From Micromonospora thermarum (GTDB lineage: Bacteria > Actinomycetota > Actinomycetes > Mycobacteriales > Micromonosporaceae): DNA of 64,000 bases. Positions within the stretch are counted from its first letter, which is position 1. Every line of letters starts with the position of its first letter. The position numbers were made by a program, and so were the translations under genes. This document shows, piece by piece, positions 1-64,000 of the stretch. The notes beneath the pieces are model-generated. The model ran no database searches and had not been told where the DNA came from. It worked only from the letters and a program-made list of their open reading frames with translations. Location of the stretch: contig NZ_JAATEO010000007.1 of NCBI RefSeq assembly GCF_012034245.1, positions 124,001-188,000 of the forward strand. Reading direction: 5' to 3'.

Positions 1-1
1 G

Positions 2-829
2 GTGCTCCACCGCCTCGGCGCGTCACCGGCACCCACACCCGGGTCCGGCCCGTCGACCACCGAGCCGGCCGTCCCGTCACCCGCCACCGCGGGCTCCGGC
101 ACCTCCGCCGCGCCCAGCCCGACCGGCGCTTCCGCCGCGCCACGCGGACCCGGCTCGTCGGCGGCCGCGTCGGAGTGTTCCTCCCTGGCGGCGATGACCG
201 GGCCGGACTGGATGGCGGCCCTGCCGTGGTCGCCCTCCGGCGCCACGCCATCCGTGCCGGTGGACCGCCGCCCGCCGTCCGAGGTCCACGAGTTCCGCCG
301 CGACGGCGACGTGTGGCGGCTGGCCTACGGCGGCGTGGTGGCGCACCTGCCGGACGCCAAGGGGCTCCAGGACCTGCACCTGCTGCTGAGCCGTCCCGGT
401 GTGGACGTCCCCGCGGTCGAGTTGCTCGACCCGGCTGCCGGTCCCGACCTGGTCGCCGCGCACCGGCTCGGCGCCGACCCGGTCCTCGACGACGAGGCGA
501 AGGCCCGCTACCGGCGCCACCTGGAGCGGCTCGACGACGAGATCGACCGGGCCGCCGCCCGTGGCGACGACCGGAAGGTGGCCGCTCTCGACGCGGAGCG
601 GGCGGCCCTCCTCGACGAGTTGCGCGCGGCGGCCGGTCTGGCGGGGCGTACCCGGCGGCTCGGCGACCAGGCCGAACGTGCGCGCAAGGCGGTGACCGCC
701 CGCATCCGCGACACGCTCCGCCGGCTCGACGACCGGCATCCGGCCCTCGCGGCCCACCTCCGCGAGACGGTCTCCACCGGCGGCTCCTGCCGCTACCTCC
801 CGCCCGACCCCCCGCACTGGCGCCTGTAA
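2..829 (+). CDS. C-terminal part of a large AAA/BTAD- or LuxR-type signalling ATPase (5' end outside window)
   Basis: The frame is already open at the left edge, so only about 275 C-terminal residues are visible. Residues 1-90 are a Pro/Ser/Ala-rich linker. From VHEFRRDGDVWRLAYGG (about residue 95) to the end the protein matches the module found at the C-terminus of big actinobacterial signalling ATPases: a small beta-rich segment, then a long charged helical tail (RYRRHLERLDDEIDRA, later AERARKAVTARI and HPALAAHL) that probably forms a coiled coil. The catalytic and DNA-binding parts would lie upstream. The module is recognised from family memory only; the exact architecture cannot be told from this window. 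It ends convergently with the ABC permease, with a strong hairpin between. Confidence 0.6.
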   Translation: MLHRLGASPAPTPGSGPSTTEPAVPSPATAGSGTSAAPSPTGASAAPRGPGSSAAASECSSLAAMTGPDWMAALPWSPSGATPSVPVDRRPPSEVHEFRRDGDVWRLAYGGVVAHLPDAKGLQDLHLLLSRPGVDVPAVELLDPAAGPDLVAAHRLGADPVLDDEAKARYRRHLERLDDEIDRAAARGDDRKVAALDAERAALLDELRAAAGLAGRTRRLGDQAERARKAVTARIRDTLRRLDDRHPALAAHLRETVSTGGSCRYLPPDPPHWRL

Positions 830-848
830 CACCCGTCAGCTCGCACGG

Positions 849-882
849 CGGTGCGGGCGCCGCCACGGCGGCGCCCGCACCG
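849..882. terminator. Bidirectional hairpin terminator
   Basis: Arms 849-862 (CGGTGCGGGCGCCG) and 869-882 are perfectly complementary over 14 bp, with two more inner GC pairs. It lies between two convergent stop codons (829 and 891). No T tract follows, as is usual in high-G+C actinomycetes. Confidence 0.75.
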
Positions 883-890
883 ACCTGCTG

Positions 891-1748
891 TCAGCGGCGG
901 TTGTAGCGGTGCATGGTCAGGGTGCCGAAGACGGCTACGAAGCCGGCGCTCCACAGCACCAGCCACATGGTGTTCGTCGCGTCCGGCGAGCCGGCCATCA
1001 CCCCGCGGACCGCGGCCACCAGGTGCGTGATCGGGTTGACCTTGACGAACGCCTGGAGCCAGCCGGGCATCGTGGCCGGCTCGACGAAGACGTTGCTGAG
1101 GAAGGTCAGCGGGAACAGCACCATCATGCTGACGCCCATCACCGACTTCTCGCTGCGCAGGACCAGGCCGAAGAAGGTCCAGACCCAGGAGAACGCGAAC
1201 GAGAAGACCACCAGCAGGCCGATTCCGGCGAGCACGCCGAGCAGGCCGCCGTCGGGGCGGAAGCCCAGGACGAGACCGACGCCGAGGATCACCACGGCGG
1301 CGATGACGTAGCGCAGCACGTCGCCGAAGATCATTCCGACCAGGGCGGCGGGACGCCACACCGGGAGCGTACGGATGCGGTCGAAGACGCCCTTCTCGAT
1401 GTCGTTGTTGAGGCCGAGACCCGTGTACATGGTGATCATGACGACGCTGGTCACCATGATGCCGGGCAGGAAGAACTGCAGGTAGGCACGCGGGCTGTCG
1501 GCGAGGGCACCGCCGAACAGGTACGTGAACATCAGCACCATGATGATCGGGAACGCGGTCACGTCGAACAGCTGCTCGGGGACGTGCTTGATCTTCAGCA
1601 GCGCTCGCCACCCGAACGTGAGCGACGCGGACAGCGCGCTCGGCCTCGGCAGTCGTTCCCCGGGCGCGAGGACCGTGGCCAGCGCCTCGGTCGACGGGAC
1701 GTAGACGGACGGGGCACGCCCGGTCGTCGTGGTCGCGGTGTCGCTCAT
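891..1748 (-). CDS. ABC-2 type transporter permease (DrrB-like)
   Basis: Integral membrane subunit of a two-component ABC exporter, 285 residues. After a 40-residue cytoplasmic N-terminus there are about six hydrophobic segments, including the stretch beginning [18 protein letters not shown] and the ABC-2 signature region around [17 protein letters not shown]; the [18 protein letters not shown] motif near the end is typical of the daunorubicin-resistance permease family. The ATG at 1748 overlaps the stop of the ATPase gene by 4 bp (ATGA), so the two subunits are translationally coupled. The family exports hydrophobic drugs, lipids or polyketides; the substrate here cannot be read from sequence. 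It is the last gene of a three-gene operon that starts with an FMN reductase. Confidence 0.9.
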
Positions 1749-2758
1749 CGGGCTGCCTCCAGCTGCTCGTCGCGCTCGTCGGTCGGGGTCGCGGGATGGT
1801 CGGTCAGGGCCAGGAAGACCTCGTCCAGGCTCGGCTGGCCGAGGGAGAAGTCGTCGACGACGATGCCGGCGCGGGCCAGGTCGGCCAGGGCGCGGGCGGC
1901 CTGCTCGCTCGCCGCCAGGTCGGAGCCCTCGCCGCCGACCCGGGCGGTCAGCGCGACCGGGTCCGGTTCGAGCTGGACCGGGACACCGAGCGCGGCGTGC
2001 AGCACCTTCTCGGCCTCGGGCCGCTGCCCGGCGTCGCGCAGGCGCAGGTGGACGGTGCCGGACCCGACGGACGACTTCAGCTCGCCCGGGGTGCCCTCCG
2101 CGATCACCCGGCCGTGGTCGACCACCGCGATGCGGCCGGCGAGCTGGTCGGCCTCGTCCAGGTACTGGGTCGTCAGCAGCACGGTGGTCCCGTGCGCCAC
2201 GACCGCCCGGACGATCTCCCACACCTGGTTGCGGCTGCGCGGGTCGAGACCGGTCGTCGGCTCGTCGAGGAAGAGCAGGTCCGGCGTGTTGAGGATGCTG
2301 GCCGCGATGTCGAGGCGCCGGCGCATGCCGCCGGAGTACTTCTTCACCTGCCGGCCCGCGGCGTCGGTCAGCCCGAACGCGGCCAGCAGGCTCTCCGCCC
2401 GCTCGCGGGCGGCCGGCTTGCGCAGCCCGAGCAGGCGGCCCAGGAGCACCAGGTTCTCCATGCCGGTCAGGTCCTCGTCGACCGAGGCGTACTGGCCGGT
2501 GAGGCTGACCCGGGAGCGGACGGCGTCTGCCTCGGTGACCACGTCGTGGCCGAACACACGGGCCCGACCACCGTCGGGACGCAGCAGCGTCGCCAGCACC
2601 TTGACGGCGGTGGTCTTGCCCGCGCCGTTCGGGCCGAGCAGGCCGTAGACGGTGCCCGCCGGGACCCGCAGGTCGAGGCCGTCGAGCGCCCGGGTCGACC
2701 CGAACGCCTTGCGGAGGCCCTCGGCCTCCACGGCCGGGCCGGTGGTGCGCGTACTCAT
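1745..2758 (-). CDS. ABC transporter ATP-binding protein (DrrA-like)
   Basis: 337-residue ATPase that powers the adjacent permease. Walker A is GPNGAGKTT (42-50), followed by the signature [14 protein letters not shown] and Walker [13 protein letters not shown]; the long C-terminal extension (about residues 220-337, ending in a [12 protein letters not shown] motif) is characteristic of the daunorubicin/multidrug DrrA subfamily. A purine-rich stretch (GAGAGG) sits about 8 bases before the ATG. The preceding FMN reductase gene ends only 24 bp upstream, so the three genes are probably one transcript. Export of a xenobiotic or endogenous metabolite is likely; specificity is unknown. Confidence 0.93.
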
Positions 2759-2782
2759 GATCTCTACCTCTCTTCGGGGAAC

Positions 2783-3337
2783 TCAGGAGACGTACGGGCG
2801 GGCCGCTCGGGCGTCCCGCAGCGCGAGGCCCCACCAGGCGAGCTGGTCGAGCAGGACCGCGACGTCCCGGCTCAGCCGGTCCTCGGCGAGCGGGGTGAGC
2901 CCGCCGCAGAGCAGGTCGACGCCGACGACGTCCCGGACGGTCATGGCGTGCAGCGCGGTGAAGACCGTGCGGAGCTGGTCGACCGCGTGCAGGCCCAGGG
3001 AACCGCACCCGTACGACACGAAACCGACGGCCTTCGCCTGCCACTCGTCGTACGCGTAGTCGATCGCCTGTTTCAACGACGCCGGGAAGCTGTGGTTGTA
3101 CTCGGGGGTGACCACGGCGAACGCCTCCGCGCGGCCCACGTCGCCGGTGAAGGACCGCATCGCCGGTGTCGCCTCGGCGGGCCAGGTGGCCGGGAAGTCG
3201 TAGTCGGCGAGGTCGAGGACGGACACCGTGAGCTGGGCGCGCCGCCGTGCCTGCGCGACGAACCAGCGCGCGACCTCCTCGCCGGCCCGCCCCTCCCGGG
3301 TGCTGCCGATGATCACGGTGAGTCGCAGCGGCGTCAT
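2783..3337 (-). CDS. NADPH-dependent FMN reductase
   Basis: 184-residue flavodoxin-fold protein of the NAD(P)H-dependent FMN/quinone reductase family. The phosphate-binding loop GSTREGRAGEE lies near residue 11, and VVTPEYNHSFPASLKQAIDY is the conserved flavin/active-site segment. The start was chosen at the ATG at 3337 because a near-perfect ribosome binding site (GAGGAGGTGA) precedes it; the frame is open further upstream but has no such site. It is the first gene of an operon with the ABC exporter subunits, which hints that the reductase modifies or detoxifies a compound handled by the pump (inference). A 29-bp palindrome lies 34-62 bp upstream. Confidence 0.9.
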   Translation of the reverse strand: MTPLRLTVIIGSTREGRAGEEVARWFVAQARRRAQLTVSVLDLADYDFPATWPAEATPAMRSFTGDVGRAEAFAVVTPEYNHSFPASLKQAIDYAYDEWQAKAVGFVSYGCGSLGLHAVDQLRTVFTALHAMTVRDVVGVDLLCGGLTPLAEDRLSRDVAVLLDQLAWWGLALRDARAARPYVS

Positions 3338-3370
3338 GCCTTCACCTCCTCTTACCAGGAGGGCGCGAGA

Positions 3371-3399
3371 CGGTCCGCCAGATCCGATCTGGCGGACCG
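3371..3399. promoter_or_regulatory. Perfect 29-bp palindrome, likely operator
   Basis: Arms of 14 bp (CGGTCCGCCAGATC at 3371-3384 and its exact complement at 3386-3399) flank a single central C. It lies in the divergent promoter region between the FMN reductase/ABC operon and the acetyltransferase gene. Symmetry and spacing suit a dimeric TetR- or MarR-type repressor, but no regulator gene adjoins it. Confidence 0.6.
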
Positions 3400-3431
3400 G
3401 ATTCGTCGGTGGCGGGTGGTCCACTGGACGC

Positions 3432-3929
3432 GTGAGCGACATGCGCATCATCCCCTGGCAGACGGACGACCTCGACCTGCTGCGGCAGCTGAACGCCCCG
3501 GAGATCCGCCGGCACACCGGCGGGCCGGAGACCGACGAGCAGGTGGTGGCCCGCAACGCACGGTACGCGGGGTTCGGCGCCACCGGCGGCGGCTGCATGT
3601 ACACGATCGCGCTGCCCGACGGGACGAAGGTCGGCAGCGTGGGGTACTGGGAACGCGAATGGCGCGGCGAGCAGGTCTACGAGATGGGGTGGGCGGTGCT
3701 GTCCGCGTACCGGGGGAGGGGGCTCGCCTCGGCCGCGGTGCGCGCGGTGCTCGACGTGGCCCGCGCCCGGCGGACCCGGCGGCACGCGCACGCCTACCCG
3801 TCGGTGGACAACCCGGCGTCCAACGCGGTGTGCCGGCGGGCCGGGTTCGTGCTGCTCGGGGCGACGGACTTCGAGTACCCGCCGGGCCACACCATGCGCG
3901 TCAACGACTGGCGGGCCGACCTGAGCTAG
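3432..3929 (+). CDS. GNAT family N-acetyltransferase
   Basis: 165 residues with the GNAT fold. The acetyl-CoA pyrophosphate loop (motif A) is YRGRGLASAAVRAVL, and SVDNPASNAVCRRAGF is the typical motif B. It would transfer an acetyl group to an amine of a small molecule or protein terminus; the substrate is not predictable. Either the GTG at 3432 or the ATG at 3441 could be the start; neither has a strong ribosome binding site. It is divergent from the FMN reductase operon and shares with it the palindrome at 3371-3399. Its 3' end overlaps by 29 bp the end of the frameshifted gene on the other strand. Confidence 0.85.
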   Translation: MSDMRIIPWQTDDLDLLRQLNAPEIRRHTGGPETDEQVVARNARYAGFGATGGGCMYTIALPDGTKVGSVGYWEREWRGEQVYEMGWAVLSAYRGRGLASAAVRAVLDVARARRTRRHAHAYPSVDNPASNAVCRRAGFVLLGATDFEYPPGHTMRVNDWRADLS

Positions 3930-4546
3930 TGCGGTGGGTGTCGAGGCGGGCGCGCGCCGCCTCGATCAGCGCCTCCGGGTCGTCGGCGTGGAAGCGGAGC
4001 TCGGTGACGGCGAGGCCGCGGGACTCGCGCACGGGCACCTCGATCGGCTCGCGGAGCAGCACGTCGACGCTCGTCTGGCTGGCCATGCCGAGGCTCACCG
4101 TCACGTCGTCGCCGTCGCGCTCGACCTGGCTGCCCCTCCGGCGGCATGGAGCGCCGGTTGACCCGGACGGTCTCGATCGAGGCCCACGGGATCGTGAGGT
4201 CCAGCGTGACGCTCTGGCGCACCCGCAGGCCGGCGTCCCCGACGACGTGCGGGTGCACCTTGTTGCTGGCCAGCAGGCCGAACATCCAGAGCAGGCCGTA
4301 GATGCCCAGGCCGAGCGCGACCTTCCGGACGGTCTCCCAGGGCAGCATCAGCTCGAAGATCGGGATCTCGACCGCCGAGAGGATGATGAAGATCCACATC
4401 AGGGTCGTCACGGCGCCCACGTAGCTGAACGTCTGGTCGCCGGCGCCCAGCTTCTCCGGCCGACGGAAGACCCACCGGTAGAGGCTGCGCCACACGCCGA
4501 TCTCGTAGCGGATGACGAAGCGCAGCAGCCGCAGCGTGGCGGTCAT
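3901..4546 (-). pseudogene. Two-TM membrane protein with C-terminal PH-like domain, interrupted by a frameshift
   Basis: The N-terminal frame starts at the ATG at 4546 (MTATLRLLRFVIRYEIG, good GAGGAGG site) and encodes two membrane segments (about residues 46-62 and 75-92), then a domain beginning VHPHVVGDAGLRVRQS. After NRRSMPPEG the frame is lost, while the next frame continues sensibly with SQVERDGDDVTVSLGMASQTS to a stop at 3901. Removing one G from the GGGG run (C4133-4136 on the plus strand) restores a single protein of about 214 residues. The base could be a real mutation or a sequencing error. Translation is coupled (ATGA) to the 31-residue ORF upstream. Function unknown; I do not recognise a named family with certainty. 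Confidence 0.7.
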
Positions 4547-4638
4547 CGGTGGTCCTCCTCGCGGATGTCGTGGGAGAGGCCCTGCTCGCGCAGCCGACCG
4601 AGGACGTGGTCGAGCCCGGCCGTCCGGATGTCCGACAC
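4543..4638 (-). CDS. 31-residue ORF translationally coupled to the membrane protein
   Basis: A GTG at 4638 opens a 31-codon frame beginning VSDIRTAGLDHVLGRLRE and ending in EEDHR; its TGA overlaps the ATG of the downstream gene (ATGA, 4543-4546). A strong site (GAGGGGAGGTAA) precedes it and lies inside the 3' arm of the 49-bp palindrome. The peptide is amphipathic and charged and matches no family I know. It could be a small protein or a leader peptide whose translation controls the next gene. Supported by the ribosome binding site and the overlap, not by homology. Confidence 0.45.
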   Translation of the reverse strand: MSDIRTAGLDHVLGRLREQGLSHDIREEDHR

Positions 4639-4687
4639 ACTTACCTCCCCTCATAGTGAGCGTGCCTCACTATGAGGGGAGGTAAGT
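4639..4687. promoter_or_regulatory. Perfect 22-bp inverted repeat over a ribosome binding site
   Basis: Arms 4639-4660 and 4666-4687 are exactly complementary over 22 bp with a 5-base centre CGTGC; the core reads TCATAGTGAG ... CTCACTATGA. It sits 30 bp after the aldo/keto reductase stop and covers the Shine-Dalgarno of the 31-residue ORF. It could be an operator (PadR-like spacing), an RNA hairpin that hides the ribosome binding site, or a terminator; no T tract is present. Confidence 0.65.
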
Positions 4688-4717
4688 AAGCGGTCGCGCC
4701 GGCCGCCGGAAGGCAGG

Positions 4718-5569
4718 TCAGGCCGGCACGTAGTCGAACGTGTCCGGGTTGGGGCCCTGCCGGCCCGCCTCGCCCTGGTCGAGCGCGGTGAGCCGCTCCA
4801 TCGTCGCGTCGTCCAGCTCGAAGTCGAAGATCCGGAAGTTCTCCTCGATCCGCGAGGGTGTGGTCGACTTCGGGAAGACGACGTCGCCGCGCTGCACGTG
4901 CCAGCGCAGCACGACCTGCGCCGGCGTACGGCCCGCCTGCTCGGCGATGTCGATCACGGTCGGGTCGTCGAGCACCTTCCCCTGCGCGATCGGCGACCAC
5001 GCCTCGGTCACGATGTCGCGCCCGTGGTCGTACGCGCGCACCTCCTCGTTGCCGAAGTACGGGTGCACCTCGACCTGGTTCACCGCCGGCACCGTGCCGG
5101 ACTCGGCGGCGAGCCGCTCCAGGTGTGCGACCTGGAAGTTCGACACCCCGATCGAGCGGGCCCGGCCGTCGCGCCGGAACTCCTCCAGCGTCCTCCACGT
5201 CGACACGAAATCGCCGCCGTAAAGGGTGGGCAGCGGCCAGTGGATGAGGAAGAGGTCGATGTAGTCCATCTTCAGGGCGTCGAGCGTGGAGTCGAAGGCC
5301 CGCCGGGCGTCGTCCCTCCGGTGGAAGCCGTTGTTGAGCTTGCTCGTGATGAAGACCTCCCGGCGGTCCAGCCCCGACTCGCGGACCGCCTGACCCACCT
5401 CGGCCTCGTTGCCGTACATCTCGGCGGTGTCGATGTGCCGGTAGCCGACATCCAGGGCGGTGCGCACCGCCTGCACGGTGTCCTTCGGGGCGATCTGGAA
5501 AACCCCGAAGCCGAGCTGCGGGATGCTGTTGCCGTCGTTCAGGCTGATGTTCGGGATCGTGTAGGCCAT
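4718..5569 (-). CDS. Aldo/keto reductase
   Basis: 283-residue (beta/alpha)8 NADPH-dependent oxidoreductase that reduces aldehydes or ketones. The catalytic tetrad is complete: Asp47 (in RHIDTAEMYGNE), Tyr52, Lys77 (ITSKLNN) and His110 (FLIHWP). The C-terminal cofactor site FPKSTTPSRIEENFRIFDF is also intact. The ATG at 5569 begins the conserved N-terminus (MAYTIPNISLNDG). Closest in style to the AKR5 (2,5-diketo-gluconate reductase-like) group; the physiological substrate is unknown. A second AKR of the same type lies at 25935-26720. Confidence 0.93.
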   Translation of the reverse strand: MAYTIPNISLNDGNSIPQLGFGVFQIAPKDTVQAVRTALDVGYRHIDTAEMYGNEAEVGQAVRESGLDRREVFITSKLNNGFHRRDDARRAFDSTLDALKMDYIDLFLIHWPLPTLYGGDFVSTWRTLEEFRRDGRARSIGVSNFQVAHLERLAAESGTVPAVNQVEVHPYFGNEEVRAYDHGRDIVTEAWSPIAQGKVLDDPTVIDIAEQAGRTPAQVVLRWHVQRGDVVFPKSTTPSRIEENFRIFDFELDDATMERLTALDQGEAGRQGPNPDTFDYVPA

Positions 5570-5633
5570 TCGCGCCGCATACCCGCTGAACGTGCCCGGC
5601 TCACCGGACCGGGTCGGAGACCCGCGCAACAAT

Positions 5634-6470
5634 TCAGCCGGTCAGGTCGGCCGGCACCAGGTGCCGGACGAGGTCCTCGTCGGGCCGGTAGCCGCTCGCG
5701 CTGTGGATCCACTCGCCGGGGATGCCCGGCTTGTAGAAGCGCACCCAGTCCACATCCGCCTTCAGGTTCGGTGCGGGCTCGGACGACGTCCAACTGGTGT
5801 AGGCGTTCACGCCCCACTGGAGACGGGCGGGCAGGTCGGCGCGGTCGTAGCGGGCGCCCACCCGCCAGCTCTGGCCGGGCAGCCGGTAGAGGCTCACCAC
5901 CGCGCCGCCGATCCGGGCGAGCGCCAGGTCCACCCAGCCGGCCGCTCCCGGCAGCAGCCCCAACCGGGACTGGCCGTTGCGCGTCGTCTTGACCTCCAAC
6001 TGCGGCTGGCCGCCGACGCCGGTCCCGGTGGTGATGAACACCCAGTCGTTGCGGTCCGCGCCGGGCACCCGGAGCATCGGGCCCGCCAGCGAGTACGGCT
6101 TGCCCGGCACGTCGGAACCGCGGCCGGCGGCACGGACCCGCGTCACCATCAGCACGTCCCCGTCGCGCTCCTGGAACAGGTACGGGGCGCGCAACTGCTC
6201 GAACCACGCGCTGACCTTCGGCTCGACGTGCAGCGCTCCGGCCTGCGTACGCCCGACGTCGTGGGTCACCAGGTCGTTCCGGCCGCCCTCCACCTCGTGC
6301 AGCCAGCGCCAGCCGGCGAGACCGGGACCGTCGAACTCGGTGCCGTCCAGTTTGGCCGGTGCGCTGACGGCGGGTGGCGCGGCGGCCTGCGGCGCGGCGG
6401 CGGTGCTCGTCCCGCAGGCGCTGAGCAGCAGCGCCACGCAGGCGGCACCGGTGGCGAGTCGTGGCGACAC
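5634..6470 (-). CDS. Secreted lipoprotein, concanavalin-like beta-sandwich
   Basis: 278 residues. The N-terminus has a lipoprotein signal with lipobox LSAC (Cys19), then an Ala/Pro-rich spacer and a domain of about 220 residues beginning KLDGTEFDGPGLAGWRWLHE. The pattern (GPMLRVPGADRNDWVFITTG, SLYRLPGQSWRVGARYDR, VDWVRFYKPG) resembles DUF1349/laminarinase-like beta-sandwich domains that bind or cleave carbohydrates, but I see no catalytic motif. The GTG at 6470 is preceded by GGGAG. Probably anchored on the outer face of the membrane. Upstream is the DUF1697 gene on the same strand, 83 bp away. Confidence 0.7.
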   Translation of the reverse strand: MSPRLATGAACVALLLSACGTSTAAAPQAAAPPAVSAPAKLDGTEFDGPGLAGWRWLHEVEGGRNDLVTHDVGRTQAGALHVEPKVSAWFEQLRAPYLFQERDGDVLMVTRVRAAGRGSDVPGKPYSLAGPMLRVPGADRNDWVFITTGTGVGGQPQLEVKTTRNGQSRLGLLPGAAGWVDLALARIGGAVVSLYRLPGQSWRVGARYDRADLPARLQWGVNAYTSWTSSEPAPNLKADVDWVRFYKPGIPGEWIHSASGYRPDEDLVRHLVPADLTG

Positions 6471-6553
6471 GGAGGCTCCCTTCGTCGGTCGAGAAGGGAA
6501 CGCCCTGGGCCGCCGGCGTGGTTCACCGCCGGCCGTCGCCCGTGGCCGAACCG

Positions 6554-7090
6554 TTACGCCGCCAGCTCCGCGAGCGTGCGCACCGACCGCCAGTTCCGGG
6601 TGGTCGCCACGACGCCGAGCTTCTTCTCCAGGTACGTGTTGGTGAACTTCGACCGGCCGTAGCCGCCGTCCGGGAAGTGCAGGAACGCCTCCCGCCCGGT
6701 GACCGTGAACGCCACGTTCTCGCCGCCCGGCACGGTGAGCCCGGCCACCGCCGAAGGCTCCGGCGCGGTGGCGAAGAAGGACACCAGCAGTCGGGTCGGG
6801 TCGTCCTCCCGGTCGGCGTACGGGTTGCCACCGGCCACCGCCGCCATCTCCCGGCCACTGCGGACCAGCACCGGCACGGTGAGCCTTAACTCGTCGGCGA
6901 GCGCCCGCTCGATGCCGCGAGCGAGGGCGTCGGCGTCGCGGACGCTGCTGCCGAAGACCACGTTGCCGCTCTGGAGGTGGGTCTTCACGTCCTCGTGGCC
7001 GAGGTCGGTGACGAGGCGGCGCAGATCCGCCATCGCGAGGCGGACGCCGCCGACGTTGACCCCGCGCAGCAGGCCCACCCAACGGGTCAT
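6554..7090 (-). CDS. DUF1697 domain protein
   Basis: 178 residues, complete. The N-terminus TRWVGLLRGVNVGG, then LQSGNVVF and the C-terminal GGYGRSKFTN and TTRNWRSVRTL segments define the DUF1697 family, small cytoplasmic proteins of unknown function found widely in bacteria. The ATG at 7090 is preceded by a purine-rich GGAGGGAGG element. No catalytic role is established. It lies between a lipoprotein gene and an amino-acid permease, all on the minus strand but with separate promoters likely. Confidence 0.88.
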   Translation of the reverse strand: MTRWVGLLRGVNVGGVRLAMADLRRLVTDLGHEDVKTHLQSGNVVFGSSVRDADALARGIERALADELRLTVPVLVRSGREMAAVAGGNPYADREDDPTRLLVSFFATAPEPSAVAGLTVPGGENVAFTVTGREAFLHFPDGGYGRSKFTNTYLEKKLGVVATTRNWRSVRTLAELAA

Positions 7091-7200
7091 CGGCACCGCC
7101 TCCCTCCGCTCGCGAGGCAGCCTAACGCCGGCCCCCGACAGCCACCCCCGCCCGCTGACGGCGCGGCCGGCGGCTGTGCCGGGTGCCCTGCCGCCGACGC

Positions 7201-8634
7201 CTACCTGCCCGGGCCGGACGACTCGTCCCGGCCGGCGAGCTTCGAACGGCGGTAGCCGTAGAAGGCGTAGATCAGGGCGCCGAGCACGAACCACACCGCG
7301 AACCGCAGCCACGTCTCCGGAGCCAGGAAGGTGATCAGCCAGACCGAGAAGATCGCACCCAGCGCCGGGACCACCGGCATGCCCGGGAGGCGGAAGGTGC
7401 GCGGGGCCTCCGGGTGGCGGTAGCGCAGCACGATCACCGCGATGCAGACCACCACGAAGGCGAGCAGGATGCCGATGTTGGTCAGCTCGGCGGCCTCCCG
7501 GATCGGCAGGAAGCCGGCGAGCAGCGCCGACCCGACGCCGACGATCCAGGTGACCCGGCTCGGTACCCGGCGTACCGGGTGCAGCTTGGCGAACCAGGCC
7601 GGCAGCAGGCCGTCCCGGCTCATCGAGAACCACACCCGGGTGACGCCGAGCATGAAGGTGAACATCACCGTCAGGATGCCGATGATCGCGCCGACCGCGA
7701 TGATGCTGGCGAGCCCGGAGAGACCGACCGAGGCGAAGGCGGAGGAGAAGCCGCTCTCCGAGTCGATCTCGGTGTAGTTCTGCATGCCGGTCAGCACCAG
7801 GGTCGCCAGCACGTAGAGCACCATCGAGAGGGCGAGCGAGTAGATGATCGCCTTCGGTAGGTGGCGACGCGCGTCCCTCGACTCCTCGGCGGCGGTGCTC
7901 ATCGCGTCGTACCCGAAGACGGCGAAGAAGACGGTGGCCGCGCCGGTGATCGCCCCGCCGACACCGAACGGGAAGAACGGCGAGTAGTTCTCGGTCTTGA
8001 CGTAGAAGAAGCCGACCACGATGACCAGCAGCACGACCGCGACCTTGAGCCCGACGACGAACGTCTCGAACCGGGCGGCGGTCTTGATGCCCTGGTTGAG
8101 CAGGAACGCGATGAACAGGCAGAGGATCACCGCGAACAGGTCAATGACGTGACCGTCGCCGGTGCCCGGCGCGCCGAGCATCCAGGCGGGCAGTTCCAGA
8201 CCCAGCTCGCCGACGAGGAACGCGAAGTAGCCGGAGATGCCGATCGCCACCACGGCGACGATGGCCGTGTACTCCAGCAGCAGGTCCCAGCCGATGAACC
8301 AGCCCACCGCCTCGCCGAGCACCGCGTACCCGTACGTGTACGCCGAGCCGGCCTTCGGGATCATCCCGGCGAACTCGGCGTACGACAGGGCGGCCGCGGC
8401 GCTCGCCAGGCCGGCGATCAGGAACGAGATCAGCACGGCCGGGCCGGCGGTCTCCCTCGCCACCGCACCGGCCAGGGCGAAGATGCCCGCGCCGATGATG
8501 CCGCCCACGCCGATGGCGGTGAGCTGCCAGAGGCCGAGTGACCGCGAGAGCTGCTCCTCGCTGGTGTCGGCGATCTCCTCGACCGGCTTGCGACGGAAGA
8601 TGCCGCTGCCCGTGACGCGTCCCGCGGAGGTCAT
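7201..8634 (-). CDS. APC-family amino acid permease (cationic-type)
   Basis: 477 residues with 12 or more hydrophobic segments. The first helix carries the APC substrate motif GVGGIIGAGIFALAG, and GSAYTYGYAVLGE and FFAVFGYDAMSTAAEE are typical of the CAT/YfnA group that imports amino acids by proton coupling. The start is the ATG at 8634 (MTSAGRVTGSGIF) with a GGGGGACG site; the frame is open further upstream but lacks family sequence. The C-terminus (YRRSKLAGRDES) is cytoplasmic and short. It is divergent from the LuxR-domain ORF at 8677. Confidence 0.92.
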   Translation of the reverse strand: MTSAGRVTGSGIFRRKPVEEIADTSEEQLSRSLGLWQLTAIGVGGIIGAGIFALAGAVARETAGPAVLISFLIAGLASAAAALSYAEFAGMIPKAGSAYTYGYAVLGEAVGWFIGWDLLLEYTAIVAVVAIGISGYFAFLVGELGLELPAWMLGAPGTGDGHVIDLFAVILCLFIAFLLNQGIKTAARFETFVVGLKVAVVLLVIVVGFFYVKTENYSPFFPFGVGGAITGAATVFFAVFGYDAMSTAAEESRDARRHLPKAIIYSLALSMVLYVLATLVLTGMQNYTEIDSESGFSSAFASVGLSGLASIIAVGAIIGILTVMFTFMLGVTRVWFSMSRDGLLPAWFAKLHPVRRVPSRVTWIVGVGSALLAGFLPIREAAELTNIGILLAFVVVCIAVIVLRYRHPEAPRTFRLPGMPVVPALGAIFSVWLITFLAPETWLRFAVWFVLGALIYAFYGYRRSKLAGRDESSGPGR

Positions 8635-8676
8635 CGTCGTCCCCCTTCTCCGATCCCGTGGCGTGTACCAGATAGC

Positions 8677-8976
8677 GTGATCCGGGCGCAGGGTCACCGC
8701 AACGCTACCGTCCGGGACGGTTCGGCTCAGGAGAAGTCGCGTCCCTGCTCCGGCGCCGGCCGGGTTCGGGCGCGGCGGCAGCTCGCCACGCTCAGCGAGC
8801 GGGAGCGGGAGGTCGCGGTCGCCCTCGGCCGGGGCCGGAGCAACGCCGAGATCGCGGCGGAGCTGTTCATGAGCGTGGCGACGGTCAAGGCGTACGTGTC
8901 GCGGCTGCTGGTGAAGCTGGACCTCAACAACCGGGTCCAGGTGGCCCTCCTGGTCCACGACGCCGGCCTCGTCTAG
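8677..8976 (+). pseudogene. Orphan LuxR-type HTH, probable remnant of a NarL-family response regulator
   Basis: About 99 residues from a GTG at 8677, of which the last 65 (LSEREREVAVALGRGRSNAE through LLVHDAGLV) are a good LuxR/GerE helix-turn-helix as found at the C-terminus of NarL-type response regulators. There is no receiver domain: the 34 residues before it are Arg/Gly-rich and look unlike protein, and no ribosome binding site precedes the GTG. Most likely a 5'-truncated regulator gene; a stand-alone single-HTH protein is the alternative. Confidence 0.6.
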
Positions 8977-8995
8977 GAAGTCTCTCACCGCTGAT

Positions 8996-9013
8996 ACTCT
9001 CATCCCTGAGAGT
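8996..9013. promoter_or_regulatory. Inverted repeat ACTCTCA-TCCC-TGAGAGT before the AAA ATPase gene
   Basis: Perfect 7-bp arms (8996-9002, 9007-9013) with a 4-base centre end four bases before the GGAGG ribosome binding site of the ATPase gene. Position suggests an operator or an attenuating hairpin; autoregulation is possible but unproven. Confidence 0.45.
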
Positions 9014-9028
9014 GTCGGAGGTGGGAGC

Positions 9029-10453
9029 GTGGACGGTTTCGTCGGGCGGATGCGGGAACTGGCGATCCTCGACGGCATGCTGGGTCGCGTCGCCAAGGGC
9101 GGCCGGGCCGGACGCCCCGGGCGGGCCCTCCTGATGCGGGGTCGCCGGCGAGTGGGGAAGTCCCGACTCGTCGAGGAGTTCGTCGAGCGGGCCGATGTCC
9201 CCCACCTCTTCTTCACCGCGTCCGCCCAGCCGACGGCGGCGGCCGACATCGCGCTCTTCGTCGAGGCGGCGGCCACGTCCTCACTGCCCGGGGCGGAGCT
9301 CTTCCCCGGGCAGCGGCCCGGCACGTGGGACGCCGCTCTCACTCTGCTCGCCTCGGCCCTTCCCCACGACCGGCCGAGCGTGGTGGTGCTCGATGAGATG
9401 CCGTACCTCATCGCCACCGACCCGGGCTTCGAGGGCACCCTGCAGAAGGTCTTCGACCGGGAGTTGTCGCGGCGTCCCGTCCTGTTGATCTGCGTCGGCT
9501 CCGACCTGGCGATGATGGAGGCGCTGAACGACTACGGCCGGCCCTTCCACCAACGGGCGACCGAGATGGTCGTACCGCCGCTCAGTCCGGCGGACGTGGC
9601 TGAGATGCTCGGGCTGTCGGCCGCCGAGGCGATCGACGCCTACCTCGTGACCGGCGGCCTGCCGCTGATCCTGGACGAGTGGCCGTCCGGTGCGTCGTTG
9701 TCGGAGTATCTCGCCGACGCCGTGACCGACCCGACGTCCGCACTCCTGGTCAGTGGGGAGCGGGCTCTGGCGGCGGAGTTCCCGCCACAGTCCCAACCCA
9801 GCCTGGTGCTTCGGGCGATCGGCTCCGGCGAGCGCACGTTCTCGCTGATCGCCCGCGCCGCCGGAGGTGTTCCCCAGGCATCCCTCGCCCGGGCGATCCG
9901 CCTGCTCACCGACAAGCGCATCGTGGAGGCGGCGGTGCCTCTGTCCACGCGGCCCTCCCGTGAGACGCGGTACAGCGTGGCGGATCCGTACCTGCGGTAC
10001 TGGCTGTCGTTCCTCGGGCCGTACCTGCCGGAGATCGAACGAGGGCGCGGTGACCTGACCCTCGCCCGGATATCCGCGTCGTGGACATCCTGGCGGGGGC
10101 GCGCGGTGGAGTCGGTGGTGCGGGAGGCGCTGCGCCGGCTGCCGGCCGGACACCTGCCGGACGGCACCGACGTCGTCGGCGGCTACTGGACCCGGACGAA
10201 CGACCCGGAGATCGACCTGGTGGGCGCCGACCGCGAGCCGGTCGCTCGGCGGATCACCTTCGTCGGCTCGATCAAGTGGCAGGAGAATCGTCCGTTCGAC
10301 GTGCACGACCTGGGGCGCCTCCTCGTGCACCGGTCCCGGCTGCCCGGGGCGGACGAGGAGGTGCCGATGGTGGCGGTGTCCAGGAGTGGGGTGACCGTCG
10401 ACGGGCTGCACCCGGTGTCACCGGAGGACCTGCTGGCCGCGTACCGGGATTGA
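9029..10453 (+). CDS. AAA ATPase with C-terminal DUF234-type domain
   Basis: 474 residues. Walker A is GRRRVGKS (38-45), Walker B VVVLDE (118-123); the opening FVGRMRELAILDGMLGR and the sensor region GSDLAMMEAL belong to the archaeal-type ATPase family. After a winged-helix-like middle (ARAIRLLTDKRIVEAAVPL ... RYSVADPYLRYWLSFL) the C-terminal 120 residues resemble DUF234, a PD-(D/E)xK-like nuclease fold: DPEIDLVGAD about residue 390 and SIKWQEN later give the D...D...K pattern. The GTG at 9029 has a GGAGG site. Function unknown; the family is scattered across archaea and bacteria and looks horizontally spread. An inverted repeat precedes it. Confidence 0.82.
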   Translation: MDGFVGRMRELAILDGMLGRVAKGGRAGRPGRALLMRGRRRVGKSRLVEEFVERADVPHLFFTASAQPTAAADIALFVEAAATSSLPGAELFPGQRPGTWDAALTLLASALPHDRPSVVVLDEMPYLIATDPGFEGTLQKVFDRELSRRPVLLICVGSDLAMMEALNDYGRPFHQRATEMVVPPLSPADVAEMLGLSAAEAIDAYLVTGGLPLILDEWPSGASLSEYLADAVTDPTSALLVSGERALAAEFPPQSQPSLVLRAIGSGERTFSLIARAAGGVPQASLARAIRLLTDKRIVEAAVPLSTRPSRETRYSVADPYLRYWLSFLGPYLPEIERGRGDLTLARISASWTSWRGRAVESVVREALRRLPAGHLPDGTDVVGGYWTRTNDPEIDLVGADREPVARRITFVGSIKWQENRPFDVHDLGRLLVHRSRLPGADEEVPMVAVSRSGVTVDGLHPVSPEDLLAAYRD

Positions 10454-10541
10454 ACCTTCCGGGGACGCGCGACGTACTCCCCGCCGAGGATGTGGCGCGG
10501 CGGGTCAGCCGCGCCGCTACCGGAGCTGCGGGAGGCCTACC

Positions 10542-11054
10542 GTGCGAGTTGGTGAGCAGTCGACGGATCCCATCGATCAGGTACTGGGCGAGGTGCCGGT
10601 CCCGGTGCCGCTGACCCCCGAGGACGTCCGGCTCGCGGTCCGGGCGGTGGTCGTGCACGCGGCGGAGGAGTGGCCGTCGGGGCCGCTGTGCCGCAACGAC
10701 GGCGCGACCTATCCGTGCCGGTTGCACCGCTGGGGCCGGCGGGTGCTGTTGACACACGGCCTCAACGAGCGGCAGGTCGACGCGCTGGTGCGGCACGGCA
10801 ACCCGTTCGTGCACGTGCCGTTCCCGTTCACCGTGAACGGGCCCGCGCCGGCGCGTACGCCGACGTCGGTGCCGGCGCGCCACGGAGCCGCGCCACCCCG
10901 GACACCGGCCGCCGCGCCGGCACCTCCCGCGTACCCGGTGCGTGGCCAGGCGGCCGCCCGGGTGGTCACGCCCGGCGCGCGGCCCGCGGTCCGACCTGCC
11001 GGCCACGGCCGAACGACCCCGGCGGCCACGCCGCGCTGGCCCCGGGCGAGCTGA
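10542..11054 (+). CDS. Conserved hypothetical protein, Pro/Ala-rich C-terminus
   Basis: 170 residues from a GTG at 10542, with a good GGGAGG site seven bases upstream. Residues 1-95 look folded (PLTPEDVRLAVRAVVVHAAE ... LCRNDGATYPCRLHRWGRRVL ... LNERQVDALVRHG); the two cysteines are in this part. Residues 98-170 are a basic Pro/Ala-rich tail without predicted structure. No signal peptide or membrane segment. I do not recognise a named family; the folded half looks conserved rather than random. A strong terminator follows. Confidence 0.6.
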   Translation: MRVGEQSTDPIDQVLGEVPVPVPLTPEDVRLAVRAVVVHAAEEWPSGPLCRNDGATYPCRLHRWGRRVLLTHGLNERQVDALVRHGNPFVHVPFPFTVNGPAPARTPTSVPARHGAAPPRTPAAAPAPPAYPVRGQAAARVVTPGARPAVRPAGHGRTTPAATPRWPRAS

Positions 11055-11084
11055 GCGGAGGTACGCCCGCGAGGCTCGGGGCGC

Positions 11085-11138
11085 ACGACGTCGGCCCGGT
11101 CGGGGGGATTTCCCCACCCCTGACCGGGCCGGCGTCGT
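11085..11138. terminator. Bidirectional hairpin terminator
   Basis: A stem of about 22 bp with two mismatches (ACGACGTCGGCCCGGTC at 11085 onward against GACCGGGCCGGCGTCGT ending at 11138) closes on an A/T-containing loop. It lies between the convergent stops of the hypothetical gene (11054) and the M15 peptidase (11152). Confidence 0.75.
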
Positions 11139-11151
11139 CGTGGTGCGGTCG

Positions 11152-11928
11152 TCAGCGGACCCCGCAGTCCGGGGCCGACCAGGTGGTGGTGTTGGCGGTG
11201 TCGTCCCGGTTGTTCTCGCGCCGCGAGTCCACGTGCACGTGGTCACCGTGGTCCGGCGTGCCGGGGCCGATGATGCCGCTGAAGCCGCGGTTGCGGGCGT
11301 CGCGGGCCACGTCGCACAGCGACCCGCTGCTGGGTACCACGTCGGCGGCGTTGCCGTAGAGGTGCTGGCTGTCCCGCGCCCCGCCGACCTGGTCGTTGCA
11401 CGCCCGGCTGCGGAAGCCACTGGTGACGTAGAGCGGCTTGTCGCCGAGGCTGTGGCGCATCGCCTCCAGCTTCCACATCGTCCGCAGCGCGTTCTGCCGC
11501 GTCTCCGCCGGGGAGAGCGGGCCGCCGGTCCAGCCACCCGGGCCGCAGCCGTCGTCCATCTCGCTCCAGCTGAAGTGGCGTGGCGTGCAGTCGTTGTCCT
11601 GCAGCTCGTAGAGCTTGGCGTAGGTCTGCGGCCCGGCCACACCGTCGGCCCGCAGCCCGTACGCGGACTGGAACCGCCGGACCGCCGCGGCGGTCTTCGG
11701 GCCGTACCGGCCGTCGAGTTCCACGATGTCGCGGTTGCCGGCCCAGCCGGCGACGCGGAGCTGCAGCTGGCGGACGTCGTCGCCGGAACGCCCCTGGTAG
11801 AGGTTGCGTGTCCAGGTGTAGCAGCCGTCCGCGTGGGCGGCTGGTGCGGCGACCACGGTGGCGATCGCGGCCCCGGGCAGCGCCAGGGCGACGGCGACCA
11901 CGGCCCGTTTCAGGGTCTTCATGCGCAC
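11152..11928 (-). CDS. Secreted D-Ala-D-Ala carboxypeptidase (M15) with peptidoglycan-binding domain
   Basis: 258 residues. A Sec signal peptide ends at AHA-DGC; a PG_binding_1 domain (about 40-105: GDDVRQLQLRVAGW, LDGRYGPKTAAAVRRFQ) precedes the zinc peptidase domain. Zinc ligands are visible as His and Asp in SQHLYGNAADVV and as HGDHVHVD near the end, the layout of the Streptomyces albus G-type zinc peptidase (peptidase M15A). It would trim peptide stems of peptidoglycan outside the membrane. Cysteines are paired as expected for a secreted enzyme. The GTG at 11928 fits the GGGAGG spacing better than the ATG two codons later. A palindrome CGGGACGTCCCG lies at 11973-11984, 45 bp upstream. Confidence 0.9.
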   Translation of the reverse strand: MRMKTLKRAVVAVALALPGAAIATVVAAPAAHADGCYTWTRNLYQGRSGDDVRQLQLRVAGWAGNRDIVELDGRYGPKTAAAVRRFQSAYGLRADGVAGPQTYAKLYELQDNDCTPRHFSWSEMDDGCGPGGWTGGPLSPAETRQNALRTMWKLEAMRHSLGDKPLYVTSGFRSRACNDQVGGARDSQHLYGNAADVVPSSGSLCDVARDARNRGFSGIIGPGTPDHGDHVHVDSRRENNRDDTANTTTWSAPDCGVR

Positions 11929-11972
11929 AGAAGTCCTCCCGGTAGGAGAGCGAATGGAGTGGGACAGTCGAC

Positions 11973-11984
11973 CGGGACGTCCCG
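11973..11984. promoter_or_regulatory. 12-bp palindrome upstream of the M15 peptidase
   Basis: CGGGACGTCCCG is perfectly symmetric and sits in the 5' region of the peptidase transcript. The rest of the 297-base divergent gap (11929-12225) shows no further gene; I looked for a ydaO-type riboswitch, common before actinobacterial wall hydrolases, and saw none. Could be an operator or chance in GC-rich DNA. Confidence 0.3.
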
Positions 11985-12225
11985 TGATTTCCACCCTGAC
12001 ACTGATCTGACGGTTAGGCGGGGATAAACGAGAATTGTCCTCGGATTCTGCCTTGCTGAGTCTTCCCTGGGAATTGCGGTGATTTGCGAATCGCCCATTC
12101 CGCACCGAGCCGCACAGAAGAGCGGGAACGGCACCGAACGTCATGTCCCGCCACACCCTGGGTGATGTTTCCGCCGTACCGGGAGCCGGTAACGTCAGCG
12201 TCGCCGGGTGAGGGGAGGTGGACCC

Positions 12226-12873
12226 GTGGCGCGTGGCGGGGTCTTCTGCATCGAGGGTCAGTGGCACCGCGACCTCAACGAGCGCGGCTCCGTCCTCCCC
12301 ACCCTGGAGCTGCTGGAGCGCCTCGGGAAGATCCGGTTCATCCACAAGGACGCGGCGACGAGGGACGAGCTGTTCTACTTCGTCGACCGCTGGCTGCTCA
12401 AGCAGTACGCCGACTACCGGGTGGGGTTCTTCGCCATGCACGGCGAACCGAGCCGGCTCTGCCTCACCGACTGGGAATCGGTGGCTCTCGCCGACGTGGC
12501 CGACTTGATGGCCGGCCGGTGCGAGGGCCGGCGGCTCTATTTCGGCAGCTGTTCGGTGCTGCGCGCCTCCGACGCCGTGCTCCGCGACTTCCTGGAAACC
12601 ACCGGAGCGGCGCTGATCTGCGGTTTCACCCGGGAAGTCGACTGGGTGGAATCGGCCGCCTTCGAAACCGTGCTCCTCGACGTACTCGCCAACGGGCAGC
12701 GGCACAACGCCGCCGAACTGCGGATGGGCTCGGCCCACTGGGCACCGCTCGCCTCGTACCTCGGCTTCCGGGTGATCTACGCCAACGGCCGTGCGTGGCG
12801 GCCGCCGGTCCGGCCCCGGGTCCCCGCCCAGCCCGCCGCCGCGTCCCGCGTCGCCGCCCCGCGCGAGGCTTGA
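12226..12873 (+). CDS. Small caspase-like (CHAT/C14-type) hypothetical protein
   Basis: 215 residues, no signal peptide or membrane segment. The core looks like a caspase-hemoglobinase fold: a strand ending in FFAMHGEP (His about 68) and a later strand ending in RLYFGSCSVL (Cys about 106) give the His-Cys dyad at the expected ends of adjacent strands, followed by LICGFTREVDW. The start GTG at 12226 has the site GGGGAGGTGG. It may correspond to the Pfam family DUF6642, from memory only. It stands alone, with no partner sensor or pore gene beside it, so a role in a defence or cell-death cascade is only a possibility; function unknown. Confidence 0.65.
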   Translation: MARGGVFCIEGQWHRDLNERGSVLPTLELLERLGKIRFIHKDAATRDELFYFVDRWLLKQYADYRVGFFAMHGEPSRLCLTDWESVALADVADLMAGRCEGRRLYFGSCSVLRASDAVLRDFLETTGAALICGFTREVDWVESAAFETVLLDVLANGQRHNAAELRMGSAHWAPLASYLGFRVIYANGRAWRPPVRPRVPAQPAAASRVAAPREA

Positions 12874-12885
12874 TCAACGCGGGGC

Positions 12886-12931
12886 GCGGGACGTCGGGGT
12901 GTCGGCCATGTCGGGCACCCCCACGTCCCGC
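12886..12931. terminator. Hairpin terminator after the caspase-like gene
   Basis: GCGGGACGTCGGGGTG (12886 onward) pairs with the imperfect complement CACCCCCACGTCCCGC ending at 12931, with one mismatch; 12 bp after the upstream stop codon. Confidence 0.7.
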
Positions 12932-12969
12932 CTCCCTTGTCGGGCACCGAGCCCTGGTAGAAACGAGCG

Positions 12970-13431
12970 GTGGCAAGCATCGCGACGAACACCCGGGTCG
13001 ACCGCGCCGAGCTGATCGAGTTCCTCCGCCCCCGGCACAGGGTCGTCCTCATGACCACCCGCGCCGACGGGCGACCCCAGTCGTCGCCGGTCTCCGCCGG
13101 CGTTGACGCGGAGGGGCGCCTGGTCGTCTCGACCTACCCCGAGCGGGCCAAGGTCACCAACATCCGCCGCGACCCCCGGGTCTCCGCGTGCGTGCTCTCC
13201 GACGACTGGAACGGTCCGTGGGTGCAGATCGACGGCACCGCCGAGGTGCTGGACCTGCCGGAGGCCCTGGAGCCGCTGGTCGAGTACTACCGCAGCATCT
13301 CCGGTGAGCACCCGGACTGGGCCGAGTACCGGGCGGCGATGGTGCGCCAGGGCAAGTCGCTGATCCGGGTCACGATCGACTCGTGGGGTCCGATCGCCAC
13401 CGGCGGCTTCCCCGCCCGCCTCGCCGACTGA
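12970..13431 (+). CDS. PPOX-class F420-dependent oxidoreductase
   Basis: 153-residue split-barrel flavin/deazaflavin-binding protein. The pattern LRPRHRVVLMTTRADGRPQSSPVSAGVDAEG split over two strands, then STYPERAKVTNIRRDPRVS, is that of the actinobacterial F420-dependent PPOX family, which reduces diverse small molecules with reduced F420. The size matches the family. The start is a GTG at 12970 with a weak site. Its stop (13429-13431) abuts the stop of the convergent NAD(P)-binding gene directly, so the two transcripts must overlap. Confidence 0.87.
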   Translation: MASIATNTRVDRAELIEFLRPRHRVVLMTTRADGRPQSSPVSAGVDAEGRLVVSTYPERAKVTNIRRDPRVSACVLSDDWNGPWVQIDGTAEVLDLPEALEPLVEYYRSISGEHPDWAEYRAAMVRQGKSLIRVTIDSWGPIATGGFPARLAD

Positions 13432-14073
13432 TCAGTATGCGGCGGTGAAGCGGGTGTTCTCGTGGCGCGGGTTCTCGATCTCGTCCACGATCACCACCGC
13501 CATGTCCTGGTAGCTGAGCACCGAGCGGCCCTCGTGGTCGGTGACCGGGTGGTCGTCGCCGGTGCGGTACCGCCCGGTCCGCTCGCCCGGGTGGAACTCC
13601 AGCGGCGGCGGGGAGACGTAGGTCCAGCTCACCCCGTCGGCTGAGGAACGGTAGAAGTCCAGGGCCTCGGCCTGGCCGATCGCCGAGTCGCGGTACTCCT
13701 CGGGGAAGTCCGGCTCGTCGAGGATCCGGGTCCCCTTCGGGGTGAGCAGGGTGGCGCCGCCGCCCAGGTGGATGATCCGGGGCGTGGCCGGCATGTCGCG
13801 CAGCGTGCCGACCAGGGTCCGGGCCGCGTTGAGCCAGAGCCCGCGCTGGTCACCGCCGATCGCGACCACCAGCGCGTCCGCCTCCGGCGCCAGCTCCCGT
13901 ACGCTGCGCTCGCTGGTCGCGTCCCCGGTGACGACCTGCACACCCGCCGGCAGGTACGACGTGGCCTCCGGCCGGCGTACCGCGGCGGTGACCCGGTGCC
14001 CCCGGTTGAACGCCTCGGTGGTGATCCGGGAGCCCGCGGTCCCGCCCGCCCCGAACACGACGATGTTGCTCAC
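13432..14073 (-). CDS. NAD(P)-binding oxidoreductase, NmrA/atypical SDR type
   Basis: 213 residues with an N-terminal Rossmann motif VVFGAGGTAGSRIT (Gly-x-x-Gly-x-x-Gly pattern). The loop GDQRG and the segment FYRSSADGVSWTYVSPP, with a tyrosine but without the classic YxxxK, point to the NAD(P)-binding atypical SDR group (DUF/NmrA-like) rather than a classical dehydrogenase. Cytoplasmic. The start is a GTG at 14073. No neighbouring pathway suggests a substrate. Convergent and abutting with the F420 oxidoreductase gene. Confidence 0.87.
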   Translation of the reverse strand: MSNIVVFGAGGTAGSRITTEAFNRGHRVTAAVRRPEATSYLPAGVQVVTGDATSERSVRELAPEADALVVAIGGDQRGLWLNAARTLVGTLRDMPATPRIIHLGGGATLLTPKGTRILDEPDFPEEYRDSAIGQAEALDFYRSSADGVSWTYVSPPPLEFHPGERTGRYRTGDDHPVTDHEGRSVLSYQDMAVVIVDEIENPRHENTRFTAAY

Positions 14074-14128
14074 GCCACCAGGCTATGGACGGGGAGCCCC
14101 CGCCGCCCGGGGAACGCCCATCCCGCGC

Positions 14129-15361
14129 TCAGTCGATCAGGGCCGAGTAGACCAGTTGGCGCAGCTGCGGCCGGATCGGCCAGGTGCTCGACGGGAGCAG
14201 CTGGGTGAAGAACAGCGCGGTGACCTCCTCGGCCGGGTCGACCCAGAAGGCCGTGCTCGCCACCCCGCCCCAGTAGTACTCGCCGACGCTGCTCGGCACC
14301 CGGGACGGGATCGGGTCGTTCACGACGGCGAACCCGAGGCCGAAGCCGACGCCCTCCAGCGTGGTCTCGGCGAAGCCTCCGGTGGACAGCGTCTCCAGGT
14401 CCTGCCCACCGGGCAGGTGGTTACGGGTCATGAACCGCACCGTGCGCGGCCCGAGCAGGCGTACGCCGTCCACCTCGCCGCCGCGCAGCAGCATCTGCGT
14501 GAAGCGGTGGTAGTCGGCCGCGCTGGAGATCAGCCCACCGCCGCCGGAGAGCAGGGTCGGCTTCTCGTACGCCAGGGCGCCGAGCTTGTCGTAGCGGAAC
14601 GCGCGGCCGGTGCGCGGATCCGGCGCGTACAGCGCGGCCAGCCGCGGGGCCGGGTCGCCCTCCACCCACCAGTGCGTGTCGGTCATGCCCAGCGGGCGGA
14701 AGATCCGGTCGGCGAAGAACGCGTCCAGGCTCTGCCCGGAGATCACCTCGACCAGCCGGCCGAGCACGTCGGTGGCGACCGAGTAGCCCCACGCGGTGCC
14801 GGGCTGGAAGAGCAGCGGCAGCTCGCCGAAGGCCGCGCAGGCGGTGGCCAGGTCGACGTCGGCCGGCGGGTACAGGTCGTACCCGGCGGCCCGGTAGAGA
14901 CCGTCGACCACCGAGGTCTGCATGAAGCCGTACGTCAGGCCGGCGGTGTGGGTGAGCAGGTGCCAGACCCGGATCGGCTCGACGGCGGGCACCGTGTACG
15001 GCTTGAGGGTCGACCCCTTCGAGTAGACCCGGACGTCGGCGAACTCCGGCAGCCAGCGGCTGATCGGGTCGGTCAGCTCGAACCGGCCCTCCTCCCAGAG
15101 CAGCATCGCGGCGACGGAGGTGACGGGCTTGGTCATCGAGTAGATGCGCCAGAGCGTGTCCGCCTCCACCGGCAGCCGTGCCTCGGCGTCGCGCAGCCCG
15201 TACGCCGAGGAGTGCGCCACCTCGCCGCGGCGGGTCACCACCACCTGGAAGCCGGCGAGCCGCCCGTCGTCGACGTACCTGCCGAAGTGCTCGTCGATCC
15301 GCGCCAGGCGGGCGGGGTCGAAGCCGATCTGGTCCGGGTCGATGCTGCGTGCCACGCTCAC
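14129..15361 (-). CDS. Serine hydrolase of the beta-lactamase/class C family
   Basis: 410 residues with the DD-peptidase/class C beta-lactamase fold. The nucleophile motif SMTK is at 75-78, and GYSVATDVLGRLVE carries the Tyr of the second motif; GGGGLISSAADYHRF and the C-terminal YYWGGVASTAFWVDP correspond to the third. No signal peptide is evident, so it is probably a cytoplasmic esterase or peptidase (EstB-like) rather than an antibiotic-resistance enzyme. GTG codons at 15361 and 15355 are both possible starts without a clear site. Divergent from the pentapeptide-repeat gene. Confidence 0.88.
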   Translation of the reverse strand: MSVARSIDPDQIGFDPARLARIDEHFGRYVDDGRLAGFQVVVTRRGEVAHSSAYGLRDAEARLPVEADTLWRIYSMTKPVTSVAAMLLWEEGRFELTDPISRWLPEFADVRVYSKGSTLKPYTVPAVEPIRVWHLLTHTAGLTYGFMQTSVVDGLYRAAGYDLYPPADVDLATACAAFGELPLLFQPGTAWGYSVATDVLGRLVEVISGQSLDAFFADRIFRPLGMTDTHWWVEGDPAPRLAALYAPDPRTGRAFRYDKLGALAYEKPTLLSGGGGLISSAADYHRFTQMLLRGGEVDGVRLLGPRTVRFMTRNHLPGGQDLETLSTGGFAETTLEGVGFGLGFAVVNDPIPSRVPSSVGEYYWGGVASTAFWVDPAEEVTALFFTQLLPSSTWPIRPQLRQLVYSALID

Positions 15362-15442
15362 ACCGGCGAAACTACCGGTGGTAGGCCGCGGCCGGAAGAG
15401 CGGCCGGCCACACATGTCGGAGCCGGTCAGTAGCCTGGGCCG

Positions 15443-16036
15443 ATGCCGGAGTTGACCGAGGGGACCACCTTCCGCGACGAGGACTGGTACGGCGAGGAGA
15501 TCACCGACCGGCACTTCGTCGGCTGCGAGTTCCACCGGGTGGACCTGACCGAGGCGCTCACCCGGGGCGCGGCCTTCACCGGGTGCACGTTCGGCAACGT
15601 CCGCTTCAACGCCTCCCGGCACGTCGACTCGGCCTTCACCCGGTGCGTGTTCCGCCGCTGCAACCTCTTCGAGGCCGAGTTCACCGGCTGCAAGCTGGTC
15701 GGCAGCACCTTCGCCGAGTGCGACCTGCGACCGCTGACCGTCGACGGCGGGGACTGGTCGTTCGTCGCGCTCCCCGGCGCCGACCTGCGCGGCGTGCGGT
15801 TCACCGGCGTACGCATGCGGGAGGCCGACCTGACCGCGGCCGACCTGACCGGCGCGACCGTGACCGGGGTCGACCTGTCCGGCGCGACCCTGCACCGCAC
15901 CCGCCTGACCCGCGCCGACCTGCGCGGCAGCGACCTGACCGCGCTCGACCCCACGCAGGTCGAGCGGGCGGGAGCCGTCATCGACGCCGAGCAGGCGGTG
16001 GTGATCGTGCAGACACTCGGCTTCCACCTCGGCTGA
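15443..16036 (+). CDS. Pentapeptide-repeat protein
   Basis: 197 residues made almost wholly of A(D/N)LXX-type repeats: imperfect in the first half (FTGCTFGNVRF, FTRCVFRRCNLFEAEF) and regular later (ADLTAADLTGATVTGVDLSG). Such proteins fold into a right-handed quadrilateral beta helix that mimics DNA; QnrB and MfpA protect gyrase from quinolones. This protein resembles the Qnr/Mcb-G group in length and in lacking other domains, so gyrase interaction is possible but not shown. ATG start at 15443. No mobile context. Confidence 0.88.
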   Translation: MPELTEGTTFRDEDWYGEEITDRHFVGCEFHRVDLTEALTRGAAFTGCTFGNVRFNASRHVDSAFTRCVFRRCNLFEAEFTGCKLVGSTFAECDLRPLTVDGGDWSFVALPGADLRGVRFTGVRMREADLTAADLTGATVTGVDLSGATLHRTRLTRADLRGSDLTALDPTQVERAGAVIDAEQAVVIVQTLGFHLG

Positions 16037-16180
16037 CCATGATCCAGAGACGGCCGTGACTACCCCCTGGCCATCGGGCGTAGGCGGCGCTGGGAACGCT
16101 ACCGGCGGGTAACGAAGTGGGCACACCGAACGGACGCGGACTGGCGGAAAGTCCGATCTGATGCAAACGTGAAACGGCTC

Positions 16181-16205
16181 AAGCGGCGTAACGTTTACGC
16201 CGCTT
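16181..16205. promoter_or_regulatory. Perfect 25-bp palindrome, likely operator
   Basis: Arms AAGCGGCGTAA (16181-16191) and TTACGCCGCTT (16195-16205) flank CGT. It lies 39 bp before the GTG of the next gene, overlapping a region where a promoter is expected. Perfect over 11 bp and richer in A/T than its surroundings. Confidence 0.5.
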
Positions 16206-16243
16206 CGGGCGCTGCGTGCGGAACGGTGGGGAGTGGAGGGTCG

Positions 16244-17191
16244 GTGCCGGAGGAGGACCTCACGCCGCCGGGCACCCGTGGGCCCCGGCACGGCCGGCAT
16301 CCGGGCGACCGGCCACGTGCCCGGCACCGGTCGTCGACCGCCGCGGAGCGGGCCCGCAGCGCCCTTCGCCGGCTGGCCCGGGCCCGGGCCCGGCAGCGCC
16401 GGCGCTGGGCGGTCGCGGTCGTCACCGCGCCCGCGTGCCTGGCCGCCCTGCTGGCCTACGTGAACTGGGGCTCCACGCCGGCGCCCGAGGAGCCCCCGGT
16501 CGCGGGCAGCGTGCCGGCCGGGGTCGGCCGGCCGAGCGCTCCCCCCGGTGCGCAGCCGAGCGCCGGTCCGGCGTCGCCCGGCCTGCGCCCCCGGCAGCGG
16601 CCGCCGAGCCCGTCGCCCACACCGACGACGTCGCCACCCGCGCCGCCACCGGTGCTCACCCTCACGCGGAACGACGTGCCGGCGGAGGTGGACCTGACGG
16701 CCGTGGGCACCCGGGACTGGGTCCACTGGGGACTGCTCGGCGACGGCTCGACGGTGCGCAAGCGCGATGGCTCCGGCGAGATCCGCGACGACGGCGGCAG
16801 CGGCCGCCGGGGTTCCTGGGACGGCAACCAGGAGACCTTCCGGTGGCGGGACGGCGCGCCGGTGGAGTCGACCGACGGCACTCCGCACGGGGTCTTCACC
16901 TGCGGCGCCGGCCGCGGCTTCGCCCTCGCCGCGGCCGGGAGCGGCCAACCGCGGACGCTCCACGTGTACGCCGGGACCTGGATGGCCCGGGGCCGTCTCG
17001 ACGCCCGGCTCTCCAGCGGCGGCCCGACCCGCACGCTGCGCATGGAGGACCCGCACACCAGCCGGTCCGCCGAGTTCGTCGTGCGCTTCCAGGCCCCGGA
17101 GGGAGCGCGGCTCGTGGTGACCTGGACCGCCGAGCACGCCTTCACCGACGACTGCGCCGGCGTGAGCCTCCAGGCGGCGGCACTGCGGTGA
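16244..17191 (+). CDS. Single-pass membrane protein with Ser/Pro-rich stalk and extracytoplasmic beta domain
   Basis: 315 residues from the GTG at 16244 (site GGAGGG). An Arg-rich cytoplasmic N-terminus (about 1-60) is followed by one hydrophobic segment (about 62-79, AVAVVTAPACLAALLAYV), a Pro/Ser/Ala-rich stalk to residue 145, and a folded outer domain starting VLTLTRNDVPAEVDLTAVG. The outer domain looks all-beta, with repeated GTRDWVHWGLLGDG- and LHVYAGTWMARGRLDARL-type strands and a cysteine pair, like lectin or adhesion modules, but no family is certain. It may bind wall glycans. A palindrome lies in the promoter region. Confidence 0.6.
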   Translation: MPEEDLTPPGTRGPRHGRHPGDRPRARHRSSTAAERARSALRRLARARARQRRRWAVAVVTAPACLAALLAYVNWGSTPAPEEPPVAGSVPAGVGRPSAPPGAQPSAGPASPGLRPRQRPPSPSPTPTTSPPAPPPVLTLTRNDVPAEVDLTAVGTRDWVHWGLLGDGSTVRKRDGSGEIRDDGGSGRRGSWDGNQETFRWRDGAPVESTDGTPHGVFTCGAGRGFALAAAGSGQPRTLHVYAGTWMARGRLDARLSSGGPTRTLRMEDPHTSRSAEFVVRFQAPEGARLVVTWTAEHAFTDDCAGVSLQAAALR

Positions 17192-17264
17192 TCGCGGGCC
17201 GGAGTAGCGTGGTTCCGCCGACCGTGCTGGAACGGATCGACCATCGCGCACCCAGGGGAGGGCC

Positions 17265-17612
17265 ATGACCGCGTTCGCCGTCGCACACCTGCGTACCCCG
17301 ACCTTCGACCATGAGGACATCCACCGCTACCTGGAACGGATCCAGGCCACTCTGGACCCGTTCGGCGGGCGGTTCCGGGTGCACGGCCCGCAGGTCGAGG
17401 TGATCGAGGGGGAGTGGCCGGGCACGATCGTCATCATCGAATTCCCGGACCGGGAATCGGTCCGCTCCTGGTACGACTCCCCGGCGTACCGGGAGATCCT
17501 GCCGCTGCGGACCCGGCACATCGAGGGGTCCGCGATCATCGTGGACGGGGTGCCGGCCGACTACGATCCGGCGCGCACCGCCGCGTACCTCCGCGCCCAA
17601 GCGGCGAGCTGA
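17265..17612 (+). CDS. DUF1330 domain protein
   Basis: 115 residues with the dimeric alpha+beta barrel pattern of DUF1330: YLERIQATLDPFGGRFRVHG, then WPGTIVIIEFPDRESVRSWYDSP split over the central strands. These are small cytoplasmic proteins of unknown function, structurally near EthD and antibiotic-biosynthesis monooxygenases. ATG at 17265 with a GGGGAGGG site. Single gene ended by a strong hairpin. Confidence 0.88.
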   Translation: MTAFAVAHLRTPTFDHEDIHRYLERIQATLDPFGGRFRVHGPQVEVIEGEWPGTIVIIEFPDRESVRSWYDSPAYREILPLRTRHIEGSAIIVDGVPADYDPARTAAYLRAQAAS

Positions 17613-17622
17613 GTGGACAGCG

Positions 17623-17661
17623 GGGCCCCCGGCACGACGTCCGACGTCGTACCGGGGGCCC
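17623..17661. terminator. Bidirectional hairpin terminator
   Basis: Arms of 18 bp (17623-17640 and 17644-17661; GGGCCCCCGGCACGACGT) with one mismatch and loop CCG, between the convergent stops of the DUF1330 gene and dacB. Confidence 0.85.
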
Positions 17662-17707
17662 GGAACGAACGGGCCTCCGCCGGAGCCCCCCGCCCGCTCG
17701 TCCGTTC

Positions 17708-19279
17708 TCAGCAGGCGATGGGTTTCACCCAGGAGCACTCGCGGTCCTCCGGAGCGGCCGGCGGTTCGGTCACGGTCCGCGCGGCGGTCGCGCCCCTCTC
17801 CGTGTACGACGCCAGCGCGACGGCGATCTGGTCCTCCAGCCCCTTCACCGACGAGGCGAGGTAGTTGTTCAGCAGGATGGAGAAGGCCAGCAGCCGGCCG
17901 TCGGCGTCGGTGACGTAGCCGGACAGGCCGGAGACGCCGGTGAGGCTGCCGGTCTTGGCGTGCACGTTGCCCGCCGCCGGCGTTCCCCGCATCCGGCTGC
18001 GCAGCGTCCCGCCCACGAAGCGCTCTGCCTCGCCGGCCACCGGCAGGGCCGCGTACCAGGCGGGGAACCAGGTCTCGGCGCGGACGGCGGTGAGCAGGTC
18101 GACGAACTCGGTCGCCGGGACCAGGTTGCGCCGGGAGAGCCCGGAGCCGTCCCGCTGGCGGAAGGTCGTCGGGTCCATGCCGGCGCCGGCCACGTACCCG
18201 TTGATCGCGGCGATCCCGGCCGACCAGGTGCCGGACCCGGCGAGCACCCGGCCGATCTCCTTGGTGAGGACCTCGGCGTGCCCGTTGTTGGAGAGCTTCA
18301 GGAACGGCACCATCAGCTCCGCCAGGGTCATCGATTCGTGCCGGGCCACCTCGACCGCCCCGACGGGCGTGGGCCGGCCGAGGACCGTGCGGCCCAGCAC
18401 CCGTACGCCGTGCTCGCGCAGCGCCGAACGGAAGACGTCGGCCGCGTACCCGGTGGGCTCCCAGACCGTGACCCAGTCGCTTTCCGGCGCGTCCCCGACG
18501 GCGATCTGGCCGGTGACCACGACGGTGTTGCCGCCGTGTACGCGCTCGAAGGAGATCGACGTGTCGCCGTCGGCGACGGTCGTGGCCCGGTTGTCGATGC
18601 GGAGGTACCCGGTGGCCGGCGTCGTGGTGACCACCGGCCGGCCGCCGGGGGTGGCGGCCGGGGCGGCGTGGACGATGACGGTGCCCGCGTCGTAGTCGGT
18701 GTCCGGCGCGACGGTCAGCGCGGACACCTGTGCCGCGTAGTAGTACGGCTCGTCGTCCCACGTCCAGTCCGGACCGAGCCGGGTGTCGTCGTAGCGGGTG
18801 TCGTCGGCGACCAGGTTCCCGGTCACCACCCGGATGCCGGACGCGGCCACCTTCGCGGCCAGCGCGTCGTAGTCCGCCGCGAGCATCGTCGGGTCGCCCC
18901 CGCCGCGCAGGTGGAGGTCGCCGGCGACGACCGTGCCGCGGCGCGGTCCGCCCGCGAGCACGCCGGTGTGGAAACGGTGGTCGGGGCCCAGCAGTTCCAG
19001 GGCGGCGGCCGAGGTCAGCAGCTTGGTGTTGGACGCCGGGACGAGGCGGCGGTCGCCGTTGCGGTGGTAGACGGTCTCGCCGCTGGCGGCGTCCTTGACC
19101 ACGACGGAGGCTTGGGCGCCGGCGAGGCGGGAGTCGGCGAGGATCGCGTCGATCGTGGCGTCGAGCCGGGTCGCGGCGGGGGTCGGCGACTCGGCCGTCG
19201 CGGTGGGCGCGCCGGCGGTGGCCGCGGCGGCGACGACGGCCACCAGCGCGAGCGTCCGGGGAAAGAGACGACGATGCAT
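17708..19279 (-). CDS. dacB: D-alanyl-D-alanine carboxypeptidase/endopeptidase (PBP4, S13)
   Basis: 523 residues with a Sec signal peptide (MHRRLFPRTLALVAVVAA, cleavage near ATA-ES). All three penicillin-binding motifs are present: SNTK at 83-86, SNN in FLKLSNNGHAEVL, and KTG in HAKTGSLTG. The long insertion between the first two motifs is typical of peptidase family S13. It cleaves the terminal D-Ala and/or cross-bridges of peptidoglycan outside the membrane. The C-terminus has an extra ECSW...IAC cysteine pair. An inverted repeat 45 bp upstream of the ATG may be an operator. Confidence 0.93.
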   Translation of the reverse strand: MHRRLFPRTLALVAVVAAAATAGAPTATAESPTPAATRLDATIDAILADSRLAGAQASVVVKDAASGETVYHRNGDRRLVPASNTKLLTSAAALELLGPDHRFHTGVLAGGPRRGTVVAGDLHLRGGGDPTMLAADYDALAAKVAASGIRVVTGNLVADDTRYDDTRLGPDWTWDDEPYYYAAQVSALTVAPDTDYDAGTVIVHAAPAATPGGRPVVTTTPATGYLRIDNRATTVADGDTSISFERVHGGNTVVVTGQIAVGDAPESDWVTVWEPTGYAADVFRSALREHGVRVLGRTVLGRPTPVGAVEVARHESMTLAELMVPFLKLSNNGHAEVLTKEIGRVLAGSGTWSAGIAAINGYVAGAGMDPTTFRQRDGSGLSRRNLVPATEFVDLLTAVRAETWFPAWYAALPVAGEAERFVGGTLRSRMRGTPAAGNVHAKTGSLTGVSGLSGYVTDADGRLLAFSILLNNYLASSVKGLEDQIAVALASYTERGATAARTVTEPPAAPEDRECSWVKPIAC

Positions 19280-19323
19280 GCGGTGATGCTGCCACGGAGA
19301 TATCTACCAGGAAAGAGCGCAGA

Positions 19324-19340
19324 GCGAAGAAAATCTTCGC
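19324..19340. promoter_or_regulatory. Inverted repeat GCGAAGA-AAA-TCTTCGC upstream of dacB
   Basis: Perfect 7-bp arms around AAA in a locally A-rich stretch, 45-61 bp before the dacB start. The 278-base divergent gap (19280-19557) holds this site and the GAGGAG ribosome binding site of the next gene, with nothing else recognisable. Confidence 0.4.
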
Positions 19341-19557
19341 CGCTTACCACGGTCCGGGTCGGCGGCCGGCCCGTTTGCCGGATTTCACCCGATCGGGTAC
19401 GGGCCGGCGGCCGGGTTGACGGACGCGCGGGTAGCGGGCACCGTAGGCCCTGAGGGGCCCTGTCGTGGGCCCCGAGCCGCGACGGGCGACGTCCCTGTCG
19501 CCCCGGCCCGCCGTCGGCGGCCGGTCGCGTATCCCAGGAATCACGAGGAGTTCCGCC

Positions 19558-19836
19558 ATGCTCACCATGACCGACAACGCCGTTCTGGTGATCCGAGACC
19601 TCGCCAACCAGGAGGACGTCGCGGAGGACGGCGGCGTCCGGATCGCCGCCGACCCGGAGGCGGGCTCGCTCACCGTCGAGCTGGTCGAGCGGCCCGTCGA
19701 CGGCGACCATGTGGTCGACAACCAGGGCGCGCGCATCTTCCTGGACGAGGACGCGGCCGAACTGCTCGGGGACGCCTCCGTGGACGCCACCGTCGACGAC
19801 GAGGGAATCGTGCAGTTCGGCTTCACCGAGAAGTAG
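19558..19836 (+). CDS. HesB/IscA-fold small protein without cysteines
   Basis: 92 residues from the ATG at 19558 (site CGAGGAG). The arrangement TDNAVLVIRDLANQE ... GGVRIAADPEAGSLTVELVE ... DNQGARIFLDEDAAELL ... LDATVDDE-like end follows the A-type iron-sulphur carrier fold (IscA/HesB), but none of the three conserved cysteines is present: the protein contains no Cys at all. It therefore cannot hold a cluster in the usual way. The fold assignment is inference from pattern; such cysteine-free paralogues are common in Micromonospora-like genomes as I remember them, sometimes labelled adhesin. Function unknown. Confidence 0.65.
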   Translation: MLTMTDNAVLVIRDLANQEDVAEDGGVRIAADPEAGSLTVELVERPVDGDHVVDNQGARIFLDEDAAELLGDASVDATVDDEGIVQFGFTEK

Positions 19837-19846
19837 TGAACCCGGG

Positions 19847-20944
19847 TCAGCCCGCCCGTCGGGCGGTTCCGCCGCGGTTCGGCCGGGCGGGCCGGCCGGC
19901 GAGCGACTGACCGGGCCGCCACGGCTCGGGCCGGGCCTCCCGTACCGGCCCGCGCAGCGTCGACAGCACGTGGGCCAGGTGGTGCGAGGTGCACCACGCC
20001 GCCCAGGTGGTGGTCGAGCCCGCGCCGCCGATCCGGCGTGCCCGCCGCAGGATCTCGTGGTCGCCCCAGGAGTAGGCGGCGCCCGCCGGGGGCCAGTGCG
20101 GCGCCGCGACGAGGGTGCGGCACAGGTCCGCGAAGCGGTCGTCACCGCGCCCGCCCCGACGGGACCAGCGGTAGATCCACCATGCCCGGTCGGCCGTGTA
20201 CCGCATGGTGGGCAGCCGGTCGCCCGGCTGCTCGGCGCCCCGTGCCGCCGGGCTGACGCCGTAGTCGCCGTAGCCGACACCGAGGTCCGCCAGGTCCTGC
20301 CACAGCAGCCAGTCCCACCGGTCGACGCGGACCGGCTCGTCCGTGGGCAGGCGGGACAGGGTGGGCGGCATCCCGCCCGCCGCCACCGTGACCGAGCGCC
20401 AGGCGTGCCGGCGTGCCCAGTCCAGCAGCCGGCGGACGCGGGGTTCGACCATCCGCACGTCGGCCCGGCAGCACACGTCCGCCGTGTCGACCAGCAGGTC
20501 GCACTGCTCCGGGTCCAACCGGGTCCACCGCCAGATCCGCTCCACCGCCGCGGTGGCCGCGTCCGGGCCGGCCCGGTCCGTGCCGATGCGCAACCGGATC
20601 AGTGCCCGCTGGGCGTGGGCCCGGGCCGCGGCGCCGTGCGCGACGAGCCGCCGCTCGCTGTCCGTGAGCCCGATCACCGGCACCAGCGGTACGCCCCAAC
20701 GCGCCAGGTCCGCCTCCGGCGCGTCGGGCAGGGCGGAGACGTCGACCGCGGGGAGCAGCTGCGCCGGCAGTCGACCGAGGACGTCCACGGTGAAGGAGTC
20801 CAGGGGGGACACGTCGATGACCGGAGCGAGCAGTGGCGCCAGGCTCGGGTCGAGGTGGCTGAGTGCCTCCAGCTCACCACGCCGGTTGGCAAGGATGGGG
20901 CGGTAGACCGGTTCCGCCTCCCGGCCCCCGTGGGCGGGCACCAT
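19847..20944 (-). CDS. Beta family protein (phage-type beta protein domain)
   Basis: 365 residues. The opening YRPILANRRGELEALSHLDP and the middle (LGRLPAQLLPAVDV, PVRVDRWDWLLWQDL, GDYGVSPAARG) match the family that InterPro calls Protein beta, named after a T4 phage product. It looks like a TIM-barrel-like or nuclease-like single-domain protein with no signal peptide. No role is established. Its 3' end lies only 10 bp from the convergent HesB-like gene. In several actinomycetes such genes sit near mobile or defence genes; here no such context is visible. Confidence 0.65.
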   Translation of the reverse strand: MVPAHGGREAEPVYRPILANRRGELEALSHLDPSLAPLLAPVIDVSPLDSFTVDVLGRLPAQLLPAVDVSALPDAPEADLARWGVPLVPVIGLTDSERRLVAHGAAARAHAQRALIRLRIGTDRAGPDAATAAVERIWRWTRLDPEQCDLLVDTADVCCRADVRMVEPRVRRLLDWARRHAWRSVTVAAGGMPPTLSRLPTDEPVRVDRWDWLLWQDLADLGVGYGDYGVSPAARGAEQPGDRLPTMRYTADRAWWIYRWSRRGGRGDDRFADLCRTLVAAPHWPPAGAAYSWGDHEILRRARRIGGAGSTTTWAAWCTSHHLAHVLSTLRGPVREARPEPWRPGQSLAGRPARPNRGGTARRAG

Positions 20945-21319
20945 ACTTCAGCCTAGCCGCGGCATTCGCGACCGTCGCCGCATTCCCCGACCCCCGGTTC
21001 GCTCCGCCGCAGGTCAGGGCAGTTTTCGATGGCTTCACTGTCCATGATCGGACACTTCCAGCGTGGTTGCCTTGCCGAGGGCCGCAGACGAGCGCACGGC
21101 GCCGCCCGACTCCTGGTCGGAACGTCGCCGCGCTCTGGCCGTCTCCCACCACCGCAGCCGTACGGCGGTACGCCAGCGGGGACCTGGCTCGACCGGACAC
21201 GTGGACCGGTCGTTGTGTCGATCCCCGTCCAACCGGGATCCAAACCTCGACGGCGTGGGGAATTCCACCATCTGAGAGTCCCGGCGTGGCGCACGGCCGT
21301 AGCGGGTATGGGGCGCGGC
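20945..21319. other. 375-base gap without a supported gene
   Basis: I see no start with ribosome binding site, no conserved frame and no strong hairpin here. A weak 70-codon plus-strand frame (21063-21275) has no family likeness. Promoters for the flanking divergent genes must lie inside. Confidence 0.5.
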
Positions 21320-21712
21320 ATGGAGCATTTCACGATCGCGACGGTCGCCGAGAAGAGCCCGGACTTCCGGCGGGTGCTGTGGACCGGGCAGCACAGCCAG
21401 CTGGTCATCATGACGATCCCGCCGGGCGGTGAGATCGGCGAGGAGGTCCACGAGGACGTCGACCAGATCCTCACCTTCGTCAGCGGCACCGGTGAGGCGC
21501 GGGTGGCGGGGGAGAAGCGCGAGATCGCCCAGGGCGACCTGGTGGTGGTGCCGGCCGGCACGAAGCACAACTTCGTCAACACCGGCCCCAACCCGCTGGT
21601 GCTCTACACCGTCTACGGCCCGCCCGAGCACGCCGACCAGGTGGTGCACCGCACCAAGGAGGAGGCGGACGCGGCCGAGGCGGCCGGCGAGGACGAGCCC
21701 CCCACCTCCTGA
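21320..21712 (+). CDS. Cupin domain protein
   Basis: 130 residues, one cupin barrel. Motif 1 is degenerate (VHEDVDQILTFVSGTGEARV: His and Glu/Asp ligands present), motif 2 is GDLVVVPAGTKHNFVNTG, giving a metal site of about two His plus acidic ligands. The C-terminal tail after YGPPEHADQVVHRTKEEADAAE is a charged helix. Similar proteins are mannose-6-phosphate isomerase-like or oxalate-type cupins; substrate unknown. The ATG at 21320 was preferred to the in-frame ATG at 21308, both without strong sites. Confidence 0.87.
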   Translation: MEHFTIATVAEKSPDFRRVLWTGQHSQLVIMTIPPGGEIGEEVHEDVDQILTFVSGTGEARVAGEKREIAQGDLVVVPAGTKHNFVNTGPNPLVLYTVYGPPEHADQVVHRTKEEADAAEAAGEDEPPTS

Positions 21713-21775
21713 CCCGGCGGACCGTCGGGGCCGCCCCACCTGTCTGACCCCGGTGGATCGGGGTACCCGCAGCGG

Positions 21776-23572
21776 GTGGACCAACCGGCGATCTCCGACT
21801 ACGGGTTCCTCTCCGACTGCCGCTCCGGGGCGCTGGTCGGCCGGGACGGCTCGGTCGACTGGTGGTGCCCGGACCGGTTCGACGGTCCCGCGGTGTTCGG
21901 GCGACTGCTCGACCCCGAGGCGGGGCACTGGTGCCTGGCACCGGTCGCTGCCGGCCGTCCCGGACACCGCGTGGAGCGCGCGTACCGGCCGGACACGCTG
22001 GTGCTGCGGACCGTGCACCACACCCCGGAGGGCAGCGTCGCGGTCACCGACGCGCTCGCCGCTGAGCTGGGCGCCCGAGGCCACCGGCTGGGCATGAGCT
22101 CGCCGGCGGTGCTGCTGCGTACCGTCGAGGGCCTGTCCGGGCGGGTACGGATGGCGTCGGACTTCGCCCCGCGCCCCGACCACGGCCTGCTCACCCCGTA
22201 TCTGCACGACCAGCCGGACGGCGCGGTGCTGGCGGTGGCCGGGGCGACGGTGCTGGAGCTGCGCTCGGACGGCCCGCCGCTGCGCGCCGGCCCGGACCGG
22301 GTCCGCACCGAGTTCGACGTCGCCGCCGGTGACACCGTCGGCTTCACCGTCGCCTACGGGCGCACGTACGGTGAGCGGCCGGCCCGGCTCGACCCGTCGA
22401 CCATGATGGCCGAGACGGTGCAGGCGTGGGAGGCGTACCGCGAGACCCACCAGTACGAGGGCCGCTACCGCGACCTGGTGCGGCACAGCGCGGTCGTCCT
22501 CACCGGCCTCACGTACACCCGCAGCGGCGCGGTCGCCGCGGCGCTCACCACCTCGCTGCCGGAACGGATCGGCGGCGACCGCAACTACGACTACCGGTAC
22601 GCCTGGCTGCGCGACTTCTCGATGACACTGCGCGCCCTCTGGGTGGCCGCCTGCCCGTCCGAGGCGTCCCGGCTCTTCGCGTGGGCGGCCCGCTCGATCG
22701 GCCGCCCCGGCCCGGAGCCGGTGCCGGTGCTCTTCGGCCTGGAGGGCGAGCGGGACATCTCCGAGCACGACTCGACGCACCTGCGCGGATACGCCGGCAG
22801 CCGGCCGGTGCGCTTCGGCAACGACGCCTGGCGGCAGCGGCAGCTCGACGTGCCCGGCGAGATGATCTCGGCGGTGTGGCGGTTGCACCACCTGCTCGGG
22901 GATCCCCTCGACGAGGAGCTGCGCGAGATGGTGCTCGGCCTGGCCGATGAGGTCGCCGACACGTGGCACCTGCCGGACCGGGGCATGTGGGAGACCCGGG
23001 ACGCCGACCGGCACTACGTGTCGTCGAAGGTGCTCTGCTGGGTGGCGATGGACAAGGCCGTCGCGCTGGCTCCCCGGCTGGGCGAACGCGCCGACGCCCG
23101 CCGGTGGGCGGCGATCCGGGACGAGATCCGGACCAGCGTGCTGCGCGAGGGGTGGAACGAGACCGTCGGGGCGTACACCGGTGCGTTCGGGTGCCGCGAG
23201 ATAGACGCCTCCGCGCTGTTCCTGCCGGTGGCGGGGTTCCTCCCGGCCACCGATCCGCGGATGCGCGCCACCATCGAGGTGATCGAGCGCGACCTGGGCA
23301 CCGACAGCGGGTTGGTCCGGCGTTGGGACACCGACCCCGCCGGATTCCTGCTCTGTTCGTTCTGGCTGGTGGAGTGCCTGGTGCTGGCGGGGGAGCGGGA
23401 GCGCGCCGAGGCGCTGTTCGAGCGGGTGGTGGGCCACGCCAACGACGTCGGCCTGCTCAGCGAGCAGATCGACCTGCACACCGGCGCGCAACTCGGCAAC
23501 ACACCGCAGGCGCTCTCGCACATCGGCCTGATCAACGCCGCGTGGCGGCTCACCGACCCGACATCGGACTGA
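21776..23572 (+). CDS. Glycoside hydrolase family 15 (trehalase/glucoamylase-like)
   Basis: 598 residues. The N-terminal domain ISDYGFLSDCRSGALVGRDG and the (alpha/alpha)6 barrel motif NYDYRYAWLRDFSMTL are diagnostic of bacterial GH15. Catalytic acid and base are expected at Glu in LPDRGMWETR and Glu in VGLLSEQIDL, both present. Mycobacterial members of this intracellular group are alpha,alpha-trehalases; glucoamylase activity is the alternative. No signal peptide. GTG start at 21776. Its 3' end overlaps by 23 bp the end of the convergent threonine synthase gene. Confidence 0.9.
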   Translation: MDQPAISDYGFLSDCRSGALVGRDGSVDWWCPDRFDGPAVFGRLLDPEAGHWCLAPVAAGRPGHRVERAYRPDTLVLRTVHHTPEGSVAVTDALAAELGARGHRLGMSSPAVLLRTVEGLSGRVRMASDFAPRPDHGLLTPYLHDQPDGAVLAVAGATVLELRSDGPPLRAGPDRVRTEFDVAAGDTVGFTVAYGRTYGERPARLDPSTMMAETVQAWEAYRETHQYEGRYRDLVRHSAVVLTGLTYTRSGAVAAALTTSLPERIGGDRNYDYRYAWLRDFSMTLRALWVAACPSEASRLFAWAARSIGRPGPEPVPVLFGLEGERDISEHDSTHLRGYAGSRPVRFGNDAWRQRQLDVPGEMISAVWRLHHLLGDPLDEELREMVLGLADEVADTWHLPDRGMWETRDADRHYVSSKVLCWVAMDKAVALAPRLGERADARRWAAIRDEIRTSVLREGWNETVGAYTGAFGCREIDASALFLPVAGFLPATDPRMRATIEVIERDLGTDSGLVRRWDTDPAGFLLCSFWLVECLVLAGERERAEALFERVVGHANDVGLLSEQIDLHTGAQLGNTPQALSHIGLINAAWRLTDPTSD

Positions 23573-24755
23573 GCACCGGCAGCCCGCCCACGTCCACCGA
23601 GTCCGGGTACTTCAGGCCGGCGCCGGTGTTGAGCACCACGACCCGCTCGCCGGCCCGGATCCAGCCACCCGCCCGCAGCTGCCGCGCCGCCGTCAGGCAG
23701 GCCGCCCCCTCCGGGCAGAGCAGCAGCCCCTCCCGCGCGGCGAACCCCCGCAGGTCGGCGAGGAGGTCCTCGTCCGCCACGGCGAGGGCCGTGCCCGCGC
23801 TCTCCCGCAACGCGGTCAGGATCAGCTCGTCGCCGAGCGGGGCCGGCACGGTGATGCCGAACGCCACGGTGTGCGCGTCGGCCCACGGCTCGGCCCGCTC
23901 CGCGCCGGCGGCGAAGGCCCGGACGATCGGCGCGCAGCCGGTCGACTGCACGGCCACCAGGCGGGGCAGCCGGTCGGTGATCCAGCCCAGCTCGCGCAGC
24001 TCGTGCAGCGCCTTGTGGATGCCGATCAGGCCGACGCCGCCCCCGGCGGGGTAGACGATCACGTCGGGCACCTGCCACCCGAGCTGCTCGACGATCTCGT
24101 ACCCCATGGTCTTCTTGCCCTCGAGCCGGTACGGCTCGCGCAGCGTGCCCGCGTCGAAGAGGGCGCCGCCGGCGTCGGCGACCAGCCGTGCGACGTGCCG
24201 GCCGGCGTCGCTGATCAGCCCGTCGACCAGCCGCAGGTCGGCCCCGGCGGCGACGCACTCGCGGCGGCAGATGGTGGGCGCGTCCTGCGGCATGACGATG
24301 GTCGCACCCAGCCCGGCCCGGGTCGCGTAGGTGGCCCAGGCGGCACCCGCGTTGCCGTTGGTCGGCATGGCGATCCGTTCGACGCCCAGCTCGCGGGCGC
24401 GGCTCACCCCGACGGCGGCGCCACGCGCCTTGAACGACCCGGTCGGGGTCAGCCCCTCGTCCTTGACCAGCAGGTCCGGGATGCCGATCTCCGCGCCGTA
24501 CGCCGGGGCGCGCCACAGCGGCGTCCAGCCCTCGCCCAGCGTGGTGACGTGCCCCGGGTCGGCCACCGGCAGCAGCTCCCGGTACCGCCACAGGTCGGCC
24601 GGCCGGAGCCCGAACCGCTCCGGGGTGACCACCTCGGCCACCGCCGCCAGGTCGTAGCGGGCGAACAGCGGGGACCCGCAATCGCACAGGTTCTGCGGCT
24701 TGCCGGCGTCGTGCTCCCGGCCGCAGCGTGGACATTCCAGGTGGGTCAGGTACAC
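23550..24755 (-). CDS. thrC: Threonine synthase (PLP-dependent)
   Basis: 401 residues, fold type II PLP enzyme converting O-phosphohomoserine to threonine. The N-terminus has a zinc-ribbon-like Cys set (Cys8, Cys11, Cys24, Cys26). The PLP lysine is Lys109 in PTGSFKARG; NGNAGAAWATYA binds the phosphate side and VIVYPAGGGVGLIGI is the glycine-rich loop. Actinobacteria usually have another thrC next to hom and thrB, so this copy may be a paralogue with altered substrate. The start codon lies 27 bp after the end of the phosphoesterase/ligase-like gene, so they are probably co-transcribed. Confidence 0.82.
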   Translation of the reverse strand: MYLTHLECPRCGREHDAGKPQNLCDCGSPLFARYDLAAVAEVVTPERFGLRPADLWRYRELLPVADPGHVTTLGEGWTPLWRAPAYGAEIGIPDLLVKDEGLTPTGSFKARGAAVGVSRARELGVERIAMPTNGNAGAAWATYATRAGLGATIVMPQDAPTICRRECVAAGADLRLVDGLISDAGRHVARLVADAGGALFDAGTLREPYRLEGKKTMGYEIVEQLGWQVPDVIVYPAGGGVGLIGIHKALHELRELGWITDRLPRLVAVQSTGCAPIVRAFAAGAERAEPWADAHTVAFGITVPAPLGDELILTALRESAGTALAVADEDLLADLRGFAAREGLLLCPEGAACLTAARQLRAGGWIRAGERVVVLNTGAGLKYPDSVDVGGLPVLSPMSGR

Positions 24756-24782
24756 GGTGCTCCTCGCGTCGTCCGCGGTCGG

Positions 24783-25826
24783 TCAGCTCGTGTCGATGCT
24801 CAGCCAGTGGCGGCTGCGCCGGCCCGGCTCGTACGCCGAGTCGAGGCGCTTGGCCACCACACCCGGCAACCCCTGCTGACGGGCCGTCCGCAGGGACTCG
24901 GCGCCGGTGCCGGGGAACCAGGGCGGAGTCTGCCAGTGGGTGCCGCCCAGCGCCAGCCCGTCGAGCAGCTCCCGGCGCTGCGCGTACGGCAGCCCGACGC
25001 TGGTCACGCCCTCCAGCCACAGCAGGTCGAACAGCAGGAACTGGGCGTCGGCGGTGGCCCGCCCACCGCGGGCCGGGCGTACCCGACCCGCCTTGTCGAT
25101 GCGCACCAGGACGCCGTCGAGCACGGCCTCCGTCGGCGCCAGCGTCTCGGCGAGGTCCCGCAGCCACGGGTACGTCCCGGTGATCTCCTCGTCGGTCTCC
25201 GACAGCAGCCGCAGCCGGCCGCCCGAGACGTACGCGACCGCCCGGACGCCGTCCCAGCGCAGCTCGTACCCCCACTCCTCCTCGTCGCGGGGCAGCTTCC
25301 GCGCCGGTGTGGGGTGCATCGGGCGGACCAGCTCCGGCATGCTCTCCCAGCCCTCCGGCGGCGGGTCGGTGCGCCGGACCATCCAGTCCCGCCCGTCCCG
25401 GCCACCGGCGGCGAAGAGCACGTACCGGCCGCTGGTCCGCTCCCCGTCGAGGGTCACGATGACCTCGTCGTTCCGCCACTTCTCGCAGCGGTAGGTTCCC
25501 CGGTCGTGGATCGTCATCCGGCCGCCGCCGTACTCCCCGGCGGGGATCTCGCCGGAGAAGTCGAGGTACTCCATCGGGTGGTCCTCGGTGTGCACGGCGA
25601 GGTGGTTGCGGCCGGTGTCCCGCGGCAGGCCGCGTGGCACCGCCCAGGAGGCGAGGACGCCGTCGTGCTCCAGCCGCAGGTCCCAGTGCAGGCTGCGGGC
25701 GTGGTGCTGCTGGATGACGAAGCGGGCGCCGTCCGGGCCACCCGCCTCCGGGGCCCGCTCCGGCACGGGTTCGGGGGTACGCGCAGCGTCCCGTTTGCGC
25801 CGGTACTCCTCCAGCCGGTCAGCCAC
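24783..25826 (-). CDS. LigD-type 3'-phosphoesterase fused to a catalytically dead DNA ligase domain
   Basis: 347 residues. Residues 33-155 form the LigD phosphoesterase domain with all metal and catalytic residues in place (HHARSLHWDLRLE with His41/His47/Asp49/Arg51, and EDHPMEY with His83, Tyr87). Residues 165-347 follow the ATP-dependent ligase nucleotidyltransferase fold, but motif I reads ELRWDG (Arg190 for the adenylated Lys), the motif III glutamate is Val (LDGVLV), the motif IV glutamate is Pro (LPGVVAK), and the OB domain is missing. End-healing without ligation is the expected activity, perhaps in NHEJ-type repair. GTG at 25826 with GGAG site chosen; GTG 25844 is possible. Confidence 0.85.
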   Translation of the reverse strand: MADRLEEYRRKRDAARTPEPVPERAPEAGGPDGARFVIQQHHARSLHWDLRLEHDGVLASWAVPRGLPRDTGRNHLAVHTEDHPMEYLDFSGEIPAGEYGGGRMTIHDRGTYRCEKWRNDEVIVTLDGERTSGRYVLFAAGGRDGRDWMVRRTDPPPEGWESMPELVRPMHPTPARKLPRDEEEWGYELRWDGVRAVAYVSGGRLRLLSETDEEITGTYPWLRDLAETLAPTEAVLDGVLVRIDKAGRVRPARGGRATADAQFLLFDLLWLEGVTSVGLPYAQRRELLDGLALGGTHWQTPPWFPGTGAESLRTARQQGLPGVVAKRLDSAYEPGRRSRHWLSIDTS

Positions 25827-25934
25827 ATCCGCATTCTCCGGCACCGGGGCGGATTCCGCCCGGGGTCGGCCCGGTCGGGGGTGTGGGTCCGGTTGGCCGG
25901 TGTGCCGGGGGCGATCACGGGTAGAACCGTCGGT

Positions 25935-26720
25935 ATGGATCTCGACCAGCCCACCGTCCTGCTCTCCGGCGAGGTGCGGATACCCCTGCTCGGCTTCGGT
26001 ACGTGGCAGATCACCGGACCGGCGGCGTACGAGGCGGTGCTGGCCGCCCTCGACGCCGGTTACCGGCACATCGACACCGCCACCATGTACGGCAACGAGG
26101 AGGAGATCGGTCGGGCGGTCGCCGAGAGCGGCCTGCGCCGGGAGGACGTCTTCATCACCACGAAGCTGCCGCCGGCGCGGGTCGGCCGGGAGCAGGAGAC
26201 GATCGAGGCGAGCCTGCGCGCGCTCGGCACGGACCACGTCGACCTGTGGCTGCTGCACTGGCCGCCGTCGAACCCGGCGGACAGCATCCCGGTGTGGCGG
26301 GAGATGCTCGCCGCCCGGGACGAGGGCCTGGTCCGCACGGTCGGGGTCAGCAACTTCAGCACCGCCCAGATCGACGAGCTGATCCAGGCCACTGAGGAGA
26401 CCCCGGCGGTCAACCAGATCCGGTGGAGCCCGTCGCTGTACGACCGGCAGCGCCACCGGGACCACCGGGACCGGGGCGTCGTGCTGGAGGGCTACAGCCC
26501 GTTCAAGACCAGCGACCTGACCGACCCGGTTCTGGTCCGGATCGCGGCCGCGCACGGCGTCTCACCGGCCCAGGTGGTGCTCCGTTGGCACATCGACCAC
26601 GAGATCGTGGCGATCCCGAAGAGCGTGACGCCGGAGCGGATCCGTACCAACGCCGACGTCTTCGACTTCTCCCTCACCGCCGAGGAGATGCGCGACATCG
26701 ACGCGCTCGGCGGCTCCTGA
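25935..26720 (+). CDS. Aldo/keto reductase
   Basis: 261 residues, NADPH-dependent (beta/alpha)8 reductase. Tetrad Asp47 (HIDTATMYGNEEE), Tyr52, Lys77 (ITTKLPP) and His108 (LLHWPP) is intact, as is the cofactor segment IPKSVTPERIRTNADVFDF. Slightly shorter than the AKR at 4718-5569 but of the same subgroup. ATG at 25935. Divergent from the phosphoesterase/ligase-like gene; substrate unknown. Confidence 0.92.
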   Translation: MDLDQPTVLLSGEVRIPLLGFGTWQITGPAAYEAVLAALDAGYRHIDTATMYGNEEEIGRAVAESGLRREDVFITTKLPPARVGREQETIEASLRALGTDHVDLWLLHWPPSNPADSIPVWREMLAARDEGLVRTVGVSNFSTAQIDELIQATEETPAVNQIRWSPSLYDRQRHRDHRDRGVVLEGYSPFKTSDLTDPVLVRIAAAHGVSPAQVVLRWHIDHEIVAIPKSVTPERIRTNADVFDFSLTAEEMRDIDALGGS

Positions 26721-26874
26721 CCTCCCTCGGCCCACGGGGTTCTGGGCCGGCGCGTGCCCTCGATGGCGAAAACTTTCACCCCAAACATGGGTGCCGAAGG
26801 GTATCGACATCGACGAACGTTGCAGGGTAGCGTCACGGCCATTAATCGATCCTCGTAGTTTTCTGGAGGACGCC

Positions 26875-27033
26875 ATGGCCCCTGCCCGTCCCGTCCGTCT
26901 GCGCCGCCGAGGTCTGCTCGGCGTGCCGGCGCTGGTGGCCGCCGCCGCGGTCGCCGTCGCCGCCCGGCCGGCGCCCGCGGTCGCCGCGCCGAAGAAGCTC
27001 GAGTGCCTCGCCGACCTGCTCCAGGAGTCCTGA
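26875..27033 (+). CDS. 52-residue signal-peptide-like ORF coupled to the amidase gene
   Basis: ATG at 26875 with a clear CTGGAGGA site. The product is an Arg-rich start (PVRLRRRGLLG, resembling a twin-arginine motif), a hydrophobic Ala/Val stretch and a cleavage-like end (AVAAP), then only KKLECLADLLQES before the stop. The stop and the amidase start overlap as TGATG (27031-27035). So a complete export signal sits directly before, but out of frame with, an amidase that has none. Either a real small secreted peptide, or a signal peptide separated from its enzyme by a frameshift. Confidence 0.6.
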   Translation: MAPARPVRLRRRGLLGVPALVAAAAVAVAARPAPAVAAPKKLECLADLLQES

Positions 27034-27995
27034 TGGCGACCATCCCCTGGTTGGCGGACGTGCTGCGGGGCGCAGGAATCCAGGTCGTGACCCACGGCGA
27101 CTGGCTCAACCGCATGCGGCCGGGAAGCTTCAGCCCGATCGGCGTGCTCTGGCACCACACGGCCGCGACCTCCAGCGCCACCAACCCGCACCCGGCGCTC
27201 AACATCTGCATCAACGGCCGGTCCGACCTGCCCGGCCCGCTCTGCCAGGCGTTGGTCGACTACCACGGCGTCTTCCACGTCATCTCCGCCGGCCGCTGCA
27301 ACCACGCCGGCACCGCCCGGGCGAGCGGACCGATCCCCGCCGGCGACGGCAACACCATGTTGATCGGCTGGGAGATCGACTACAACGGGGTCAACCAGGA
27401 GATGACGGCGGCGCAGTACAACGCCTCCGTCGCCGCCACCGCCGCCGTGCTCAAGCAGCTGGGCAAGGACGCCAGCTACGCCCGCGGGCACCGGGAGACC
27501 AGCACTACCGGCAAGATCGACCCGTCCTTCGTCGACCTGAACGTGATGCGCTCCGACGTCGCGGCGAAGATGGCCGGTGGCACGGCGTGGAGCGCCATCG
27601 TCGACAACAGCACCGCCGGCCGGTTCACCGCGAGCGCCAGCTGGGGCGTCTCGTCGTACTCCGCCCAGCGCTACGGGGCCGACTACCGCTACGCCGACCC
27701 CGTCGCCGCCAGCGACGCGGCCTGGTACAAGTTCAACGTCCCGGCGACCGCGAGCTACCGGGTGGAGGCCTGGTGGCCGGCGGTGTCCGGCTACAACGCC
27801 GGCACGCCGTACATCATCGCGACGACGACCGGCAACCAGACCGTCTACGTCGACCAGCGGGTGAACGGCGGGCAGTGGCGCAACCTCGGCACCTTCACCC
27901 TCCCGGCGGGCGACGCCAACCGGGTGGCGGTGAGCCGGTGGAGCGGTTCCGCCGGATACGTCATCGCCGACGCCGTTCGGCTGACCCGGGTCTGA
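27033..27995 (+). CDS. N-acetylmuramoyl-L-alanine amidase (Amidase_2/PGRP) with C-terminal golvesin-like module
   Basis: 320 residues. Residues 30-170 form an Amidase_2/PGRP domain: VLWHHTAATSS gives the first zinc His, HVISAGRCNHAG the second region, and YARGHRETSTTGKIDPSF the third His and the catalytic Lys/Asp region. The C-terminal 130 residues (VDNSTAGRFTASASWG ... SGYVIADAVRLTRV) are a golvesin/xanthan-lyase-like beta module that binds carbohydrate. It would cleave the MurNAc-L-Ala bond. ATG 27033 has the site CAGGAG inside the upstream ORF; no signal peptide of its own. Similar short-N-terminus amidases may be released by lysis or depend on the upstream ORF. Confidence 0.85.
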   Translation: MATIPWLADVLRGAGIQVVTHGDWLNRMRPGSFSPIGVLWHHTAATSSATNPHPALNICINGRSDLPGPLCQALVDYHGVFHVISAGRCNHAGTARASGPIPAGDGNTMLIGWEIDYNGVNQEMTAAQYNASVAATAAVLKQLGKDASYARGHRETSTTGKIDPSFVDLNVMRSDVAAKMAGGTAWSAIVDNSTAGRFTASASWGVSSYSAQRYGADYRYADPVAASDAAWYKFNVPATASYRVEAWWPAVSGYNAGTPYIIATTTGNQTVYVDQRVNGGQWRNLGTFTLPAGDANRVAVSRWSGSAGYVIADAVRLTRV

Positions 27996-28108
27996 CCCCG
28001 GGAGGGCCGCGCCGGGAGCGGCCAGCGGGTGGTGGCCGCGAGTGGGGCGGCGGATGCCGGGTGACATGCCCTAGGGTCGGCGGGCCGGTCCCTCCACGAA
28101 GGAGCATC

Positions 28109-28696
28109 GTGATTCGACTCCGCGGCATCCTGACCGTCGCCGGCGCCGCCGTGGCGGCCACGGCGGCGCTGCCGGCCACCCCCGCCGCCGCCGACACCGT
28201 CGACCGGTACGCGCATGCGCACTTCGACGGTGCCGGCAGCATGTTCGTCGACGTGCACCGTCCGGCCACCGGCGTCACCACCGTGGACGTCGAGTGGCAG
28301 GACAGCACCTGCGGCCCGGTCGGCGACCTCTACGTGTGCGACAGCGTCTCCCGGCGCGCGTACGACGTCCCGGTCACCCGCTTCGCGTTCTCGCTGAGGG
28401 AGGCGAAGCTGGCCGCGACCGTGCCGTACCAGGAGACCCGTCGGCACTGCGAGTTCGTCGACGAGACCGAGAACTGCACCGAGGAGACCGGCGCCGGCAC
28501 GACCACGCTGCAAGTGACCTGGACGGCCATCGCCGAGCCCTACCGCGAGCGGTGGACCGGCGAGGACGGCACCGTCTACATCTCCACCAGGAGCGACACG
28601 TCGGTGTCCGGCAGCGGCTTCGGCAGCACCTACGACGACCCGCCGGGCACCTTCGGCGTGCTGAGCCGGGTCCGGACCATCCCGCCGGCCGCCTGA
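28109..28696 (+). CDS. Secreted hypothetical protein
   Basis: 195 residues from a GTG at 28109 with the site GAAGGAG. Sec signal peptide of about 28 residues (IRLRGILTVAGAAVAATAA, cleavage AAA-DTV). The mature part is all-beta in look (TVDVEWQDSTCG, TRFAFSLREAKLAATVPY, TTTLQVTWTAIAEPYRERW) with four cysteines likely forming two disulphides. No family recognised. Ends with a strong terminator shared with the convergent cellulase gene. Confidence 0.7.
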   Translation: MIRLRGILTVAGAAVAATAALPATPAAADTVDRYAHAHFDGAGSMFVDVHRPATGVTTVDVEWQDSTCGPVGDLYVCDSVSRRAYDVPVTRFAFSLREAKLAATVPYQETRRHCEFVDETENCTEETGAGTTTLQVTWTAIAEPYRERWTGEDGTVYISTRSDTSVSGSGFGSTYDDPPGTFGVLSRVRTIPPAA

Positions 28697-28697
28697 C

Positions 28698-28744
28698 CAC
28701 GGGCCGGGGTGCCGCGTCGGGACGATGCGGCACCCCGGCCCGTG
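28698..28744. terminator. Perfect 18-bp-stem bidirectional terminator
   Basis: CACGGGCCGGGGTGCCGC at 28698-28715 is exactly complementary to 28727-28744, with an 11-base loop, between the convergent stops at 28696 and 28749. Confidence 0.9.
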
Positions 28745-28748
28745 GGCC

Positions 28749-29885
28749 TCAGGACCGGGTGCAGGCCGCTCCGTTGAGGGTGAAGCTGGTCGGGGAGGAG
28801 TACGCCCCGCTCAGCGTCCCCTGGTAGCCGAAGCTGGCCGTGCCGCCCGGCGCGATCGAGCCGTTCCAGCTCACGTTCCGCGCGGTCACCGACGACCCGC
28901 TCTGGGTCACCGTGGCGTTCCAGGAGTTGGTCACCGTCTGCCCGGCGGGCAGCGTGTACGCGAGCGTCCAGCCGTTGATCGCGCTCGACCCGGTGTTGGT
29001 GATCCGCACGTCGGCCGTGAAGCCGTTGCCCCACGAGTTCGGCGTGTACGTCACCGCGCACCCGCTGCCGCCCGGCGGCGGCGTGGTCGGCGGCGGGGTC
29101 GTCGGCGGGGGTGTGGTCGGGTTGCCGCCGCCGTTGACCGAGGCGGAGAAGTTGGTGACGGCCAGCCCGACACCGCCCTGCCAGGGCTCGAAGCCGGCCT
29201 GGATGCTGGTCAGGTACCACGAGTTGGTGATCGCGCCCCGGTTGCGGACGTCGTTGATGAAGTCCAGGACGCTGAAGCTGAGACTGCTGATCGCCGACGG
29301 CGCCACGTACGAGACGACGTTGTTGGAGCCGTTGCTGCCCCGCCAGACCTCCCAGGTGCGTCCGGCGAGGCTGGCGGTGCCGACCGGCGACCCGATGGGC
29401 TGGATCGAACCCTGGCGGTTGAGCCAGATCATGATCTCCATCTGGTTCACCCCGTCCCGCTTGGGCGAGGGGTCGAGCCAGATGTCGTACGAGGCGTTGT
29501 AGGTCGCCCCGCTGACGTAGCGGTAGGTGATGCTGCTGTTGGCGCTGCTGATCTGGCTGACCTGGATGGGCAGGTTGGTGCCGGGGGAGCAGTTCGTGTA
29601 GTGGCAGCCGATGAAGATCGACGGGTACGCCGTCGGCGCGCCGTTGGTGGGGTTGCTGCCGTCCTGCCTGGTGATCTCGAAGCCGGTGTCGGTGACGGTG
29701 ATGCACTGCTGGGCGCTGGTGCCCCAGCGGTTGTTCTGCACCACGTACCGGCCCTGGATGGTGGTCGAGCCGTACTGCTCGCAGATCTGGGTGTCGGCGG
29801 AGGCGGTGCCGCCGAGGGCCACGGCGACGATCGACCCGGCGGCCAGCAGGGTCGCGGCCGCGAGGGCCCGGAGTGGACGTTTCAT
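28749..29885 (-). CDS. Secreted GH12 endoglucanase with C-terminal CBM2
   Basis: 378 residues: Sec signal peptide (cleavage ASA-DTQ), GH12 domain (about 32-255), a PTTPPP linker, and a CBM2 cellulose-binding module (about 278-378) flanked by the usual cysteine pair (GCAVTY ... AACTRS) with exposed tryptophans (NSWGNGF, INGWTLAY, VSWNG). GH12 nucleophile and acid/base glutamates are in NQMEIMIWLN and AGFEPWQGG. It cleaves beta-1,4-glucans outside the cell. A CebR-type operator 61 bp upstream predicts repression relieved by cellobiose/cello-oligosaccharides. Confidence 0.95.
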   Translation of the reverse strand: MKRPLRALAAATLLAAGSIVAVALGGTASADTQICEQYGSTTIQGRYVVQNNRWGTSAQQCITVTDTGFEITRQDGSNPTNGAPTAYPSIFIGCHYTNCSPGTNLPIQVSQISSANSSITYRYVSGATYNASYDIWLDPSPKRDGVNQMEIMIWLNRQGSIQPIGSPVGTASLAGRTWEVWRGSNGSNNVVSYVAPSAISSLSFSVLDFINDVRNRGAITNSWYLTSIQAGFEPWQGGVGLAVTNFSASVNGGGNPTTPPPTTPPPTTPPPGGSGCAVTYTPNSWGNGFTADVRITNTGSSAINGWTLAYTLPAGQTVTNSWNATVTQSGSSVTARNVSWNGSIAPGGTASFGYQGTLSGAYSSPTSFTLNGAACTRS

Positions 29886-29945
29886 GGTGCTCCTCAGTCG
29901 TCGCCGCCGGGTGGCGCCGGGCGGGTGGTGGGTCACGGGCGGGTT

Positions 29946-29959
29946 CGGGAGCGCTCCCA
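29946..29959. promoter_or_regulatory. CebR-type operator (CGGGAGCGCTCCCA)
   Basis: Matches 13 of 14 bases of TGGGAGCGCTCCCA, the operator of the LacI-family cellobiose repressor CebR in actinomycetes. It is 61-74 bp upstream of the GH12 cellulase start. The remaining part of the 312-base divergent gap (29886-30197) shows A/T-rich promoter-like DNA (ACACATTTACATCTCTGAAA) and no gene. Confidence 0.85.
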
Positions 29960-30197
29960 CGCTAGTCGACACATTTACATCTCTGAAACCCTTGCGCAAC
30001 AGGATGGGGGTATTAAGACGGAAAGTGAGGTTTGTCACGTGAGCGACGAGCGGCCCGCTGGTGGATCGTCCGGGCAACCGGCGCGCGCGGAAAGGGGTTG
30101 CCCCGAGGGGACCGATCGACTCTGGTGTGCGTCGATTGCGCCGAGTAGTGTCTTGCCTCCAACGCGTGCCGAACCCCCTCCGGAGGCGTACACCACC

Positions 30198-31304
30198 ATG
30201 GGTGGCTCCCCCCTGCGCATCCTCGTCGTCGGCGCGGGCATCGCCGGCCTCGCCGTGGCCCGGGCGCTGCGGATGGCAGGCTTCCGGCCCGACGTCACCG
30301 AGAAGCTCCCCGCCGGCGAACTCCCGGACACCGGTCTCTACCTGCCCGGCAACGCCGCGCGGGCGCTGCGCCGGCTCGACCTCGACGGGCCGGTCCGGCC
30401 CCTCGGGCAGGTGATCCACCGGCAGTACTTCCTCGACGCCTCGGGCACGCCGCTCTGCGAGGTCGACCTCGACACGCTGTGGGCCGGCGTCGGGGAGTGC
30501 CGGGCGCTGCTCCGGGCCGAGCTGCACCGGGTGCTGCTCACCGGCGCCGGGGGCGCTGTGCGGCACGGCGCCGAGATCCGCGGCATCGACCTGCTGCCGC
30601 GGAGCGTCGGCGTCACGTTCGTCGACGGCACCGCCACCGAGTACGACCTGGTGATCGGCGCGGACGGGCCCCGCTCCTCGATCCGTACGCTCGCCTCACT
30701 CGGGGGCCCGCCGCGCCCCACCGGGCAGGTGGTGTACCGCGGCGTGGTGCGGGACGGGCCGCCCGTCCGCGAGTGGACCGCGCTGCTCGGGCAGCGGGCC
30801 GGTTTCCTGATCATCCCCATCGGGGCCGGGCGGCTGCACTGCTACGCGGACGAGACGGGCACCGAGGCGCCGGTCGACGCGGTGGCCCGGCTGCGGGAGC
30901 TCTTCGGCGACTACGGCGGTCCCGTGCCCGAGGTGCTGGACTGCCTGGACCACGTGCACGTCGGCGTCACCGACGAGGTCGAGCTGGGCCGGTGGCATCG
31001 GGGACGGGTGCTGCTGGTCGGTGACGCCGCGCACGCCACCGCACCGACTCTCTCCCAGGGCGCGGCGATGGCGCTGGAGGACGCCGTCGTGCTCGCCGAG
31101 TCGCTGAAGGCGGCCGGCAGCGTCGAGGCGGCGCTGACGGCGTACGAGAGTCGTCGTCGTCCGCGTACCCGATGGGTGCGGGACCGGACCCGGGACCGCA
31201 ACCGGACCCGCGACGTGCCGCCCGCGCTGCGCGATCCGCTGCTGCGCGGGCGCGGCGGACGCATCTTCGGCGAGCACTACCGGCTGCTGCTGGGGCCCCT
31301 GTGA
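30198..31304 (+). CDS. FAD-dependent monooxygenase (PHBH/UbiH type)
   Basis: 368 residues. FAD site: [13 protein letters not shown] near the N-terminus, the DG motif [10 protein letters not shown] about residue 155, and the GD motif [20 protein letters not shown] about residue 275, as in p-hydroxybenzoate hydroxylase-like enzymes that hydroxylate aromatic compounds with NAD(P)H and O2. The C-terminal 40 residues are Arg-rich ([17 protein letters not shown]). Related single enzymes act in salicylate- or urate-type catabolism or in antibiotic tailoring; no pathway partner is adjacent. ATG at 30198; site weak (CCGGAGG 10 bases upstream). Confidence 0.9.
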
Positions 31305-31479
31305 CGGCAGCCGGGGCCGTTCCCGGTGGGCGCGGGCGCGGTCCGGCGTGCCGGGTGGCGCAGGTTACCCGACCACCCCACGCGGCGCTGCCACCTGCCG
31401 GGGACTATCCTCCTTGCGGATGACGGCCCGCAGACAACAACGCGTGCCGAGCGGGACAACCCAGAACCGGAGGCCACTC

Positions 31480-33240
31480 GTGACCACCGTCGCACCCAAG
31501 CCGGTCGTGACCCGGCCCTGGCCGGTCCGAGCACCGGTCAAGGGGTCGGCCATCGCGCGGCTGCTGCGGACCACGGACGCGAAGCAGATCGGGATCATGT
31601 ACATGGTCACCGCGTTCGCGTTCTTCATGATCGGCGGCCTGATGGCCCTGATCATGCGGGCCGAGCTGGCCCGGCCCGGGCTGCAGTTCCTGTCGCCCGA
31701 GCAGTACAACCAGCTCTTCACCATGCACGGCACGATCATGCTGCTGTTCTTCGCGACGCCGATCGTGTTCGCCTTCGCGAACTACATCGTGCCGATCCAG
31801 ATCGGCGCGCCGGACGTCTCCTTCCCGCGACTGAACAGCTTCGCCTACTGGCTCTACCTGTTCGGTGGGTCGATGGCGACGCTGGGCTTCATCACGCCGG
31901 GTGGCGCCGCGGACTTCGGCTGGTTCGCCTACACGCCGCTGAGCAGCGTCGAGCACTCGCCGGGCGTCGGCGCGAACATGTGGATCGTCGGCCTGGCCAT
32001 CTCCGGTCTGGGCACCATCCTCGGCGCGGTCAACATGATCACGACGATCCTGACCCTGCGCGCGCCCGGCATGACCATGTTCCGGATGCCGATCTTCACC
32101 TGGAACATCCTGGTCACCAGCCTGCTGGCGATCCTGGTCTTCCCGCTGCTGGCCGCCGCGCTGTTCGCGCTCGCCGCCGACCGCCTGATGGGCGCCCACG
32201 TGTACGACCCGGCGACCGGCGGGCCGATGCTGTGGCAGCACCTGTTCTGGTTCTTCGGCCACCCCGAGGTGTACATCGTCGCGCTGCCGTTCTTCGGCAT
32301 CGTCTCCGAGGTCATCCCGGTCTTCTCCCGCAAGCCGATCTTCGGCTACAAGGGCCTGGTCGCCGCGACCATCGCCATCGCCGCCCTGTCGATGAGCGTG
32401 TGGGCGCACCACATGTTCGCCACCGGCCAGGTGCTGCTGCCGTTCTTCAGCTTCCTGAGCTTCCTGATCGCCGTCCCCACTGGCATGAAGTTCTTCAACT
32501 GGATCGGCACCATGTGGCGGGGCCAGATCAGCTTCGAGTCGCCGATGCTGTTCTCGATCGGCTTCCTCGTCACGTTCCTCTTCGGCGGTCTCACCGGCGT
32601 GCTGCTGGCCAGCCCTCCGCTGGACTTCCACGTGTCCGACTCGTACTTCGTGGTGGCCCACTTCCACTACGTGCTCTTCGGCACGATCGTGTTCGCGGTG
32701 TTCGCCGGCATCTACTTCTGGTTCCCGAAGATGTTCGGCCGGATGCTCGATGAGCGCCTCGCCAAGGTGCACTTCTGGCTCACCATGATCGGCTTCCACA
32801 CCACGTTCCTGGTGCAGCACTGGCTGGGCAACGAGGGCATGCCGCGGCGGTACGCGGACTACCTGCCGACCGACGGCTTCACCACGCTGAACATGATCTC
32901 CACGATCGGCGCGTTCATCACCGGTATCTCGACCCTGCCGTTCATCTACAACTGCTGGAAGTCGTACAAGGCCGGCCCGGTGGTCGAGGTCGAGGACCCG
33001 TGGGGCCACGGCAACTCGCTGGAGTGGGCGACCACCTCGCCGCCTCCGCTGCGGAACTTCGACCGGATGCCGCGGATCCGCTCCGAGCGGCCGGCGTTCG
33101 ACTACAAGTTCCCGGAGCTGGCCGCCGGTGGCCAGTCGCTGGCCGGCCCGCCGGAGGGCGGCGCCAAGCCGCTGACCAGCGAGTCCGACGGTGGCGCCAG
33201 CTACCAGGAGGACGTCGCGAGCGACATCGACCGCCGCTGA
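31480..33240 (+). CDS. ctaD: Cytochrome c oxidase subunit I (aa3 type)
   Basis: 586 residues, 12 membrane helices. Haem and copper ligands are in place: [11 protein letters not shown] (low-spin haem His), [19 protein letters not shown] (CuB His with the His-Tyr pair), WAHHMF (two CuB His) and [10 protein letters not shown] (both haem His). It catalyses O2 reduction and proton pumping in the cytochrome bcc-aa3 chain. The start GTG at 31480 has the site CCGGAGG. Proton-channel motif [13 protein letters not shown] is present. The hydrophilic C-terminal tail of about 60 residues is usual in actinobacteria. Stands alone here; subunits II and III are elsewhere. Confidence 0.97.
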
Positions 33241-33256
33241 CGGTCCGCGTCTCGCA

Positions 33257-33298
33257 CGACGGGCGCCGCCCCCGGGGATCCGGGCGCGGCGCCCGTCG
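33257..33298 (+). terminator. Hairpin terminator of ctaD
   Basis: Arms 33257-33269 and 33286-33298 (CGACGGGCGCCGC and complement) pair perfectly over 13 bp, 16 bases after the ctaD stop. Confidence 0.8.
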
Positions 33299-33339
33299 CC
33301 GTTCCCGTGGCGGTGCGGGCTGAACGGGGCCGCCGGGAG

Positions 33340-33416
33340 TGATCCACTCGGCTTCCGTGAAGTCGGGCCATCGTCCGCACTTGGATACCGCGACTTCAAG
33401 GATATCGAGTGGATCA
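33340..33416. repeat. 77-base REP-like nested palindrome
   Basis: Outer arms TGATCCACTCG (33340-33350) and CGAGTGGATCA (33406-33416) and inner arms TGAAGTCG (33358-33365) and CGACTTCA (33391-33398) are perfect, with TCC/GGA pairing between them: one long imperfect hairpin with a 25-base loop. It is intergenic, away from start codons. This looks like a dispersed palindromic unit (REP or non-autonomous element); copy number cannot be checked here. Confidence 0.55.
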
Positions 33417-33693
33417 GTCCACCCCGTGACGGCGGCATGGGGGTGATCCGGGGTCAGGGAAACCGCGATGCCGGCGGCATCGAGTTGACCAATGCGGCCG
33501 TCCGGTGGATCACGACCCGATGTCGGGCGACCCGGGCCCGGCACCCCGGGCCGGGCGACCCGCCCGCATGCCCGCCTGCGCTGGCGGGCGTGAGCACAAC
33601 CAGCCCGGTCGCGCGGTCCGCCGCCTGCACACCCGCCCCTGGCACCAGACCGCTCGCATCCGCGCCGGGCGGGGCCAGGGGGGCGGTCGCCGG
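33417..33693. other. Gene-free stretch downstream of the MFS gene
   Basis: No supported frame. It contains a hairpin GCCCGCC-TGCGCT-GGCGGGC (33570-33589), a possible terminator for the minus-strand MFS gene, and a GC-rich block with GGGCGACCCG twice (around 33525 and 33553). Confidence 0.4.
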
Positions 33694-34911
33694 TCAGGCG
33701 GCGGCGAGTTCGGGCTCCGGCTCGGGCGTGGCCTCGGCGGCCTCGGCGGCCCGGCGGCGCAGCTCGACCGGGAGCACGGCCAGGGCGACCAGCGCGCCGA
33801 TGGCGCCGGTGACCGCGAAGCCCCAGGCGGGCGCGGACGCGTCGATGACCGCCCCGGCCAGCGGTGCGCCGACCGCGATGCCGATCGTGATGGCCGAACC
33901 GTGCAGGCCCATCGCCTCGCCGCGCGCCCCGGCGGGTGCCAGCCGGCTGACCTCGTCCGAGGTGGCGGCGATGGTCGGCGCGCACAGCAGCCCGGCCGGG
34001 ATCAGCGCCAGGCAGAGCAACCACCAGTGGGAGCCGCCCAGCCCCACCGGGATGGTGGCGACGCTGAGCGCCGCCATCAGCGCGAGCGGGGACCAGGAGC
34101 GGGTGACCGCGCCGTACGCGAAGCCGCCGACCAGCGAGGCGACCGCCCACATGGCGAGCACCACCCCGGTGTAGCCGACCTCGCCGCCGTCCCGCAGCAC
34201 CGCGATCACGGCCACGTCGGTGCCGCCCAGTACGAGGGTGGCGGCGGTGCTCGCGGCGAGTACGGCGAGCATCCGCGGCGTGAGCCATTCGCGCCGGGCC
34301 ACCTTCCGCTGCGGCCCGACCGCCTCGCCGGCGCCGCGTACCGGGGGATTGAGCAGCCAGAGCCCGGCGCCGGCGGCGACGATGCCGGCGCCCACCAGGT
34401 AGAGGGTGGTCCGGGCGGAGATGGCGGTGACCGCGACCGTGGCGAGCGCGGGGCCGACCATGAACGACAGCTCCACCGACATCGAGTCCAGCGCGTACGC
34501 GGGACGGCGCCGGTCCGGCGGGACCAGGGCCGCGATGGACTGCCGGATCACCGAGAAGATCGGCAGCGCCAGCGAGCCGGCGAGGAAAGCGGCCGGCAGG
34601 AGCAGCGCGTACGACAGCATCGGCGCGGTGGACCAGAAGACCGCCTCGGCGACGCCGGTCAGCACGAGCACCGGGCGCAGGCCCCGCCGGTCCACCAGAC
34701 GCCCGAGCAGCGGGCCGCCGATGGCCGCGCCGACGGTGATCGCGGCGCCGACCAGCCCGGCGGCGCCGTACCCCCGGCCGAGGTCCTCGACGACGAAGAA
34801 GGTCAGCGTCACCCCGGTCGCGGTGAGCGGGACCCGGGCGAGGACCGCCACCAGCAGCAGCGACCGGAGACCGGGCAGGGCGAGCGCCTCCCGGTAAGCC
34901 TTGATGTTCAC
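33694..34911 (-). CDS. MFS transporter
   Basis: 405 residues, about 12 hydrophobic segments. The A-motif between helices 2 and 3 appears as GPLLGRLVDRRGLRP, and a shorter repeat (GAPLAGAVIDAS) lies in the second half. Layout and the Arg-rich loops suggest a drug/metabolite exporter of the DHA1-like group; substrate unknown. The GTG at 34911 (VNIKAYREALALPG) is preferred because the GGAGG element lies 11 bases before it and homologues usually start here; upstream ATG 34935 is possible. The C-terminus is a short Glu/Ala/Pro tail. Confidence 0.85.
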   Translation of the reverse strand: MNIKAYREALALPGLRSLLLVAVLARVPLTATGVTLTFFVVEDLGRGYGAAGLVGAAITVGAAIGGPLLGRLVDRRGLRPVLVLTGVAEAVFWSTAPMLSYALLLPAAFLAGSLALPIFSVIRQSIAALVPPDRRRPAYALDSMSVELSFMVGPALATVAVTAISARTTLYLVGAGIVAAGAGLWLLNPPVRGAGEAVGPQRKVARREWLTPRMLAVLAASTAATLVLGGTDVAVIAVLRDGGEVGYTGVVLAMWAVASLVGGFAYGAVTRSWSPLALMAALSVATIPVGLGGSHWWLLCLALIPAGLLCAPTIAATSDEVSRLAPAGARGEAMGLHGSAITIGIAVGAPLAGAVIDASAPAWGFAVTGAIGALVALAVLPVELRRRAAEAAEATPEPEPELAAA

Positions 34912-34975
34912 GACGGTCCGTACCTCCGCGGACATCCTCGGCCGGGGGTACGACAACCGCCAAAGATTTACCGGG

Positions 34976-35557
34976 TCATGCGGCCCTGATCACAGGCTTT
35001 CCCCGGGTGGTGATCCCGGCGCCCTCGAACGCGCGCAGCGCCACGTCGGTCGTGTCCGGGGCGACACCGGCGGTCAGGTCCAGCAGCACCGTGGTGTCGA
35101 ACCCCTCCTCGAAGGCGTCCACGGCGGTGGCGCGGACGCAGTGGTCGGTGGCGATCCCCACGATCTCCACCCGGTCGACGTCGTGCCGCCGCAGCCAGTC
35201 GGCGAGGCACTCGCCGCCGTCGGTGTGCCCCTCGAAGCCGGAGTACGCGGCCGCGTGCTCGCCCTTGTGGAAGATCGCCTCGATCCGGTCGGTGGCGAGG
35301 TCGGGGTGGAACTCCGAACCGGGGGTGCCCACCACGCAGTGCCGGGGCCACGTGTCGACGAAGTCCGGTGGATCGCCGAAGTGGGAGCCCGGGTCGACGT
35401 GGTAGTCCTTCGTGGCGACCACGTGGTCCCAGCGGTTCGGCTCGGTGGCGAGCAGCCGGCTGATGCCGGCCGCGACGGCGGCCCCGCCTCCGACGGCCAG
35501 CGAGCCGCCCTCGCAGAAGTCGTTCTGCACGTCCACGATGATCAACGCGTTGCCCAT
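34976..35557 (-). CDS. pncA: Nicotinamidase
   Basis: 193 residues. Catalytic triad Asp9 (IIVDVQNDF), Lys98 (IFHKGEH) and Cys140 (GIATDHCVRATA); metal ligands Asp51, His53, His59 in DYHVDPGSHF. Hydrolyses nicotinamide to nicotinate, the first step of Preiss-Handler NAD salvage; in mycobacteria the same enzyme activates pyrazinamide. The ATG at 35557 has the site GAAGGGA and lies 11 bp after the pncB stop, so the two steps are made from one message. Confidence 0.96.
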   Translation of the reverse strand: MGNALIIVDVQNDFCEGGSLAVGGGAAVAAGISRLLATEPNRWDHVVATKDYHVDPGSHFGDPPDFVDTWPRHCVVGTPGSEFHPDLATDRIEAIFHKGEHAAAYSGFEGHTDGGECLADWLRRHDVDRVEIVGIATDHCVRATAVDAFEEGFDTTVLLDLTAGVAPDTTDVALRAFEGAGITTRGKPVIRAA

Positions 35558-35568
35558 GTGACGTCCCT

Positions 35569-36855
35569 TCAATCGGCCGGCAAGACGGTGACCGGGATGG
35601 CCGGGTCACCGGCGGAGAGCTTCAGCCCCTCCCAGGGGATCGAGATCAGGCACTGCCGCAGGTGCTCCCGGGACTCGTCCAGCGTCGGCTGGGCGATCGG
35701 CTCCCCGCCGACGACGTACGACCGCTGGAGCAGCCGGTCGTGCGGCCGCCGGTCCGGCACGCCCTGCGGCACGACCACCTCCTCGGTGGCGGTGCCCGTC
35801 GGCTTGTGGCGGCGCACCGCCACCTTGCGCCCCCCGATGGTGGCCTTCTGCTCGGAGCGCTTGACGACCGGGCGGCCGTCGACCTCGACGAGCTTGTAGA
35901 CAAGGCCGGCCGTGGGGGCGCCGGAGCCGGTGACCACGGCGGTGCCGGCCCCGTACATGTCCACCGGTTCCGCGGCGAGCGCGGCGATGGCGTACTCGTC
36001 GAGGTCGCCGGACACGATGATCTTCGTCTCGGTGGCGCCGAGCGAGTCGAGCAGCTCGCGGGACTGCTGGGCCATGACGGCCAGGTCGCCGGAGTCGATC
36101 CGGACGGCGCGCAGGTCCGGCCCGGCCACCGCGATGGCGTTGCGGATGCCCTGGCTGATGTCGTACGTGTCGACCAGCAGCGTGGTGTTCTTGCCCAGCG
36201 TGGCGACCTGCGAGGCGAACGCGGCCCGCTCGTCGTCGTGCAGCAGGGTGAACGCGTGCGCGGCGGTGCCCGCGGTGGGGATCCCGTAGCGCTGCCCGGC
36301 CGCCAGGTTGGAGGTGAACCGGAATCCGGCCAGGTACGCCGCCCGCGCCGCCGCGACCGCCGCCTCCTCGTGGGCCCGCCGGGAGCCCATCTCGATGAGG
36401 GTGCGCCCCCGGGCCGCGGTGACCATCCGCGCGGCCGCCGCGGCGACGGCGCAGTCGTGGTTGAGCACCGACAGCACCAGCGTCTCCAACACCACGCACT
36501 GGGCGAAGGTGCCCGACACGGTGAGGATCGGCGAACCGGGGAAGAACAGCTCACCCTCGGCGTACCCGTCGACGTCGCCGGTGAAGCGGTAGTTGGTGAG
36601 CCACTCCGCGGCGGCCTCGTCCACGACCCCGGTGCGCCGCAGGAAGTCGACCTCGTCGGCGTCGAAGCGGAAGTCGCGGATCATGTCGACCAGCCGCCCC
36701 GTCCCGGCGACCACGCCGTACCGGCGGCCGGTGGGCAACCGGCGGCTGAACACCTCGAACACGCAGTGGCGGTCGGCGGTGCCGTCGCGGAGGGCGGCGC
36801 TGACCATCGTCAGCTCGTAGTGGTCGGTCAGCAGTGCGGGGCGAAGGGCGGTCAC
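35569..36855 (-). CDS. pncB: Nicotinate phosphoribosyltransferase
   Basis: 428 residues, type II PRTase fold. LLTDHYELTMVSAAL at the N-terminus, the active-site segment IEMGSRRAHEEAA, GTAAHAF with the histidine that is phosphorylated in this family, and RIDSGDLAVMA with IIVSGDLDEYAI for phosphoribosyl binding are all present. Converts nicotinate, PRPP and ATP to nicotinate mononucleotide. Starts at GTG 36855, 4 bp after the upstream regulator stop and 11 bp before pncA. The gene order pncB divergent from clpS matches mycobacteria. Confidence 0.96.
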   Translation of the reverse strand: MTALRPALLTDHYELTMVSAALRDGTADRHCVFEVFSRRLPTGRRYGVVAGTGRLVDMIRDFRFDADEVDFLRRTGVVDEAAAEWLTNYRFTGDVDGYAEGELFFPGSPILTVSGTFAQCVVLETLVLSVLNHDCAVAAAAARMVTAARGRTLIEMGSRRAHEEAAVAAARAAYLAGFRFTSNLAAGQRYGIPTAGTAAHAFTLLHDDERAAFASQVATLGKNTTLLVDTYDISQGIRNAIAVAGPDLRAVRIDSGDLAVMAQQSRELLDSLGATETKIIVSGDLDEYAIAALAAEPVDMYGAGTAVVTGSGAPTAGLVYKLVEVDGRPVVKRSEQKATIGGRKVAVRRHKPTGTATEEVVVPQGVPDRRPHDRLLQRSYVVGGEPIAQPTLDESREHLRQCLISIPWEGLKLSAGDPAIPVTVLPAD

Positions 36856-36859
36856 CGCC

Positions 36860-39550
36860 TCAGCCTAGGGTTTGGCCCGGATCAGCGCCGTCGTGGCCCG
36901 GGATCGCCCGCAGCGCCGCCCCCAGCTCGGCCCGCCCGGTCACACCGAGCTTGCTGTAGATGCGCTGGAGGTGGTTCTCCACGGTGCGCGCGGAGAGGTA
37001 GAGCTGCTGGGCGATGACGCGGCTGGTGGCGCCGGTGGCCGCGAGCCGGGCCACCTGCCACTCCCGGTGGCTCAGCGTCGGCGTCCCGGCGCGCAGCGCG
37101 GGGGTGTTGACCTGGCCGCAGCGCCCGAGCAGGGCGGCCAGCCGCTCCCGGGCGGTGGTGGCCCCGGGCGCCCGCCGGTCCCGCAGGAGGTGCAGCGCCG
37201 TCGCCGTGGCCTCGGCGGCCCAGACGGTCAGGTCCAGCTCGGCGAAGGCCTCGGCGATCGCGAGCAGATCCTCCGCGGCGCCGTCGGCCACCGCCCGGGC
37301 GTGCCGGGCCAGCAGCGGCGGCAGCATCCCGTCGACCTGCTCGGACAGCTCGGCCAGGCGCTGCGCGACGGTCCGCCGGCTCCCGTCGGAGCAGGTCGGC
37401 CCGAGCGGTGCGGTGGCCTGGTCCAGGCGGACCAGGTCGTGGAGCACGTGGACCTCGTGTCCGGCGAAGCCGTCGGTGCGCAGTCGCTCGGCCAGGTCCG
37501 CCAGGTGCTTGACCGCGCCGGGCAGGTCCCCGCCGGCCGCCAGGACCGCCCCGCGGGCCTGCTCCAGCCACGGGTAGAGCACCGCCATGCCGCGCGCGTG
37601 CGTGCGGTCGGCCTCGGCCATCGCCTCGGCGGCCTGCTCCGCGTCGCCGCGCAGCGCCGCGGCCTGGGCCCGCTCGGCCTGCGCCAGACCGGCGTAGACC
37701 CGGCTGGTGGCCAGGACGGCGCACGCGCCCAGGCTGGTCCGCAGCGCGGTGTCGCTCTCGCCGCGCAGCCGGGCCGCGTACGCCTGGAGGATCGCCAGGT
37801 AGCCGGTGCCGAGCCGGAAGTCCCCCGCGCCGGCCAGGTCGGCGAACTCGTCGGCCACGATGGCGTCGATGCCGGGGAGGTCCCCGGCGAGCGCGAGCCG
37901 GGTGCCCCGGGCCAGCTCCAGCGCCAGTTGCAGGTACGGCATGTCCGCCCGCCAGTGGCCGGCCGCCGCCTGGACCAGCTCGATGGCCACGGCGCTGCGG
38001 CGCAGCTGCCCCTGCACCGTGTGCAGGTAGGCGATGGTGCACCGGGCCAGCTCCCGCGCGGCCACGCTGGCGGCGGGCCGGTCCAGCACGGTCTGCCCCA
38101 ACCGCAGCGCGGCGCCGGTGTCCATGCGGTGCAACCGCATGATGGCCTCGAAGGCCAGCACGCGGGCCTGGGCGGCGGAGTCCCCCAGCTCGGCGCCCCG
38201 GGCGGCGACCTCCTCCACCGTGGACTCCCGGCTGAGCCCCCAGTAGCTGACCATGCCGCGTACGGTGAGCCACCGGCTGCGCCGCTGGTCGTCGGCCAGG
38301 TCGGCCGCGACCGCGTCGAGCACCTCGATCGCCTCGTCCGGCCGGTCGGCGAACATGAGGATGGTGGCCAGCAGCTCCGCGGCGTCGAACCCGCCGCCGG
38401 CGTCGAGCGCCGCGCGGGCGAGCCGCGTCGCCAGCGGCACGTCGTAGCGGGTGAACGCCTGCACCGCGGCGCCGAGCAGCATCCGCTCGTCCTGTGCGGT
38501 GCCCGACTCCAGCCGCCAGACGGCGACCCGCAGCAGGTCGTCACGGCGGCGCGTGCCGACCTCCTCCAGCAGTTGCGCGAGGCGGGCCTGCAAACGGCGG
38601 GTGCGGCTGACCGGGCACTGTCGACGCATCACCTCCCCGTACAGCGGGTGAGCCAGGCGCACGTCGAGCCGCCGGTCGTCGCGGACCACGGTGATGAGAC
38701 CCCGTTCCTCGGCGGTCTCCACGTCGGCCGGTTCGACGGCCTGCCCGAGCAGGTGCAGGCCGAGCGGTTCGCCGAACGCGACCAGCTCGACCACCCCCCG
38801 GACCTCCGGGGTGAGCTGACCGATCCGGGTGTCGATCAGGTCGGTGAGGCTCGGCGCCAGCTCGAGCCGGCCGGTCCACGTCCACACCCCGTACGTGCTG
38901 GTCAGCTCCCCGGTCCCGGAGGCGGCGTGGACGAGTTCGCGCAGCAGCAGCGGGTTGCCGGCGGAGAGCCGCCAGAGCCGGTCGGCGGAGCCGGCGTCGA
39001 CCGGCCCGTCCAGGATCGCGGCGAGGAGCCCGGCGGTGTCGGCCGGCTCCATCGGGCTCAGCTCGGCGTGGTCGACCAGGTCGTCGGTCCACAGTGCGCG
39101 GATCGGCAGCGGGATCTGCTCGCCGTTGCGGAGGGTGCCGATCACGGTCGCGTTATCGGACCGGGCGACGAGGTGCACCAGTGCGGCGGACGGCGGGTCG
39201 AGCAGGTGCGCGTCGTCGACGGCGAGCACGATGCGGCGGCCGGCCGCCTGCTGTTGCAGCACGTCCACCGCCCAGCGCAGGACGCCGGCCGGCGACAGTC
39301 CCTGCGGCTGGTCGGCGGGGAGGACCTGGACCAGCCCGCCGAACGGCAGCGCGGCGGTGGTGGCGCTCGCCGCGACGTACCAGACCGCGTACCGGTCGCG
39401 CGGCAGGGCGTCCACGCCTTCGCGGAGCAGCCGGCTCTTGCCGATGCCGGCGCTGCCGCTGAAGAACAACCCCCGCCCGTCGACGCTCCTCACCGCCGAC
39501 AACAGACGGTTGAGCTCGTGTGTACGACCGACGAATCTCCACCGACTCAT
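36860..39550 (-). CDS. LuxR-family ATP-binding regulator (LAL/MalT-like)
   Basis: 896 residues. N-terminal AAA-type domain with Walker A SGSAGIGKS (31-39) and Walker B IVLAVDDAHLLDPP; a long central alpha-helical repeat region (TPR/MalT-like); and a C-terminal LuxR helix-turn-helix (LSHREWQVARLAATGATSR ... RTVENHLQRIYSKLGVTGR). Such large ATP-dependent activators sense an unknown ligand and activate target operons. ATG at 39550 (MSRWRFVGR). It ends 4 bp before pncB and may be co-transcribed with pncB-pncA, so control of NAD salvage is possible but not shown. Confidence 0.9.
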   Translation of the reverse strand: MSRWRFVGRTHELNRLLSAVRSVDGRGLFFSGSAGIGKSRLLREGVDALPRDRYAVWYVAASATTAALPFGGLVQVLPADQPQGLSPAGVLRWAVDVLQQQAAGRRIVLAVDDAHLLDPPSAALVHLVARSDNATVIGTLRNGEQIPLPIRALWTDDLVDHAELSPMEPADTAGLLAAILDGPVDAGSADRLWRLSAGNPLLLRELVHAASGTGELTSTYGVWTWTGRLELAPSLTDLIDTRIGQLTPEVRGVVELVAFGEPLGLHLLGQAVEPADVETAEERGLITVVRDDRRLDVRLAHPLYGEVMRRQCPVSRTRRLQARLAQLLEEVGTRRRDDLLRVAVWRLESGTAQDERMLLGAAVQAFTRYDVPLATRLARAALDAGGGFDAAELLATILMFADRPDEAIEVLDAVAADLADDQRRSRWLTVRGMVSYWGLSRESTVEEVAARGAELGDSAAQARVLAFEAIMRLHRMDTGAALRLGQTVLDRPAASVAARELARCTIAYLHTVQGQLRRSAVAIELVQAAAGHWRADMPYLQLALELARGTRLALAGDLPGIDAIVADEFADLAGAGDFRLGTGYLAILQAYAARLRGESDTALRTSLGACAVLATSRVYAGLAQAERAQAAALRGDAEQAAEAMAEADRTHARGMAVLYPWLEQARGAVLAAGGDLPGAVKHLADLAERLRTDGFAGHEVHVLHDLVRLDQATAPLGPTCSDGSRRTVAQRLAELSEQVDGMLPPLLARHARAVADGAAEDLLAIAEAFAELDLTVWAAEATATALHLLRDRRAPGATTARERLAALLGRCGQVNTPALRAGTPTLSHREWQVARLAATGATSRVIAQQLYLSARTVENHLQRIYSKLGVTGRAELGAALRAIPGHDGADPGQTLG

Positions 39551-39746
39551 CCGCGCAGCATATCGACGGAATTCCGTATGCGTGCACTCCGTCACGCAGC
39601 GAAGTTGAGTAACCTGGTCGTTACCGCTGAGTAGATCGGGTGTTCCGACTCCGTTCCGGGTCGCCCTTACTCTTCCGGCATCCGGTCAACAACCGGACAG
39701 TTCCACGTGGCCGGCGCCGCCGGTCACCAGCACTGGGAGGCCGCCT

Positions 39747-41309
39747 GTGATGCCGGGTCCGCTCCCCGCGGTCGACATGTCGGGCGATCCTTACGGCGCC
39801 GCCGACCTGCCCCGCGGCCGGCCACTGCCCAGCCGGCAGGGCGCGCCCGCGCCCGGTGCCGAGGAGCCGCTGGCAGTGGTGGCCGCCGGCCCCGCCGGCG
39901 CGGGGCGGGCCGAGGTGCTCGCCGCGCTGCTACGGCTGGATCCCGCCATGCTCGCGGTGCCCGCCGGCAGTTGGCTGGTCGTCCGCCACGCGCGGGTACC
40001 GAGCCGGGCCGCGTACGTGCCCGGCTACCGACAGCCGCACTCGTACGGTGCCGACCGGCTGGCCGCCGGGCCGGCGCTCGCCCGCCCGCCGCGCCGGGTG
40101 GAGCTGTGCGTGTCGGAGCCGCTGCTGCGGCACTTCGCCCTGGTGGACACCCCGGACACCGGCAGCCTCGGTGTCCCCGGCGGCCGGGTGCTGCTGGAGG
40201 CGGCGGGCCGCGCCGGCGCGGTGCTCTTCGTGATCGCCGCCGACCAGGCGTTCACCGCGGCCGAGTTGCACCTGCTCGCCGATCTCGCCGCCGCGCGGGT
40301 CGAGGTCTTCTTCGCCGTGACGCCGGGCGCGGGTGGCTGGTGCCCGCCCGACGGCGGGTCGACGACGGAGGACACGGGGGCGTCCGTCCGTGCGGCCGAC
40401 GCCGGGTCCACCGGGCCGTCGGCGGTCGCCCCGGTGGACCCGGCCGCCGTCACCGTGGCGGCGCACCGGGCCGCACTGCTCGCCGCGGTGCCCGGCCTCG
40501 CCCGTGCCCGGTGGTTCCCGGTCAGCCCCGGCGACGCCGACGACCTGCGGCGGGGGCTGGTGGGCTGGGCCGCCGACGAGGGGCTGCGGCGGGCTAGCGC
40601 CACGCCGCCGGTGCTGCCCGGGGCGCACGGTCGGGTGCCGGTGCTGCCGGAGCCGGGGCCGTGGTCCGACCAGCTCGACCGGCGGGCCCGTTCGGCCGCG
40701 CGGCGCATCCGCCAGCATCTGGCCCTGGAGCTGGCGAACATCCACCTGCGGGTGGTGCAGGAGATCGTCTTCGGGGTCGGCTGCGCCGGCCTCCCGCACC
40801 TGCTCGACCGCGAGATGGAGGCCCTGTCGCTGCTGGCCACCGCGCAGTGCGACCAGGCCGTCCGCACCATGGTCGACGAGGCGGCCGGGCGGGTGTTCGG
40901 CGCGCCGCTGGCGCCGGGTGTCCGCCGGCGGATCGCCAACGCGGTGCGGTGGGGCGTGGCCGACCACCGCTCGGGCGAGGAACTGGACCGGGTTCTCCTT
41001 GTGACCAGCACCGGTGGGGTGGCCGGCCTGACCGGCGCCGGCGCGATCGACGCGCTGACCGGCTATCCCGGGGGCTTGCGGGACGAGGTGCTTCCTCCGG
41101 TGGCGGTGGCCCTCTCCGGCGGCTGCTGGCAGCACTGGCGCAGCCCCGGCAACGACGACCCGAACGCCGCGCGGGCGTGGGCCCAGCGCGCGCTGCGGGA
41201 GGTCGAGCTGGAGCTGACCCGCGAGGTGACCCGGCGGTTCGAGGTGATCCGCCTCTCGCTGGACGCGGTGCTCTCCGATGCGGTCGACCACGGCATCCTG
41301 CTCGCCTGA
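39747..41309 (+). CDS. Dynamin-like GTPase-fold protein with degenerate P-loop
   Basis: 520 residues. A P-loop-like segment GPAGAGRA (48-55) lacks the invariant Lys-Ser/Thr (Arg-Ala instead), while the G3-like element VDTPDTG (133-139) and the following [16 protein letters not shown] strand look like a dynamin/YfjP GTPase core. The C-terminal half (from about 310: [21 protein letters not shown] ... [23 protein letters not shown]) is long amphipathic helix, with a short Gly-rich hydrophobic patch ([16 protein letters not shown]). Probably a non-hydrolysing membrane-associated relative; function unknown. Start GTG 39747 or ATG 39750, site GGGAGG. Possible operator GTAAC-N6-GTTAC at 39609-39624 in the divergent gap. 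Confidence 0.6.
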
Positions 41310-41422
41310 TGCCGGTGCCGCCGCCTGGCGTCCCCGGTTCCGCGCCCGGTCGGGGCGCCGATCCGGGACCGGCCGGCGTTCCGGTTCCTCGGTTCCCCGG
41401 ATCCGGTGGCACGATGGGGGGC

Positions 41423-41713
41423 ATGGCGGCTCCGCAGGTTGCACCGGTCGAGACGCCGGACACCGACGAGGTGCCGGCGCCCGACCGGCCGTGGGTGACG
41501 ATCGTGTGGGACGACCCGGTCAACCTGATGACGTACGTGACCTGGGTCTTCCAGAAGCTCTTCGGATACAGCCGGGAGAAGGCCGAGCAGCTCATGCTTG
41601 ACGTGCACCACAAGGGCAAGGCGGTCGTCTCGAGCGGCGCCCGCGAACGCATGGAGCACGACGCGTCGCAGCTGCACGCGTACGGTCTCTGGGCGACGGT
41701 GGATCGGGCGTGA
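41423..41713 (+). CDS. clpS: ATP-dependent Clp protease adaptor ClpS
   Basis: 96 residues. [20 protein letters not shown] holds the N-degron binding pocket (DDP...N), and the [25 protein letters not shown] helix pair completes the ClpS fold. It delivers N-end-rule substrates to ClpAP/ClpCP. The first 20 residues are a flexible acidic leader. ATG at 41423; an ATG three codons upstream is in frame. The stop overlaps the start of the DUF2017 gene, a conserved actinobacterial pair. Confidence 0.96.
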
Positions 41714-42210
41714 GCATGTTCCGGCGCCAGGGCGACCGCTACGTCGCCACCTTCGCGGTGGACGAGGTCCGGGTGTTGCGCAAGGTGGCCTCCGAGGTGG
41801 TCGGCCTGCTGACCGACGGGTTCGACCACTCCGACCCGGTGGTCGGGCGGCTGTTCCCGGAGGTCTACCCGGAGGACGCCGCGGGCACGGCCGAGTTCCG
41901 CCGGTACACCGAGGGCGACCTGAAGACGGCGAAGATCGACCAGGCCGGCGCGATCCTCGCGGCGCTGCCCGACGAGGCGGGCGGCGAGGTGCGCCTCGAC
42001 GCCGAGGCGGCCGAGGCGTGGCTGCGGGCGATCAACGACGCCCGCCTGGCGATGGGCGTCCGGTTGGAGATCAAGGACGGCACGGACCTCGGTGCCGAGC
42101 TGGACGACGCGGTGGCCGAGGATCCGACGTCCAGCCGGGTGTTCCAGCTGTCGGTCTACGCGTACCTGGGTTACCTCCAGGAATCCCTGCTCAACGCCCT
42201 GATCGACTGA
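41710..42210 (+). CDS. DUF2017 family protein
   Basis: 166 residues, cytoplasmic, acidic. Features [23 protein letters not shown] split over the N-terminus, then [15 protein letters not shown] and [18 protein letters not shown] at the C-terminus, typical of DUF2017. GTG at 41710 overlaps the clpS stop (GTGA), so production is coupled to ClpS. The pairing with clpS is conserved in actinobacteria and suggests a link to regulated proteolysis, but no activity is known. Orthologue position equals Rv1332 of M. tuberculosis. Confidence 0.92.
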
Positions 42211-42265
42211 TTCGTGACCGCCGCCACCTCGCAGGGCCGCGCGGGCAGGCGCTAGGCTGGTCGGC

Positions 42266-44171
<1,906 letters not shown>

Positions 44172-44188
44172 CCGGACGAGCACCGCGA

Positions 44189-44221
44189 ACGGGGCGCCGG
44201 ACGACCGTGCCGGCGCCCCGT
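44189..44221 (+). terminator. Hairpin terminator after cysM
   Basis: ACGGGGCGCCGG (44189-44200) pairs perfectly with 44210-44221 around a 9-base loop, 18 bases after the cysM stop. Confidence 0.8.
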
Positions 44222-44289
44222 CGCATCGCGGTGTGTGCACCCGGTGTGGCCGTACCGGTTGGTTCGGCGGGGCGCGCACCGGGAGCGGG

Positions 44290-44341
44290 TGTCACGTTCG
44301 TGACATCTTCCGGCGGATGATTCATGCGTTCGCGTACGCGA
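44290..44341. promoter_or_regulatory. Two palindromes upstream of the MBL-fold gene
   Basis: TGTCAC-GTTC-GTGACA (44290-44305) and TCGCGTACGCGA (44330-44341) are perfectly symmetric and lie 100-151 bp before the MBL hydrolase start. Either could bind a regulator; the first is unlike the mycobacterial CRP consensus TGTGA-N6-TCACA. Confidence 0.4.
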
Positions 44342-44440
44342 GCGTAGGCTGCGCAGCGTGGCGTACGCGTCGGTAGAGATCATGTTCCGCGGAGAGACGG
44401 CCGGCGCGGCAGCTACGCAAAGTGACAGCGAGACAACTCG

Positions 44441-45187
44441 ATGCGACTGACCGTCCTGGGCTGCGCGGGGAGCTTCCCCGGCCCCGAGGCCCCCTGCTCG
44501 GCGTACCTGGTCGAGGCCGAGGGCTTCAAGCTCCTGGTGGACTTCGGTTCCGGGTCGCTGTCCACCCTCCAGCGGTACGCGGGGCTGCACGCCCCCGACG
44601 CCATCCTGCTCACCCACCTGCACTGCGACCACATCCTCGACGCCGCGTCGTACGTGGTCGTGCGCCGCTACGCCCCCGACGGCCCGTACCCGCCGCTGCC
44701 GGTGTACGCCCCGGCCGGCGCGCCCGACCGGCTCGCCGCCGCGTACGGGCAGGAGGACACCACCGTCGAGGACGTCTACCAGTTCTACGCACTCCAGCCG
44801 GGGACCTTCCCGATCGGCCCGCTGACCGTCACGGTCGACCGGGTCAACCACCCGATCGAGACGTACGGGGTGCGGCTGGAGCACGGCGAACGGGTCCTCT
44901 GCTACTCGTCGGACACCGCGCCGTGCGACGCCCTGCTGCGGCTGGCCCAGGACGCGGACGTGTTCCTCTGCGAGGCTAGCTACCTCGACGGGGTGGACAA
45001 CCCGCCGGACCTGCACCTCACCGGCCGGGAGGCGGGCGAGGCGGCCACCAAGGCGGGCGTCGGCCGGCTGCTGCTGACCCACCTGGTGGCGGCCTGGGGC
45101 AGCGAGGCGCACACCGTCGCGTCCGCGTCCGCCGCGTACGCCGGTCCGCTCGAGGTCGTCCGGCCGGGCGCCAGCTACGAGATCTGA
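44441..45187 (+). CDS. MBL-fold hydrolase, homologue of mycobacterial Rv1339
   Basis: 248 residues, RNase Z-like metallo-beta-lactamase fold. Metal motif HLHCDH (LLTHLHCDHILD), later His in VNHPIETYG, Asp in YSSDTAPCD and His in LLLTHLVA complete a two-zinc site. N-terminus MRLTVLGCAGSFPGPE is typical of this subgroup. By synteny (cysM-...-rph) it corresponds to Rv1339, reported as an atypical cyclic-AMP phosphodiesterase; a tRNA 3'-processing role is the older annotation. ATG at 44441. It has its own upstream region with two palindromes. Confidence 0.88.
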   Translation: MRLTVLGCAGSFPGPEAPCSAYLVEAEGFKLLVDFGSGSLSTLQRYAGLHAPDAILLTHLHCDHILDAASYVVVRRYAPDGPYPPLPVYAPAGAPDRLAAAYGQEDTTVEDVYQFYALQPGTFPIGPLTVTVDRVNHPIETYGVRLEHGERVLCYSSDTAPCDALLRLAQDADVFLCEASYLDGVDNPPDLHLTGREAGEAATKAGVGRLLLTHLVAAWGSEAHTVASASAAYAGPLEVVRPGASYEI

Positions 45188-45282
45188 CACCCGCCCGCGC
45201 GGGGCCGCTCTTGCCGAACTGTTCGCCGGGCGGTCAATGTCCCGTCGTCTGGCGCACCCGTGGCACCCGCACGGTGAGGGGC

Positions 45283-46428
45283 ATGCGCATCGCCATCGTC
45301 ACCGAGTCGTTCCCGCCGGACGTGAACGGTGTCGCACACTCGGTGGTCCGGGCGGCGGAACACCTCGTCGCCCGCGGCCACGAGCCGGTGGTCGTCGCGC
45401 CGGCGCCGCCCGGGTCGCACCGGCACGAATCCGACCGGTACCCGTACCCGGTGGTCCGGATCCCGAGCGTCCCCCTGCCGCGCTACCAGGGCTTCCGGCT
45501 GGGCGTACCCACGCCGGCCCGGCTGGCCGGCGCGCTGCTGTCGTACGCCCCGGACGTCGTCCACCTGGCCAGCCCGTTCGTCCTCGGGGCGCGGGCCGCG
45601 GCGCTGGCCGTGCGGCACGGCATCCCGACCGTCGCCGTCTACCAGACCGACGTCGCCTCGTACGCCCGCGCGTACCGGGTCGGCTGGGGCGAGGCCGCGG
45701 CCTGGCGCCGGCTCCGCGAGATCCACAACTCCGTCAACCGCACGCTCGCGCCCTCCACCCGGGCCGCCGCCGACCTCATCGCGAACGGCGTGCAGCGGAT
45801 CTGGCTGTGGCGTCGCGGTGTCGACGCCGAGCGGTTCCAGCCGGCGAAGCGGTGCGAGGACCTGCGGCGCACCCTCGCGCCCCACGGCGAACTGCTGGTC
45901 GGGTACGTCGGCCGGCTCGCCCCGGAGAAGCGGGTCGACCTGCTCGCGGCCACCGCCGCCCTGCCCGGCGCACGGGTCGTGGTGGCCGGGGACGGCCCGG
46001 CGCGCCGGCAACTGGAGAAGGCCCTGCCCGACGTGACGTTCCTCGGCGTGCAGCACGGCGAGGACCTCGCCCGCCTGTACGCGAGCCTCGACGTCTTCGT
46101 GCACACCGGACCGCACGAGACCTTCGGCCAGACGATCCAGGAGGCGCTGGCCAGCGGCGTACCCGTGGTGGCCCCGGCCGCCGGCGGGCCGGTCGACCTG
46201 GTGGAGACCGGGGTGACCGGGACGCTGGTGCCGCCGGACGACACCGACGCGCTGGCCGGCGCCGTCGCCGCGCTCGCCGCCGACGGGTCGCGCCGGCTGG
46301 CGTACGGGCAGGCGGGCCGCGCGGCGGTGAGCCGCCGGAGCTGGACGGCGGTCGGGGACGAGCTGATCGGCCACTACCAGGCGGTGCGGGCGGGCGCGGC
46401 GGCGCTCGACCTGCCGGCGGCGTCGTGA
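45283..46428 (+). CDS. GT4 glycosyltransferase (MgtA-like mannosyltransferase)
   Basis: 381 residues, GT-B fold. N-terminal IAIVTESFPPDVNGVAHSV (acceptor-side loop) and the donor-site signature HETFGQTIQEALASGVPVV with an E-x7-E pattern define GT4. The set FQLGVPTPA-like segment and QTDVASYARAYRVGWGE resemble actinobacterial GDP-mannose-dependent alpha-mannosyltransferases (MgtA group) that build mannosylated glycolipids. ATG at 45283 with GAGGGGC site. It is followed 49 bp later by a second GT; together they interrupt the MBL-rph synteny seen in mycobacteria. Confidence 0.85.
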   Translation: MRIAIVTESFPPDVNGVAHSVVRAAEHLVARGHEPVVVAPAPPGSHRHESDRYPYPVVRIPSVPLPRYQGFRLGVPTPARLAGALLSYAPDVVHLASPFVLGARAAALAVRHGIPTVAVYQTDVASYARAYRVGWGEAAAWRRLREIHNSVNRTLAPSTRAAADLIANGVQRIWLWRRGVDAERFQPAKRCEDLRRTLAPHGELLVGYVGRLAPEKRVDLLAATAALPGARVVVAGDGPARRQLEKALPDVTFLGVQHGEDLARLYASLDVFVHTGPHETFGQTIQEALASGVPVVAPAAGGPVDLVETGVTGTLVPPDDTDALAGAVAALAADGSRRLAYGQAGRAAVSRRSWTAVGDELIGHYQAVRAGAAALDLPAAS

Positions 46429-46477
46429 CCGGGCGACGTCCCGTCCGGCGGCGCGGCGGGGCCCGGACGGTGCCGTC

Positions 46478-47698
46478 GTGAGCGGCCTGCGGATCGTCCG
46501 GCTGGCGAACTTCGTCACCGGTCGCTCCGGCGGGCTCCGGACGGCGCTGCGCCACCTCGGTACGGGCTACCTGGCGGCCGGCCACGACCCGGTGCTGGTG
46601 GTGCCGGGGCCGCGGGACGCCGACGAGCGGCACCCGTGGGGGCGGGTCATCACCCTCGCCGGCGCGGAGGTGCCCCGGACCGGCGGGTACCGGCTGCTGA
46701 CCGACCGCCGCCGGGTCGCCCGCGCGCTGGCCGGGCTGGCACCGGACCGGCTGGAGGTGTCCGACCGCTCGACGCTGCGCTGGACCGGCGTCTGGGCACG
46801 GGCGCACCGGGTGCCCTCGTTGATGGTCTCCCACGAGTCCCTCACCGGGCTGCTCGGCGAGTGGCGGGTGCCGCACCCGCTGCGGCGCCGGGTCGCCGAC
46901 CGGCTCAACCGGGAGACCGCGCGGTCGTACGACCGGATCGTCTGCACCACCCGCTGGGCGGCCGAGGAGTTCGACCGGATCGCCGCGCCGGTCGAGCTGG
47001 TGCCGCTCGGGGTGGACCTGGACACGTTCCGGCCGGACCGGGCGGACGCGGCGCAGCGCGAGCGGTACGCGGACGCGACCGAGGTCCTGCTGGTGCACTG
47101 TGCCCGGATGTCGGTGGAGAAGCGGCCGGAGCTGGCCGTGGACGCGCTCGCCGAGCTGCGCCGCGCCGGCGTGCCCGCCGTCCTCGTGATGGTGGGGGAC
47201 GGGCCGCTGCGCCCGGCGCTGGTCCGGCGCGCCGAGGGGCTGCCGGTGACGTTCACCGGTTTCCTGCCCGACCGGGAGGTGGTCGCCGCCCTGCTCGCCA
47301 GCGCCGACGTGGTGCTGGCACCCGGGCCGGTGGAGACGTTCGGCCTGGCCGGGCTGGAGGCGCTGGCCTGCGGCACCCCGGTCGTGGTGAACGCGGCCAG
47401 CGCCCTGCCGGAGGTGGTCGGCTCGGCCGGGCTCGCCGCGTACGGTTCGGCGGCGTCGCTGGCCGAGGCGGTACGGCGGCTGCTCGCCCGGCCCGAGGAG
47501 GAGCGACGGCGGGCGGCGCGGGCCCGGGCCGAGGAGTTCGGCTGGCCGGCGTCGGTGGCCGGCTTCCTGCGGATGCACGGCGCGCCCGCGCCCGCGCCAC
47601 GCCGGTCCGGGAACGTGGCCGGCCCGGAGCAGCCGGCACGGGTGGTCGGCCCGCCGGAGGAGCGGCCGCCGGCGAGCCCCGCGGCGGCGGCCGCCTGA
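46478..47698 (+). CDS. GT4 glycosyltransferase (PimC-like)
   Basis: 406 residues, GT-B fold. RIVRLANFVTGRSGGLRTAL at the N-terminus and the donor motif PVETFGLAGLEALACGTPVV fit GT4 mannosyltransferases; overall closest in style to PimC/MgtB-type enzymes that add mannose to phosphatidylinositol mannosides or related lipids. The C-terminal 45 residues are a Pro/Ala-rich tail without structure. GTG at 46478, coupled in transcription to the upstream GT. Donor and acceptor are inferred only. Confidence 0.82.
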   Translation: MSGLRIVRLANFVTGRSGGLRTALRHLGTGYLAAGHDPVLVVPGPRDADERHPWGRVITLAGAEVPRTGGYRLLTDRRRVARALAGLAPDRLEVSDRSTLRWTGVWARAHRVPSLMVSHESLTGLLGEWRVPHPLRRRVADRLNRETARSYDRIVCTTRWAAEEFDRIAAPVELVPLGVDLDTFRPDRADAAQRERYADATEVLLVHCARMSVEKRPELAVDALAELRRAGVPAVLVMVGDGPLRPALVRRAEGLPVTFTGFLPDREVVAALLASADVVLAPGPVETFGLAGLEALACGTPVVVNAASALPEVVGSAGLAAYGSAASLAEAVRRLLARPEEERRRAARARAEEFGWPASVAGFLRMHGAPAPAPRRSGNVAGPEQPARVVGPPEERPPASPAAAAA

Positions 47699-47755
47699 CG
47701 CCGGGTCGGGACACCCCGGGGCGCTTCGATCACGGCACCACATAGGGTGCAGGGC

Positions 47756-48481
47756 ATGGCGCGACCTGACGGGCGGCTGCCCGACCAACTCCGACCGGTG
47801 ACCCTGACCCGAGGCTGGAGCACGCACCCGGAGGGTTCCGTGCTCGTGGAGTTCGGCGCGACCCGGGTGCTGTGCACCGCGAGCGTCACCGAGGGGGTGC
47901 CGCGCTGGCGCAAGGGCTCCGGGCTCGGCTGGGTCACCGCCGAGTACGCGATGCTGCCCCGCGCCACGAACACCCGCTCCGACCGGGAGAGCGTGAAGGG
48001 GAAGGTCGGCGGGCGGACGCACGAGATCTCCCGCCTGATCGGCCGCAGCCTGCGGGCGTCCATCGACCTCAAGGCACTCGGCGAGAACTCCGTCGTGCTC
48101 GACTGCGACGTGCTCCAGGCCGACGGCGGCACCCGCACCGCCGCGATCACCGGCGCCTACGTGGCGCTGCACGACGCGGTGACCTGGCTCGGCCAGCGCA
48201 AGGCCCTCGCCGGCAAGCCGGAGAAGGTGATGCACCGCTCGGTGGCGGCGGTCAGCGTCGGTGTCATCGCCGGTGAGCCGCGGCTCGACCTCAACTACGA
48301 CGAGGACGTGGCCGCCGAGGTCGACATGAACGTGGTCTGCACCGGCACCGGCGAGTTCGTCGAGGTGCAGGGCACCGGTGAGGCGGGCGTGTTCGCCCGC
48401 GAGCAGCTGGACGCCCTGCTCGACCTGGCCGTCGCCGGCTGCGTGGAACTGGCCGAAGCCCAGCGGAAGGCACTCTCGTGA
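47756..48481 (+). CDS. rph: RNase PH
   Basis: 241 residues, complete. Signature segments [36 protein letters not shown] (phosphate-dependent active site), [10 protein letters not shown] and [20 protein letters not shown] are intact. It trims tRNA 3' ends by phosphorolysis and forms a hexameric ring. ATG at 47756; a GTG three codons upstream is in frame. Followed by rdgB, as in mycobacteria (Rv1340-Rv1341), with a palindromic repeat in between. Confidence 0.97.
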
Positions 48482-48574
48482 GCGCGAGGAGCGAGCATTC
48501 CGGGGCGGCTCGCGTGGGACGCGGCCGAGCCGGAATGCTCGTCGAGCTTGCGAGCCCCGCAGTCGCGAACAGAG
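48482..48574. repeat. Palindromic intergenic repeat between rph and rdgB
   Basis: CGAGCATTCCGG (48492-48503) and its exact complement at 48530-48541 bracket 26 bases; the flanks are rich in GAGC/GCTC steps (GCGCGAGGAGCGAGC, GTCGAGCTTGCGAGC). It begins right at the rph stop and ends before the rdgB ribosome binding site. It looks like a dispersed intergenic element inserted inside an operon; it could form an RNA hairpin that tunes rdgB. Confidence 0.5.
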
Positions 48575-48584
48575 GTGTTTCAGC

Positions 48585-49199
48585 ATGAACAAGGTCCTGC
48601 TCGCCACCCGGAACCGCAAGAAGCTCACCGAGCTGCAGCGCATCCTCGACGGCGCGCTGGGCGCCCACCGGATCGCCCTGCTCGGCCTGGACGACGTCGA
48701 GGAGTACCCGGAGCTGCCGGAGACCGGCCTCACCTTCGGCGAGAACGCGCTGATCAAGGCGCGGGAGGGCTGCCGCCGCACCGGCCTGCCGACGATCGCG
48801 GACGACTCGGGGCTGGCCGTGGACGCCCTCAACGGCATGCCGGGGGTCTTCAGCGCCCGCTGGGCCGGGCGGCACGGTGACGACCAGGCCAACCTCCAGC
48901 TGGTGCTGGACCAGATCGCCGACCTGCCGGACGAGCACCGGGGTGCCTCGTTCGTCTGCACGGTGGCGCTGGTGCTGCCCGGTGGGAAGGAGCACCTGGT
49001 CGACGGCCGGCAGTCCGGCCGCCTGCTGCGGGCGCCGCGTGGCGACGGCGGCTTCGGCTACGACCCGATCTTCCTGGGCGACGGGCAGGACCGCACCAAC
49101 GCCGAGCTGACGCCGGAGGAGAAGGACGCGATCAGCCACCGGGGCAAGGCGCTGCGGGACCTGGCCAAACTGGTGGCCAAGGTCCTCCCGCCGGCCTGA
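48585..49199 (+). CDS. rdgB: XTP/dITP (non-canonical purine NTP) pyrophosphatase
   Basis: 204 residues of the HAM1 family. KVLLATRNRKKLTELQRIL at the N-terminus, PTIADDSGLAVDALNGMPGV (metal-binding aspartates) and DGGFGYDPIFLG are hallmark motifs. It hydrolyses dITP/XTP to monophosphates, keeping deaminated purines out of DNA. ATG at 48585 with the site AGAGGTG. Last gene of the conserved block. Confidence 0.96.
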   Translation: MNKVLLATRNRKKLTELQRILDGALGAHRIALLGLDDVEEYPELPETGLTFGENALIKAREGCRRTGLPTIADDSGLAVDALNGMPGVFSARWAGRHGDDQANLQLVLDQIADLPDEHRGASFVCTVALVLPGGKEHLVDGRQSGRLLRAPRGDGGFGYDPIFLGDGQDRTNAELTPEEKDAISHRGKALRDLAKLVAKVLPPA

Positions 49200-49227
49200 G
49201 CCGGCGTCCGCGTGGCAGGCCCGGCGG

Positions 49228-49515
49228 TCACCACGACTCGGTGACGAGGTCGCCGAGTTCCTCGACCCGCGACGCGGTCCCCGGTCCCCAAGATGGTGAC
49301 CATGCGTTCCGCCTGGGCGACGGTCACGTGCCGGCCGCGCGACGTCGCCGTGGCCGGGTCCGGGGTCTCCGGCCAGAGGCGGTTTCCCGTGCCGCGGTCC
49401 CGCGAGAGCTGGTGGGTGACCTCCAGGAAGTCGCGCCGGCGTCGGCCGTCGGCCGCGCCACGTCCCCGTGCAACCGCCGGACCAGGGCCGTCGCCGCGTA
49501 CCGGTCGACGGTCAT
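49228..49515 (-). pseudogene. Decayed second gene of a two-gene cassette (two frameshifts)
   Basis: ATG at 49515 overlaps the stop of the upstream gene by 4 bp (ATGA). The frame reads MTVDRYAATALVRRLHGDVARP, is lost near 49432-49455, continues in another frame as DFLEVTHQLSRDRGTGNRL and HVTVAQAERMVTILGT, then returns near 49277-49290 to RVEELGDLVTESW and a TGA at 49228. The pieces join into one plausible protein of about 95 residues. No family recognised; the size, order and coupling recall the toxin/antitoxin or small regulatory pairs common in actinomycetes, without proof. Confidence 0.5.
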
Positions 49516-49755
49516 GGGCGGGATCTCAGGGTCGCGATCAGCCGGTCGCCCTCGCGCCGTACGGTGACCGAGCCGGCGTCGGTGGTCAGGCGCACGTGGG
49601 TCGCCGCCGGCATCCACGGCAGGTGCAGAGCGGCGATCCGTCGTCTCGGCGATGATCGCCGCTGCCGGCAGGTCCGCCAGGGCGACCTGTCGCCGGACGA
49701 AGGAGCGGACCTCGTCCCGAAGGTCCTCCTCGTCGAGGTGCTGATCGGCGATCAT
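49512..49755 (-). pseudogene. Decayed first gene of a two-gene cassette (one frameshift)
   Basis: From the ATG at 49755 the frame reads MIADQHLDEEDLRDEVRSFV and RRQVALADLPAAAIIAETT; after a one-base shift near 49634-49646 it goes on as AALHLPWMPAATHVRLTTD and VRREGDRLIATLRSRP to the TGA at 49512. About 80 residues when repaired. The first part is acidic and helical, the last part a beta-hairpin. No family recognised. Sits between rdgB and hutH, 35 bp from the hutH stop. Confidence 0.5.
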
Positions 49756-49790
49756 GGCGTGGAAGCTAACACCAGTGACTGACTGTCCGA

Positions 49791-51326
49791 TCAGGCCAGG
49801 GAACCCACCTCGCGTTCGATCGCGGCGCGCAGGTCCGGCGCGGCGACCACGGCGCGGGCGGCCTCCATCACCGGAGCGAGGAACACGTCCGGGCCGGGCT
49901 CACCGGCGACGCCACCCAGCGCGGCGATCGCGGCCCGACCGGCCGGGGACGGCTCCAGCGGCGCCCGCAGCTGGAGGCCACGCACCGCGGCGAGCAGCTC
50001 CACCGCGAGCAGGCTGGTCAGGTTGTCCAGGACCGTACGCAGCTTCTTCGTCGCCGCCCAGCCCATCGACACGTGGTCCTCCTGCATCCCGCTGGTGGGC
50101 AGCGAGTCCACCGAGGCGGGCGCGGCGAGGCGGCGGTTCTCCGCGACGATCCCGGCGGCCGTGTACTGGGCGATCATCAGCCCGGAGTTCACCCCGGCGT
50201 CGGGGGAGAGGAAGGCGGGCAGGTCCCGCGACCGGGTCACGTCGAGCAGCCGGTCCACCCGCCGCTCGGCGATCGCCCCGACCTCCGCCGCGGCGACGGC
50301 CAGGAAGTCCGCGCCGAAGCCCAGCGGCGCGCCGTGGAAGTTCCCGGTCGACTCGACCCGGCCGTCCGGCAGCACCACCGGGTTGTCCACCACCGAGACC
50401 AGTTCCCGGTCGGCCACCTGGCGGACGAAGTCGAGGGTGTCGCGGGCGGCGCCGGCGACCTGGGGAGCGCACCGCATCGAGTACGCGTCCTGCACGGCGT
50501 GCGCGAGGTCGTCGCGGTGCGAGTCCATCACCGCCGAGCTCTGGAGGAGCCGGTGGATGTTGGCCGCCGAGGCGGCCTGCCCGGGGTGCGGGCGGATGGC
50601 GTGCAGCTCCGGCAGGAAGGGCCGCTCCGAGCCGAGCATCGCCTCGATGGCCAGGGCGGCGGTGACGTCGGCCATGGTGAACAGGTGCGCGGCGTCGTGG
50701 ATCGCCAGCAGCAGCATGCCCAGCATGCCGTCGGTGCCGTTGATCAGCGCCAGCCCCTCCTTGGCGGCCAGCTCGATCGGCCGCAGCCCGACCCGGCGCA
50801 GGGCCTCGTCGGCGGGGATGCGCTCGCCGGCCGGACCGAGCACCCACCCCTCCCCGAGCAGCACCAGGGCGCAGTGGGCGAGGGGTGCCAGGTCACCGGA
50901 GGCACCCAGCGAGCCGTGCTCCGGCACCCACGGGGTCACCTCGTGGTTGAGCAGGTCGACCAGCGCCTCGGCGACCAGCGGCCGGACGCCGGAGCGGCCG
51001 AGCGCGAGGGAGCGTACCCGCAGCAGCATCATCGCCCGCACGACCTCGCGCGGCATGGGCGCGCCCACCCCGGCGGCGTGCGAGCGGATCAGCGCGTGCT
51101 GGAGTTCGGCACGCCGCTCGGGCGCGACGAACGTGTTGGCGAGCGCCCCGAAGCCGGTGCTGACGCCGTAGACCGGCCGGCCGGCGGCCTCGATTCCGTC
51201 CACGATGGACCGGCTGGTGGCCATCGCGTCGATCGCCGCGGGGTCGAGGACTACCTTGGCGGTGCCACGGGCCACGGCGAGCACGTCGGCGGGGGAGACC
51301 CCGGTGGGCTGGATGACTACGGTCAT
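49791..51326 (-). CDS. hutH: Histidine ammonia-lyase
   Basis: 511 residues. The MIO cofactor triad Ala-Ser-Gly is at 142-144 in [14 protein letters not shown]; Tyr53 ([10 protein letters not shown]) and [30 protein letters not shown] complete the active site. Deaminates L-histidine to urocanate, the first step of histidine use. It is the last gene of the hut operon; its ATG overlaps the hutI stop (ATGA). Confidence 0.97.
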
Positions 51327-52522
51327 TGCGGTACTCCGTTGTGCAGGACCTGGCGGATCAGTGGGACTCCCGGCCGGTAGGCCAGGTGCAGATGGGACGG
51401 GGCGTCGAGGATCATCAGGTCGGCCCGCGCGCCGGGTCGCAGCCGACCGACGTCGTCGCGGCGCAGCGCCCGCGCGCCGCCGGCGGTCGCGGCCCAGACG
51501 GCCTCCGCCGGAGTCATCCGCATCTCGCGTACGGCGAGTGCGATGCAGAACGGCATCGAGGACGTGTACGACGACCCGGGGTTGCAGTCCGTCGCGAGCG
51601 CCACGGTCACACCGGCGTCGAGCAGCCGACGGGCATCCGGGTACGGCGACCGGGTGGAGAACTCGGCCCCGGGCAGCAGCGTCGCCACCGTCGCGGTGTG
51701 TCTCCCCTCGGCGCACATGCAGTCGATCCGGGTCGACGCCAGCGCGTCGACGTCGGCGTCGGTGAGGTGGGTGCAGTGGTCGACGCTGGCCGCGCCCAGC
51801 TCGACCCCGAGCCGCACACCCGGCCCCGGGCCGAGCTGGTTGGCGTGCACCCGCACACCCAGCCCGACTGCCTGCCCGCAGGCGAGGATCGCCCGGGCGT
51901 GGTCCACGTCGAAGGCGCCCCGCTCGCAGAAGACGTCGACCCAGCGGGCGTACGGTGCCGCCGCGGCGAGCATCGGCCCGCACACCAGACCCACGTAGTC
52001 GTCGGGGCGGTCGGCGTACTCGGCCGGGACGACGTGCGCCCCGAGGAACGTGGTCTCCTCGCTCACCTCGGCGGCGATCCGCAGGGAGCGGGCCTCGTCG
52101 GCGACGGTGAGGCCGTACCCGCTCTTGATCTCGATGGTGGTGGTGCCCTGCCGCAGCGCCTCGCCGCGCAGCCGGCGTACGGTGGCCCGCAGCTCGTCGT
52201 CGGAGGCGGCGCGGGTGGCGCCGACCGTGGTGCGGATGCCGCCCCCGGTGTACGGCTCGCCGGCCATCCGGGCGGCGAACTCGGCGGCCCGGTCCCCGGC
52301 GAAGACCAGGTGGGCGTGGCTGTCCACGAAGCCGGGCAGCACCGCCGCCCCCTCGGCGTCGATCCGCCGGTCGGCGGCCGGCGCGTCCCGGGCCGGGCCG
52401 ATCCAGGCCACCAGGCCGTCCTCGACCAGCAGCGCGGCGTCCCGGCGGAGGCCGAGCGGCCCGGCGCCGCCCTCGGAGTTGGTGACCAGCTCCCCAATGT
52501 TGTCCACCAGCAGGCTGCTCAC
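51323..52522 (-). CDS. hutI: Imidazolonepropionase
   Basis: 399 residues of the amidohydrolase superfamily. Metal ligands in [12 protein letters not shown], later His in FLGAHVVP and VRVHANQLG, and Asp in [12 protein letters not shown]. Opens the imidazolone ring to N-formimidoyl-L-glutamate. GTG start at 52522 overlaps the hutF stop (GTGA), and its own stop overlaps hutH. Confidence 0.97.
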
Positions 52523-53871
52523 GAGGTCACCTCCGCGATGGCGGCGCGCAGCTCGGTGGGCACGTCCACGGTCAGGTGCCGGCCGTCGCGCACCACGACC
52601 CGGCCGTCCACCACGACCTGGGTGACGTCGGCCGCGCTCGCCGCGAAGAACGCCCCCACCGGCGGTACGCCGGCGGTGCGGGCGCCGTCCAGTCGTACGG
52701 TCACCAGGTCGGCCCGGTCGCCGACCGACAGCCGGCCGGCGTCGCCCCAGCCCAGCGCGGCGTGCCCGGCGGCGGTGGCGGCGGTGAACAGCTCGTCGGC
52801 GGTGAAGTGGCCCCGCTTGCGGGTGCGCAGCCGTTCGTCCAGCTCCACGGCGCGCGCCTCCTCGAAGAGGTCGACCACGGCGTGGCTGTCGCTGCCGAGG
52901 CTGAGCGGGCTGCCCGCCTCGGCCATCCGGCGTGCCGGACCGATCCCGTCGGCGAGGTCCCGTTCGGTGGTGGGGCAGAGGCAGATCCCGGTCCCGCTGT
53001 CCCCGAGCAGTGTCACGTCGGCGCTGGTGGGATGGGTGGCGTGGACGGCGGTCGTGTGCCGGCCGAGGACGCCGCGGTCGGCGAGCAGGCGGGTCGGTGA
53101 GCAGCCGTGCACGGCCCGGCAGGCGTCGTTCTCGGCGGGCTGCTCGGAGAGGTGCACGTGCAGCGGCACGCCCCGGCGGTCCGCCCAGCCGGCCACGGTG
53201 GCCAGTTGGTCGGCCGGCACCGCGCGGACCGAGTGGATCGCCGCGCCGACCCGCGCGTGCGCGTTGTCCGGCGTGAACGCGTCCACCCGCTGCGCCCAGC
53301 GCAGCGCGTCGCCGTCGCCGAAGCGCCGCTGGGGGCCGACCAGCGGCTGCCCGTCCACCGTCGCGGTCAGGTACGCGGTGTCCAGGAGGGTGAGCCGGAT
53401 GCCGGCGTGCGCGGCCGCCTCTACCAGCGCCGCGCCCATCGCGTTCGGGTCGTCGTACGGCTTGCCGCCCGGCCCGTGGTGCAGGTAGTGGAACTCGCCG
53501 ACGCAGGTGATCCCGGCCAGCGCCATCTCGGCGTAGACGGCCCGGGCCAGGGCCAGGTACGAGTCGGGGTCGAGCCGACCCGCGACCGTGTACATGACGT
53601 CGCGCCAGGTCCAGAAGTCGCCGCGCCCGCCGTGGGTCCGCCCGCGCAGGGCCCGGTGGAAGGCGTGCGAGTGGGCGTTGGCCAGGCCGGGCAGGGTGAG
53701 CCCGGGCAGCCGTACCGCGTCGGTGAGGACCTCGACCCCGGCGGGCGGCCGGCTACCGGCGGTCAGCGGGGTGACGCCGGTGATCCGCCCGTCGTCGGTC
53801 TCGATCAGCACGTCGGGCGTGGGTTCGGCGTGGTCGGGCAGCCAGGCGTACTCGGCGAGCCAACGGGTCAT
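52519..53871 (-). CDS. hutF: Formimidoylglutamate deiminase
   Basis: 450 residues, amidohydrolase superfamily. [19 protein letters not shown] holds the first metal motif, [17 protein letters not shown] the second and [15 protein letters not shown] the metal-binding aspartate. It converts formimidoylglutamate to N-formylglutamate and ammonia, so this organism uses the five-step route rather than HutG formiminoglutamase. ATG at 53871, ATGA overlap with the M20 gene. Confidence 0.96.
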
Positions 53872-55061
53872 GTCAGCTCCTCCAGCACCCGGGCGAGGGC
53901 GGTCACCCCGGCGGCGCAGTCGTCGTCGGTGGCCGACTCGGCGGGGGAGTGCGAGACACCGGTCGGGTTGCGCACGAAGAGCATCGCCGTCGGCAGGTGC
54001 CCGGCGAGCACTCCCGCGTCGTGACCGGCCCCGGTGGGCAGCACCGGCGCGTCGAGCAGCGCCGCGAGCCGGCCGGCCAGCCCGCCGTCGAACGCGACCA
54101 GCGGGGTCGCCGACTCCTCGGTTAGCGCCACCTCGGTGCCGTCGCGCCGGGCCCGCTCGGCAGCCTTGCCGTGGACCGCCTCGACCAGCCCGGCGAGGGT
54201 CTCCGGCTCCGCCGCACGGGCGTCCAGCCAGCCGGTCACCTTCGACGGGATCGCGTTGGTGGCGTTCGGCTCGACCGACACCCGCCCCACGGTGGCGTGG
54301 GCGCCGCGCAGCCGGGCCTCCTTGTTCGCGGCGAGGACCGTGAACGCGTACGTGAGCATGGGGTCGCGGCGGTCGGCCATCCGGGTCGTGCCCGCGTGGT
54401 TGCCCTCGCCGGTGAAGTCGAAGCGCCAGCGGCCGTGCGGCCAGATCGCGCTGGCGACCGCGGCCGGCGCGTCCTGGTCGACCAGCGCGCGGCCCTGCTC
54501 GACGTGCAGCTCGACGAACGCCGCGAAGCGGCCGAGCAACTCCGGCCGGGCGCCCGCCGGCCGGGCGCCCAGCGCCTCGGCGAAGCTCACCCCGTTCATG
54601 TCGCGCAGCCCGGCCGCGCGGTCGGCCGGCAGCGCCCCGGTGAGCAGGCGCGACCCCAAGCAGGGTACGCCGAACCGCGCCCCCTCCTCCTCGACGAACG
54701 CCGCCACCGCGACCGGCCGGGTCGGCGTGACGCCCGCCGCGCGCAGCTCGTCCACGGCGAGGAAGGCGCTGACGATGCCGAGCGGGCCGTCGTACGCCCC
54801 GCCGTGCGGCACCGAGTCGAAGTGGCTCCCGGTCAGCACCGCGTCCCCGGCCTCCGGGTCACCCCACCAGGCGAACAGGTTGCCGTTGCCGTCGTCGATG
54901 ACCGGCATGCCGCGCCGCTCGGCCTGCGCGTGGAACCACCCGCGCAGGCGCAGTTCCGGCTCGGTCAGCGCGTACCGCAGGTACCCGCCGCTGCCGGCGT
55001 CCCGCCCGACCGGGGTGATCTCGTCCCACAGCTCCCGGAACCGGGTCGCCAGGTCACTCAC
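53868..55061 (-). CDS. M20 amidohydrolase (allantoate amidohydrolase-like), probable N-formylglutamate deformylase
   Basis: 397 residues. Zinc ligands of the M20 family: SHFDSVPHGGAYDGPLG (His, Asp), EEEGARFG (Glu) and VELHVEQGRAL and GAGHDAGVL. By family it resembles allantoate amidohydrolase/N-carbamoyl-L-amino-acid hydrolase. Its place inside the hut operon, coupled to hutF by an ATGA overlap, and the absence of a hutG gene suggest it hydrolyses N-formyl-L-glutamate to glutamate and formate (inference from context). GTG at 55061 with the site GAGGTGG. Confidence 0.9.
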   Translation of the reverse strand: MSDLATRFRELWDEITPVGRDAGSGGYLRYALTEPELRLRGWFHAQAERRGMPVIDDGNGNLFAWWGDPEAGDAVLTGSHFDSVPHGGAYDGPLGIVSAFLAVDELRAAGVTPTRPVAVAAFVEEEGARFGVPCLGSRLLTGALPADRAAGLRDMNGVSFAEALGARPAGARPELLGRFAAFVELHVEQGRALVDQDAPAAVASAIWPHGRWRFDFTGEGNHAGTTRMADRRDPMLTYAFTVLAANKEARLRGAHATVGRVSVEPNATNAIPSKVTGWLDARAAEPETLAGLVEAVHGKAAERARRDGTEVALTEESATPLVAFDGGLAGRLAALLDAPVLPTGAGHDAGVLAGHLPTAMLFVRNPTGVSHSPAESATDDDCAAGVTALARVLEELT

Positions 55062-55083
55062 GCCGCCACCTCGCTCCGCTCCC

Positions 55084-56769
55084 TCACGCCGGCCCCTCGG
55101 CCATCGGCACCCGCACGCCGGTGCGCTCGGCGACCTCGCGGGCGTCGTCGTAGCCGGCGTCGACGTGCCGGATGACGCCCATCGCCGGGTCGTTGGTGAG
55201 CACCCGCTCGATCTTCTGCCCGGCGAGGGCGGTGCCGTCGGCGACGCAGACCTGGCCGGCGTGGATGGACCGGCCGATCCCGACGCCGCCGCCGTGGTGG
55301 ATGGACACCCAGGACGCCCCGCTGGCCGTGTTGACCAGCGCGTTGAGCAGCGGCCAGTCGGCGATCGCGTCCGAGCCGTCGGCCATCGCCTCGGTCTCCC
55401 GGTACGGGCTGGCGACGCTGCCGCAGTCCAGGTGGTCGCGGCCGATGACGACCGGCGCGGACAGCTCACCGGAGGCGACCATCTCGTTGAACCGGACGCC
55501 GGCCTTGTCCCGCTCGCCGTAGCCCAGCCAGCAGATCCGCGCCGGCAGGCCCTGGAAGGCCACCCGCTCGCCGGCCATCCGGATCCACCGCGCGAGGGAC
55601 TCGTTCTCCGGGAACAGGTCGAGGATCGCCCGGTCGGTGGCGGCGATGTCGGCGGGGTCGCCGGAGAGCGCGGCCCACCGGAACGGGCCCTTGCCCTCGC
55701 AGAACAGCGGCCGGATGTACGCGGGCACGAAGCCCGGAAAGTCGAACGCCCGCTCGTAGCCCCCGAGCCTCGCCTCGCCCCGGATCGAGTTGCCGTAGTC
55801 GAAGACCTCGGCGCCGGCGTCGAGGAAGCCGACCATCGCCTCGACGTGCTTCGCCATCGACGCGCGGGCCCGGTCGGTGAACTCGGCCGGCTTGGCCGCC
55901 GCGTAGTCCCGGGCATCGGCCAGCTCGACCCCCTCCGGCAGGTACGACAGCGGGTCGTGGGCGCTGGTCTGGTCGGTGACGATGTCGATCGCGACGCCGC
56001 GCCGGAGCAGCTCGGGGAAGACGGTGGCGGCGTTGCCGACCACGCCGACGCTCAGGGCCCGGCGCTCCCGCTTGGCGGCCAGCACCCGCTTCACCGCGTC
56101 GTCGAGGGAGTCCGCGACCTCGTCCAGGTAGCGGTCGTGCACCCGGCGCTCCAGCCGGGTGCGGTCCACGTCGACGATCAGGCAGGCGCCGCCGTTCATC
56201 GTGACGGCGAGGGGCTGCGCCCCGCCCATCCCGCCGCAGCCGCCGGTCAGCGTCAGCGTCCCGGCCAGCGAGCCGGCGCCGACCTGCTGCCCGTCGCCGC
56301 GGGCGCCGGCGAGCTTGGCCGCGACCGCGGCGAACGTCTCGTAGGTGCCCTGGAGGATGCCCTGCGTGCCGATGTAGATCCAGGATCCGGCGGTCATCTG
56401 CCCGTACATCGTCAGGCCGAGCTGTTCGAGGCGGCGGAACTCCGGCCAGGTCGCCCAGTCGCCCACCAGGTTCGAGTTGGCCAGCAGCACCCGCGGCGCC
56501 CACTCGTGGGTGCGCATGACGCCGACCGGCCGGCCGGACTGCACCAGCATCGTCTCGTCCTCGCGCAGGTCGGTGAGCGTCCGCACCAGCGCGTGGTACG
56601 ACGGCCAGTCCCGCGCGGCCTTCCCGGTGCCCCCGTAGACCACCAGGTCCTCGGGGCGTTCGGCCACCTCCGGATCGAGGTTGTTCATCAGCATCCGAAG
56701 CGCGGCCTCCTGCGGCCAACCACGGGCGGTGCGTTCGGTGCCGCGCGCGGCGCGGACGGGCTGCGTCAT
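55084..56769 (-). CDS. hutU: Urocanate hydratase
   Basis: 561 residues. NAD-binding and active-site segments are intact: [11 protein letters not shown] near residue 46, [16 protein letters not shown], and [15 protein letters not shown] with the conserved cysteine. Adds water to urocanate to give imidazolonepropionate using NAD+ as electrophile. ATG at 56769 with a strong AGGAGG site; only 11 bp after the regulator gene, so transcribed with it. Confidence 0.97.
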
Positions 56770-56780
56770 GGGAACTCCTC

Positions 56781-57632
56781 CTAACCGAGGAACAACTGAC
56801 GACGGGCGGCGGAGGCTTCGAACGCCTCCAACCGGCGTTGGCTCTCGGCGGGTGCGGCGTCGCAGATCGCCTGGAGCAGCACCATGGCCAGGGTCATCGG
56901 GGCGGTGTGCAGGTCGAACACGAGCTGGGCGCCGACGGCGGCCGGGAGGACCACGTCGGCGTGCTCGGCGGCCGGGCTGACCGGCGAGTCGGTGATGGCG
57001 ACGACGGTCAGTCCGGCGTCCCGGGCATCCCGCAGGGCGTCCAGGGTCTCGCGGGGGTAGCGGGGGAGCACGAAGGCCAGCAGGGCGCGCGCTCCGGCCT
57101 CGGCGGCCTGCTCCAGGCGGTCGGCGAGCAGGCTGCCGCCGTCGTCGAGCACCCGCACGTCCGGGTGGACCTTCGCCGCGAAGTACGCGAAGTACGCGGC
57201 GAGGGGTGCGGCGGCGCGCAGGCCGAGCACCGGCAGCGGGCGGCTCGCGGCGAGCAGCCGCCCGGTGTCGGCGATCCGGTCCCGGTCGGCGAGCTGGCCG
57301 GCGAGCCGGTCCAGGTTCCCGATCTCGGCGCGTACCGCCTGCTGGAGCTCGTTGCCCGCGTCGCCGCCACCGTCGGCCGAGCCGACGGTCAGCTCGCGGA
57401 GGCGGCGGCGCAGGGCGGGGTAGCCGTCGTGGCCGAGCGCCATCGCGAACCGGGTGACCGACGGCTGGCTGACCCCGGCCAGTTCGGCCACCTCGGCGGC
57501 CGACAGGTACGCCACGGCCGGGCCGTGCTGCACGAGACAGTGCGCGATCCGACGCTGCGTGGGGGTGAGGCGGACCCCCTGGAACAGGTCCAGCACCCGG
57601 TCCTCGGGAGCCACGACAGTTCCGTCATTCAT
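56781..57632 (-). CDS. MurR/RpiR-family regulator, probable hut repressor
   Basis: 283 residues. N-terminal HTH_6 domain (about 18-85: [16 protein letters not shown] ... [20 protein letters not shown]), then a SIS sugar-phosphate-isomerase-like ligand domain (about 130-265: [53 protein letters not shown]). RpiR regulators often bind phosphosugars, but in hut loci the ligand would be urocanate or another intermediate (inference). It is the first gene of the operon, so it probably represses itself as well. A TGAAA-N2-TTTCA palindrome lies 17-28 bp before its ATG. Confidence 0.9.
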
Positions 57633-57648
57633 GAGGTGACTCTATGCA

Positions 57649-57660
57649 TGAAAACTTTCA
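57649..57660. promoter_or_regulatory. TGAAAACTTTCA palindrome, likely operator of the hut regulator
   Basis: TGAAA-AC-TTTCA is the inverted-repeat type bound by MurR/RpiR proteins and sits in an A/T-rich island directly before the regulator gene. It also lies 107 bp from the start of the divergent membrane-protein gene. Confidence 0.6.
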
Positions 57661-57766
57661 GGAAGCAACCGGCGGTCCGGTCCGTAAGTGGAGGGCCGGC
57701 CAGGGCCCGCCGCGCTCGACGCTGGTCGGTACTATCCGCACGGCGGTTCGACGGAGGAGTGCGCGT

Positions 57767-59056
57767 ATGCAGCCGGAAGGCCCGTACAGGTTCACCCACG
57801 CGCTGGGCGGGTCTCCGGTGGGGAAGGCCTGGGCGGCGATCGACGACCAGGGCCGCTTCGTCACCGTGGCGGTGCTGGACGCCGCCGTGGCCACCGCGCC
57901 GGGCTGGCGGGAGGCCTTCACCGGCGTCGCGAACTCGCTGGCGCAGGCGCCGGATGGGCTGCCCTACACGTACGCCGACTTCGCGGCCGACGCGCCCTGG
58001 GTGGCGTATGCGGCCGAGGTGGGCCCCGGCGCGGAGAAACTCTTCCGGGCCCTCGGCGTGGAGTACACCCCGGTCCCGACGGCCGTGTCCCCGACCTCCG
58101 CCCCGCCGTTCTCCGCGCCGCCGCAGCCGGTGTCCGGGGCGCCCGGGTCGGGCCCGGCGCAGGCGCCGTGGGCGCCGCAGGCGAGCGGCGTCGCCGGTCA
58201 GCCGGTGTCCGCGGCCCCGCACCCGATCTCGGGCGCTCCGGCCTCGCCGGTGGCGCCGGAGGTCGCGCCGGCGCCGTCCCCGCGCAGTCCGGTCCCGCAC
58301 AGCGCGCCGGCCGACGTCCCGTCCCGCGACCCGTTCGCCTCGCCGGTCCGCCGCATCACGCCCTCCGAGCCACCCCGTCGGCGGGCCGGTCTCTGGATCG
58401 GGATCGCCGCGCTGGTCCTGGTGGTGCTCGCGAGCGCCGGTGGCGTGGCAGTCTGGTCGGGCTCGGACGACGACCCGACGCCGCCGGTGGCGGCCAGCAG
58501 CAACCCGGTGCCGCCGGCGGTGCCGACGGCACCGCCCCAGTCACCGGGCATCGAGCCGCCTAAGCCGGGCGCCTGGCCGACGCAGTGGCCGAGGTTCACC
58601 GAGCGGGACCGGGTGCGGACGCTCACCGACCTCGAAGGCGTCGGCTTCCCGGTCAAGGTCCCGACGAACTGGAAGTGCACGCTCGCCGCCCGTGCCGACG
58701 GGTTCGTGAAGCACACCTGCGGCAACTCGGCGTCGGGCAGCGAGATGACCGGCGGCGAGCTGATCGTGCGGAACTGCCCCGAGCCGTGCAGCGAACAGTG
58801 GCAGAACGCCATGCGTGCCGTCGAGGAGGCCTGGGGCGCGCAGTGGATCCGCAGTGGCCAGTACGCCAGCTACGCGGAGCAGATCATCGAGGTCGACGGT
58901 GCGAAGCGACACGGCCTGGTCGTCGTCGCCTACTTCCGTAGCGGCGAAGCAGGGCTGGTCAACCGCCAGGTCGTGGTCCGGATGACCTCCCCCGTGCCGG
59001 AGGCCTACCAGCTGCGGCGCTTCGCCAGCTACATCCGGGACGTCGTCGTCTTCTGA
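57767..59056 (+). CDS. Membrane protein with kinase-N-lobe-like domain, Pro-rich linker and secreted C-terminal domain
   Basis: 429 residues from ATG 57767 (site GGAGG). Residues 6-100 resemble the N-lobe of a Ser/Thr kinase (YRFTHALGGSPVGKAWAAID, VTVAVLD), but the catalytic Lys of VAVK is Leu and there is no C-lobe. A Pro/Ala/Ser-rich linker (101-205) leads to one membrane helix (208-230), then an outer domain of about 180 residues with four cysteines (NWKCTLAA, KHTCGNS, VRNCPEPCSEQW). Probably a sensor or wall-interacting protein; no activity assigned. Divergent from the hut operon. Confidence 0.65.
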   Translation: MQPEGPYRFTHALGGSPVGKAWAAIDDQGRFVTVAVLDAAVATAPGWREAFTGVANSLAQAPDGLPYTYADFAADAPWVAYAAEVGPGAEKLFRALGVEYTPVPTAVSPTSAPPFSAPPQPVSGAPGSGPAQAPWAPQASGVAGQPVSAAPHPISGAPASPVAPEVAPAPSPRSPVPHSAPADVPSRDPFASPVRRITPSEPPRRRAGLWIGIAALVLVVLASAGGVAVWSGSDDDPTPPVAASSNPVPPAVPTAPPQSPGIEPPKPGAWPTQWPRFTERDRVRTLTDLEGVGFPVKVPTNWKCTLAARADGFVKHTCGNSASGSEMTGGELIVRNCPEPCSEQWQNAMRAVEEAWGAQWIRSGQYASYAEQIIEVDGAKRHGLVVVAYFRSGEAGLVNRQVVVRMTSPVPEAYQLRRFASYIRDVVVF

Positions 59057-59144
59057 CCGCGTCTGTGGGGACACGTCACCGTTCAGTCCGAATTCCTGTT
59101 CCAGCGACCGCGACCGGGCGACCGGCCGTGTAGGGGAAAGCCCG

Positions 59145-60266
59145 ATGAGCCTCACCTCGTCCACACCAGATGCCGCGCTCCGGCCCCTCGCCGACCATTC
59201 CGTCGCACTGATCCACGAGTGGTTTGGTGCCACCGGTGGTTCTGAGCAGGTCTTCCTCAGCATGGCCGAGGTCGTGCCGCACGCGGACCGTTTCGTCCTC
59301 TGGAAGGACGACGACGCCACGGCGGACCAGGAGATCCACGAGTCGTGGATGGCGAAGACCCCGCTGAAGCGCAACAAGGCCCTCGCGCTCCCGCTCATGC
59401 CGTTGACCTGGCGGACACTGACCCGCAAGAAGTACGACTTCGTCATCTCGTCGAGTCACGCCTTCGCGCACACCGTCAAGATCGGTGACCCGGAGCAGAC
59501 CCGCCACCTGAGCTACGTGCACTCACCGGCCCGCTACGTGTGGAGTCCCGACCTGGACCAGCGCGGCGGGAATGCCATGCTCGCGCCGATGCGCGCCGTG
59601 CTTCAGGCCGGGGACCGGCGGCTGAGCCGGCACGTCCACAGCTACGCGGCCAACTCGCTGGAGGTGCAGGCCCGGATCCGCCGCTTCTGGGGACGCGACG
59701 CCCGGGTGATCAACCCGCCGGTCGAGGTGGACTACTTCGGGGCGGCCCCGCCGGAGGTGCGGAACCAGGATCGTCGCTACCTCTTGGGCGTCGGCCGCTG
59801 GATCCCGTACAAGAACTTCGACCTGATGATCGAGATCGCCGCGGCGGCCCGTCTGCCGCTGGTGATCGCCGGCGGCGGGCCGGAGGAGGAGAACCTGCGC
59901 CGCCTCGCCGCCCGCGCCGACGTGCCGGTCGAGTTCGAGTTCCGGCCGTCGACGGAGCGGCTCCGCGAGCTCTACTGGGGCGCGATCGCGCTGCTCTATC
60001 CGGCGCTCGAGGACTTCGGCATGATCCCGGTGGAGGCACAGGCCTGCGGTACGCCGGTCGTCGGCTGGGCCCGCGGCGGGCTGCTGGAGACCGTGGTCAC
60101 GGGCGAGACCGGCTTCCTTCTCAACGCCGCCGACCCAGCCGCGTACGTGGACCCCATCCGGCAGGCGGCGCACCTGTCCGTATCGGCGACCATGGCCAAC
60201 GCCCAACGGTTCACCCCGCAGGCCTTCCAGGCGAACATCGCCGCCTGGTTGGCCGACGAGGCGTAG
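59145..60266 (+). CDS. GT4 glycosyltransferase
   Basis: 373 residues, GT-B fold. SVALIHEWFGATGGSEQVFLS at the N-terminus split over the nucleotide-free lobe, LSYVHSPARYVWSPDLDQRG, LGVGRWIPYKNFDLMIEIA and the donor motif ALEDFGMIPVEAQACGTPVV (E-x7-E) are typical of family GT4 enzymes in exopolysaccharide clusters (WbaZ/mannosyltransferase-like). No signal or membrane segment. First gene of the GT cluster at the right edge. Confidence 0.9.
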   Translation: MSLTSSTPDAALRPLADHSVALIHEWFGATGGSEQVFLSMAEVVPHADRFVLWKDDDATADQEIHESWMAKTPLKRNKALALPLMPLTWRTLTRKKYDFVISSSHAFAHTVKIGDPEQTRHLSYVHSPARYVWSPDLDQRGGNAMLAPMRAVLQAGDRRLSRHVHSYAANSLEVQARIRRFWGRDARVINPPVEVDYFGAAPPEVRNQDRRYLLGVGRWIPYKNFDLMIEIAAAARLPLVIAGGGPEEENLRRLAARADVPVEFEFRPSTERLRELYWGAIALLYPALEDFGMIPVEAQACGTPVVGWARGGLLETVVTGETGFLLNAADPAAYVDPIRQAAHLSVSATMANAQRFTPQAFQANIAAWLADEA

Positions 60267-60372
60267 CCGGCCAGGACGCCCCGCCGGCGGCCGCGTCCCC
60301 AGTATTGGCTTCCCCTGCCGACTCCCTTAATCTTGCGCCGGGCTCAGAGCACTGCGAGCTGGAGATGACTTT

Positions 60373-61587
60373 ATGGTGACGGCATCAGTGCCGGAGCAGG
60401 CCCGACTCGGCGACGTTCCGGTGGCGAACGTGCTGATGTTGGGAACGGCGGAGTGGGACTCCCCGATCGCGACCAACCAGCACTACGTCGCTCGTGAACT
60501 GGCTCGTACCAGCAAGGTGACGTTCGTCGAGTCGCTGGGCCTGCGTCGGCCCAAGCTCCGGCGGGACGACGTGGTCCGGATGGCCTCGCGGGTGCGGAGG
60601 GCACTGGGCGACCGGGAGGAGGCCCCGGCGCAGCGACCCCGCCCGGCCGGCGCGGAGATCGTGTCGCCGCTGGTGCTTCCGGTGCACCGGACGCCGACGT
60701 TCCCCATCAACCGGGCCCTCCTCCGGAGGGCCACGAGCGACTGGCTCGCGAGCCCGCGTCCGCGTGTGCTCTGGACGTTCACGCCGGTCACGTACGGCCT
60801 GGAGGCCTCGGCGGACGTCGTCATCTACCACTGCGTGGACCTGCTGGCGACCTTCCCCGGCGTGGACGGCGTCGCCGTTGGCCGCGGTGAACGGTCCCTG
60901 TCGTCGCGCACGGCGGTCGCCATCGCCACCAGCAAGGCGGTCCAGGACCACCTCGCCGACGCCGGCTTCCCCCGGATCGAGCTGCTGCCGAACGTCGCAG
61001 ACGTGTCGGTCTTCACGGCGGCGAGCCGGCCGGCGGGCGAGCGCCGTCCCGCCGTCCTCTTCTCCGGGAACCTCACCGTTTACAAGCTCGACATGCGGAT
61101 CCTCGAGTCGATCGCCACCGCCCTACGCGGGCGCGGTGAGCTGCTGCTGGCCGGTCCGCTCGCGGCTGGTGGGGGCAGCTTCGACGCGGAGCTGCGACGT
61201 CTTGAGGAGCTGGGGGCCCGCCATCTAGGCGTCCTCACGCCCGCCCAGCTCGCCGAGGTCGCCGGCACGTGCGCGGCGGGGCTCATCCCGTACGAGATCA
61301 ACGACTACACGCTGGGCGTCAGTCCGCTGAAGTGCTTCGAGTACCTGTCCTCCGGCCTGGCGGTGCTGAGCACGGGGCTTCCGTCGGTGACCGAGCTGGC
61401 GCGCGCCAACTCGCACGTGACGGTGGCCGGTGGCGACGACTTCGCGGCGCGGCTGGTGGACCTGCTCCAGCCGGTCACCGACACCGTCGTGACCGACCGG
61501 ATGGCGAGCGCGGCGGAGCACGGCTGGGAGGGGCGTGGCGTGCTGCTGCGCACGCTGCTGGAGACCGAACTGGCCCGCAGGCGATAG
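60373..61587 (+). CDS. GT4-like glycosyltransferase (TuaH type)
   Basis: 404 residues, GT-B fold. Features NVLMLGTAEWDSPIATNQHYV, VVIYHCVDLLATFPGVD, VLFSGNLTVYKLDMRILESIA and the donor-side GVSPLKCFEYLSSGLAVLST, where the usual E-x7-E is shortened to KCFEYLSSG as in teichuronic-acid and succinoglycan glycosyltransferases. ATG at 60373, weak site. Separated by 106 bp from the previous GT and likely in the same cluster. Confidence 0.85.
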   Translation: MVTASVPEQARLGDVPVANVLMLGTAEWDSPIATNQHYVARELARTSKVTFVESLGLRRPKLRRDDVVRMASRVRRALGDREEAPAQRPRPAGAEIVSPLVLPVHRTPTFPINRALLRRATSDWLASPRPRVLWTFTPVTYGLEASADVVIYHCVDLLATFPGVDGVAVGRGERSLSSRTAVAIATSKAVQDHLADAGFPRIELLPNVADVSVFTAASRPAGERRPAVLFSGNLTVYKLDMRILESIATALRGRGELLLAGPLAAGGGSFDAELRRLEELGARHLGVLTPAQLAEVAGTCAAGLIPYEINDYTLGVSPLKCFEYLSSGLAVLSTGLPSVTELARANSHVTVAGGDDFAARLVDLLQPVTDTVVTDRMASAAEHGWEGRGVLLRTLLETELARRR

Positions 61588-61652
61588 CGGGCCATGAGCA
61601 ATGATCGCCGACCGCGTCGCGGTCGAACACGGGGATGTCGGGTGGTTCGGGC

Positions 61653-61727
61653 ATGAGCGAGCAGATCATCAGCCTCGGCGCCCTGGTGCTCCAGGCCGCC
61701 ACGGAGCGCGGCGGAGCGCCGGCATGA
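61653..61727 (+). CDS. 24-residue ORF overlapping the next glycosyltransferase start
   Basis: ATG at 61653 opens MSEQIISLGALVLQAATERG and ends GAPA; its stop shares ATGA with the ATG at 61724. A modest GGTGG element precedes it. It may be a coupled leader peptide or the vestige of a lost gene. Only position and overlap support it. Confidence 0.3.
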   Translation: MSEQIISLGALVLQAATERGGAPA

Positions 61728-62878
61728 GCCGGGTCCTGGTGGTGAGCGTCGAACCGCCCTGGCCGGCGCAGCACGGCGGGCGTATCCGGACGGCCAGGGT
61801 GGCCGAGGCGCTGAGCCGTCACGTCGAGGTGCTGGTCACGTTCCCCGACCACGGCACCCGGCAACCGGACCCGCCGGTCGAGACCCGCCCGCTGCCGTGG
61901 TCGCCGCCGTCGGCGGTCCGCACCCGGGCGTCCGGCCGGCCCCACCTGGGCGGGCACTACATGGTGCCGGTCGCCGACTCCCTCGGCACGCTCTGCGCCG
62001 AGTTCCGGCCCGATGCCGTGTACTGGTCTCACTCCTACCTGGCGGCGTGGGGGCCCGCGGCGTCCCGGCATGTGCCGCACATCGTCGAGTTCGCCAACAT
62101 CGAGAGCCACCGCCTCCAGACACTGGTGACGTCGGCCCACGGATGGCAGCGGATGGCCCGTCGCGCCGAGGCGACCAAGGCGGGCTTTTGGGAGCCCCGG
62201 GTCGCCGCCCGTGCCGCCCTCTGCGTCGCGCTCTCCCAGCCGGACCTGGACGTGCTGCGCGGGTGGACCCGTCACGCCGTCCTCGCTCCGAACGGCGTGG
62301 ACATCCGGCCCTACCACCCGTCGCCGCCGGACGGGTACGTCCTCGCGCTAGCGTCGTACGACTACGAGCCGAACGTGCTGGCGCTGCGGACGCTGGTGCG
62401 GGACGTCTGGCCTCTCGTCCGCGCCGAGTCCCTCGAGGCCCGGCTCCTCATCGCCGGCCGGCGGAGCGAGGCGCTGGCCCCCGACTTCGGCGGTGTCCCC
62501 GGGGTGACCGTCTTCGGCACGCTCGACGACGTGGCGGCGGCTTACTCCGGAGCCGCGGTGACGGTCGCGCCGGCCACCACCGGGGGCGGCTCGCAGCTCA
62601 AACTGACCGAGTCGATGTCACGGGGCCGGTCGGTCGTGATGACCCCGTTCGCCGCCCAGGGCCTGCCGGACGCCGTACGGGACGCCGACGCCTACTGGGT
62701 GGGCGACGAGCCGCATTCCTTCGCGAAGGCGGTTGTCGACGCGCTGCGGAACCTGCCGGCGCGCCACGCGCGGGAACACACCGGGTGGCAGCGCTGCGAG
62801 GCGCTCGGCTGGTCCCGGACGATCGGTCCGGTGGTCGACTCCGTGGCCGGCCTCGCCGACCGGAAGGCGGCGTCGTGA
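61724..62878 (+). CDS. GT4 glycosyltransferase
   Basis: 384 residues, GT-B fold. N-terminal SVEPPWPAQHGGRIRTARVAE, middle HIVEFANIESHRLQTL, and the C-lobe SYDYEPNVLALRTLVRDVWP and TTGGGSQLKLTESMSRGRSVV; the last is the donor motif of the sugar transferases of the PEP-CTERM/Stp1 type. ATG at 61724; its stop overlaps the GTG of the next gene (GTGA). Substrate unknown. Confidence 0.87.
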   Translation: MSRVLVVSVEPPWPAQHGGRIRTARVAEALSRHVEVLVTFPDHGTRQPDPPVETRPLPWSPPSAVRTRASGRPHLGGHYMVPVADSLGTLCAEFRPDAVYWSHSYLAAWGPAASRHVPHIVEFANIESHRLQTLVTSAHGWQRMARRAEATKAGFWEPRVAARAALCVALSQPDLDVLRGWTRHAVLAPNGVDIRPYHPSPPDGYVLALASYDYEPNVLALRTLVRDVWPLVRAESLEARLLIAGRRSEALAPDFGGVPGVTVFGTLDDVAAAYSGAAVTVAPATTGGGSQLKLTESMSRGRSVVMTPFAAQGLPDAVRDADAYWVGDEPHSFAKAVVDALRNLPARHAREHTGWQRCEALGWSRTIGPVVDSVAGLADRKAAS

Positions 62879-63948
62879 TCCGCCGCGTCCACCTCATCGA
62901 GTCGGGCGGCCGGGGCGGGGTCTTCAACCACTCCGTCGAGGTCGCCGCCGGCCTGGCGGACCTCGGTGTGGACGTCGTCGTCCACACCGCCGACGACTGC
63001 GACCAGGCGCCCACCCCGGTACGCCTGTGCCGGTGCATCACCTGGCACCGTGCCTCCGCCAACCGGGTCGTCCGGCAGGCGAGAACGTCGGCGCGGTACG
63101 TCCTGCGGACGTTGCCGCACCTGCGCCGGGTGATCGACGCGCGGGACGTCGTCCACATCCAGGGCATGTTCGCGCTGACCCCGGAACTGCTCTCGGTGGC
63201 CCGGCACCGCGCCGCGACCGTCGTCACCAGCCCGCACAACACGTTCGTCCGGTCGAACGCCCCCGGCGGCGGCCGCGCGCTGCGCAGCGCACTCGAGGGC
63301 TCCGACCGGATCCTCGTCTACTCCGAGGCCGACCGGCAGAAGCTGCTCGACCGAGGCGTGGCGAACGTCGCCCGGGTTCCCCTGGTGCAGTGGACCCCGC
63401 CCCCGGCGCCGGCGCTCGTAGAGCGCTGGCGTGCCGAGCTGACGCCGGACGGGGGCCCGCTCGCCCTCCTGCCCGGTCAGGTCCGCGCCGACAAGAATCC
63501 GGAGCTGTTCGTCCGGGTCCTGGCGGAGCTGCCCGACTGGCGGGGAGCGGTGGTCGGCGAGGACCTCGGGCTGGGCCGACAGGTGGACGCGCTCATCGCG
63601 CAGACCGGGGCGCCGGTGACGACCGCCTATCGCTACCTGGACGTGGACGAGTTCACCGCGCTGGTCGCGGCGGCCGACGTCGTCGTCGCCCCGTACGGGG
63701 TCGCCAGCCAGTCCGGCGTCCTGGCGGTGGCGGCCCGGCTCGGTGTGCCGACGGCCGTCGTGCCGTGCGGCGGTCTGGGTGAGCTCGCCACCGCCGTCGC
63801 CCGGGACACCAGCGTCGGGGCGGTGCGGGACGCCGTCGTGGCCGCGTACGAGACCGGCGTGAAGCCGCTCGACACCGCGGACGCCGCCGGCCGGTTCCTC
63901 CACGAGTACGCCGTCGCCCAGCAGAGCCGCATTGAGGCCCGGAAGTGA
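62875..63948 (+). CDS. GT-B glycosyltransferase
   Basis: 357 residues. RRVHLIESGGRGGVFNHSVE begins the acceptor lobe; SPHNTFVRSNAPGG, LLPGQVRADKNPELFVRVL and VVAPYGVASQSGVLAVAARLG form the donor lobe, similar to GT4 enzymes though with SQSGVLAVA replacing the usual glutamate motif. GTG at 62875 overlaps the previous stop, and its own stop overlaps the next start, so three genes are tightly coupled. Confidence 0.85.
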   Translation: MIRRVHLIESGGRGGVFNHSVEVAAGLADLGVDVVVHTADDCDQAPTPVRLCRCITWHRASANRVVRQARTSARYVLRTLPHLRRVIDARDVVHIQGMFALTPELLSVARHRAATVVTSPHNTFVRSNAPGGGRALRSALEGSDRILVYSEADRQKLLDRGVANVARVPLVQWTPPPAPALVERWRAELTPDGGPLALLPGQVRADKNPELFVRVLAELPDWRGAVVGEDLGLGRQVDALIAQTGAPVTTAYRYLDVDEFTALVAAADVVVAPYGVASQSGVLAVAARLGVPTAVVPCGGLGELATAVARDTSVGAVRDAVVAAYETGVKPLDTADAAGRFLHEYAVAQQSRIEARK

Positions 63949-64000
63949 GGACCACCTTGTCCACGTTGACCGTCACGATGGTCTCCGTCTCGGACACCGC
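63945..64000 (+). CDS. Start of the next gene of the GT cluster (truncated by window end)
   Basis: A GTG at 63945 overlaps the previous stop (GTGA) and opens VRTTLSTLTVTMVSVSDT up to the edge; a TTG at 63957 is an alternative. Eighteen codons are too few to identify the product. Position suggests another polysaccharide gene. Confidence 0.4.
   Translation, partial: MRTTLSTLTVTMVSVSDT

Follow-up and report, generated by a model that had tools for sequence, protein, structure and literature searches.

A LigD-type phosphoesterase fused to a putatively non-catalytic ligase domain in Micromonospora thermarum and other actinobacteria

The gene and its catalytic residues

The window, the whole 64,000-nucleotide stretch of Micromonospora thermarum DNA that was analysed, carries a gene joining a LigD-type 3'-phosphoesterase (PE) to part of a DNA ligase. 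The gene, its domains and its neighbours are as follows.

24783..25826, minus strand: PE-pseudoligase gene, GTG start, 347 amino acids (open reading frame and Pfam)
25362..25826, minus strand: LigD 3'-phosphoesterase domain with N-terminal arm, residues 1-155 (Pfam LigD_N at 39-137)
24786..25349, minus strand: dead ligase nucleotidyltransferase domain, residues 160-347, without an OB domain (Pfam and structure comparison)
23550..24755, minus strand: downstream neighbour, a PLP-dependent enzyme; adjacency only in Micromonospora and a few near genera
25935..26720, plus strand: upstream divergent neighbour, an aldo/keto reductase; local synteny only, in Micromonospora and near genera

The PLP-dependent enzyme is presumably threonine-synthase-like. 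In Pfam the window protein matched LigD_N at residues 39-137 (E 4e-37) and DNA_ligase_A_M at residues 182-342 (E 2e-18). The PE domain matched 3p43, 3p4h and 3n9b in both sequence and fold. It passed the PE profiles TIGR02777 (163.7 bits, cut-off 144) and PF13298 (127 bits, cut-off 31.1), and the protein also passed PF01068 (ATP-dependent DNA ligase). The LigD equivalog cut-offs were missed, with 83.4 against 373.2 bits for TIGR02776 and 382.3 against 989 bits for NF007210. No Pfam match to the OB domain (PF04679) was found in the window protein; the intact relative L048 has one. The C-terminus coincides with the end of the nucleotidyltransferase domain in the alignment and structure comparison with the M. 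tuberculosis LigD ligase, in agreement with a sequence-only reading of the locus that had reported no OB domain. The nearest named relative is Micromonospora L088 (87% identity).

Ligase positions were numbered from an alignment to the solved ligase of M. tuberculosis (Mtu) LigD, 1vs0. PE positions were compared with P. aeruginosa (Pae) LigD. All residues below were placed by alignment, and the codon of R190 was also read directly.

25632..25634, minus strand: R65, conservative change of a PE Lys (Pae K66)
25602..25604, minus strand: H75, change of a PE Arg (Pae R76)
25263..25265, minus strand: E188, retained (Mtu E479, contacts adenine)
25257..25259, minus strand: R190, codon CGC, replaces the adenylated nucleophilic Lys of motif I (Mtu K481)
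25242..25244, minus strand: R195, retained (Mtu R486, contacts ribose)
25197..25199, minus strand: E210, replaces the motif Ia Arg (Mtu R501, ATP phosphates)
25110..25112, minus strand: V239, replaces the motif III Glu (Mtu E530)
24864..24866, minus strand: P321, replaces the metal-binding motif IV Glu (Mtu E613)
24849..24851, minus strand: K326, retained motif IV Lys (Mtu K618, contacts adenine)
24798..24800, minus strand: S343, replaces the first motif V Lys (Mtu K635)
24792..24794, minus strand: D345, replaces the second motif V Lys (Mtu K637)

The loss of essential ligase residues described by the sequence-only reading (Lys to R190, motif III Glu to V239 and motif IV Glu to P321) was confirmed. 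Its statement that the PE residues are all kept was too broad: 12 of the 14 positions checked are kept, and the counterparts of Pae K66 and R76 are R65 and H75. We take these two to be functional PE positions, and their change counts against an active PE. His at the Pae R76 position is also frequent among intact relatives (47/128). The metal and phosphate ligands are all present (H41, H47, D49, R51, H83 and Y87), and the residues corresponding to Pae R14, D15, E21, Q40, S61 and E82 are kept too. The available text of PMC8656161 gives His42, His48 and Asp50 as Mn-binding and Arg52, His84 and Tyr88 as the phosphate site. Residue 15 is printed there as Arg, yet it is Asp in the solved Pae sequence by our own count. 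Judged from sequence, the window protein is a LigD-type PE fused to a ligase nucleotidyltransferase domain stripped of its catalytic residues.

Intact and dead ligase domains among relatives

The survey covered 121 genomes of the window's family (Micromonosporaceae), with a match in 113, many of these being other ligases. Sequences were also drawn from genome contigs (the best 80 of 584 being kept), from 396 genomes across the phylum and from two more families, represented by 150 and 120 genomes, to which Amycolatopsis coloradensis (L130) and Actinomadura pelletieri (L132) belong. The 291 matching loci gave 276 aligned proteins after removal of duplicates. Twenty rows (L057, L067-L074 and L289-L299) with a lost PE, remnants, a split gene or PE-polymerase (PE-POL) fusions were left out of the class counts. 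The remaining 256 PE-ligase proteins, a sample that is not random by species and counts close relatives separately, comprised 128 intact at all four catalytic positions, 127 without the Lys (the dead class) and one truncated protein (L274) placed in neither class. The motif I Lys, motif III Glu, motif IV Glu and motif V Lys were each present in 128/128 intact proteins. A long tail followed in 126 of these, and the other two (L112 and L118) reach contig ends.

In the dead class the nucleophile was kept in 0/127, the motif IV Glu in 1/127 and the first motif V Lys in 1/127. The Lys position held A in 47 proteins, R in 34, D in 15, S in 10, E in 7, W in 5, G in 4, V in 2 and T, N and L in one each. 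The motif III Val noted by the sequence-only reading is real in the window protein but does not hold across the family, where 86/127 dead-class proteins retain Glu. Long tails were seen in 14/127, nine of them of OB length (eight in the Amycolatopsis group and L260) and five polymerase. L260 (genome G655) has an OB-length tail, and of the four positions only the motif I Lys is changed (to Asn); it is possibly the youngest loss.

All 57 rows of the window's family had lost the Lys, the replacement being R in 26, A in 10, S in 9, E in 7, W in 2 and D, T and G in one each. The family alignment proposed earlier thus showed the loss to be common to the 127 proteins, and a recent single change from a Lys-bearing homologue was not seen in the window's family, where the replacement residue varies. 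A recent single mutation or sequencing error was ruled out by the loss common to these 57 rows. PE-pseudoligases were found in 46/121 family genomes, including a copy split in two (G031) and a copy with an internal stop (G120). Intact PE-LIG-OB proteins were found in 9/121, none of them among the 46.

By the Nei-Gojobori method the median dN/dS of the dead domain was 0.32 in the Micromonospora type (16 rows, 120 pairs), 0.25 in the Nonomuraea type (7 rows, 21 pairs) and 0.13 in the Amycolatopsis type (6 rows, 15 pairs). The PE values for the same sets were 0.25, 0.30 and 0.13, respectively. In two intact sets the ligase domain had values of 0.15 and 0.13, and the PE had 0.14 and 0.06. The dead domain is constrained, more loosely than intact domains in two of the three sets. 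A decaying pseudogene is ruled out by the values of 0.13-0.32 in all three sets, with individual copies broken or lost (L039, L057, L058 and L070). The loss is more than chance: it is common to 127 proteins, and purifying selection acts on the domain.

The AlphaFold2 model of the window protein, built from an alignment with 66 named relatives, had a mean pLDDT of 92. Residues from about 160 to 347 of this predicted model superposed on the M. tuberculosis LigD ligase (1vs0/6nhx/6nhz) with Z 25.0-25.3 and rmsd 2.0-2.1 over 183-185 residues. The nucleotidyltransferase fold is thus predicted to be kept in the dead domain. The earlier view that selection had kept the fold and not ligation is supported by purifying selection, a confidently predicted fold and missing catalytic residues.

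Five proteins of about 630-656 amino acids have three domains in the order PE, dead ligase, polymerase (L150:5989-7938 from Pseudonocardia humida, L279, L280, L282 and L283). The polymerase was confirmed by Pfam in L150 and by same-frame similarity in the other four. Pfam detected neither an OB domain nor a ligase domain in L150; its predicted model still has the ligase fold (Z 22.1 to 6nhx). L150 should be a LigD-like protein that does not seal. A polymerase was in or near 10 dead-ligase loci, being fused in these five and nearby in L153, L247, L248, L270 and L271.

A maximum-likelihood tree was built from 74 rows, 28 of them dead, with the trait columns left out. Going between the intact and dead states takes at least 7 changes on the tree of the whole protein; on the PE tree, which is poorly resolved, it takes at least 14. 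A single clade of dead proteins, defined by residue and not by tree, was rejected by AU tests on the whole protein without trait columns (p=0.0005) and on the PE alone (p=7e-9). In narrower AU tests, for which the groups were picked after seeing the tree, the union of the Micromonosporaceae and Streptosporangiales groups gave p 0.017 and that of the main Amycolatopsis group with L247/L270 gave p 0.08, which is not rejected. The first dead group is Micromonosporaceae. Another is made up of genera of the Streptosporangiales, with Actinomadura, Nonomuraea, Streptosporangium and Sphaerisporangium represented by named loci, and has some Micromonosporaceae of genus g12 nested within it. Further groups are the Amycolatopsis group, L247/L270 adjoining the intact L251, and Pseudonocardia humida L150 with L279 and L282. 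Cellulomonas L128, L129/L163/L165 and L260 are isolated rows. On these trees the loss of ligase residues appears to have arisen several times, the exact count being uncertain as several forks are weak. Transfer or recombination between lineages may lie behind the scattered dead proteins. Recurrent loss with the shape kept suggests that the dead ligase serves a function in its own right.

In G096, a genome of the window's genus, only a 3' remnant is left beside a conserved neighbour (L070:5001-5330), and the genome has no PE match. In G031 the gene lies in two same-strand pieces about 14 kb apart (L057:2001-3425 and 17504-17824), as if split by an insertion. The PE-pseudoligase gene is dispensable, because G096 has only the remnant, G003 of the same genus has no PE match, the G031 copy is split and the G120 copy has an internal stop.

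The dead domain could be only a folding platform or linker for the PE, with neither ligand nor partner. The extreme losses (11 residue types at the Lys position), the escape of the L150 ligase domain from Pfam, and the genomes in which the gene is lost or broken all fit such a relic. We consider it rather unlikely, as the dN/dS of 0.13-0.32 over the dead domain is about equal to that of the PE, K326 persists as a sole lysine, and the domain is kept between PE and polymerase in L150 and its four relatives. In addition, archaeal PEs without a ligase domain exist (3p43 and 3p4h), and we take these to be active phosphoesterases.

Ku, separate ligases and the gene neighbourhood

The search for a separate ligase and Ku that had been suggested for this genome found both. 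The genome has one PE match, which is the window gene, one Ku, four polymerase domains and five ligase-domain genes, the window gene included. Ku, an intact ligase 155 bp away from it and a polymerase frame lie side by side as separate frames on contig C45; the window gene is on C89. A Ku-linked ligase with all four motifs was present in 18/18 genomes read (the window's own and 17 others of its family), of which 10 were chosen since a ligase beside Ku was already visible and 8 by the place of Ku alone. Seventeen of the 18 carry a full PE-pseudoligase gene and one (G096) the remnant.

These data bear on the proposal that the protein is still a ligase by another route, using a different lysine or an OB domain supplied in trans. 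The persistence of K326 and of the adenosine-contacting residues would be in its favour. The joint loss of the nucleophile, motif IV Glu and first motif V Lys in 126/127, the absence of an OB-length tail in 118/127 (five of which have polymerase there) and the other intact ligases of the window's genome make it scarcely credible.

Where enough flank was available, Ku was near the gene in 26/55 intact loci versus 3/70 dead ones (Fisher p 1e-8, on rows that are not phylogenetically independent). The three dead loci near Ku are L247, L270 and L271, a group adjoining an intact relative. Proximity of a LigD gene to Ku is usual and not universal, with 75% within 10 kb in conventional NHEJ (available text of PMC7719229). 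In the window's family the neighbourhood gave no link of the dead-ligase gene to Ku, and the neighbours are metabolic. Among the 40 largest neighbour clusters of 91 loci, no partner besides the gene itself was common to the main dead-ligase lineages. The clusters examined were local synteny or apparent antisense shadow frames, plus Ku or polymerase at a few loci.

Ku was present in all 46 family genomes with a PE-pseudoligase and in 68/75 without the gene (Fisher p 0.04). This co-occurrence is weak evidence because 114/121 family genomes have Ku anyway. No other PE match was found in 26 of the 46, and a second PE match was found in 19, some weak and short. Weak PE matches of a second type (about 63-75 bits) occurred in 12 family genomes (G002, G024, G028, G031, G048, G055, G065, G068, G075, G106, G115 and G119). 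These are in short frames of about 120-190 amino acids, with 424 in G075, and probably represent a divergent small PE family.

On the 11.8-Mb contig of G555 two equal-score matches lie near opposite ends in opposite orientation (C1:76196-77293, plus strand, and C1:11716279-11717376, minus strand), as in the terminal inverted repeat of a linear chromosome; one of them is L271. In a check for plasmid or phage origin, PLSDB gave 507 matching records. Of these, 121 covered more than 80% of the query, all at less than 60% identity and mostly rhizobial. The best matches were a chromosome-size Nonomuraea record and plasmids of Tsukamurella, Arthrobacter and Rhodococcus. None of 36 phage records covered 80% of the query. 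An anti-phage defence system was also considered and rejected, no PADLOC family being matched at E<=0.01.

Possible roles and known systems

The residues kept in the dead domain allow for a role in reading adenylate. The domain would still bind adenosine, whether as AMP, as a different adenine nucleotide or as the AMP that caps a stalled 5'-adenylated DNA end, and would position the PE at breaks of aborted ligation, where the 3' end would be healed before an active ligase returns. In Mtu LigD the side chains of E479 and K618 contact adenine and R486 contacts ribose. K481, E613, R501, K635, K637 and R629 serve as nucleophile or bind metal or phosphates, and E530 reaches the ribose via water (PMC8656161, available text). 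All three adenine and ribose contacts are kept in 120/127 dead domains, and in 117/117 once the five PE-polymerase fusions and five isolated rows are set aside. In the same 117 rows K481 was kept in 0, E613 in 0, K635 in 0, R501 in 4, K637 in 2 and E530 in 77. K326 is the sole Lys of the domain in 44/127. Against such a role, G193, D267, R284 and Y332 are kept in 127/127 and no nucleotide contact is named for them in the available text of PMC8656161. Since these non-contact invariants are equally kept, E188, K326 and R195 may be structural, for example in a salt bridge, and structural constraint is a sufficient explanation for the kept adenosine contacts. Moreover, the phosphate ligand R629 is still kept in 74/127, the ribose-linked E530 is lost in 41/127, the window protein included, and the five fusions keep E188 in 0/5 and K326 in 3/5. 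Nor is there an OB domain, the part of a ligase that closes over its nucleotide. We think adenylate reading improbable, though not far-fetched.

Instead, a 5'-dRP/AP lyase might survive in the dead domain, and the protein would then clean both ends, the 3' end by the PE and the 5' end by the lyase. A Schiff-base lyase uses a lysine. Changes of B. subtilis LigD equivalent to R190, K326, S343, D345 and P321 abolish ligation and leave 5'-dRP lyase near wild type (PMC4770248, available text), so the losses seen here need not remove it. However, K326 is the only lysine in the 44 domains mentioned above and its B. subtilis equivalent is dispensable for lyase in the same text. The lyase residue could also sit in the missing OB domain. 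A retained lyase is very unlikely on this evidence.

The explanation that we prefer, with middling confidence, is split end joining, in which an active PE would be the healing subunit and the dead ligase a docking or positioning module that brings the PE to Ku-bound ends. A former PE-LIG ligase would have become redundant for sealing once a separate ligase stood beside Ku. The PE would have stayed as a 3'-end-healing subunit, presumably active, and the ligase half would have dropped its chemistry and OB domain with its predicted fold retained. By analogy with LigD, the dead domain may dock on Ku or on the assembled complex. Direct binding between the core of Ku and the LIG domain is reported for M. 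tuberculosis LigD (PMC9638933, available text), and a Ku interaction with the B. subtilis LIG domain has been argued (PMC13201618, available text). Docking is thus the simplest reason to keep the shell, as Ku binds the LIG domain directly. Against docking on Ku, the contact on LIG could be on the OB domain, which is absent here. The metabolic neighbourhood of the gene, the second PE matches in 19 of the 46 genomes and the dispensability of the gene also weigh against the split end-joining explanation.

The sequence-only reading had proposed an end-cleaning enzyme whose ligase-like part may bind DNA ends or a partner. The PE residues are mostly kept and the ligase part appears non-catalytic, as it had supposed, but binding of DNA ends fits poorly with a slightly acidic domain. 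The median net charge of the dead domain was -3 in 57 rows of the window's family versus +1 in 128 intact rows, and a DNA-binding surface is not supported. A partner, putatively Ku, agrees better with the published Ku-LIG binding. The recurrence of the loss, the survival of the adenosine-contacting residues and the three-domain proteins with a dead ligase were not part of that earlier reading.

A more speculative view, which we hold to be a little less probable still than adenylate reading by itself, is that the ligase domain repeatedly became an adenosine-reading docking module, with its adenine and ribose contacts retained and its chemistry gone, delivering a 3'-end healer to Ku-bound or 5'-adenylate-stalled breaks. 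In Pseudonocardia and relatives the enzyme so delivered would be a healing-plus-polymerase one.

The usual picture of end joining in bacteria has Ku working with a single multidomain LigD. Many actinobacteria appear to have divided the work, with a conserved dead ligase left on the end-healing enzyme. Recurrent loss with the fold kept makes a non-catalytic role of a DNA ligase domain testable. The relatives offer intact versions, a version changed at a single residue (L260), dead versions with an OB-length tail (the Amycolatopsis group) and dead versions without OB. Profile-based genome surveys would be likely to list such a protein among the PE-LIG ligases, because the window protein passes PF01068 and architectures are defined by domain profiles in the available text of PMC7719229.

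The combinations of PE, LIG and POL have already been surveyed (PMC7719229), and split end-joining genes are already known in Streptomyces (PMC5124664), both as far as the available texts go. A search of the open-licence PMC literature yielded no paper describing a PE joined to a conserved dead ligase domain. In the Streptomyces system Ku, ligase, polymerase and nuclease functions are on separate genes, as here, and the available text of PMC5124664 differs in describing no dead ligase. The same text reports no nuclease-domain gene in S. ambofaciens and 0 to 1 across Streptomyces.

The closest proteins are the actinobacterial PE-LIG-OB ligases without polymerase, of about 470-495 amino acids (L048 and Saccharothrix L107). 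They share the order of PE and nucleotidyltransferase with about 50-56% identity, and such a ligase is the likely ancestor of the PE-pseudoligase. They differ in having an intact KxDG, motif IV Glu, motif V Lys and an OB-length tail, and, unlike dead-ligase loci, intact loci often have Ku nearby, LigD-like ones included. In mycobacterial LigD (POL-PE-LIG, NF007210) model positions 298-656 align to window residues 2-343. Unlike it, the window protein is without polymerase, OB domain and ligase catalytic residues, and scores 382 of 989 bits. Archaeal LigD-type PEs (3p43 and 3p4h) have the PE fold and metal-site residues in common with the window protein, which alone has the ligase-derived domain. 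PE-POL-type fusions of the same two families (L072-L074 and L289-L299) are also without a ligase-derived domain, and their partner, named from motifs alone, looks like a polymerase. In these fusions, as in the window protein, the PE is split from the active ligase.
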